From the NCBI GenBank assembly GCA_030625165.1, contig DAOURL010000008.1:1-32900 (forward strand): a stretch of DNA of 32,900 bases. Direction: 5' to 3'. Below, piece after piece: positions 1 through 32,900 of the stretch. The notes beneath the pieces were generated by a model that was given only the letters and a program-made list of their open reading frames with translations, was not told where the DNA came from and did no database searches. Each line of letters begins with the position of its first letter. Position 1 is the first letter of the stretch. Origin of the DNA: Methanosarcinales archaeon (GTDB taxonomy: Archaea > Halobacteriota > Methanosarcinia > Methanosarcinales > Methanogasteraceae). The translations under genes were made by a program, and so were the position numbers.

Positions 1-1
1 T

Positions 2-820
2 GCCGGAAGATCCCTGCTCGATCTCAAGATCAAGATCGCAGACCGAATGCTTGAGAATTGTCATTTCTGTGACCGGAGATGCGGCGCAAACCGGAAGAAA
101 GGAGAGATAGGGTACTGCAGGATCGGTGCGGTCTCGAGATACTCGTCAGAGTTCCTGCATTACGGCGAGGAGCCGGAACTTGTGCCATCGCACACGATCT
201 TCCTCTCGGGCTGCGTCTTCTCGTGCGTGTACTGCCAGAACTGGGAGATCTCGACCCACCCGGATCTCGGAATCCCGATTCTTCCAGAGGATGTTGCAAG
301 GATCGCTGCAATAAGGCGTGGTCTTGGCGCAAAGAACCTGAACTTCGTGACTCCGACACCGCATCTTCACACCATACTGCGCATTCTCGCCGAAATGAGG
401 GTGAATACCCCGATTGTGTGGAACTCGAATATGTATCACTCGGAAGAGGCTGCAAAACTCCTCTGCGGCGTTGTCGATGTCTATCTTGGAGATTTCAAGT
501 ACGGAAACGACGAATGTGCAAAGAGATACTCGAATGCCGATCATTACTGGGATACCGTCACGAGAAACTTCCTCTGCGCTTACGACGACTCAGAGATCCT
601 GCTGCGGCAGCTTGTGCTTCCCGGACACATCGAATGTTGCACCGCTCCGATTATTGAGTGGGTGGGTGATCACATACCCGCGGTCAGGTTTAACCTGATG
701 TTCCAGTACCGCTCCGCGTATCTGGCTTACCAGTATCCCGAGATTGCCAGATCGCTCACCGAGGGTGAGTGCGAGCAAGCGAGCCGGTTGCTTGCCGAGA
801 GCGGGATTTGCCGGGGTTGA
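2..820 (+). CDS. PflA-like radical SAM protein, 5' partial
   Basis: This radical SAM protein resembles pyruvate formate-lyase activating enzymes. The motif SGCVFSCVYCQN is a C-x3-C-x2-C site that would bind the SAM-cleaving [4Fe-4S] cluster. An N-terminal Cys cluster (CHFCDRRC, then a Cys in GEIGYC) is typical of this archaeal/bacterial subfamily and may bind a second cluster or zinc. The frame stays open from base 2 through the first ATG at 47. The residues before that ATG (SLLDLKIKIAD) look like the usual lead-in to the Cys cluster, so the gene probably begins before the window. The substrate is unknown: no glycyl-radical enzyme is visible nearby. It ends at 820, with a new promoter before aIF5A. 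The family call is firm; the function is not. Confidence 0.85.
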   Translation, partial: AGRSLLDLKIKIADRMLENCHFCDRRCGANRKKGEIGYCRIGAVSRYSSEFLHYGEEPELVPSHTIFLSGCVFSCVYCQNWEISTHPDLGIPILPEDVARIAAIRRGLGAKNLNFVTPTPHLHTILRILAEMRVNTPIVWNSNMYHSEEAAKLLCGVVDVYLGDFKYGNDECAKRYSNADHYWDTVTRNFLCAYDDSEILLRQLVLPGHIECCTAPIIEWVGDHIPAVRFNLMFQYRSAYLAYQYPEIARSLTEGECEQASRLLAESGICRG

Positions 821-839
821 CTGTGGTTCGTATCGCATA

Positions 840-850
840 ATTTTAAGTAC
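840..850 (+). promoter_or_regulatory. TATA box for aIF5A
   Basis: An AT-rich TTTTAAGTA stretch lies about 25-30 nt before the ATG at 872. That is the archaeal TATA distance to a transcript start, so the mRNA would have almost no leader. Prediction only. Confidence 0.5.
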
Positions 851-871
851 TTCTGCCGCGGATTCATACCT

Positions 872-1255
872 ATGAAAGAACAGACCGAAGTCAGGAATCT
901 CAAAGAGGGCAGATATGTGATCATCGATGATGAAGTGTGCACGATCAAAGCTATCTCGAAATCAAAGCCTGGAAAACACGGATCTGCCAAAGCACGGGTC
1001 GATACCATCGGTCTTTTCGATGGACAGAAGCGGTCGATCGTGCATCCCGTAGGAACCAAGATATTCGTGCCGATCGTCGAGCGGAAGAATGCGCAGGTTC
1101 TCTCGGTCGCAGGCGATGTCGTACAGTTGATGGACATGACAGATTATACCACATTCGAACTCCCGATTCCAGCGGAGTACAAGGATCGCGTGGTAGAAGG
1201 GGGCGAGATCCAGTACATCACAGCGCTTGGCAAGATACGGCTCGATATGCGCTGA
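872..1255 (+). CDS. eif5A: Translation factor aIF5A
   Basis: This is archaeal initiation/elongation factor 5A, which helps the ribosome form difficult peptide bonds. At 127 residues it has the normal archaeal length. The N-terminal SH3-like domain carries the hypusination loop SKSKPGKHGSAKARV, in which Lys35 would become deoxyhypusine/hypusine. The C-terminal part is an OB-fold. The stop overlaps the next gene's start in TGATG, so aIF5A and the downstream ureohydrolase are very likely co-transcribed and translationally coupled. That pairing fits the polyamine-derived modification of Lys35. No deoxyhypusine synthase gene is in the window. Confidence 0.96.
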   Translation: MKEQTEVRNLKEGRYVIIDDEVCTIKAISKSKPGKHGSAKARVDTIGLFDGQKRSIVHPVGTKIFVPIVERKNAQVLSVAGDVVQLMDMTDYTTFELPIPAEYKDRVVEGGEIQYITALGKIRLDMR

Positions 1256-2145
1256 TGTTCGAACGCTGCGTCTTTGCGGATGCAGTCTCTACTTATGAAG
1301 ACGCTCGCTTCGTGATATTCGGCGTGCCCTTCGATGCCACCTCCTCGTTTCGACGCGGAAGTGTCGAGGCGCCCGATGCCATGAGGAAGGCGAGCTACAA
1401 CTTTGAGACGTACAACGATTTTTACGGCATCGATCTTGCTGACGTTCCCACGCACGATCTCGGCAATCTCGATCTTGGTTATCTCGACCTTGACCGCTGT
1501 GTCGATGATATGCTGTGCATGACAGGGGACGTTGTCAGGAAGACTATCAAGGACTCCAAAGTTCCGATCGTGCTCGGCGGCGAGCATACTCTGACCTACG
1601 GCTGCGCAAGGGCTTTTGCAGAGCAGTATGATGATATCGGGATCATCATCCTTGATGCGCATCTCGATCTGCGTGATGAATATCTCGGGGCAAAACAGTC
1701 CCATGCCTGCGTTTCAAGAAACATCATCGACGATCTGACCGATCGGTGCGCCCTCATCGGTGTAAGAAGCGGATCGGCAGAGGAGTACCGGTATGCAGAG
1801 GAGAACGGGATTATGTGGCATTCCGCAGACGAGGTCTCTGATGCCGGCATGGAGTCTGTGATGCGGCAGGCGATCGATGCATTATCCGATAGCGGCGCCC
1901 GCAGGATATATCTCTCCATCGATGCCGACGTGATCGATCCCGGATACGCGCCCGGTGTCGGCAATCCTGAGCCGTTTGGGATCGAGCCGCGGGATCTGCG
2001 TGCTGCGATACGGATGGCTGCGCCGCATGTATGCGGATTCGACATCGTCGAGATCAGCCCGGGGTACGATCACGGAGAGAGTGCGATTCTCGGCGCACGG
2101 CTGGTGCGGGAGTTTATCGCGGCAAAGAGCGCACGGCAGGGGTAG
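1255..2145 (+). CDS. speB: Agmatinase-family ureohydrolase
   Basis: A 296-residue member of the arginase/agmatinase superfamily, expected to hydrolyse agmatine to putrescine and urea using two Mn ions. The metal-binding motifs are all present: GGEHT, DAHLDLRD and SIDADVIDPG, with APGVGNPEP as the substrate-side loop. The start is the ATG at 1255, overlapping the aIF5A stop by one base. An upstream extension of this frame runs through aIF5A out of frame and is not real. In archaea, polyamine made via arginine and agmatine feeds aIF5A hypusination, and an agmatinase-like step directly on modified aIF5A has been proposed in haloarchaea. The exact substrate here (agmatine, aminopropylagmatine or the modified factor) cannot be told from sequence. 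Confidence 0.9.
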   Translation: MFERCVFADAVSTYEDARFVIFGVPFDATSSFRRGSVEAPDAMRKASYNFETYNDFYGIDLADVPTHDLGNLDLGYLDLDRCVDDMLCMTGDVVRKTIKDSKVPIVLGGEHTLTYGCARAFAEQYDDIGIIILDAHLDLRDEYLGAKQSHACVSRNIIDDLTDRCALIGVRSGSAEEYRYAEENGIMWHSADEVSDAGMESVMRQAIDALSDSGARRIYLSIDADVIDPGYAPGVGNPEPFGIEPRDLRAAIRMAAPHVCGFDIVEISPGYDHGESAILGARLVREFIAAKSARQG

Positions 2146-2177
2146 AAGTAAAGGTAGATGTAAAAGTAGAGGTAGAA
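2142..2177 (+). repeat. GTARAN hexamer repeat, six units
   Basis: Six tandem imperfect hexamers (GTAGAA, GTAAAG, GTAGAT, GTAAAA, GTAGAG, GTAGAA) begin inside the agmatinase stop codon and fill most of the gap to the next gene. They would read as alternating Val and charged residues but lie outside both genes. A small microsatellite. Confidence 0.8.
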
Positions 2178-2198
2178 AGGGCGAGGTGGTCTCTGATT

Positions 2199-3905
2199 AT
2201 GAAGATACACGGCTGGACCGGAAACATTGCAACGATCGATCTTGATTGCGGGACGGTCAGGCAGGAGAAACTCTCAATGGAGGTTGCAAGAGACTTTCTC
2301 GGCGGAAGAGGGCTTGGCGCATCCATCCTGTGCGAAACGATAGATCCGGACCCGAAAGCAGACGCGTTCGATGCCCCGCTCATACTCGCAGTGGGTCCGC
2401 TCACAGGCATCGCACCGATGTCCGGGCGGCATTCGTTCGTCACGAAATCGCCGCTCACCGGAACGATTGTCGATTCAAGCGGGGGCGGCTGGTTCGGAAA
2501 CGAATTAAAACGCGCCGGATTTGATGCGGTGGTCATAAACGGGCAGTCAGAGACTCCGGTCCATCTCAGCATCGATGATCATAGCATAAACATCGAGGAC
2601 GCATCCGATCTCTGGGGATTAAACGTACGCGAGACTACAAAGAAACTGGAAGAGCGCGGTAAAGTGGCGTGCATCGGGCGGGCAGGGGAGAAGTGCGTCC
2701 GGTTCGCAAATATCATGAACGATTACGTCCATGCATGTGGACGCGGCGGCATCGGCGCTGTGATGGGGCACAAGAGATTAAAGGCGATCGTAGTACACGG
2801 AAGCACCAAACCGGGAATTGCAGACGAAATGGGATTTGAAGAAGTGAACAAGGAGATATCACGGCTGCTTCATGCAAGCCCACCGCTAAAAAGTCTTTCA
2901 GTGTATGGGACGCCGTCGCTTGTGAGCCTGATCAATTATCTCGGATTGATGCCGACCAGGAATTTTAAAGACGTCCGGTTCGATGTTGAGTCGATATCCG
3001 GCGATTACATCGAAGAGAACTACGAACTGAAGCGACGTTCCTGCCACAAATGTTCTGTTGCATGCAAACACAGGACAAAGGAAGATATCGAGATTCCTGA
3101 GTACGAAACGATAGCTATCTTCGGTCCTGATTGTGATAACGGTGATTTTGATAAAATCATGGATGCGAACCGGGTGTGCAACGATTACGGGATGGATACG
3201 ATCTCGTGCGGATCAACCATCGCCTGCCATCAGGAACTGCACGGAAAGACGCACGGATTATCAGAACTGGCGGCAATGATCGGGGAGCGGGAGGGAGTCG
3301 GAGACGAATTGAGCACGGGATCGAGAGCGTATGCGGACGCGGCGGGCGCAGGAGACGTGAGCATGCACTCAAAAGGGATGGAGATTCCGGGATACGACCC
3401 ACGCGGCGCACTCGGGCAGTCGCTTGCGTATGCAACCTCACATCGCGGCGCATGTCATATGCGGGCGTACATGATTGCGCCGGAGATCATCGGCAAGCCG
3501 AAACTGATCGACCGCCACACCTTTGCAGGAAAGGCGGGGCTACTAAGCATCTTCCAGAACCTCTCGGCTGCGATGGATTCGCTTACAGTCTGCCGGTTCT
3601 CATCCTTCGCACTTTCGGCAGAAGAGTACTCAAGTATCCTGAGTGCGGTCACAGGAATCCGGTACACCTCAGAGGATCTGCTGCGGGTGGGCGAGCGGAT
3701 ATGGAACCTCGAGCAGATATTTAACCTGCGTGCAGGGTTCACACGTGCAGACGATACGCTTCCCAATCGCTTCTTTGGAGATGGCGGCATCGACCGCGGC
3801 GAATTCGAAGATGCGCTGGATGAGTACTACCGCTTTCGCGGATGGGGTGTGGATGGCGTGCCTGCCGGCTGGAAACTCGAGGAACTCGGGTTACAACCGG
3901 ATTAG
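2199..3905 (+). CDS. aor: Aldehyde ferredoxin oxidoreductase (tungsten)
   Basis: This belongs to the tungsten-pterin AOR family, which oxidises aldehydes to carboxylic acids with ferredoxin as acceptor. The protein has 568 residues, slightly short of the roughly 600 of characterised enzymes. The [4Fe-4S] ligands are visible as C282-x2-C285-x3-C289 (CHKCSVAC) with the fourth Cys at 465 in LTVCRFSSF. The N-terminal domain has GGRGLGASIL and the GRGGIGAVMGHKRLKA pterin-binding region. The start is the ATG at 2199, after a GAGGTGG ribosome binding site. It may be read with aIF5A and the agmatinase, but the 53-base gap makes this uncertain. The family is certain; the physiological aldehyde is unknown. 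Confidence 0.93.
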   Translation: MKIHGWTGNIATIDLDCGTVRQEKLSMEVARDFLGGRGLGASILCETIDPDPKADAFDAPLILAVGPLTGIAPMSGRHSFVTKSPLTGTIVDSSGGGWFGNELKRAGFDAVVINGQSETPVHLSIDDHSINIEDASDLWGLNVRETTKKLEERGKVACIGRAGEKCVRFANIMNDYVHACGRGGIGAVMGHKRLKAIVVHGSTKPGIADEMGFEEVNKEISRLLHASPPLKSLSVYGTPSLVSLINYLGLMPTRNFKDVRFDVESISGDYIEENYELKRRSCHKCSVACKHRTKEDIEIPEYETIAIFGPDCDNGDFDKIMDANRVCNDYGMDTISCGSTIACHQELHGKTHGLSELAAMIGEREGVGDELSTGSRAYADAAGAGDVSMHSKGMEIPGYDPRGALGQSLAYATSHRGACHMRAYMIAPEIIGKPKLIDRHTFAGKAGLLSIFQNLSAAMDSLTVCRFSSFALSAEEYSSILSAVTGIRYTSEDLLRVGERIWNLEQIFNLRAGFTRADDTLPNRFFGDGGIDRGEFEDALDEYYRFRGWGVDGVPAGWKLEELGLQPD

Positions 3906-3968
3906 TACCTCCCAACCAATCGAAAAGCTTTTAGGGGGGACAGGTCAGTTAGAAGATATGTGGGGTGC

Positions 3969-4055
3969 ATGGACATGGATGCGAGAAGGTATAATAGGGC
4001 GAAAGCGCGGGCGAATAAGCTAAAAGAACTCATGGGAAAAGGGACGAGAAAGTGA
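3969..4055 (+). CDS. Possible 28-residue basic peptide
   Basis: A short ATG frame encodes a very basic 28-residue peptide (MDMDARRYNRAKARANKLKE and onward). It ends in GTGA, overlapping the GTG start of the channel gene, which suggests translational coupling. GGGGTG just upstream could be its ribosome binding site. I recognise no family. It could equally be a leader peptide or chance. Confidence 0.3.
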   Translation: MDMDARRYNRAKARANKLKELMGKGTRK

Positions 4056-4681
4056 CAAAATCAGATGACCCGGAACTCGGAATGACGACCCATCGCATCG
4101 AGAATTTAGCAGATGGCATATTCTCCATCGCAATGACGTTACTGGTACTAAACCTTGCGCTTCCGGAGGTTGAAACTGGTCTAACACTGACAACAGAGTT
4201 GCATACACTTCTGTTTGGGCAGACGCATAAATTTTTTAATTACGCACTCAGTTTTATCCTTCTGGCGATCTTCTGGATTATTCAACATCAGCAATTTCAT
4301 TTCATCAAACGAACCGACCATACCCATCTCTGGATAAATATTTTCAGTCTCATGTTTGTAGCTCTGGTTCCTTTCTCTACTTCTTTAACTGGTGATTATC
4401 CTAACGAAACGGTAGCGAAACTCTTTTTTGATCTCAATTTGTTTATATTGGGAACATTAAATGTCTTGAACTGGACTTATGCCACAAAAGATTATCGGCT
4501 GGTTGACCGCGGTCTCGACCCGCGACGTATAGCAATGGGAAACCGGCGTGATGCGGTTATTCCGGCCACCATCCTTCTGGCGATGGTTCTATCTTTAATA
4601 ATTCCAAAGTGGTCTTCTTGCGTGTATCTTTTGATTCCTATTATGTTAGCACATCCGTGGTTCCGGCATAAGAAAACCTGA
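4052..4681 (+). CDS. TMEM175-type ion channel (DUF1211)
   Basis: A 209-residue integral membrane protein with about six hydrophobic segments, matching the prokaryotic TMEM175/DUF1211 family of potassium-permeable channels. The first helix of this family normally has R-x3-FSD followed by a small-residue and Leu-rich stretch. Here it reads R15-IEN-LAD-GIFSIAMTLLVLNL, so the FSD is replaced by LAD while Arg15 and Asp21 are kept. TM1 to TM6 are roughly at residues 20-38, 55-78, 90-112, 125-142, 165-182 and 185-202. The start is a GTG that overlaps a tiny upstream frame. AT content is higher than in the housekeeping genes around it, which may indicate transfer. Confidence 0.8.
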   Translation: MTKSDDPELGMTTHRIENLADGIFSIAMTLLVLNLALPEVETGLTLTTELHTLLFGQTHKFFNYALSFILLAIFWIIQHQQFHFIKRTDHTHLWINIFSLMFVALVPFSTSLTGDYPNETVAKLFFDLNLFILGTLNVLNWTYATKDYRLVDRGLDPRRIAMGNRRDAVIPATILLAMVLSLIIPKWSSCVYLLIPIMLAHPWFRHKKT

Positions 4682-4965
4682 ATATGTATGGGCGCAGGTA
4701 TTGCTGTAGTATACCACCCCGTAAGCGCAATCTGGAATTCTAACATTTCAGAACATCGTTTTAGATGACGTGTGTTGTTCATGCGGAATGATTTTTCAGA
4801 CCCGATCATACTACCGAAAGTTACAAAAACAGATACGGTTTACTATATTCGTTGTTCTGTTCGAGATGGCTTTTGCTTGCGCGCTTATGCCGAATACGCC
4901 TGCAATGCACCCACACGACAACGTTAATATAAAGCACCCCGAACGGTATGTAGAGGATCAAGAAA
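4682..4965 (+). other. Intergenic region before L40e
   Basis: These 284 bases hold no convincing gene. The only clear element is a TATA-like box near the 3' end (next entry). The rest is AT-rich with no RNA gene or repeat that I can see. Confidence 0.5.
4923..4933 (+). promoter_or_regulatory. TATA box for L40e cluster
   Basis: GTTAATATAAAG lies about 35-40 bases before the L40e ATG. Transcription would start around 4952-4956, giving a leader of about 12 bases for the L40e, GGGP synthase and prefoldin beta operon. Confidence 0.6.
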
Positions 4966-5112
4966 ATGGCACGATTTGAAGAAGCAGAAAACAAGCTGCT
5001 GCGTAAGAAGATATGTATGAAATGCAACGCACGCAATCCGATCGGGGCGACCAGATGCAGGAAATGCGGTTATAAACATCTACGCATGAAGTCGAAGGAA
5101 AGTAGAGGATGA
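4966..5112 (+). CDS. rpl40e: Ribosomal protein L40e
   Basis: A 48-residue zinc-finger protein of the large ribosomal subunit. The four metal ligands are C17-x2-C20 (ICMKC) and C31-x2-C34 (RCRKC) in a basic context ending [12 protein letters not shown]. Length and motif match archaeal L40e. The start ATG at 4966 follows a GAGGATCA site. The stop overlaps the start of the lipid gene in ATGA, so the two are translationally coupled. Confidence 0.95.
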
Positions 5113-5849
5113 GCACAGAGCAGTATCTCGATGATGTCATAAAACGGGATGGTGCGGCGCACCTCACCCTGATCGACCCGGACGCCGGTCCCCCTTCCGC
5201 TGCATCCGGGATCGCAGAGGCGGCAGCAAAAGCCGGCAGCAGCGCGATCATGATCGGCGGCTCGGTCGGCGCATCCGGCGACGTCCTCGATGAGACCTTG
5301 CGTGCGATCAAGGAGGTGACCGATCTCCCGACTATCCTCTTTCCAGCAAGCGCATCTGGAATCAGCAGATACGCAGACTCCATATTTTTTATGAGTCTCT
5401 TAAATTCAAGGGATGTCGGTTATCTGATCACCAACCAGATGATTGGAGCAAAAGCCGTCTTCGATTACGGCATCGAGCCGATCCCGATGGCATACATCAT
5501 CGTAGAGCCAGGCGGCACAGCCGGATGGGTCGGGGATGCGAAACTGATCCCGAGAGAGAAGCCGGAACTTGCAGTGGCGTACTCGCTTGCAGGAAAGTTT
5601 CTTGGCATGAGATACACATACCTGGAGGCGGGTTCTGGCGCAGCCGACCCTGTGCCACCTGCGATGATCCGTGCTGTGAAGAGGGCGGGCTGCGAGACAC
5701 TCGTGGTCGGGGGCGGGATTGGAAGCGCGCAGGCTGCAAGAGCCGCCGCGGAAGCCGGCGCTGACATCATCGTGACCGGCACCGCGGTCGAAGAGACGTC
5801 AGAGATACAGAGAACGATTACCGAATTCGTAAATGCAATAAAAAAGTGA
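5109..5849 (+). CDS. Geranylgeranylglyceryl phosphate synthase
   Basis: A TIM-barrel prenyltransferase that joins sn-glycerol-1-phosphate to geranylgeranyl diphosphate, the first committed step of archaeal ether lipids. It is 246 residues long, normal for the group. Family motifs appear in order: LIDPD near residue 22, IMIGGS near 47, YLEAGSGA near 175, VVGGGIG near 201 and VTGTAVE near 222, the last ones forming the phosphate site. It overlaps L40e by four bases and is followed after four bases by prefoldin beta, a compact information/lipid operon seen in other euryarchaea. Confidence 0.95.
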
Positions 5850-5853
5850 TAAT

Positions 5854-6219
5854 ATGACTACTGAGATACCACCACAGGTACAGCATCAACTTGCGCAACT
5901 TCAGCAGGTTCAGCAGCAGGCACAGGCGCTCGCATCACAGAAGGCGCAGGTGACATCAGCGCTCAACGAGACCGAGATGGCTCTCGAAGAACTTTCGAAA
6001 CTCGGGGATGACGCAGTGATCTACAAGAATGTCGGGCAACTCCTGATCAAGGGCGAGCGCGATTCTGTTGCGACGGAACTTACCGAGAAGAAAGAAACGA
6101 TGGAACTTCGGGCACGCACGCTCGAACGGCAGGAGGAACGCATCCAGAAACGGTTCCAGCAGTTGCAGGAGCAGTTGCGCAGTGCGATCGGCGGCGGCGC
6201 TGGCGGCGGAATGGCTTGA
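5854..6219 (+). CDS. pfdB: Prefoldin beta subunit
   Basis: A 121-residue coiled-coil chaperone subunit. Two alpha and four beta subunits form the hexamer that holds unfolded proteins for the thermosome. Two long amphipathic helices (about 6-48 and 75-112), rich in Gln, Glu, Lys and Leu, flank the short beta region DDAVIYKNVGQLLIKG, which is diagnostic of beta prefoldin. The tail is Gly-rich (GGGAGGG). It is the last gene of the L40e operon. Confidence 0.95.
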   Translation: MTTEIPPQVQHQLAQLQQVQQQAQALASQKAQVTSALNETEMALEELSKLGDDAVIYKNVGQLLIKGERDSVATELTEKKETMELRARTLERQEERIQKRFQQLQEQLRSAIGGGAGGGMA

Positions 6220-6282
6220 ACCGAAAAGATTTCAGAAAGGACGATCGAAAAATAGCTTGACCCGTTAAAGCAAGAAGAAGGT

Positions 6283-6311
6283 GCGGAGAAGGTGGTGTCA
6301 ATCTTCTCCGC
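6283..6311 (+). terminator. Hairpin after prefoldin operon
   Basis: A perfect 9-bp inverted repeat, GCGGAGAAG and CTTCTCCGC, surrounds an 11-base loop 64 bases after the prefoldin stop. No T tract follows, so it may be an mRNA 3' end structure or part of the dispersed repeat that overlaps its 3' arm. Confidence 0.4.
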
Positions 6312-6325
6312 GGTCTCTGCGGTGA
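6306..6325. repeat. Dispersed CTCCGCG..CTCTGCGGT repeat, copy 1
   Basis: CTCCGCGGTCTCTGCGGTGA closely matches a second intergenic copy at 7633-7652 (CTCCGCGCCCTCTGCGGTTA), with about three differences in 20. Similar CTCTGCGGT-type phrases are scattered between genes in many prokaryotes. Confidence 0.5.
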
Positions 6326-6365
6326 GTACACAGTATTAGGCACTCACATAATATTGAGCGAAATC

Positions 6366-6376
6366 GATTATATCCC
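6366..6376 (+). promoter_or_regulatory. Possible TATA box
   Basis: The AT-rich element GATTATATCC could start a transcript near 6395 that covers the inverted repeat, the zinc-ribbon frame and the Roadblock gene. A second candidate (CTATAATT, about 6554-6561) lies closer to the Roadblock gene. Confidence 0.35.
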
Positions 6377-6422
6377 CCTATGATAAACTATCCTGTCAGT
6401 ACTATATTTCCAGATAGTGCAG

Positions 6423-6494
6423 GTTCGGTCATATAGTGAGGACTTTCGGGGGTGCTTTGGTTTTGGTGCATGATGGATGGTGACTTGACCGAAC
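6423..6494 (+). repeat. Inverted repeat GTTCGGTCA / TGACCGAAC
   Basis: A perfect 9-bp inverted repeat with arms at 6423-6431 and 6486-6494, separated by 54 bases. It would close a large stem in a transcript reading toward the Roadblock gene, or mark the ends of a small inserted piece. Confidence 0.5.
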
Positions 6495-6637
6495 AATCGA
6501 TTTTTGAGACGTTCGTGCAACCGACATCTTTACATACACAGTGCACAAACTGTACTATAATTGGAACGTACATCCCAAAACAATGTCCATTGTGCAGGAA
6601 TTCCGAATGGTGCAGTCATGTCTCAGACAACGATTGA
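6470..6637 (+). CDS. Possible small zinc-ribbon protein
   Basis: A 55-residue frame with a four-Cys zinc ribbon: C25-x2-C28 (CTNC), ten residues, then C39-x2-C42 (CPLC). This spacing resembles rubredoxin-like knuckles. GGGGGTG about 15 bases upstream could serve as its ribosome binding site; a GTG at 6452 is an alternative start. It overlaps the first 20 bases of the Roadblock gene. The Cys pattern argues for a real gene, but a TATA-like box inside it and the weak start leave doubt. Confidence 0.4.
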   Translation: MMDGDLTEQSIFETFVQPTSLHTQCTNCTIIGTYIPKQCPLCRNSEWCSHVSDND

Positions 6638-6995
6638 TCAATTAAACGTGCTCCTCGCGGATCTGACCGCTCGCGTCGATTGCATACGCGGGATTGTCAT
6701 ATCATCCGCAGACGGTCTTAAGATAGCTGATCGGTTTCGCGATCACTCTTATGACACGCCGATTGCCCATGCGATCAGCGCATCGATAGTCGGTCTGGCA
6801 AACAAATCCGTCCACAATCTCGACTTGCCCCCATCCGATCGTATCGTGATTTATACTGGTGATGGGATCGTCGCGGTCTTCAATCTAGGAAATGCTTCGC
6901 TGTTAGCGCTGCTCGACCCTGACGCCAATGTCGGGCTGGTGATGATTGAATTGCAACACGCCGCTGAAAAGGTCAAAAAGGTTATGAGGTTATAG
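6618..6995 (+). CDS. Roadblock/LC7 domain protein
   Basis: A 125-residue single-domain Roadblock/LC7 protein. This fold forms homodimers that regulate small Ras-like GTPases. Typical features are the N-terminal helix (INQLNVLL-like), GIVISSADGLKIADRF with the family's ..ssDGl.ia signature, and a C-terminal helix ending AAEKVKKVMRL. The ATG at 6618 was chosen because upstream residues do not match the family. The stop is immediately followed by the GTG start of the V4R gene, so the two form a unit. No GTPase gene is adjacent. Confidence 0.85.
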   Translation: MSQTTIDQLNVLLADLTARVDCIRGIVISSADGLKIADRFRDHSYDTPIAHAISASIVGLANKSVHNLDLPPSDRIVIYTGDGIVAVFNLGNASLLALLDPDANVGLVMIELQHAAEKVKKVMRL

Positions 6996-7460
6996 GTGAA
7001 AACAGAAGGTATGGAACCGGATGAGGACATGAACATCCCGATATACCCGAGGGCTGGCGATCTGGTGTTGCTGATGAACTCGCTTGTCGATGTGATCGGC
7101 AGAGGGAGCGCGGGTATTTTATATAATTTCGGTAAGCAGCTCGCAGAGAGGTACTATGCGCGCATGAGTATACCAAAAGACCTTGAGCCTGATGCAATCT
7201 TTAAGAATATCTTGAGCAGCATGATGTTTTCCGACTGGTTCACAAAGATGGAGATCGACAGAAGCAATGGATTTGTTGTTACGCTGCACAATGTCTTCGA
7301 ACTGGAAGCGGACGAGGAGAACTGCAATTTTATCCGCGGTTTTCTTGCCGGGCTATCATCGAGCATCTACCACGCACCGTACACCTGCAAGGAGAGCCGC
7401 AATCCTGAGAAGGTTAGTGTCTTCACGCTCACCGCACGGAGTTCTTCTATAAAATATTAA
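6996..7460 (+). CDS. V4R domain protein
   Basis: A 154-residue protein that looks like a stand-alone V4R (4-vinyl reductase / Bet3-like) domain, a small-molecule or partner-binding fold. Supporting motifs are an N-terminal GRGSAGILYNFGKQLA helix and the C-terminal CNFIRGFLAGLSSSIYH followed by a Cys-containing strand (APYTCKES) and a final VSVFTLTARS strand. It directly abuts the Roadblock gene (GTG start at 6996; ATG at 7011 is an alternative). Both folds occur in GTPase regulation, so a signalling or trafficking-like switch is plausible but inferred. Confidence 0.75.
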   Translation: MKTEGMEPDEDMNIPIYPRAGDLVLLMNSLVDVIGRGSAGILYNFGKQLAERYYARMSIPKDLEPDAIFKNILSSMMFSDWFTKMEIDRSNGFVVTLHNVFELEADEENCNFIRGFLAGLSSSIYHAPYTCKESRNPEKVSVFTLTARSSSIKY

Positions 7461-7632
7461 TCGTTACCGCCTATGCCGGTAGCCATCATGAATGAGGGGC
7501 TTAGCTTAAATTTGCGTAACTCAACCGGAAGCACAGCGGCAGAGACCTGCAATCTTTCAGAAACCGGATCGAGAGACTTTTTGTTATATTCTGGAATCAG
7601 GTTTTGGAAAAACCACATAGAAAACAACAACT

Positions 7633-7652
7633 CTCCGCGCCCTCTGCGGTTA
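7633..7652. repeat. Dispersed CTCCGCG..CTCTGCGGT repeat, copy 2
   Basis: CTCCGCGCCCTCTGCGGTTA matches copy 1 at 6306-6325 on the same strand. This copy has no matching upstream arm to form the long hairpin seen at copy 1. Confidence 0.5.
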
Positions 7653-7715
7653 ATCTTCTTTGCCATACTCATATCCACCAGAAGAAATTAAAAAGCCACC
7701 GGACCGAAACCACAA

Positions 7716-7725
7716 CATATTTTTA
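7716..7725 (+). promoter_or_regulatory. TATA box for hemD
   Basis: CATATTTTTA lies about 25-30 bases before the ATG at 7747, predicting a leaderless or very short-leader mRNA. Confidence 0.5.
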
Positions 7726-7746
7726 CCGCCCTGCCAAACAACCATC

Positions 7747-8529
7747 ATGGAAAAACAGGTCATCGCAATCATGCGCCCTGACATGCATCTCGATTCCTCG
7801 GTCGCGCTTCTGCGTTCTCATGGCTTTGACGTGATCGCGGCACCGATGATCGAACTTAGGGATAATCGTGACAGCCATTTCGACGGGTTTGTAGAGCGCG
7901 TGCTCGCCTGCGAATCGGATATCGTGATATTCACCAGCGCAAACGGAATCGCATTCACGCTTGCGAAGATCGATGACCCTGAGCGTTTCGTTCATGCGCT
8001 TAACCGGACATCTGTTGTTGCCATCGGATCAAAGACGAAGAGAGCACTTGAGACGCGAGGCATAAACGTCTCCCTGATGCCGGATTCATACAGTTCGAAG
8101 GGGATCGCTGAGCTGTTGCGCGGCACTGACAACAAGACTGTGGAAGTGGTGCGGAGTACGCATGGGGATCCCGCGCTGATCACAGAACTGGGGCGTTCCG
8201 GAGATGAGGTTGAGGTGCACGAGACCGCGGTGTATAAACTGGTGCTTCCGGATGACGGCAGGCAGCAGCAGATGATTAAGGACGCGCTTGCCGGGAAGAT
8301 CGATGTATTCGCATTCACCAGTGCGATGACTGCCCACAACTTCATGACGGTCGCACGGTCGATCGGTGCCGAGGCAGGGATCGTGGACGTGCTATGCGAG
8401 AGAGTCGTTGCAGCGATCGGAGATCCCACTGCAGATGTCCTTTCCGGCTATGGCGTCAGCGTGGACATAATGCCAGAGAAGTTCACGTTTAAGGATATGG
8501 TCGATGCATTGCAGGTGCATGTAGGGTGA
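7747..8529 (+). CDS. hemD: Uroporphyrinogen-III synthase
   Basis: HemD closes and inverts ring D of hydroxymethylbilane to give uroporphyrinogen III, the precursor of siroheme, cobamides and F430. The 260-residue protein shows the two-lobe pattern: an N-terminal VIAIMRPDMHLDSS strand-helix, IVIFTSANGIAF, VVAIGSKTKRALETRG with the conserved G-x-T context, then IDVFAFTSAMTAHNF and VVAAIGDPTADVL in the second lobe. The ATG at 7747 was chosen because it fits the family N-terminus and the promoter. It stands alone here; cbiD, which uses the product pathway, lies 20 kb away. Confidence 0.93.
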   Translation: MEKQVIAIMRPDMHLDSSVALLRSHGFDVIAAPMIELRDNRDSHFDGFVERVLACESDIVIFTSANGIAFTLAKIDDPERFVHALNRTSVVAIGSKTKRALETRGINVSLMPDSYSSKGIAELLRGTDNKTVEVVRSTHGDPALITELGRSGDEVEVHETAVYKLVLPDDGRQQQMIKDALAGKIDVFAFTSAMTAHNFMTVARSIGAEAGIVDVLCERVVAAIGDPTADVLSGYGVSVDIMPEKFTFKDMVDALQVHVG

Positions 8530-8631
8530 GGGATTTTAAGTCAATAGTGATTTCAAAAATTGGGGGTTGTAAAGTTACTCTGGTGCTGGCGTTGTTTTGA
8601 GATTGTTATTGATTCAAGTCCCGTATCTGCC

Positions 8632-8677
8632 GCGTCAGGTTTGAATTTCCAGAACAATCAGAGTCGTAACCTGACGC
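8632..8677. repeat. Inverted repeat GCGTCAGGTT / AACCTGACGC
   Basis: A perfect 10-bp inverted repeat with arms 8632-8641 and 8668-8677 around 26 bases. It could be an RNA stem at the end of the hemD transcript or a remnant of element ends. Confidence 0.55.
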
Positions 8678-8725
8678 CCGGGTAAGTTGGCAGTCCAGTT
8701 CGAAATGGTCCGACCTTTGATTAGT

Positions 8726-8745
8726 TTTTAGCAGAATCGCTAAAA
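8726..8745. terminator. Bidirectional hairpin TTTTAGC / GCTAAAA
   Basis: A perfect 7-bp stem with a six-base loop. The T- and A-rich arms lie between two convergent genes, a plausible two-way transcript end. Confidence 0.45.
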
Positions 8746-8786
8746 TACGATTAGGGGGGGATGACACCAGCGTGATCGAAATTTGT

Positions 8787-9680
8787 TTAACAGGGTGAGT
8801 GGGTTCTCCATATATTTTCAAAGTTATTCCTTAACAAAGCGATGGAATCCTTTTCCCTTATATATATTGTGCCGATACATGATGGACCTAATCTGTCTGA
8901 AAGCAGAATTTCCATTCCATCCAGCGCCCAATCATGATCAAAAAAAATCTGTCTGCATGTCCCATAGTCTTCGCGGGGTATATATTTTACCTCGATTTTA
9001 TCCCCATATTCCATCTTTAATCTTTTTACATCTTTTGCCTCATCATTTCTATCGATGATCGCCCTGATCTTCGATCCTTGTTGAATGATATGGCTATAAT
9101 ATGCTGTATATACCTCTTTAAAAACGTCGGTTTCGCCCAACATCATCGAGATGGTGGCATTCTCAGATCTATCCATGATCCCCAGAAGATTATACATGAC
9201 CCATGTATCAGCATAATGAAGTGTGACACTCCCCTTTTCTATCCCAATCCCATATCTGCCGAAGTTTTCCATCCAAATCCCATGCAGCTCCTCGACATCC
9301 CGGTTCCTGATGGAAAAATCTTCATCGGAATAGATATCCTTCAGATATTCGTTATATACCTCAGCAACGATCCCCGGGTTCACAGGTATGTATGGCTCTG
9401 TCCCGAATCTCGTATCCGACCCATGCACGAACAACACCTGTGCAATCAAACCATTGTCTATAAGTGCGTTCCTGCCATTCTTAAGCGCCCTTTCGGATAT
9501 GGTTTTGCGTATTCTTCTGGCTTCCCTGTACATTTCAGTAAAGCTCACCGGAGTGTGGTAAATCGAAGCAACATAATACAAAGAAGCTTCATGCGATACA
9601 TCGATCCCAATCTCATCAAATATCGATTCAAAGGTCTGGACAACACTTGTAAGTTTCATCTCTTCTATATTTATTCCCAC
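8787..9680 (-). CDS. Predicted archaeal transcriptional regulator
   Basis: A 297-residue soluble protein without clear enzyme motifs. The N-terminal ~90 residues are helical and include a stretch (VSFTEMYREARRIRKTISERALKN and on to NALIDNGLIAQ, about 46-80) that reads like a winged helix-turn-helix. The remaining part alternates strands and helices, including a segment IRAIIDRNDEAKDVKRLK resembling the phospholipase-D-like sensor half of TrmB/DUF1724-type archaeal regulators. The start is probably GTG at 9680, with ATG at 9659 as an alternative. It is divergent from the surface-protein and archaellum genes with a 250-base shared region, so it is a natural candidate to regulate them. That role is inferred from position. 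Confidence 0.55.
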   Translation of the reverse strand: MGINIEEMKLTSVVQTFESIFDEIGIDVSHEASLYYVASIYHTPVSFTEMYREARRIRKTISERALKNGRNALIDNGLIAQVLFVHGSDTRFGTEPYIPVNPGIVAEVYNEYLKDIYSDEDFSIRNRDVEELHGIWMENFGRYGIGIEKGSVTLHYADTWVMYNLLGIMDRSENATISMMLGETDVFKEVYTAYYSHIIQQGSKIRAIIDRNDEAKDVKRLKMEYGDKIEVKYIPREDYGTCRQIFFDHDWALDGMEILLSDRLGPSCIGTIYIREKDSIALLRNNFENIWRTHSPC

Positions 9681-9832
9681 GTTTAACCACCATGCAGTAA
9701 TCTTATCAAATTATAGTAGATATACCCTTTTCAGAAATATCACAAACTTCTCATTGCGTTATATTTGCAGAATGAAAAATTTACGTATCTGAAAATTGTC
9801 AAATCAAAGAAAGTACAATCTTTGCCCATCTG

Positions 9833-9866
9833 TTTTATATGCTTTCAAAATATACATAGATACATT
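9833..9866 (+). promoter_or_regulatory. Promoter of surface-protein operon
   Basis: TTTTATAT (9833-9840) is the likely TATA box, placing the transcript start near 9865. AAAATATAC (9847-9855) is an alternative. TACATA (9853-9858) and TACATT (9861-9866) resemble the TACATA site bound by the archaellum activator EarA in Methanococcus, though here they lie downstream of the main TATA candidate. Confidence 0.45.
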
Positions 9867-9905
9867 ACCTCATTATCACTATTACAATAATGGATTGATG
9901 AGGTA
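9866..9905 (+). promoter_or_regulatory. Leader stem-loop with ACCTCATTATCA element, copy 1
   Basis: TACCTCAT (9866-9873) and ATGAGGTA (9898-9905) form a perfect 8-bp inverted repeat around 24 bases, with a further ATTAT/ATAAT pairing inside. It starts about 26 bases after the TATA box, at the likely 5' end of the mRNA. The 5' arm can also pair with GAGGTA in the ribosome binding site at 9918-9924. The archaellum operon has the same element at 14975. Confidence 0.5.
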
Positions 9906-9931
9906 GTTAAACACGGAGGAGGTATGAAGAA

Positions 9932-11146
9932 ATGGCAAATTCAAAGACCGGGGGATTTAAGGAATTCGTGGCGGCTGTTAGCTGCGCACTACTCGCAACG
10001 ATACTGGCGTTTTCGATGTGCTCTGTTGCTGTTGCATATACGAGTGATGGTGAGACTGGCGCTGGTGGAACAGAGGGTATTTATGTAGTTGGTTTTACTA
10101 TAGACCCGACAAATGCAACGGTTTATTCCGGAAATAGCCAACAATTCATCGCAACCGCAACGGTTTTGGATACAACGACAGGAGAAACGACAGATGAAGT
10201 TGTATCTTCTGATGTTAGCTGGCAGAGCACAATCGGGAGTATTGATACTAATGGGCATTTTTCCGCGAAGGAAGTCGGTACGGGCATAATAAAAGTGATA
10301 TATGGGACGGTATCCGCAGAGGCGATAGTAACCGTCAATCATGGACCTGTAGACCGCATCTACATCACAGCAAATGATACCGAACTCGTCAGTTTCTCAG
10401 AGTTGACGCCATCTGTTTCGATACCACTCGGACTTAAAGGTGTGGATAGCTGTGACAACGAGTTCCAGATACCTGATGCACACTGGACATGCGATGACAG
10501 CATCGGCAGTATCACGCAAACCGGCGTATTCATGTTCGCAGATGGCATCGTTAATGAGACTGGTGGATTCAACCGAAGTCTTCTGGCTGATAACGAAAGC
10601 ACGATGACGATAATAACCGCATCGGTCAGTGCCAGCACTTCCTACACAGTGAATCTCACACTATATGCAAACAATCAATCAGGAATAAGGAACGATAATG
10701 TAACAGGTGTTAATGTTCGTGAGGATCCCCTAGAAACACCAGATGCAAGATTTTCACCTAAATTGATGGCAGTTCAGGTGATGGCAGCCAATGGTTGGGA
10801 CTTTAGAACGGTATACCCGGGTACACCTACTGGTTGGTCAAAGGTGACATTCAAGAACATCGGTACATGCGACATCAGGATTACGCCGCAGCCACCCATG
10901 AGTGCCCCTGATACCAACATTTATAAGTATGCATACTTAAGAGATGGATCAGAAGGAGATGGTATGAAGATGGGCAGTTATTCAGTTGACGTTCCGATAA
11001 CTCCAATATACGACAACTTCGGACGTATCGTCAGTTTCTCGTCAGAGACACAGACTGTGGAAGTTCGATTAATTCTCCCACCCGATCTGACAAGCGTTAC
11101 TGCAGGCGAAGACGGACCAATCAGGTACCTGCTTACGTCAATATGA
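9932..11146 (+). CDS. Secreted Ig-like surface protein
   Basis: A 404-residue exported protein. A Sec signal peptide covers about residues 1-36 (hydrophobic AAVSCALLATILAFSMCSVA, then AYTSDG). A bacterial Ig-like (BIG2-type) domain follows, about 48-135, starting GFTIDPTNATVYSGNSQQF and ending IVTVNHGP. A second beta-rich region with many N-x-S/T sequons suggests N-glycosylation. No C-terminal membrane anchor is visible, so it may be released or bound to the next proteins. A GGAGGAGG site precedes the ATG. The stop overlaps the next gene in ATGA. Function unknown; probably a cell-surface protein. Confidence 0.75.
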   Translation: MANSKTGGFKEFVAAVSCALLATILAFSMCSVAVAYTSDGETGAGGTEGIYVVGFTIDPTNATVYSGNSQQFIATATVLDTTTGETTDEVVSSDVSWQSTIGSIDTNGHFSAKEVGTGIIKVIYGTVSAEAIVTVNHGPVDRIYITANDTELVSFSELTPSVSIPLGLKGVDSCDNEFQIPDAHWTCDDSIGSITQTGVFMFADGIVNETGGFNRSLLADNESTMTIITASVSASTSYTVNLTLYANNQSGIRNDNVTGVNVREDPLETPDARFSPKLMAVQVMAANGWDFRTVYPGTPTGWSKVTFKNIGTCDIRITPQPPMSAPDTNIYKYAYLRDGSEGDGMKMGSYSVDVPITPIYDNFGRIVSFSSETQTVEVRLILPPDLTSVTAGEDGPIRYLLTSI

Positions 11147-12756
11147 AAAAAATTCTACTCCCTCTTTTTTTATTTTCTTTGATAGGAATTTCATCAGCAG
11201 CAGATATCATCGTCCCGAGTGAAGAATCGTATCATGTCCCCTACACGGACGAATTTACATTTACTCTGGTAGTTTCGAGTGAAGACTACAATGGACGGAT
11301 AATAGTGGAGGACCGGTGGGCAGAACCATGTGGTGTATGTGCAAAAGAGCCTGCCCTATACAACAAAACAGCATCCGATCTCGGCATTGAAATAAGTTAT
11401 GAAAACGAATTTTATATCTCTGAAAGAACTGCCCATGGTCTGAAAGTAGCGGTAAAAGTAGATACTGCAAATGTGTACTGTGGTTTGATTATTTTTACAC
11501 CGATTGACGTTGGTGGAAGCGGTATATTATCGCGCGGCACATGGATAACGATAGATATGAGAGGAATTTCATTATCGCCAGCAACCTCGCCTACAAACAA
11601 AACGGCGCTGAATATAACAGGCTTTAGCTCTGAGAAGAACCTTGAAATTTACTTAAACCAAAATCCTGTGGGGACTGTAGAGATAACCAGGGGCAACAAC
11701 TTCACTGCGACAATCACGTTATCAGAAGGGGATAATAAAATCTTCATGAAGGCGGCTGGGTCAGAACTACAGTCAAATCCGATCCGTATCACGCTCGATA
11801 CAATTCCGCCGGATGCACCAATCATTTTCCCCCTTCCCCTTCCAGCCGTAAACAAAAGCACGATTACAATAGCAGGAACTGCCGAGGCAGAGTCGATTGT
11901 TCACATATTCGTAAATGAAATCGAAAAAAATAATAGATCTGCGTCCGACTCCGGTGACTTTACGCTATCAAACATCGACCTGGATGTGGGCAACAACACG
12001 ATAACCGCGATTGCAGTGGACAGAGCAGGAAACCCGAGCAACGAATCTGCGCCTGTTTATGTGATCTACAGTGAAAATAAGAAGAGAATTCAATTGAGCG
12101 CAGATAAAACCACCACAATATTACATGATGGGGAATCTGCAACCTGCAACATAACCGCATTGGTTGTTGATGAGACTGGAACGCCGATGGAAAACACCAC
12201 AGTAACAATAAATTTCTCAATCGTTTCAGGAAATGCCGTTCTTTTAACAAGAGAAGTGGAGACGTATAGAGGTGGGGCAGCGACCATGATAGAAGGTGAT
12301 GATGCGGGTGACGTAACGATAAAAGCAGAAACATCTTCTCCGGATATAGGGGGTGATTCGCTCACCATCACCTTCAGAAGTCCGGAGTCCACACCTTCAC
12401 CCGGAAACGAGACAAACGAAACGATACATGTTTCCGATTCTGATGACAGATCCAGGGGCAGGAACATACCGAGTCTACTGATTTACATACTGGTTGCGAT
12501 CGCAATCGTTGTTGTGGGGTTCCTTCTATATAGTAAGATCACAAAAAAACGGAAAGGGCAGGCGGAAGAGATGGGTGATGGGTTATCATGGGTAGTATCA
12601 TCCATGAAGAAGAAAGGTGAGGACTATATGATAACAATCGATAAGGACGGTAAAAAGAAAACGATAAAACTGAATGAGAAGTTATATAAGAAATTAATAA
12701 AGAAGAGAAAGATGACGTTTGGCAAGCATACGATTGTGTTCAAGCCGAAAAAGTAA
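11143..12756 (+). CDS. Ig-like surface protein with TM and basic tail
   Basis: A 537-residue type I membrane protein. It has a signal peptide (about 1-19, MKKILLPLFLFSLIGISSA). The ectodomain of roughly 420 residues includes an Ig-like domain near 225-310 (DTIPPDAPI to APVYVIY) and an invasin/Big1-like domain near 315-410 (IQLSADKTTTIL). A spacer rich in Ser, Pro and Glu is followed by a transmembrane helix at about 445-466 and a Lys-rich cytoplasmic tail of about 70 residues. The tail is homologous to that of the following gene while the ectodomains differ. ATGA overlap with the upstream gene shows an operon. Role unknown. Confidence 0.75.
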   Translation: MKKILLPLFLFSLIGISSAADIIVPSEESYHVPYTDEFTFTLVVSSEDYNGRIIVEDRWAEPCGVCAKEPALYNKTASDLGIEISYENEFYISERTAHGLKVAVKVDTANVYCGLIIFTPIDVGGSGILSRGTWITIDMRGISLSPATSPTNKTALNITGFSSEKNLEIYLNQNPVGTVEITRGNNFTATITLSEGDNKIFMKAAGSELQSNPIRITLDTIPPDAPIIFPLPLPAVNKSTITIAGTAEAESIVHIFVNEIEKNNRSASDSGDFTLSNIDLDVGNNTITAIAVDRAGNPSNESAPVYVIYSENKKRIQLSADKTTTILHDGESATCNITALVVDETGTPMENTTVTINFSIVSGNAVLLTREVETYRGGAATMIEGDDAGDVTIKAETSSPDIGGDSLTITFRSPESTPSPGNETNETIHVSDSDDRSRGRNIPSLLIYILVAIAIVVVGFLLYSKITKKRKGQAEEMGDGLSWVVSSMKKKGEDYMITIDKDGKKKTIKLNEKLYKKLIKKRKMTFGKHTIVFKPKK

Positions 12757-12772
12757 TACCTATCAGGGAGTG

Positions 12773-14860
12773 GTGAATATCAAGTTTCATAACATTGGTC
12801 GGAAAGTAATTTTCGCAATCCTACTTTCAATGCTGCTGCAACCAGCAATCGCTGCCACGAGCGAATGTCCTGATGATGATCCGAACACCGATGTTGTGTG
12901 GGTGAGCAGCGGTAGCACAATCCTCGCATGGAGCATGACGTACGGATTCGAAGCGGATGATGCGGTGTATATCATACGGGCTTGCGATTTTGATCAGGGT
13001 CTGGGCGCATCGCTCATATCGATTGAGAAGGAGGGGGTTGTGAGGAGAAAGGTTCTGTATCTTGATACGCGGCCAGGGGATGATTGGTTCAACTGGGACG
13101 CTGAGATAAGGGTGAAATTAACTGATATAACTACAGATGCACACGAAACTCCGTCAGCACACCTGGATATGTATCGCGGAGAGAAACCCCGGCTTGATAT
13201 CGAGATCGGTGCGACATCCGAGACCTTCTATGGGATCAACGTGTCCTCTGATCAGTACGCTCCGGGAAAGGAGAAGACTGTCACGGTATCTGTTAAGAAT
13301 ACAGGAGGGGCATGGATCGAGGATGTTGTAGTATGGGTTGATATCGGAGAACTAAAACTTTCAGATGGGGTTTTTGAGTTCCGTGATCAGATAATATATG
13401 AAAGTCTCGGGTGTATGGAGAATGGTGATACCAGATCGATCAATTTCACTGTTGCTGCACCAGCATGGAATGGGGTAACCTCGCCGTATCAGATCAATTA
13501 CACCATATCAGCATCTGCTGAAGGAATTGACATCCAGGAGAGGCGATACTGCACAAACGAATCCGTAAACCTATCCTGCACCGACCCTCAGTTACAGGTT
13601 ATACAATCGGTCTGCTATGATGAGATCAGTATGAGTCGGTGCAATCTCATAAGCTCGAATATGAGTCTGAAGAAGATCGCTACATCCATGCCAGAAGCCT
13701 TGATATATAACGTTAGTGAGTGGAGCGTCGTGGAAGTCAGCATCTGTAATATCGGCTTCTACCCTCTTTACAATCTCAATATCACGGACTCTCCGATACC
13801 TGACGGCTTCGGGGTTGCAGAGGTTCATGAGGAAGGATCGTTGGAGTACGTATCTAAGGATCATTCCTATCGCATCCGGTATAAGATTGTGCCGACAAAG
13901 CCTGGCAAGCATGTAGTCAATGCAACGGTTGTCAGAGCGGATTTCTACGGGACGAAACGTTCATGGAGTTCGGATGGTGCCACCATCACAGTTCACGGAC
14001 CCCATATCAATCTTGCAAAGACGATTACGGAATCGGGTAACGGGACGTACAGGGTGGCATTGAACATGCGAAACGATGGGGATCGTGCTGCGCTCATAGA
14101 TCTCATAGACACCATACCCTTATACGCGCGCTACACCGAGGGTGGTATGGATGAAGGTATCGACACCCCCACCAGATGGGATTTCGATCTCCGCAGGATC
14201 AATGATTCGTATCTCTTGGTAGTAAATGACGTTCTTCTGGAGCCGGAACAGTCCATCGGGTTTTCATATCACGTACAGTCTGATCGTGAACTGAATCTTT
14301 CGCGCGCAGAGGCATGGTTCATAGCTCGAAATGGCTACGGTGGTGTGGTCTTCTCCTCGATCTCGGGTCTTCCTGTGGCAGTGCCGGACGACAATGTGAC
14401 CTCTGAGAATCTGACCTCTGAGAATGTAACATCTGGTACCCGGTCAAATCAGTCAGAGTCTCTGCCTGTAAAAGTACCCGCGCCCGCTTTTAAGAATGAG
14501 ACCAGTGTCCTGCCCACTAATGCTTCTGGTCCGAAGGATGAACCAAAGGGCAGGAACCTGTTTGATCTACTGATATATACGGTGATTGGAATCGCGATCC
14601 TTGCTGCAGCGTTCCTACTGCATGGCAGGATTGCAAGAAAACAGAAAGGGCAGGTGGAAGAGGTGGAAGAGGTGGACGTGGGGTCATCATGGGCTGTATC
14701 GAGCATACGGAAGGCAGGCAGTGAATATGAGATAACAGTGAATAAAGATAGTAAAAAGAGAACGATAAAACTGAATGGGAAGTTCTATAAGAAGTTAATA
14801 AAGGATAAAAAGTTGACGTTTGGCGAGCAAACGATCTTGATCCTGTCTAAAAAAAGATGA
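12773..14860 (+). CDS. CARDB/DUF11-like surface protein with TM and tail
   Basis: A 695-residue type I membrane protein. The likely start is GTG at 12773 (or 12770), just before a signal peptide ending near LLQPAIAA; reading further upstream runs into the previous gene. The ectodomain has CARDB-like units (VTVSVKNTGGAWIEDVVVW; VVEVSICNIGFYPLYNLNIT) and a DUF11-like unit, with many sequons and several Cys. A Thr/Ser/Asn spacer (14380-14530) precedes the transmembrane helix at about 598-619. The cytoplasmic tail (about 638-695) matches the preceding protein at roughly 60 percent identity by eye. Such proteins often build the archaeal envelope, but the function here is unknown. Confidence 0.7.
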   Translation: MNIKFHNIGRKVIFAILLSMLLQPAIAATSECPDDDPNTDVVWVSSGSTILAWSMTYGFEADDAVYIIRACDFDQGLGASLISIEKEGVVRRKVLYLDTRPGDDWFNWDAEIRVKLTDITTDAHETPSAHLDMYRGEKPRLDIEIGATSETFYGINVSSDQYAPGKEKTVTVSVKNTGGAWIEDVVVWVDIGELKLSDGVFEFRDQIIYESLGCMENGDTRSINFTVAAPAWNGVTSPYQINYTISASAEGIDIQERRYCTNESVNLSCTDPQLQVIQSVCYDEISMSRCNLISSNMSLKKIATSMPEALIYNVSEWSVVEVSICNIGFYPLYNLNITDSPIPDGFGVAEVHEEGSLEYVSKDHSYRIRYKIVPTKPGKHVVNATVVRADFYGTKRSWSSDGATITVHGPHINLAKTITESGNGTYRVALNMRNDGDRAALIDLIDTIPLYARYTEGGMDEGIDTPTRWDFDLRRINDSYLLVVNDVLLEPEQSIGFSYHVQSDRELNLSRAEAWFIARNGYGGVVFSSISGLPVAVPDDNVTSENLTSENVTSGTRSNQSESLPVKVPAPAFKNETSVLPTNASGPKDEPKGRNLFDLLIYTVIGIAILAAAFLLHGRIARKQKGQVEEVEEVDVGSSWAVSSIRKAGSEYEITVNKDSKKRTIKLNGKFYKKLIKDKKLTFGEQTILILSKKR

Positions 14861-14942
14861 TTATACACCAGGCAGGCAATATGTAAACTTTTCGTTTCGC
14901 GATCTTTGCAAAAGGAGAATAAGTGAATTTTCCACAATTTTC

Positions 14943-14950
14943 TTAATATA
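14943..14950 (+). promoter_or_regulatory. TATA box of archaellum operon
   Basis: TTAATATA sits 24 bases before the shared ACCTCATTATCA element and about 90 bases before the first archaellin. Transcription would begin near 14974. ACATATTTTAC (14959-14969) is a second AT-rich candidate. Confidence 0.5.
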
Positions 14951-14974
14951 CCTCCAAAACATATTTTACATTGT

Positions 14975-14995
14975 ACCTCATTATCATCATGAGGT
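14975..14995 (+). promoter_or_regulatory. Leader stem-loop with ACCTCATTATCA element, copy 2
   Basis: ACCTCAT (14975-14981) and ATGAGGT (14989-14995) form a perfect 7-bp stem with a seven-base loop at the predicted 5' end of the archaellum mRNA. The 5' half is identical to the element before the surface-protein operon at 9867-9878, while the loop is much shorter. Confidence 0.5.
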
Positions 14996-15039
14996 TGGTG
15001 ATCGTGTGGGGTAAACAACAATACAGGAGGAAACAAATA

Positions 15040-15705
15040 ATGAGTAAATGGAAATTCCTTGAGAAATTCAAGGACTTTGGGAAGGACGAAAAGGCATTCA
15101 CAGGTCTGGAAGCAGCAATCGTGCTGACCGCATTCGTCGTGGTTGCAGCGGTATTCAGCTATGTGGTGCTTGGAGCGGGATTCTTCACATCGGAGAAGAG
15201 CAAGGAGGTCATCCACACAGGTATGGACCAGGCAACTTCTTCGGTCGAACTCGCGGGAGATGTGATAGGTCACAGTACTGATAATACGCTGTTAACGAAT
15301 GTAACAGTGTACCTGCAGCTGACAGCAGGCAACAATCCTATTGACCTATCTAAGTTGACGGTCGCGTATGCCGACAAATACGTGTACATCGGAAGTCTTA
15401 CGCATAGCGACAATACGACATACGATAGCACCTACCGGAACACAGATAACGTAACTTCTGCTGGACAATGGGATTTTGCCTTTGTCGCAGATAAAACCAA
15501 TAGTTACGGGAATGACGATGTCATGCTCGATTCAGGCGAGACGGCAAGGGTGCATATCTCACTGCCTGCTGAAGCAGGAAATGCTAACGGCGGGGTTGCG
15601 GTCAATAACTGGTTCCAGATCGAGATGAAACCAGCAAGTGGAGCAGCGCTCTCAATGGAGAAGACGATTCCGGGAGCTGTAGATGCCATAATGGTGTTGT
15701 ACTAA
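15040..15705 (+). CDS. flaB: Archaellin 1 (FlaB/ArlB)
   Basis: This archaellin is a filament subunit of the archaellum. It is 221 residues long, with a short charged leader and the class III signal region DEKAFTGLEAAIVLTAFVVV; cleavage by the FlaK-type prepilin peptidase is expected just before FTGLEA. The hydrophobic helix after it packs the filament core, and the remainder is a beta-rich outer domain with several N-x-T sites. The ATG at 15040 follows an AGGAGG site. Of the three archaellins it is the most diverged at the DNA level and is read first, so it may be a main subunit. Confidence 0.95.
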   Translation: MSKWKFLEKFKDFGKDEKAFTGLEAAIVLTAFVVVAAVFSYVVLGAGFFTSEKSKEVIHTGMDQATSSVELAGDVIGHSTDNTLLTNVTVYLQLTAGNNPIDLSKLTVAYADKYVYIGSLTHSDNTTYDSTYRNTDNVTSAGQWDFAFVADKTNSYGNDDVMLDSGETARVHISLPAEAGNANGGVAVNNWFQIEMKPASGAALSMEKTIPGAVDAIMVLY

Positions 15706-15707
15706 GA

Positions 15708-15893
15708 GGTGATGAAGATGAGACTATTTAATAAACTGTTGAAGGATGAGAGAGCTTTCACTGGTCTGGAAGCAGCGATCGTGCTGACCGCGTTCGTCGT
15801 GGTTGCAGCGGTATTCAGTTATGTGGTACTGGGTGCTGGCTTCTTCACATCTGAGAAGAGTAAAGAGGTCATCCACACAGGCGTTGAGCAGGC
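15708..15893 (+). repeat. 186-bp archaellin direct repeat, copy 1
   Basis: The ribosome binding site and the first ~58 codons of archaellin 2 match 16266-16451 in archaellin 3 with a single mismatch (A15774 against G16332). Downstream of this the genes diverge strongly. Confidence 0.9.
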
Positions 15894-16263
15894 AACATCA
15901 TCGGCAGAGGTGGTTGGTGATATCATCGGCAGAGAGACAACTGATGACAGTTATATAGACTATATCAACTTCACCATTGAGTTGACAGCAGGCAACAACC
16001 CGCTCGATCTTGATCAGGCGACGATATCATATACATCAGCGACCAGACACGAACCATCGGTGACCTGGGCGTACACGGTTTTTGAAGGCGACACCGATAA
16101 CATGCTTGAATCGCACGAAAAAGCTGAGATCCAGGTAACGGTTCCGGGAAATCTTGGAACATATACAGAGTTCCAGCTTGAGTTCAAGCCAAACGTGGGT
16201 GGCACACTGCCGATATCGAGGACAACGCCGGGCACGATAGACAAGATAATGAGGTTGTACTAA
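15718..16263 (+). CDS. flaB: Archaellin 2 (FlaB/ArlB)
   Basis: The second archaellin, 181 residues and the shortest of the three, with the same core helix (ERAFTGLEAAIVLTAFVVV) and a shorter, different outer domain. The ATG at 15718 is preferred, because GAGGTGAT just upstream is an ideal ribosome binding site; the GTG at 15709 lies inside it. It sits 12 bases after archaellin 1. Its 5' part is nearly identical in DNA to archaellin 3. Confidence 0.93.
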   Translation: MRLFNKLLKDERAFTGLEAAIVLTAFVVVAAVFSYVVLGAGFFTSEKSKEVIHTGVEQATSSAEVVGDIIGRETTDDSYIDYINFTIELTAGNNPLDLDQATISYTSATRHEPSVTWAYTVFEGDTDNMLESHEKAEIQVTVPGNLGTYTEFQLEFKPNVGGTLPISRTTPGTIDKIMRLY

Positions 16264-16265
16264 GG

Positions 16266-16451
16266 GGTGATGAAGATGAGACTATTTAATAAACTGTTGA
16301 AGGATGAGAGAGCTTTCACTGGTCTGGAAGCGGCGATCGTGCTGACCGCGTTCGTCGTGGTTGCAGCGGTATTCAGTTATGTGGTACTGGGTGCTGGCTT
16401 CTTCACATCTGAGAAGAGTAAAGAGGTCATCCACACAGGCGTTGAGCAGGC
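16266..16451 (+). repeat. 186-bp archaellin direct repeat, copy 2
   Basis: Partner of 15708-15893, offset by 558 bases. Recombination between the copies would remove exactly one archaellin unit and fuse the two genes in frame. Confidence 0.9.
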
Positions 16452-16998
16452 GACATCCTCTATGGAGCTCGGCGGCTATGTGGTCGGACACGGGTGGACG
16501 TATGGCTACGTGAACGCGTCCGCGGGGACCTGGAACGCTTCGGGTGGTGGTACTGACTATCTGTCATACTACGCATGGGGCAATGATACAGAGGATCGGA
16601 ACAGAGTGAACGCGACCGGGCTCACCGTTATGGAGTTCCAGGTGGAGCTTGCTGCAGGACAGAATCCGATTGACATGGATAAGATTGTGATCTCATACAG
16701 CGATGATGACACGTATGTAGCCCAGGTGGACGCTGTAACAACTACCAATGCAAGTAGCGGCAACTTTACCGTGACTGCAACATCCGGACAGTGGGCCTAC
16801 AGCCTGCTGACAGGTGAGATGGGCGGTTCCAACATGCTCGATCCGACAGAGAAGATGCTGATAGTGGTGGCATTGCCAGACTGGGGCGCAACCATTTATG
16901 AAGAGTTCGTGATCGATATAAAGCCTGCACAGGGAGCGACTCTGACGATGACGAAGACCGCACCGGGCGCGATACAGAAGACGATGGTACTCCATTAG
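16276..16998 (+). CDS. flaB: Archaellin 3 (FlaB/ArlB)
   Basis: The third archaellin, 240 residues and the longest. The core helix is identical to archaellin 2. The outer domain has an extra glycine- and aromatic-rich insertion near residues 70-110 (about 16480-16600) with N-x-S/T sites. The ATG at 16276 follows GGGGTGAT. A T-rich stretch after the stop may reduce transcription into the motor genes, so filament subunits are made in excess. Confidence 0.93.
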   Translation: MRLFNKLLKDERAFTGLEAAIVLTAFVVVAAVFSYVVLGAGFFTSEKSKEVIHTGVEQATSSMELGGYVVGHGWTYGYVNASAGTWNASGGGTDYLSYYAWGNDTEDRNRVNATGLTVMEFQVELAAGQNPIDMDKIVISYSDDDTYVAQVDAVTTTNASSGNFTVTATSGQWAYSLLTGEMGGSNMLDPTEKMLIVVALPDWGATIYEEFVIDIKPAQGATLTMTKTAPGAIQKTMVLH

Positions 16999-17001
16999 AG
17001 T

Positions 17002-17026
17002 ACCTCTTCTTTATTTTTTGGGAGGT
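17002..17026 (+). promoter_or_regulatory. T-rich attenuator and possible RBS hairpin
   Basis: CTTCTTTATTTTTT right after the last archaellin resembles an archaeal oligo-T transcript end, giving partial read-through. The flanking ACCTC (17002-17006) can pair with GAGGT (17022-17026) of the next ribosome binding site, with the T-rich stretch as loop. Confidence 0.45.
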
Positions 17027-17033
17027 GGGAATC

Positions 17034-17969
17034 ATGGAATCAGATAAAAGACTAACATCACTTGATAACGAGTTCAAGATCGTGAAAGGGGAGATAAAAG
17101 CGTTACTGATAGATATCCGTGAGATCATGAATAACATGGAGAATCCATTCTACAATACTCAAGGTATAACTGGTGGTCCGGATACATCAGTAGAGGTAAA
17201 GGCGGAACTGAAGGGAGACGCTCCGGGGGGGAGCATCCAGCCTGAAGATGTGTTAGAACAGGAGCCCGAACGGGAGCACCATCCGGACTTTACAGAGATG
17301 CCGGTGCAGCATGATGGGATGCAGCCGATGGGAGCAAGACATGCACATAACGTTGCAGAGACGCCAGTGCAGCAGGATGGACTGCAGCCGATGGGGGGAA
17401 CACCGGAACCGTATCATCCGGGTTTTGCAGAGACGCCGATGCAACAGGGGATGCCTATGCGGCAGATGGGGGGAACACCGGAACCGTATCATCCGTATCA
17501 TCCGGACTTTGCAGAGATACCGGTGCAGCATGATGGGACGACGCAGGAGGCGACGCCAGAACACATTCCTGACTTTGCAGAGATGTTTAAGCAGTACGAG
17601 GAAGCGAAGCAGAGCGAAGGGATGCCGGAAGAAACCCTGGAAATCCAACCTGATAACGGATTCGATATCTACACCCTCGCCGAACTGATGAGATGGACGG
17701 ATTACACACTTAAAACGATCGAACGGAGTAGATTGGATGAGCTGCTGGATCTGTGTGTGTTTACTGGACATATCTCAGAGACGCTAAAAGACACGGTCTC
17801 GAAGATCGCAGACATGTCCGCTCAGGAGGTTGCTGAAGGGAGTACGTCAACGATGAAAGATCACATAGCCGCGATGTTCCAGTTGAATGCGGTATTGAAT
17901 CCAAGCGAGTCTGATCAGAAGGCGATCTATTCAATATATGGAGAATTGCCATGGAGGACGGTGGGGTAA
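17034..17969 (+). CDS. Archaellum FlaC-FlaD/E fusion
   Basis: A 311-residue cytosolic archaellum protein. The N-terminal part (about 5-35, SLDNEFKIVKGEIKALLIDI) is a FlaC-like coiled coil. The C-terminal part (about 205-310) has the FlaD/FlaE domain (TLAELMRWTDYTLKTIE, then LDELLDLCVFTGHISETLKD). FlaC, D and E form the ring linking the motor to the chemotaxis adaptor CheF in euryarchaea. Between the domains lie about 120 residues of imperfect tandem repeats of H-P-x-F-A-E-x-P-x-Q-x-D-G type. The ATG at 17034 follows GGAGGTG. Confidence 0.85.
   Translation: MESDKRLTSLDNEFKIVKGEIKALLIDIREIMNNMENPFYNTQGITGGPDTSVEVKAELKGDAPGGSIQPEDVLEQEPEREHHPDFTEMPVQHDGMQPMGARHAHNVAETPVQQDGLQPMGGTPEPYHPGFAETPMQQGMPMRQMGGTPEPYHPYHPDFAEIPVQHDGTTQEATPEHIPDFAEMFKQYEEAKQSEGMPEETLEIQPDNGFDIYTLAELMRWTDYTLKTIERSRLDELLDLCVFTGHISETLKDTVSKIADMSAQEVAEGSTSTMKDHIAAMFQLNAVLNPSESDQKAIYSIYGELPWRTVG
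17276..17590 (+). repeat. Tandem repeat coding for FlaC-D/E linker
   Basis: About five degenerate units of 60-85 bases encode HPDFTEMPVQHDG, AHNVAETPVQQDG, HPGFAETPMQQG, HPDFAEIPVQHDG and IPDFAEMFKQYEE. The phrase GGGGGAACACCGGAACCGTA occurs in two units. Confidence 0.8.
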
Positions 17970-18461
17970 ATGGGCGGAGAAACGATCAGTATTGCTATGA
18001 TCACGATAGCGTCCGTGATATGTGCTGCAACATTCGTCACTTCAGCATTTCCGGCGATTGCAAGGGCGCAGGATCCGCTCATAGCTTCAGCAGACGCGAT
18101 CAATGATAGGATGAAGACCGATATAACGATTATACACGAGACAGACTCTTTATCAGGAAGCATCGTATACATCTGGGTCAAGAACGTGGGAAACAATCGC
18201 ATCCATCCGAATCTGATCGCTAACTCAGACCTCTTCTTCGGACCCGAAGGAGATTTCATGAGGGTTGTATATAATGAGACCGGATCGATCTCACCAGGCT
18301 GGAACTACACAATCGAAAACGGTGGTGCTAAATGGGGGCAGGGAGAGACGATCAAGGTCACGATGAATATGCCTGGTAATCCGGTTATACCAGGGACGGA
18401 GTATTTCGTCAAGTTCATAATGTATAATGGTATCTCGGATGAGGATTATTTCACGGTGTGA
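17970..18461 (+). CDS. flaF: Archaellum stator protein FlaF (ArlF)
   Basis: FlaF is a membrane-anchored protein with an outer beta-sandwich that binds the S-layer and acts as part of the stator. The 163-residue sequence has an N-terminal transmembrane helix (about 5-32, ending FVTSAFPAIA) with no peptidase site. A beta-rich domain follows, containing SGSIVYIWVKNVGNNRIHPN, a typical FlaF/FlaG signature. It begins directly after the previous stop. The neighbour FlaG is its known partner. Confidence 0.9.
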   Translation: MGGETISIAMITIASVICAATFVTSAFPAIARAQDPLIASADAINDRMKTDITIIHETDSLSGSIVYIWVKNVGNNRIHPNLIANSDLFFGPEGDFMRVVYNETGSISPGWNYTIENGGAKWGQGETIKVTMNMPGNPVIPGTEYFVKFIMYNGISDEDYFTV

Positions 18462-18466
18462 GGGAA

Positions 18467-18982
18467 ATGGGGGCTGGATCAATCATTGCGGCGATAGTAG
18501 CGGTTGCGGCAATCCTGATAGCAGCCAATGTCGCCATAACAGGGGGGTTATACATGACCAATACACTAACAAGCTCGATGAAGGAAGTGCAGGATGCAAA
18601 GAATGAGCAGTTGAAGACTGAGATAGAGATCAGTAACATCACTGCGAATAAAACCCGTATCGACGTAACGCTTCGTAACACGGGTCATGAACGGATCAGG
18701 GAATATTCGCAGATGGACCTGATCGTGCATTACTATTCGGTCAATGGTGGGTATGTGAGGATCGTCTGGCTATCATACACGAATGGGACGCCGGACGGTG
18801 ATGAATGGACCGTAACCGGGATATCACCGGATCGGATCAATCCGGATATATTCGATCCTGATGAGGAGATGACGATCCGGATCGAGGTGGATGATAGCGA
18901 TCCGATGAAATATGAATACATAAACTGGCTCCAGATAACGACTCCAACCGGAGTGAGTACATCAAAGTATTTTAGTGGGTGA
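18467..18982 (+). CDS. flaG: Archaellum stator protein FlaG (ArlG)
   Basis: FlaG forms a periplasm-like filament or dimer with FlaF that ties the motor to the envelope. The 171-residue protein has an N-terminal membrane helix (MGAGSIIAAIVAVAAILIAA) and a beta-sandwich with TRIDVTLRNTGHERIREYSQ. It is related to FlaF, as usual. The start is ATG at 18467 with a very close GAGGGA site, or GTG at 18458 overlapping the FlaF stop. Confidence 0.9.
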   Translation: MGAGSIIAAIVAVAAILIAANVAITGGLYMTNTLTSSMKEVQDAKNEQLKTEIEISNITANKTRIDVTLRNTGHERIREYSQMDLIVHYYSVNGGYVRIVWLSYTNGTPDGDEWTVTGISPDRINPDIFDPDEEMTIRIEVDDSDPMKYEYINWLQITTPTGVSTSKYFSG

Positions 18983-18987
18983 TCAAT

Positions 18988-19725
18988 ATGGCTGAAGAAG
19001 AATTCGACGATAAAGAAGAAGACTTTCTTGCGGATGTCTTATCCTCAGGAAATTATGAGATCGATCAGAAGATGGGTGGCGGAATCCCAATGAATTCGCT
19101 ATCCCTCTTCGAAGGGGAAAATGACAGTGGCAAGTCGGTCCTTGTACAGCAGATTATGTGGGGGGGCTTGAATCAGGGACGGCGTATCGCCATATTCACG
19201 ACTGAAAATACTGTCAAGAGCTTGCTTAAGCAGATGACAAGTCTGTCACTCGATGTAGATGATTATTTCATCATAGGACGTTTGAATATATTTCCGATCC
19301 ATGTGCAGGGCGTTGACTGGGCTGAAGATGTGGGTGGCAACCTACTCGAGTTCATGCTGAAATCCATGGCGCAGTGTAAGAATGATGTCATCATCATCGA
19401 TTCGCTCACGGTCTTTGTCTTTCATTCGAATGATAACGACATCTTAAACTTCTTCACAGGATGTAAAAAGCTGTGCGATCTTGGAAAGACAATTCTACTG
19501 ACGGCACATGGGTACGCCTTCCCTGAGAATCTTCTGATCAGGATCAGATCGATCTGTGACGCACACCTGCACCTGAAGATGGAAGAAGCTGGCGATCAGA
19601 TGATAAAGTCGCTGGTGGTTGCAAAGATACGTGGTGCACAGAAGAGCACGGGAAACATCGTCAGCTTCGACGTTGATCCTGGCTTTGGTATGAGGATCAT
19701 CCCGATCTCGAAGGCAAAGGCGTAA
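18988..19725 (+). CDS. flaH: Archaellum regulatory ATPase FlaH (ArlH)
   Basis: A KaiC/RecA-fold protein that binds ATP and associates with FlaI in the motor. In 245 residues the P-loop is visible as GENDSGKS at 43-50, and the Walker B strand as NDVIIIDSLTVF near 132-143. ATP-binding state and autophosphorylation regulate its interaction with FlaI in other archaea. The ATG at 18988 follows GGGTGAT; a GTG at 18979 overlaps the FlaG stop and is less likely. Confidence 0.95.
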   Translation: MAEEEFDDKEEDFLADVLSSGNYEIDQKMGGGIPMNSLSLFEGENDSGKSVLVQQIMWGGLNQGRRIAIFTTENTVKSLLKQMTSLSLDVDDYFIIGRLNIFPIHVQGVDWAEDVGGNLLEFMLKSMAQCKNDVIIIDSLTVFVFHSNDNDILNFFTGCKKLCDLGKTILLTAHGYAFPENLLIRIRSICDAHLHLKMEEAGDQMIKSLVVAKIRGAQKSTGNIVSFDVDPGFGMRIIPISKAKA

Positions 19726-19739
19726 GTAAGGTGATTAAG

Positions 19740-21494
19740 ATGGAGTCTCTACCCTTTGAACCGAACGTTCATGAGGCGCATGGAGCCGATCTGATGCAGT
19801 GTGGACTCTATCGCATGTTACCTCCGGATGCAAAGAAGTTTATCAGTGTAGAGGAGAACCGTCATGTACTTGATTACATCCACATGCTTCCACTCGATGA
19901 TATAGGGGTACCAAAGTTCTACCCCAAGCTTTCAAGAGATCTGAAGAAGATAACGAAGCCGAATATCATATATCCTGCCGGAGATGGGATATCCATCCAT
20001 ATTTATCCGGATAAAGATGATGTGAGGAACTACTACATCCCTATCGAACCAACCCTGTTCGTGAATGTCGATGAACTGCTCATAGAGGTGGAAGAAGCAC
20101 TTGTCGATATCGTAGACGTTCTGGAGGTTACAACAGATGATATATATGCTAAGAAAGCCTTACTGGAAGAGGGTCTCGATGATGTATGCATCATAGAAGA
20201 CGATGGAGATGTAGGGGCAGAAGGGGGGATCAGGAAGAGGATATTTGATCGCATCCGCGGATTTGCCAGGACCACCAAAAATAAGAAGGTGCATGTAACC
20301 CCTGACGAATTTCAGAAGATCAAATACTACATATTCAAGGATAAGATCGGGATGGGACCCCTCCAGCCACTTCTGATGGATCCGTATATCGAGGATATCA
20401 GTTGCAGTGGTGTGGGGCAGATATTTGTGGAGCACAAGATCTTTTCCGGATTAAAGACGACGATAACGTTTAATGATATAGCGGAACTCGATTCTTATGT
20501 GGTACGGATGTCAGAGAAGATAGGAAAGCCGATAACATACCGGGATCCGATCGTTGATGCTGCGCTTCCTGACGGATCAAGGATAAACATCGTGTTCGGA
20601 GAGGATGTATCGAAACGGGGCAGCAATTTCACGATAAGGAAGTTTTCAGAGACGCCGCTCAGCATCTTAAACCTCATCGACTTCCATACGCTCGACTATA
20701 AGATGGCTGCGTATCTCTGGATGTTGTTGGGTGCGGGGATGAACTGTTTCGTTGTTGGTGAGACCGCATCAGGAAAGACGACGACGCTTAATGCAATGAC
20801 AACGTGTATGCGGGCAGACTCAAAAATTATATCGATAGAAGATACGCCTGAATTACAGGTACCTCATAAGAACTGGTTAAGAGAAGTCACAAGAGGATCC
20901 GGAGACGGGGGAAGCTCGGACGTGACAATGTTTGATCTGCTGAAGGCTGCCTTGAGGCAGCGTCCGGATGAGATAATAATCGGCGAGATCAGGGGCGCTG
21001 AGGGTAACATCGCTTTTCAGGCGATGCAGACCGGACATCCTGCGATGGCTACGTTTCACGCAGCATCCGTTGAGAAACTGATCCAGCGGCTGACCGGAGA
21101 CCCTATAAATGTTCCGAAGACCTACATAGACAACTTAAACCTTGTTGTCATCCAGAATTCTGTGAATGTCCCGGGTAAAGGGATGGCGAGGCGCATCACA
21201 AGCATCAACGAGATTATAGGATATGATCCATCCTCCCAGGCATTCTCCTTCATCGAGACGTTTCAGTGGGATGCCTCAAAAGATGCATTCAAATTTACAG
21301 GAAATAACAACTCGTACCTGCTTGAGAACCATATCGCTACAAAGCGCGGCTTACCGAAGAATAAACGAAGAAGGATATATAAAGAGCTTGATCGAAGAGA
21401 GAAGGTCTTAAAGAAGATGCATGATGCAGGGGTACTCGGATTCTATGAGTTATTCAAGATGATGGGGCGTGTGGAAGAGGGGGGGATCGTGTGA
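19740..21494 (+). CDS. flaI: Archaellum motor ATPase FlaI (ArlI)
   Basis: A type II/IV secretion-superfamily ATPase that powers filament assembly and rotation. The 584-residue protein has an N-terminal domain of about 250 residues, then the catalytic domain: Walker A GETASGKT at 340-347, the Asp box SIIEDTPELQ-like stretch near 365, Walker B DEIIIGEIRG near 411, and the His box GHPAMATFHA near 433-442. The ATG at 19740 is preceded by AAGGTGAT. It acts as a hexamer beneath FlaJ, with FlaH alongside. Confidence 0.96.
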   Translation: MESLPFEPNVHEAHGADLMQCGLYRMLPPDAKKFISVEENRHVLDYIHMLPLDDIGVPKFYPKLSRDLKKITKPNIIYPAGDGISIHIYPDKDDVRNYYIPIEPTLFVNVDELLIEVEEALVDIVDVLEVTTDDIYAKKALLEEGLDDVCIIEDDGDVGAEGGIRKRIFDRIRGFARTTKNKKVHVTPDEFQKIKYYIFKDKIGMGPLQPLLMDPYIEDISCSGVGQIFVEHKIFSGLKTTITFNDIAELDSYVVRMSEKIGKPITYRDPIVDAALPDGSRINIVFGEDVSKRGSNFTIRKFSETPLSILNLIDFHTLDYKMAAYLWMLLGAGMNCFVVGETASGKTTTLNAMTTCMRADSKIISIEDTPELQVPHKNWLREVTRGSGDGGSSDVTMFDLLKAALRQRPDEIIIGEIRGAEGNIAFQAMQTGHPAMATFHAASVEKLIQRLTGDPINVPKTYIDNLNLVVIQNSVNVPGKGMARRITSINEIIGYDPSSQAFSFIETFQWDASKDAFKFTGNNNSYLLENHIATKRGLPKNKRRRIYKELDRREKVLKKMHDAGVLGFYELFKMMGRVEEGGIV

Positions 21495-22969
21495 GCGAGG
21501 AGAAGAGGGTTGCGGATGATCTACTCTTCCTGCTCACGTATATGGCATCGATTGCCACAGCAGATATCGATAGGAATGAGCTGTTCAAACATACATCTGA
21601 GCAGAACTATCCGCTGTCGATATATTTCAAGCGGGTATACACGCTTGCTGCAAAGTGGAGCTATGCATATTCAAAGGCGTGCAAATTCATCTCAAAAAAG
21701 GCAAAATTTGCGGTTTTAAAGGAATTTTTCGGGAGAATGGCAAGTGCCATGTCATCAGGAGAGCCTGAAAAGGAGTTTCTGAAGAATGAGCTGAGCACGA
21801 TGGAAAGTATATACTCCAATAATTATGAAAGAAGCATCGAGGCACTTAAGAAATGGACCGATGGATATACCGCGCTCCTCATCTCAACAACGCTCATTGT
21901 GATGGTTATACTACTATCAACAATGCTATATCCAATCGGAGATATACATCAAACTGCGTTTGTGATCTCTTTGGTGATGGTAGTCATCTGTGGGATAGGG
22001 GTATTTACCATACGCGATGCGGCTCCATACGAGTTGAGAACACATTCGCTTGAGACCGGATCGAAAGAACAGGAGATCATAAAACTGCTCTGCAGGGCAT
22101 TACTTCCAGCCGGATTCATAGTGACACTTGGTTTGATTCTGTTACAGATACATCTCGGGTATATCATGATCACTGCAGCAGCATTCGTAGCTCCGATTGG
22201 GGTTATGGCGGTGATTGATGATGGCAAGGTAACCGGCAGGGATTATGATTTCCCTTCGTTTGCAAAGACACTTGGTTCACTTGCAGGAACGATGGGTATC
22301 AACCCGAATATTGCGATGAATTACTTAGACCGCGAAACAGTCGGATCCCTTGAACCGCTGGTCAATACGTTACATAAAAGTCTATCGATCGAACTCAGCC
22401 CGGGTCTCAGCTGGGAGAGGTTCATCAGGGACAGCGGGTCTGAGCTGATAAACCGATGCACAAGGATATTTAACGATGCTATAAATCTTGGCGGAGATCC
22501 TGCAGAGATCGGGAAGATCGTCTCTTCGTCAAGCCTTGCAATCGTTCTCTTAAGGATGAAGCGAAAACCTGTCAGTGCCAACTTTGCAGGGTTGGTTATA
22601 CTGCTCCACACCTCAATGTCAGCCCTTCTCATATTCATCATCGAGATCATAGTCGCATTTAATGTTGCGCTTGCAACGATGTTTGAATCATCGGGCTTAG
22701 CGGAGGGTGCGGAGGGTGCTATGTCGGGTATGTCCGGGCTTGCTGGCAGTTTTGGAGGTACTGGTTCTGCCGAGCTTACCTTCCTGTACCAGTTTACGAT
22801 AGCAGCCGTCTTGATACTGACGATTTCAAACACCATTGCAATGATGGTGGCAGATGGCGGTGCAAAGTGTAAGATATTCTTCTATGGGGCGATAGTAACT
22901 GCTGCATCGGGTCTGGTTATGCTGGTCGTACCGGGTCTTGTATCCACGATGTTCGCGATTAACGTGTAA
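21491..22969 (+). CDS. flaJ: Archaellum membrane platform FlaJ (ArlJ)
   Basis: FlaJ is the polytopic membrane protein on which FlaI acts, related to GspF/PilC. In 492 residues it has two cytoplasmic T2SF-like domains (about 45-125 and 255-360) and groups of membrane helices near 130-185, 200-245, 365-400 and 430-490. The start is a GTG overlapping the FlaI stop by four bases, indicating coupling. A Gly/Ala/Met-rich loop (SSGLAEGAEGAMSGMSGLAG) sits between the last helices and is typical of the family. Confidence 0.94.
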   Translation: MSEEKRVADDLLFLLTYMASIATADIDRNELFKHTSEQNYPLSIYFKRVYTLAAKWSYAYSKACKFISKKAKFAVLKEFFGRMASAMSSGEPEKEFLKNELSTMESIYSNNYERSIEALKKWTDGYTALLISTTLIVMVILLSTMLYPIGDIHQTAFVISLVMVVICGIGVFTIRDAAPYELRTHSLETGSKEQEIIKLLCRALLPAGFIVTLGLILLQIHLGYIMITAAAFVAPIGVMAVIDDGKVTGRDYDFPSFAKTLGSLAGTMGINPNIAMNYLDRETVGSLEPLVNTLHKSLSIELSPGLSWERFIRDSGSELINRCTRIFNDAINLGGDPAEIGKIVSSSSLAIVLLRMKRKPVSANFAGLVILLHTSMSALLIFIIEIIVAFNVALATMFESSGLAEGAEGAMSGMSGLAGSFGGTGSAELTFLYQFTIAAVLILTISNTIAMMVADGGAKCKIFFYGAIVTAASGLVMLVVPGLVSTMFAINV

Positions 22970-22980
22970 GAGGTGATGAT

Positions 22981-23439
22981 ATGAATATAGGTGAGATAAC
23001 TGAAAAACTGATTCGGAAGATAAAGGGGGAAGATGAGATGGGCATTGAGCTGGAGATTGAAGACCTGTTATCAGATGAAGAGGAGCCTGATGAAGGGTTG
23101 GAGTCGGAATCTACTGGTGGATGGGTGCAGACGATAGAAGATAAGGATGATGATGATCTATCTTTTGAAGATGACCCCTCCAATGCCGCTAAAGGTGAAG
23201 AAGGCGAAGAGTCTGATGAATGGATTCGGCAGGATGATGATAAGACCGATCTGCAGGCATTTGGGTCAGGCGGGTCAGACACCACCGAGGATACGCTGTT
23301 AACAGAGCTAAAGATGGACGATGAGCTTGCCGATCACGAAAATCATGAGATTCTGGAGTATCTCGAGGTGGTTGGCGCGGACGAGCTGGTAGCTGAGATG
23401 AGGGGTGTTGTAGCGGAGCTTAAGAGAGGTCAAAGATAA
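22981..23439 (+). CDS. Acidic protein of unknown function, archaellum operon
   Basis: A 152-residue, extremely acidic protein. The N-terminal ~18 residues are basic/amphipathic (ITEKLIRKIKGEDEMG). The middle is low complexity, rich in Asp, Glu and Ser (about 25-100) and probably disordered. The C-terminal ~45 residues can form two helices (LLTELKMDDELAD; ILEYLEVVGADELVAEMRGV). A GAGGTGAT site precedes the ATG, 11 bases after FlaJ, so it is the last operon gene. I recognise no family. It may be an adaptor for the archaellum motor, but that rests on position only. Confidence 0.7.
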   Translation: MNIGEITEKLIRKIKGEDEMGIELEIEDLLSDEEEPDEGLESESTGGWVQTIEDKDDDDLSFEDDPSNAAKGEEGEESDEWIRQDDDKTDLQAFGSGGSDTTEDTLLTELKMDDELADHENHEILEYLEVVGADELVAEMRGVVAELKRGQR

Positions 23440-23441
23440 CT

Positions 23442-23456
23442 CTAAAATATAAATAT
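23442..23456 (+). promoter_or_regulatory. TATA box before intron-containing gene
   Basis: TCTAAAATATAAATAT is a strong archaeal TATA-like element just after the archaellum operon. Transcription would start near 23475-23480, leaving a leader of about 75 bases before the ATG at 23555. Confidence 0.6.
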
Positions 23457-23497
23457 GGAATCATTTAGGATTATCGTAGTAGTATCGGGGCATCAGC

Positions 23498-23512
23498 ACC
23501 GGCACGTCCGGT
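23498..23512 (+). promoter_or_regulatory. Small leader hairpin ACCGG / CCGGT
   Basis: A perfect 5-bp stem with a five-base loop lies in the predicted leader, about 46 bases upstream of the intron. It could mark the end of the archaellum transcript or structure the leader. Confidence 0.3.
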
Positions 23513-23554
23513 AATAAACAACAAACAGAACAAACCAAGGAGGGATTAGAAGAG

Positions 23555-24479
23555 ATGAGTGCGCCGAGCAAAATTCATATCATCCAGTTGGTGAAAACCC
23601 AACCTGGGGAAAGGTTAGCCGCCACCTCAGAACTGAAACCCAGCACCCGAGTACTGGTAACAGGCTGCTGTGAAGCCAGGGGGATTGGATACTGGGCCGC
23701 AACGCGAGTGAAGGTACCCACCCCCGAAATTCATCTTGTCTCGGAGGTCGACGCTGTTCATCTGACGGAAGACCGTACTTTCATCACCGTTAATCCGAAT
23801 CTCCGGTCTTGGAATATAGCAGGGAGCTCTGGGGTGTGGTTAGGTGATGCGAGCCCAGGCGGGCGTCTGATGCCGTGGCACGGTGCCAACGGCTTTGCTC
23901 ACTGCGTTCGCATTATCAAACGGATACGCTTGGGTTCTCGGGAGGGGCAGTGTGTTCTCCTTACGGGTGTATGTGGTGTCAAGCATAAGAACGGTGAGGC
24001 ATTGCAGATGGCGCTCTGGGAGTCGGACCAGTTCATAGTGCCAACGGCTTTGCTTCGCTTGCGCTTCGCATTACCGTCGAAACAGGGTAATTCCTGTAGA
24101 GGGAAGGGACTGGCAGAAGAACCATTGGGACAGGGACACATCTTCCGCACTCAGATGCGGGTTAAAGATGGCAACAAAACCGGACTCATAACCCATCTGA
24201 CAAATGATGGAGAGGGTTCTTCTGAAGAGCCGGATGAGGGAAAACCTCACGGCCGGTTCTGTGAGAGGGCTTCAATAGTAACCTCGGAGCTATTACTCCA
24301 TCAGGAGGTGCGCTATGAGCTCTACTCGACATCAGAGTATGTTGATCAAAAAAGGCAGCATGAATATCGAGGAGAGGGACGTGATTGCTGTGGAAAAGAA
24401 TATGAAAGAGGAGCGCATCAGGGTCGGCGAAGATGTCGGAGGAAACGATAGGCACACATTGAGCCGTGAGATGCGTTGA
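23555..24479 (+). CDS. Intron-split small gene (50 residues after splicing)
   Basis: The predicted exons are 23555-23558 (ATGA) and 24331-24479. Joining them gives a continuous 51-codon frame that starts MNQSMLIKKGSMNIEERD and ends DRHTLSREMR before TGA. AAGGAGGG at 23537-23544 is a good ribosome binding site ten bases before the ATG. The peptide is highly charged, mostly helical, without membrane segments. I recognise no family. Splicing and frame are predicted, not observed; a frame restored by chance has odds of about one in three. Two small membrane-protein genes and ccmB follow on the same strand. Confidence 0.45.
23883..23899 (+). repeat. Intron internal direct repeat, copy 1
   Basis: GTGCCAACGGCTTTGCT is exactly repeated at 24038-24054 inside the intron. 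The match continues loosely to TTCGCATTA in both copies, about 33 bases in all. This may be the scar of a replaced ORF or a duplicated domain arm. Confidence 0.7.
24038..24054 (+). repeat. Intron internal direct repeat, copy 2
   Basis: Second exact copy of the 17-base phrase, 155 bases after the first. Confidence 0.7.
24227..24259 (+). ncRNA. Group II intron domain V
   Basis: This 33-base hairpin has the lower stem GAGCCGG/CCGGTTC, which includes the catalytic AGC, a small bulge, the upper stem TGAGG/CCTCA and a GAAA-type loop. It is the most conserved part of any group II intron and anchors the identification. Domain VI follows from about 24262 to the 3' end and appears larger than usual. 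Confidence 0.93.
24302..24309 (+). promoter_or_regulatory. Ribosome binding site inside intron domain VI
   Basis: AGGAGGTG, a near-perfect match to the 16S anti-Shine-Dalgarno, lies five bases before ATG 24315. Both are within the last 30 bases of the intron. Confidence 0.6.
24315..24479 (+). CDS. Alternative 54-residue product from unspliced RNA
   Basis: An ATG inside the intron starts MSSTRHQSMLIKKGS and continues in the same frame as the downstream exon to the same TGA at 24477-24479. The product would differ from the spliced one only in its first residues. The strong AGGAGGTG site makes translation of unspliced RNA, or of a truncated transcript, plausible. No known family; charged and helical. 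Confidence 0.5.
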   Translation: MSSTRHQSMLIKKGSMNIEERDVIAVEKNMKEERIRVGEDVGGNDRHTLSREMR

Positions 24480-24501
24480 AGAGGAGTTATAGGTGGAGAA
24501 T

Positions 24502-24783
24502 ATGAAAAAGAATATCTCAAAGGCGAAGGCGTTTCAGATTGTCGTTGACAACATGAGGACGCTCTGCTATGAACAGACGATGGAGCACCGCACATCTTTA
24601 TCACGGATTGCAGGTCTTATCGGACTTTGCGAGCTTATACTTATCATCATAGTAATCGCACTCTCTGTATCAGGTTGGGATCTGTATGGAATAATCATCA
24701 TTTCGATGATCGCCGGATCATTCGTAACGAATATGCTATGGTTCTACCTAATGAGACGAGAGGTGAGAATTTGGAAGGGTTGA
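24502..24783 (+). CDS. Small membrane protein, unknown
   Basis: A 93-residue protein with a charged N-terminal helix (MKKNISKAKAFQIVVDNM) and two transmembrane helices, about 38-57 and 62-83, ending in the basic MRREVRIWKG. The ATG at 24502 follows GGTGGAG. It is 22 bases after the intron-split gene and three bases before the next small gene, so it sits in a likely operon leading to ccmB. I recognise no family; a helper of cytochrome c maturation is a guess from position. Confidence 0.65.
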   Translation: MKKNISKAKAFQIVVDNMRTLCYEQTMEHRTSLSRIAGLIGLCELILIIIVIALSVSGWDLYGIIIISMIAGSFVTNMLWFYLMRREVRIWKG

Positions 24784-24786
24784 TAG

Positions 24787-25050
24787 ATGGCGAATCGTGA
24801 ATTTGTTCAGCAACAAGTCGTATTCATTGGATTCGTTATTTATCTCATCATTATCTGGAGAATCTGGCATCTTGCAATCCTTGGGATTATGGGTGGTGCG
24901 GTGCCGGCGAATTTTGTCCGAACCATGCTCGCCGATATGCCTGCCACGCATCAGATGTTGGTGCAATCATGTTTATGTGCCGTCAAACCAAGTAAGCGAT
25001 ATGGAGCGATGCATCGCAATCGCAAAGAAAGACCTTACAGCCGAGTTTAG
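24787..25050 (+). CDS. Possible small membrane protein
   Basis: An 87-residue frame beginning three bases after the previous stop. It has a hydrophobic region near 8-38 (VVFIGFVIYLIIIWRIWHLA) that could span the membrane once, then a polar Cys-containing part and a basic tail. Its last 50 bases overlap the start of ccmB in another frame, which is unusual. It could be real and coupled to ccmB, or its 3' part could reflect a frameshift. No family recognised. Confidence 0.45.
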   Translation: MANREFVQQQVVFIGFVIYLIIIWRIWHLAILGIMGGAVPANFVRTMLADMPATHQMLVQSCLCAVKPSKRYGAMHRNRKERPYSRV

Positions 25051-25663
25051 AACTAAGCAGATGCTAAACTCGATGCTCATGTTTGCATTCCTCATCCTAT
25101 TGATCTTCAGTTTTTCATTTGTGGATTTGCGCGGCAGTCACGACCGGATCACAGAACTGGCTCCGGGTATGCTCTGGATTACGTTTATGTTTGCAGGCAT
25201 GTTGGGGCTGTCCAGATCGTTCGCTCTTGAGCAGGAGGAGAACTGCATCGAGGGTCTGAAACTCTGCCCGGTCGATCGCAGCGCTATCTATGTCGGCAAG
25301 ATGCTCTCCAGTCTCGTGCTGATGCTGATCATGGAGGCAATCACCATACCGATATTTATGGTTCTGTTTAATTATACAATACCAAATATGTTCTGGCTGG
25401 CACTTGTCATACTACTCGGTACGATCGGGTTTCTCGCGGTTGGCACGCTCTTATCGGCACTGACCTTAAACGCACAGACAAGAGAGATCCTGCTCCCTGT
25501 TCTACTCTTTTCGGTGCTATTTCCCCTGATCATGGTGCTGGTGCCTGCGACTGCCAATGTGCTCACATACACAAGCGCGATCCCCCAAATCAGGCTGCTC
25601 TGTGTATACGATATCGTCTTCTTCCTGATATCGCTGATCGCTTTTGAGTATGCGATCGAGTGA
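25001..25663 (+). CDS. ccmB: Heme exporter protein CcmB
   Basis: The membrane subunit of the CcmABC(D) heme-handling transporter of system I cytochrome c maturation. The 220-residue protein has six hydrophobic segments and the family start AIAKKDLTAEFRTKQMLNSM. The ATG at 25001 was chosen because homologous sequence begins here; the longer frame from 24797 lacks any family match in its first 68 codons. The motif FALEQEENCIEGLKLCPVDR also fits CcmB. The ATPase CcmA and the CcmC subunit are not in the window, so they must lie elsewhere. It implies that the organism makes c-type cytochromes. Confidence 0.82.
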   Translation: MERCIAIAKKDLTAEFRTKQMLNSMLMFAFLILLIFSFSFVDLRGSHDRITELAPGMLWITFMFAGMLGLSRSFALEQEENCIEGLKLCPVDRSAIYVGKMLSSLVLMLIMEAITIPIFMVLFNYTIPNMFWLALVILLGTIGFLAVGTLLSALTLNAQTREILLPVLLFSVLFPLIMVLVPATANVLTYTSAIPQIRLLCVYDIVFFLISLIAFEYAIE

Positions 25664-25729
25664 CGGGGGGGTTCGTGCGGGGCATATCTTCTTTTGGGGT
25701 ACGGCGATGCTGGCATTTTCACAAGGGGG

Positions 25730-26236
25730 TCACTCCGAACACAATTCTACGATCATCTTCCGCCTCGAAAGCGGCGTCACAATCGCTTTACCTTTTTTCG
25801 TGAGCCCCATGACCCGGAGAACGTCCTTTGGGATGTACATCCCAAGTCTTCCTGCGCCGACTGTGGATATGCTGCATTCGTATCCTCCGGCTGGCTTGTT
25901 TTTGGTGTATCGATCGATGATCTTCGATGAACCGGTATCGAATGCGAAATCTCCGCAGTTCGAGCACCGGAGCCCGGTCAGATTCGGGATCACGATCCGC
26001 TCGCCAGCCAGCACAACCTCAAATACGAGATCATCTACAAAACTGACTGTGTGTGATCCGCATACCGGGCATGTCGCATCTGCAATATCCTTCAGTGGCG
26101 ATCCGCGTCTGCCTGCGCGCCTCTTTGCGATCTCTATTTTTGTTTCCTCCACCATTTCAGGGGTTATGGTTGGAATATCATCCATCGGAGGTGTATCTTC
26201 TTTTTTTGTGTTCATGTTTGTGTTTGTTTGTGTCAA
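25730..26236 (-). CDS. Antitoxin-like YgiT zinc finger / AbrB-type protein
   Basis: A 168-residue protein with an N-terminal polar region, a YgiT-type zinc finger (CPVCG near 56-60 and CSNCG near 90-94) and a C-terminal AbrB/SpoVT-like strand region (ISTVGAGRLGMYIPKDVLRV, then GLTKKGKAIVTPLSRRKMIV). This two-part design is common in antitoxins next to DUF4258-type toxins: zinc binding folds the protein and the AbrB part binds DNA. It follows the toxin-like gene with a four-base overlap. It is convergent with ccmB. High confidence in domain type, moderate in role. Confidence 0.75.
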   Translation of the reverse strand: MTQTNTNMNTKKEDTPPMDDIPTITPEMVEETKIEIAKRRAGRRGSPLKDIADATCPVCGSHTVSFVDDLVFEVVLAGERIVIPNLTGLRCSNCGDFAFDTGSSKIIDRYTKNKPAGGYECSISTVGAGRLGMYIPKDVLRVMGLTKKGKAIVTPLSRRKMIVELCSE

Positions 26237-26574
26237 TCTTCATCGAATGCTGTGATAATCCTCACAAGACTGCCAGAATCGATCTCGTGCACTTCAAACA
26301 CGATGCGGATCAGTCTTGGCGGATAATTCATTCGAGACCACGATAAGTATCGTCCATCTATTTCCCGATCTGGTTTGTAGTAGCCATATAAAAGTCCGTT
26401 TATTAGGTCATCCTCGGTGATATTCGGGTGGCGTGATAATATGTGATGCCATTGGATGGCATATCTCTCGTTGAGAACGAGTTCTCTTACCTGCTCTTTC
26501 AGTTTGAGCAGATCTGTATGTACGTTTTTTGTTTCCATGTATATACTTCCTTTTACCTGTTTGCCATTTGTCAT
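26233..26574 (-). CDS. DUF4258-like toxin
   Basis: A 113-residue protein. After a basic N-terminus, a His/Arg-rich region (AIQWHHILSRHPNITEDDLINGLL) and the ending RLIRIVFEVHEIDSG..VRIITAFDED fit the DUF4258 family of small ribonuclease-like toxins paired with YgiT antitoxins. The ATG at 26574 follows a GGAGG site at about 12 bases. It precedes the antitoxin by a four-base overlap, the order toxin then antitoxin. The exact target is unknown. Confidence 0.7.
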   Translation of the reverse strand: MTNGKQVKGSIYMETKNVHTDLLKLKEQVRELVLNERYAIQWHHILSRHPNITEDDLINGLLYGYYKPDREIDGRYLSWSRMNYPPRLIRIVFEVHEIDSGSLVRIITAFDED

Positions 26575-26595
26575 TCATTTTTCACGTCCTCCTTT

Positions 26596-26653
26596 CGTAA
26601 TGCACGTTTTTTACGTACATTATACTTTGAATTGACGTACATACTATTTAAAT
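26596..26653 (-). promoter_or_regulatory. TA promoter with operator-like repeats and shared TATA
   Basis: ACGTACAT occurs at 26613-26620 and 26635-26642, 22 bases apart (two helical turns), and a degenerate relative CGTAATGCACGT lies at 26596-26607. The palindrome ATTTAAAT (26646-26653) can be a TATA box for both the TA pair and the divergent leuC. The repeats would overlap the TA transcript start, as expected for autoregulation. Confidence 0.5.
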
Positions 26654-26726
26654 CTTCGCATCAGACACCCAAACCCAATACCATCAGCATCTATCTTTTT
26701 ATCCAATTGCCACCAACACCAGAGTC

Positions 26727-27992
26727 ATGGGAATGACCATCGCTGAAAAGATCCTTGCAGCACACGCCGGCAAAAAGAGCGTATCGCCAAAGGAGATCGT
26801 GGACGCAAAGATCGATTATGTCATGGTAAACGACGTGACAGGGCTTCCTGCGTTCGAGGTCTTCGAAGAGTTCGATACCACCCCGATCCTTGAGAAGTCG
26901 GTGCTGATCCAGGATCATTACGTGCCGAACAAGGATGTGGCATCGGCAGAGCAGGCGAAGTCGATGCGCGAGTTTGCTAAAAGATACGGGATCGAGAACC
27001 ATTTCGATGTCGGCAGGGGCGGCGTCTGCCACCAGATCATGATCGAAGAGGGATTTGCAGCACCGGGACGGCTGATCGTGGGAGCAGATTCGCATACGTG
27101 TAGTTACGGAGCACTCGGCGCACTCTCGACAGGTATCGGCTCATCAGAAGCCGCATCCGCAATGGCGACAGGAGAACTGTGGTTCAGGGTTCCTGAGACA
27201 CAGAAGTTCGTCGTTGACGGAGAACTCGGCAAATATGTGATGGGAAAGGATATCATTCTTCACATTATCGGAGATATCGGAGTTTCCGGTTCTCTTTACA
27301 AGTCGATGGAATTTTACGGATCTGCAATCGAGTCGCTCCATCTATCGGACAGGATCACGATCTCGAATATGGCGATCGAGGCAGGCGCAAAGTGCGGGAT
27401 CATCCCGCCGGATGACGCGGTCTTTGAGTATCTCAAGAACCGGGTCATCGGGGAGTATTCGCCTGTTTATGCAGACGCGGATGCGGGATACGAGGATACT
27501 TTCGAATATGATGCTTCCGAGATCGCGGTGCTGGTTGCGACGCCGCATCTTCCTGAGAACGTGACCCCGGCATCCGAAATCGATGTGCAGATCGATCAGG
27601 CGTATCTCGGATCGTGCACCAATGGCAGGATCGAGGACCTGCGTGCAGCAGCCGCGGTGCTCAAAGGGACGGGGAAGAGTGTGCACCCCGATGTCCGGAT
27701 GATCGTGGTTCCGGCAAGCAAGAGCGTTTTTGAGCAAGCTATGCGGGAAGGACTTATCGGGATATTCATGGATGCGGATGCTTATGTCGCAGGACCGACG
27801 TGCGGCGCATGTCTCGGCGGTTATATGGGCGTGCTTGCAGAGGGTGAGCGGTGCGTCAGCAGCACGAACCGCAACTTCATCGGCAGGATGGGGCATCCGG
27901 ATTCAGAGGTCTATCTTGCGAATCCGGCAGTGGTTGCAGCAAGCGCGATTACCGGGCGGATAACCGATCCTGAAGATCTTTTAGAGGGGTGA
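26727..27992 (+). CDS. leuC: 3-Isopropylmalate dehydratase / homoaconitase large subunit
   Basis: An aconitase-family large subunit of 421 residues. It carries the [4Fe-4S] ligands Cys297 (GSCTNGR), Cys359 and Cys362 (GPTCGACLGG), and the substrate loop VGADSHTCSYGALG. With the small subunit it isomerises 2-isopropylmalate in leucine synthesis, or homocitrate and longer homologues in the coenzyme B pathway of methanogens. The two archaeal enzyme types cannot be separated with confidence here. The ATG at 26727 is used; ATG at 26733 is an alternative. It is the first gene of an operon with leuD and cbiD. Confidence 0.93.
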   Translation: MGMTIAEKILAAHAGKKSVSPKEIVDAKIDYVMVNDVTGLPAFEVFEEFDTTPILEKSVLIQDHYVPNKDVASAEQAKSMREFAKRYGIENHFDVGRGGVCHQIMIEEGFAAPGRLIVGADSHTCSYGALGALSTGIGSSEAASAMATGELWFRVPETQKFVVDGELGKYVMGKDIILHIIGDIGVSGSLYKSMEFYGSAIESLHLSDRITISNMAIEAGAKCGIIPPDDAVFEYLKNRVIGEYSPVYADADAGYEDTFEYDASEIAVLVATPHLPENVTPASEIDVQIDQAYLGSCTNGRIEDLRAAAAVLKGTGKSVHPDVRMIVVPASKSVFEQAMREGLIGIFMDADAYVAGPTCGACLGGYMGVLAEGERCVSSTNRNFIGRMGHPDSEVYLANPAVVAASAITGRITDPEDLLEG

Positions 27993-27997
27993 CTGCG

Positions 27998-28492
27998 ATG
28001 GAAAAATATATTAAAGGCAGAGTATGGCGATTTTCAGAGAACGTGGACACCGATCAGATCATTCCGGCGATATATCTCGTGACTGGTGATCGGCAGGAAC
28101 TTGCAAAGCACGCATTCGAGAATGTGAGACCAGACTTTGCAAAGGAGGTCTCAGATGGTGACATCATCGTTGCCGGACCCAATTTCGGCAGCGGATCCTC
28201 ACGGGAACATGCGCCCCGCGCTCTTCTTGGAGCAGGGATCAAGTGCGTGATTGCGCCGAGTTTCGCACGGATATTTTACAGGAACAGCATCAACATCGGG
28301 CTGCCGCTTGTCGAGTGTGACGTCGATGCAGCGGATGGGGACGTTCTTGCTATCGATTTTGAGGACGGGAAGATCGTGAATACGAATACCAGCGCGGGAT
28401 ACACATTCCCTTCGCTTCCTGATTTTCTGGTAGATCTGCTCGATGTCGGGCTTATCGAGAATACGAAGAGGAAACTTACGAGAACGGGATGA
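27998..28492 (+). CDS. leuD: 3-Isopropylmalate dehydratase / homoaconitase small subunit
   Basis: A 164-residue small subunit that supplies the swivel domain. It shows SENVDTDQIIPAIYLVTGD and the GPNFGSGSSREHAP phosphate/substrate motif. In archaeal homologues the residues after YL help choose between isopropylmalate and homoaconitate. Here they read YLVT, which does not settle the matter. The ATG at 27998 follows GAGGGGTGA; a GTG at 27989 overlaps the leuC stop. It overlaps cbiD by four bases. Confidence 0.93.
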   Translation: MEKYIKGRVWRFSENVDTDQIIPAIYLVTGDRQELAKHAFENVRPDFAKEVSDGDIIVAGPNFGSGSSREHAPRALLGAGIKCVIAPSFARIFYRNSINIGLPLVECDVDAADGDVLAIDFEDGKIVNTNTSAGYTFPSLPDFLVDLLDVGLIENTKRKLTRTG

Positions 28493-29511
28493 AAGACCCT
28501 GTCAACAACTTCGAAATCCCATCCGAATGGATAAAGCGCGCTACCATCCCTGAAGACGAATTGAGCGTAGGCATAGCAAGCGGGCGGCTCGTGCTGCTCG
28601 CTGACGGCTCGGTGTTGCGGCGCGGGTATACTACAGGAACGACTGCAGCAGCGGCGGCAAAGGCGGCTGTGCTCTCACTCAAACGCACAATCGAGCAAAT
28701 CAGCCACGTTACCGTCCCGACACCGGCTGGAATCGAGGTGACGCTGCCGGTCTCGGCATCAGGCGGCAGGGCATCTGCGATCAAGGACTGCGGGGATCAC
28801 GGGTTCGATGTCACAGGCGGGATCGAGATAGTGGCACAAGCGCATGAATCGGGCGGTGCGGATAATGCCGATGATGGTATATCGATTACGGCAGGCAGGG
28901 GCATCGGGGTTAAAAGGGGTGTGCCTGCGATCAATCCGGTGCCGATGAAACAGATACGCACCGCAATCGCAGAAGCTGTACGCGAGATTGGCATTTCCGG
29001 CGCAGACGTTCTGATCTCTGTTCCGAGAGGCGAGGAGATCGCTCTTGAGACACTGAACAGCAGGGTCGGGGTCATCGGAGGGATATCGATACTCGGAACA
29101 ACAGGTTTTGTCGAGCCGTGGAACGAGCACCTCCTCGAGACGAAGCAGGAACTGATACAGCAGGCAGAGCGGGTGGTGCTGACCACCGGACGCATCGGCA
29201 TGAGGTATTCGAATATGCTATTTCCGGATTACACGGTTGTCATGGTTGGAAACCGGATTTCGGAGGGGATCAATGCTGCAAAGGACAAAAGCGAAGTGAT
29301 CGTCTGCGGACTTCCCGGACTGGTCCTGAAATGGATCGATCCTGATGTATTGCGCGGATCAGGTAGTCTCACGACCCAGGAATTGATCGACCGGAACCCG
29401 GATGACGCACGGATCGACCGGACGCTTGCCGCTGCAAAAGAGGATGCTCCGGGTGTGCGTATCGTCCTCTTAAATCGTGACGGCTCGATACTGCGAGATT
29501 ATACACCCTAA
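28489..29511 (+). CDS. cbiD: Cobalt-precorrin-5B C1-methyltransferase CbiD
   Basis: CbiD methylates C1 of cobalt-precorrin-5B in the anaerobic cobamide pathway, using SAM. The 340-residue protein has the diagnostic N-terminal LRRGYTTGTTAAAAAKAA motif, VTVPTPAGIEVTLPV, the GITAGRGIG-like stretch and ILGTTGFVEPW. It starts in an ATGA overlap with leuD, showing a three-gene operon that mixes leucine/coenzyme B and cobamide biosynthesis. HemD upstream in the window feeds the same tetrapyrrole route. Confidence 0.95.
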   Translation: MKDPVNNFEIPSEWIKRATIPEDELSVGIASGRLVLLADGSVLRRGYTTGTTAAAAAKAAVLSLKRTIEQISHVTVPTPAGIEVTLPVSASGGRASAIKDCGDHGFDVTGGIEIVAQAHESGGADNADDGISITAGRGIGVKRGVPAINPVPMKQIRTAIAEAVREIGISGADVLISVPRGEEIALETLNSRVGVIGGISILGTTGFVEPWNEHLLETKQELIQQAERVVLTTGRIGMRYSNMLFPDYTVVMVGNRISEGINAAKDKSEVIVCGLPGLVLKWIDPDVLRGSGSLTTQELIDRNPDDARIDRTLAAAKEDAPGVRIVLLNRDGSILRDYTP

Positions 29512-29556
29512 AACCGGATATCAGCTTCCCTACTCCCATCCTCGATGTCGGTTGGT

Positions 29557-30264
29557 CTACGATCTGGATATTACCATCGACAGGGTGATCGCTAAGATAA
29601 CATTGGCTACACACAGCGCCATTATCAGCAGGTATAAGACAGGCACATTCAGCGAAAAGACGTCGCGCCATCTGATCCGCGTCAGATCGCCCCAACTTGC
29701 GGCGAATATGCTTTCAGACATATTTTCTTTGATATCCTCCAGTTCTATGACTGAATTCACCGATGTTTCGAGAATCTTTTCAGTCTGCGGGTCAAATATG
29801 CCGGATCTCGCAAGATAAATCGAAACAGACGCCATCCGCTGGATATCATTGTTCACACCCCTCAACATCTTCACGAATCTACCGAACATATCGTGCGACA
29901 TGGCTTCTTTCATGTCATCGAAGACGATCACGCATCTGCCAAATTCCCCGATTGCGTTGTAGATCGAACGGAGCATGCAATCATAGTCTGCCGAATCCGA
30001 GCAGTGTGCCACGTCGTCGTTGCTGCCGGTTCCACCGCTGATCATATCGATGAACAGCATGTTATCGGTCAATTTGTAAACCTTTGAGTCGTATCTGGAC
30101 TGGAGTGCTCTGACGGTATCCGGAGGGTTTTTGTAACAGACCCAGATCACGCCCTCGACCGGAGTGTTCAGGCACACCTGATAAACCGTTTCGTAGAGAT
30201 CCTTCTCCTTGTGTCCATACAGCAGCACACTCCCATAAGAAAATATGTCCTCGAATGATTCCAT
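29557..30264 (-). CDS. Degenerate RecA/KaiC-like protein with C-terminal TM
   Basis: A 235-residue protein in which the first ~185 residues look like a RecA/KaiC-type fold. There is a first strand YGSVLLYGHKEKDLYETVYQ where a P-loop would be, IWVCYKNPPDTVRALQSRY, MLFIDMISG and RCVIVFDDMKEAMSHD in the Walker B position. The GKS/T of a true P-loop is missing. A single membrane helix lies at about 208-232 (VPVLYLLIMALCVANVILAI). A GGGGGT site precedes the ATG. It resembles archaeal inactive KaiC/FlaH-like signalling proteins. The role is unknown. Confidence 0.6.
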   Translation of the reverse strand: MESFEDIFSYGSVLLYGHKEKDLYETVYQVCLNTPVEGVIWVCYKNPPDTVRALQSRYDSKVYKLTDNMLFIDMISGGTGSNDDVAHCSDSADYDCMLRSIYNAIGEFGRCVIVFDDMKEAMSHDMFGRFVKMLRGVNNDIQRMASVSIYLARSGIFDPQTEKILETSVNSVIELEDIKENMSESIFAASWGDLTRIRWRDVFSLNVPVLYLLIMALCVANVILAITLSMVISRS

Positions 30265-30298
30265 TGTTTACCCCCTGCTTAATCATCTGTCGTTCATG

Positions 30299-30312
30299 TA
30301 ATAAATATGTAA
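30299..30312 (-). promoter_or_regulatory. TATA-like box for KaiC-like gene
   Basis: On the - strand the sequence TTACATATTTATTACAT lies about 35-45 bases before the start codon, in the 154-base divergent region. Confidence 0.35.
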
Positions 30313-30360
30313 CCCCCACCCTCCTGCACCCCCAGGTTGACAGCCCCAAACGGGCAGAAG

Positions 30361-30370
30361 TTTTATATGC
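30361..30370 (+). promoter_or_regulatory. TATA box for M24 peptidase
   Basis: TTTTATATGC is the same ten bases as the TATA candidate of the surface-protein operon at 9833. Transcription would start near 30390, about 30 bases before the ATG. Confidence 0.55.
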
Positions 30371-30418
30371 GAATCTTTGTTAATTAGCTAAAAACGGGTA
30401 TTTACCACGGCTTGAAAC

Positions 30419-31528
30419 ATGACTCCCACACCCTTACTCATAATCGACAACAGCGTTCACAATCAGGACCTGTACTATGCGACCCGGTTCCTTGCGCCAG
30501 ATCAATTTTTATATTTGAGATCGGGAGACGAGGAGATCCTCATGGTGCCGGAGATGGAACTCGGTCGCGCCCGCAAGGAATCGCGGATCAGCGACATCCG
30601 TACGACAGCGGATTACCGCGTAATCGAGAAACTGAAACAGTACGGGCGAGACCACGCGCAATCTCTGGTCGTATCAGAACTGATGCACGACGAAGGCGTA
30701 ACCGAAGTTGCGGTCCCGCATAACTTCCCGGTATTCCTTGCAGACGAATTGAGAGACGGTGGATTCAAGATCGCTCCGGTCCGGAGTCCGATCAGAAAAT
30801 TACGATCCGTAAAGACCAGAGAAGAGATCGAATGGATCAAAAAGGCACAGATCTGCTGCGAAGCTGCCATGCAGAGTGCAATCGATCTGATACGAACGGC
30901 AGGGATCAGAAGAGGCGTCCTGACAGACTCCGGCTCTGACCAGTCATTGACATCCGAGCATGTCAGGACGGTGATCGAACGCACCCTGATCGACTGCGGC
31001 TGCGAATCGCAAGGGACGATCGTTGCGGGCGGTAAGGACGCAGCCGATCCGCACAACGCGGGCAGAGGCGTACTGCGGGTAGACGAGAGCATCGTGATCG
31101 ATATCTTCCCCCGCCTTAAAATGGAGCGGTACTGCGCGGATATGACCCGCACGGTTGCGCGAGGCAGCCCATCGCGGGCACTATCCGAGATGTATGATGC
31201 CGTGCTGGATGCGCAGACTGCCGCGCTTGGGGTGGTGCGGACAGGAGTGTCGGGAGAAGAGGTTCATGATGCAGCATGCGGCGTCTTTGAGGATGCCGGG
31301 TACAGGGAACTCTTCATCCACTCGACAGGGCACGGAGTCGGGTTGGATGTCCATGAGGAACCGCATATAGGCGTCGGCGGCGAGATGCTCAAAGCCGGGA
31401 ATGTGATCACCATCGAGCCCGGGCTGTACGATCCTGAGATCGGTGGCATCAGGATAGAGGATCTGGTTGTGGTAACGAAATCCGGGTGCGAGAATCTTAC
31501 CACGATTGGGAAGGGGTTTTTGGTCTGA
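30419..31528 (+). CDS. pepQ: M24 family Xaa-Pro aminopeptidase/dipeptidase
   Basis: A 369-residue metallopeptidase with an N-terminal creatinase-like domain (about 1-130) and a pita-bread catalytic domain. Metal ligands of the D-D-H-E-E set are visible: Asp in VIDIFPR, Asp in CADMTRT, His in HSTGHGVGLDVHE, Glu in TIEPGLY and Glu in IRIEDLVVV. It would cleave peptides next to proline in the cytosol. It stands alone behind its own promoter. Confidence 0.92.
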   Translation: MTPTPLLIIDNSVHNQDLYYATRFLAPDQFLYLRSGDEEILMVPEMELGRARKESRISDIRTTADYRVIEKLKQYGRDHAQSLVVSELMHDEGVTEVAVPHNFPVFLADELRDGGFKIAPVRSPIRKLRSVKTREEIEWIKKAQICCEAAMQSAIDLIRTAGIRRGVLTDSGSDQSLTSEHVRTVIERTLIDCGCESQGTIVAGGKDAADPHNAGRGVLRVDESIVIDIFPRLKMERYCADMTRTVARGSPSRALSEMYDAVLDAQTAALGVVRTGVSGEEVHDAACGVFEDAGYRELFIHSTGHGVGLDVHEEPHIGVGGEMLKAGNVITIEPGLYDPEIGGIRIEDLVVVTKSGCENLTTIGKGFLV

Positions 31529-31690
31529 TTCACTCTGGGACGTACCTCTTGAGTTGCAGCCTGAAAAGACCTTCGCGATCTCCCTGTTCATGTCTTCGAT
31601 CACAAATCCCGCATTCCAGCACCCCCGCGCATTCTTTTGCCGGGGGTAATTGGCTGAAATGGGATGTTGTGATGCTCTGATACAGCCAAA
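31529..31690. other. Intergenic region with possible gene remnant
   Basis: No full gene is seen. On the - strand a frame ending at the TGA opposite about 31529-31531 reads VLECGICDRRHEQGDREGLF and onward for about 35 codons, without a good start. It could be the tail of a decayed gene. The rest is unremarkable. Confidence 0.25.
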
Positions 31691-32749
31691 CTACAATTCC
31701 ACCATATCAGCCGCCGCCTGCAGGATCATTAGAGCGTCGAGCGAAGTGACCGCCCCGTCGCCGCTGACATCGGCTGCATCGTCATGTGCACCGGTGGCTG
31801 CAAGGCGAAGTGCGATTGCGGCGTCCGCAGGGGTGATGGCGCCGTCGCCGTTGAGGTCGCCTTTCACAGATGCTTCAGATAGGTAGCAGAGCGGGTGATA
31901 ATCGAAATTGTTATCGTCAATATTGTACGACGTATTTCCAAGTCCATTCCCATTCGTATCATCACCAGTATAGTCGCTCCAGTAGTTTCCGCCGAGGTAG
32001 GGTCCGCCGATTATATTTGATCCGGGGGTTACAGTTACGGTGGTGTTCCACCGGTTGGATCCGTCGTCGTAGACGTTGTTTGCGTTGTTTGCGTTGTCGA
32101 AGTAGTTGTTGTAGATCAGGTTGTTGCTCGAATCGTCCAAGTAGATGCCTTCATAGTTGTACAATACAGTGTTGCCTGTGAGCGTGTTGTTGCTCGAAGA
32201 CTCCAGATAGATGCCGTCACCTTCGTTGTTCGATGCGGTGTTGTTCAGAAGTATGTTGTCGCTCGAAGACTTCAGGTAGATGCCGTACTTGTTGTTCGAT
32301 GCGGTGTTTTCAGAGATATTGCAGTGATCTGCTCCGTTGAGATAAATCCCGGCATTGCTAATTCCGGTTGCTCCGGTTGCCCCGGCCACATTGAACCCTG
32401 AGATGTTCACGTAATTAGCAGTCACCTCAAAGATGTGATCGTCCGAATCTGCGGTCACGGTCACCACATCCGCGCCCTCGCCTGCAAGCGTGAGATGCGC
32501 TGTCGCAATCTCCACATTCTCGGCGTAGTCGCCGGCATTCACACAGATTATATCACCGCTGCTCGCGTTATTCACTGCATCCTGTATCGGTGCTCCGCTC
32601 GCGTTAAACGCGCCGCTGTCGCGCCACCAGCCAGTCTCGTTGACGCAGATGTCACCGCAGTCGCAAGAGATCGCGGCTGCCGTCGTTATGGATGCCGTAA
32701 TAAGTGCTAAAATCAGTGCCGTTGTTTTAATGATCGTGTATGCTTTCAT
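31691..32749 (-). CDS. Secreted NosD-like beta-helix protein with dockerin
   Basis: A 352-residue exported protein. It has a signal peptide (about 1-26), a short Cys-rich segment (SCDCGDICVNETGWW) and a right-handed parallel beta-helix of NosD/PbH1 type (about 45-250). Repeats of about 22-24 residues include NNKYGIYLKSSSDNILLNN and NEGDGIYLESSSNNTLTGN. The C-terminal dockerin (about 290-350) has the two calcium loops GDLNGDGAITPADAAIAL and ADVSGDGAVTSLDALMIL. Dockerins bind cohesins on other proteins, so this may be part of a surface or extracellular complex. No cohesin is visible here. Confidence 0.85.
   Translation of the reverse strand: MKAYTIIKTTALILALITASITTAAAISCDCGDICVNETGWWRDSGAFNASGAPIQDAVNNASSGDIICVNAGDYAENVEIATAHLTLAGEGADVVTVTADSDDHIFEVTANYVNISGFNVAGATGATGISNAGIYLNGADHCNISENTASNNKYGIYLKSSSDNILLNNTASNNEGDGIYLESSSNNTLTGNTVLYNYEGIYLDDSSNNLIYNNYFDNANNANNVYDDGSNRWNTTVTVTPGSNIIGGPYLGGNYWSDYTGDDTNGNGLGNTSYNIDDNNFDYHPLCYLSEASVKGDLNGDGAITPADAAIALRLAATGAHDDAADVSGDGAVTSLDALMILQAAADMVEL
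32150..32320 (-). repeat. DNA repeats coding for beta-helix turns
   Basis: Phrases such as GTTGTTCGATGCGGTGTT and TTGTTGCTCGAA (+ strand) recur every 66-72 bases and encode successive beta-helix coils. Confidence 0.7.
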
Positions 32750-32819
32750 ATCATGCTCGCCTCATCTTATTCTCATACCGCACCTTTCCGGTGCAGATGC
32801 CTCGCGTTATGCAGAAGAG

Positions 32820-32850
32820 TGGATATACCTAAACCGCACCCCATTATAAA
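32820..32850 (-). promoter_or_regulatory. Promoter region of dockerin gene
   Basis: On the - strand TTTATAATGG (32841-32850) and GGTATATCC (32821-32829) are two TATA-like boxes before the start at 32749. The leader contains a 5-bp hairpin GCACC/GGTGC (32780-32794). Confidence 0.4.
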
Positions 32851-32900
32851 CTTGTCGGGAATTCTTGATACGGACCTTCGGACCGGAGTTTATAAGATAT

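Follow-up and report, generated by a model that had tools for sequence, protein, structure and literature searches.

A role as hubs of archaeal signalling has been proposed for KaiC-like ATPases, and their placement in the cell and their partners are largely open. Archaea also harbor KaiC relatives without a P-loop, including proteins with DUF7090, DUF835 and DUF7504 domains. Among the closest described systems is the "inactivated KaiC-like ATPase" (iKaiC), a domain attributed to Makarova et al. 2017 by PMC5847659, whose Table 2 lists the iKaiC-REC architecture for Methanosarcinaceae. A further member with the KaiC-family fold is FlaH/ArlH, an ATPase that acts at a membrane machine (PMC13286277). 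Here we analyzed a stretch of 32,900 nucleotides from a Methanosarcinales archaeon (hereafter, the window), in which a reverse-strand coding sequence (29557-30264) encodes a membrane-tailed inactivated-KaiC protein of 235 amino acids (hereafter, iKaiC-TM). We consider iKaiC-TM to be a catalytically dead, tail-anchored protein; most likely, it is the subunit that docks an active KaiC-family ATPase at the membrane and regulates this enzyme.

The open reading frame, with an ATG at 30264 and a stop at 29557, is a real gene and not a chance frame. Four further genomes from the genus have orthologues with 89-94% identity to it, all with an intact frame; those relatives that have names are assemblies labelled Methanosarcinales or ANME-2 cluster. 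The dN/dS values within the genus (0.17-0.29, about 0.2) indicated purifying selection on the gene in these five genomes. The only freely evolving part is a linker in the C-terminal portion, where dN was similar to or higher than dS.

The fold would not be revealed by sequence alone, as the Pfam KaiC model matched the window protein with an E value of only 0.12. A search against NCBIfam gave no matches, and no convincing solved relative was found by sequence in the PDB. AlphaFold2 models from alignments of 10 and 20 sequences had mean pLDDT values of 78.4 and 80.6 and an identical topology. The top Foldseek matches of both models in the PDB were nearly all KaiC/RecA ATPases, with PH0284 (2dr3) as the best (E value 3e-7, probability 1.00) and KaiC, PH0186 and FlaH (4yds) also among them. 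The preliminary description of this DNA had proposed a RecA/KaiC-like fold that lacks the P-loop, keeps the Walker B pattern and ends with a membrane helix, and each of these points was borne out; neither a different fold nor an intact nucleotide site was seen in the models. Residues 1-176 (29737-30264, reverse strand) form the RecA-like alpha/beta sandwich of the KaiC/RecA superfamily. They are followed by a flexible linker (residues 177-190, 29695-29736, reverse strand), with pLDDT below 50 over residues 177-192, and by a tail (29563-29694, reverse strand) that comprises the motif W191-x7-W199-R-D-V-F-S-L and then a membrane helix at residues 208-234; between the disordered part and this helix, the chain has a short amphipathic stretch. 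The single C-terminal membrane helix is real by hydropathy, with a KD19 value of 2.60 at residue 209 vs a maximum of 0.98 elsewhere in the protein.

The Walker A loop was lost at SVLLYGHKEKDLY (residues 12-24, 30193-30231, reverse strand). Strand 1 (12-17) and helix A (20-33) are joined by residues 18-19 only, too few to accommodate a phosphate-binding loop. The G-x4-GK[ST] motif was absent from all 20 family members in the alignment, and the lineage of the window has a further 4-residue deletion at this site, where members outside the genus are about four residues longer. Because at least 90% of the orthologues retain E20 and Y24, the GHKEKDLY stretch that the preliminary description had noticed here is a conserved replacement of the site, not random decay. 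The Walker B strand CVIVFDD (residues 111-117, 29914-29934, reverse strand; DSSP strand at 111-115) keeps its acidic residue, with D116 invariant in the family alignment. The C-terminal K-x-R...H hairpin of the KaiC partners (see below) is absent from the iKaiC-TM alignment and has the linker and tail in its place, which makes it unlikely that the protein completes the active site of a neighbor in a ring of mixed active and degenerate subunits. The window protein shares the fold of KaiC (PF06745), PH0284 and PH0186 by Foldseek but differs from them in lacking the GxxxxGK[ST] motif of active KaiC-family ATPases and the hairpin, and in being anchored to the membrane. It is best read as a catalytically dead KaiC homologue.

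Membrane-tailed orthologues were detected in seven families of the phylum, the window's own (f1) and six others (f2, f4, f5, f20, f32 and f34). The wider family includes REC-fused proteins of f4, mostly of 353-362 amino acids, and soluble proteins of about 250-310 amino acids. Profile A1 recovered REC-fused Methanosarcinaceae homologues over the whole domain, with E values down to 4e-21. Judged by architecture and homology, the REC-fused group appears to correspond to the iKaiC-REC of PMC5847659, and f4 is therefore probably Methanosarcinaceae. The window protein resembles iKaiC-REC in significant, though distant, whole-domain sequence homology, in the missing P-loop and in its archaeal signalling context, and with its lost nucleotide site it belongs with the described iKaiC domains. 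However, where iKaiC-REC has a receiver domain the window protein has a linker and membrane tail, and iKaiC-TM genes from outside the window's genus usually come paired with a KaiC of their own. DUF7090 and DUF835 likewise seem to behave as P-loop-less KaiC relatives: one orthologue (L010) passed the Pfam DUF7090 cutoff (E value 1.1e-7) and approached DUF835 (6e-6), whereas the window protein matched none of the DUF7090, DUF835 and DUF7504 models. Because iKaiC-REC and these relatives exist, the kind of protein is already known and the membrane-tailed form is a variant of it.

We examined 15 membrane-tailed loci outside the window's genus. At 14 of them, from 13 genomes of five families, a P-loop-intact KaiC of one clade is encoded directly upstream of iKaiC-TM. 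Relative to the stop codon of the KaiC gene, candidate iKaiC-TM starts are at about -44 to +20 nt, so that the genes abut or overlap, as in the pair L033:7062-7799 and L033:7780-8511 (both forward strand). All 14 partner KaiCs that were aligned keep the Walker A motif GPxGxGKT, and K214, R216 and H220 of the C-terminal K-x-R...H hairpin are invariant in them. For the 15th locus (G321), the partner KaiC is encoded on a different contig, next to a protein that contains REC, and one genome (G374) has a second, unpaired copy. An order-wide search separated the partner clade (E value 1e-73 or better) from other KaiCs (1e-52 or worse) by a clear gap, and the membrane-tailed gene adjoins it in all genomes of the order that have the clade. 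The trees of iKaiC-TM and partner KaiC mirrored each other (r = 0.93, Mantel p = 1e-4), a correlation confounded by shared species history. The profile-profile similarity between the two proteins is weak, so that they are not recent duplicates. The tandem loci and the mirrored trees together make the partnership with a KaiC ATPase well supported, and the partner appears to be a dedicated KaiC clade rather than FlaH. The suggestion in the preliminary description that the protein is a partner of KaiC/FlaH-like ATPases was therefore supported for KaiC and not for FlaH; the conserved partner forms a KaiC clade of its own, and FlaH is unlinked to the gene in other genomes.

Several of these loci also have signalling genes close by, with PAS-HisKA kinase and REC proteins encoded at L193 and L208, and a double KaiC at L036 and L080. 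L034 includes a KaiC-Arf/Ras fusion and a DUF7504 protein; the fusion (L034:8723-9934, reverse strand) joins a KaiC-like domain to an Arf/Ras-type GTPase domain and lies beside both the DUF7504 protein and the KaiC/iKaiC-TM pair.

A different role would be that of a stand-alone sensor or adaptor without any KaiC partner, comparable to the iKaiC-REC and DUF835 signalling proteins. Its dead RecA domain would then recognize a response regulator or a ligand other than a nucleotide, and the tandem KaiC would only share its pathway. Such a role would fit the conserved E20 and Y24 in place of the P-loop, the fusion of relatives to REC, and the persistence of the gene under purifying selection as an orphan in the window's genus. 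However, the 14 of 15 tandem loci with coupled or overlapping frames point to direct cooperation with KaiC at least outside the genus, and we regard the stand-alone role as rather unlikely.

We also considered that iKaiC-TM could be an archaellum accessory, that is, a membrane-bound FlaH-like protein docking to the archaellum motor encoded in the window. The window does have a real archaellum operon (14971-22969) with FlaH (18979-19725), orthologue L010 has a weak NCBIfam match to FlaH (E value 0.007), and Foldseek also matched the FlaH structure 4yds. However, FlaH matched no better than the KaiC and PH0284 structures, the two genes are 10 kb apart, and the window FlaH retains its P-loop (FEGENDSGKS). 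The window protein neither reached the NCBIfam ArlH cutoff (215 bits) nor lies in or linked to the archaellum operon, and a KaiC adjoining one of the orthologues scored 51 bits vs the same cutoff and is not a FlaH. The co-occurrence with archaellum genes that the preliminary description had proposed as a check was profiled by an ArlH search in 28 genomes, in which above-cutoff ArlH was found in iKaiC-TM carriers and non-carriers alike. Three genomes (G001, G003 and G321), all of them incomplete assemblies, have the gene and no above-cutoff ArlH. No linkage of FlaH/ArlH to the iKaiC-TM gene was found outside the window's genus either. Any relation by sequence or linkage thus ends at the superfamily level, the link to FlaH and the archaellum proposed in the preliminary description was not supported, and the accessory role is very unlikely. 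A defense system was rejected as well, since the only PADLOC matches, to P-loop or Csn2 models, were weak.

In the genus of the window the gene is solitary: its neighbors are an M24 peptidase gene, in divergent orientation, and cbiD, in convergent orientation, and this synteny is conserved. A partner-clade KaiC was not found in the five genomes (estimated completeness 73-94%). The best KaiC in the genus scored 168-174 bits vs at least 275 bits for the partner clade, so that the partnership is not demonstrable for the window protein itself. The stem branch of the genus is long (1.33 changes per site), and by these measures the gene is an orphan that has diverged fast. The missing partner, the long stem branch and the further shortened P-loop region are what a relic would have, one that slowly decays after the loss of its KaiC. 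However, the frame is intact in all five genomes, the domain and tail are conserved, and the selection signal indicates that the gene is not decaying, which leaves a relic very unlikely. Given the absent partner and the long stem branch, the protein was probably re-partnered or re-purposed, and here it would either act on a different KaiC in the cell or serve a new task. The nearest KaiC of the window's genome (G000:C146:7041-7709) was rejected as a dedicated partner; it is in a type IV pilus-like locus, and its relatives occur in genomes without iKaiC-TM. It is possible that this KaiC is a working partner of the protein. At that locus (L184, 6151-7745, forward strand), a KaiC relative whose P-loop is altered (GEIGAGNAEF) is paired with an intact KaiC, and the pair adjoins the gene of a pilin-like DUF7289 protein and that of a PilB3-like ATPase.

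Docking of an active KaiC at the membrane by iKaiC-TM builds on the observed fold, the absence of Walker A and hairpin, the membrane helix, the tandem genes outside the genus, the parallel trees and the selection on the gene. The KaiC-like domain would face the cytoplasm, be unable to bind nucleotide in the normal way, and be tethered by the flexible linker and the C-terminal membrane helix. The KaiC ATPase would switch its state with ATP or phosphorylation, and iKaiC-TM may hold it at the membrane or hand its signal to the membrane. Physical binding of iKaiC-TM to KaiC is suggested by gene order, co-occurrence and the tree correlation. The conserved pairing of an active KaiC gene with one for a dead, membrane-tailed KaiC would offer a concrete and testable route from the state of KaiC to the membrane. 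The KaiC/iKaiC-TM operon, the tail it shares with other proteins, and the orphan state in the window's genus are the most interesting parts of the system.

The tail, W-x7-W-R-[DE]-V-F-[ST]-L plus a membrane helix, is common to iKaiC-TM and to small proteins (mostly 95-140 amino acids) with four invariant cysteines. These small Cys4 proteins had no Pfam or NCBIfam matches, and a single full-length query already detected them (E values 3e-8 to 9e-7, 40-48% identity). The tail profile matched in 35 of the 186 genomes of the order, a count that covers both architectures and includes a few weak matches, and matches were also obtained in families f11, f17, f21 and f32. The small Cys4 genes adjoin an mptA-like GTP cyclohydrolase gene in f2 and f5, and are near deoC in f11, f17 and f21. 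Common descent of the tail in both architectures is well supported, and the tail may act as a docking element. Its sharing points to a site of recruitment used by further proteins as well, which would imply a common membrane receptor or assembly site for iKaiC-TM and the Cys4 proteins. Tentatively, and with less confidence than for the docking role itself, the system could be seen as a two-gene module of a KaiC ATPase and a dead KaiC with a membrane-docking tail, in which the tail was borrowed by Cys4 proteins and the dead subunit outlived the ATPase in one ANME-2 genus. Examples of the small proteins, all unannotated membrane proteins, include those at L089:1309-1653, L102, L114, L198:6243-6569 and L200:5876-6229, among others.

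Several other genes of the window were observed. A Roadblock/LC7 gene is followed directly by a 154-amino-acid gene without a Pfam match (6561-7460, forward strand), and it is possible that the two form a small-GTPase signalling pair. An overlapping pair with the look of a toxin-antitoxin system (25730-26574, reverse strand) had no Pfam match at 1e-3; by eye, one gene encodes a CPVC...CSNC zinc-knuckle protein with an AbrB-like C-terminus and the second a small DUF4258-like protein. A NosD/beta-helix protein with a C-terminal dockerin domain is encoded at 31691-32749 (reverse strand) in this ANME-2-type archaeon.
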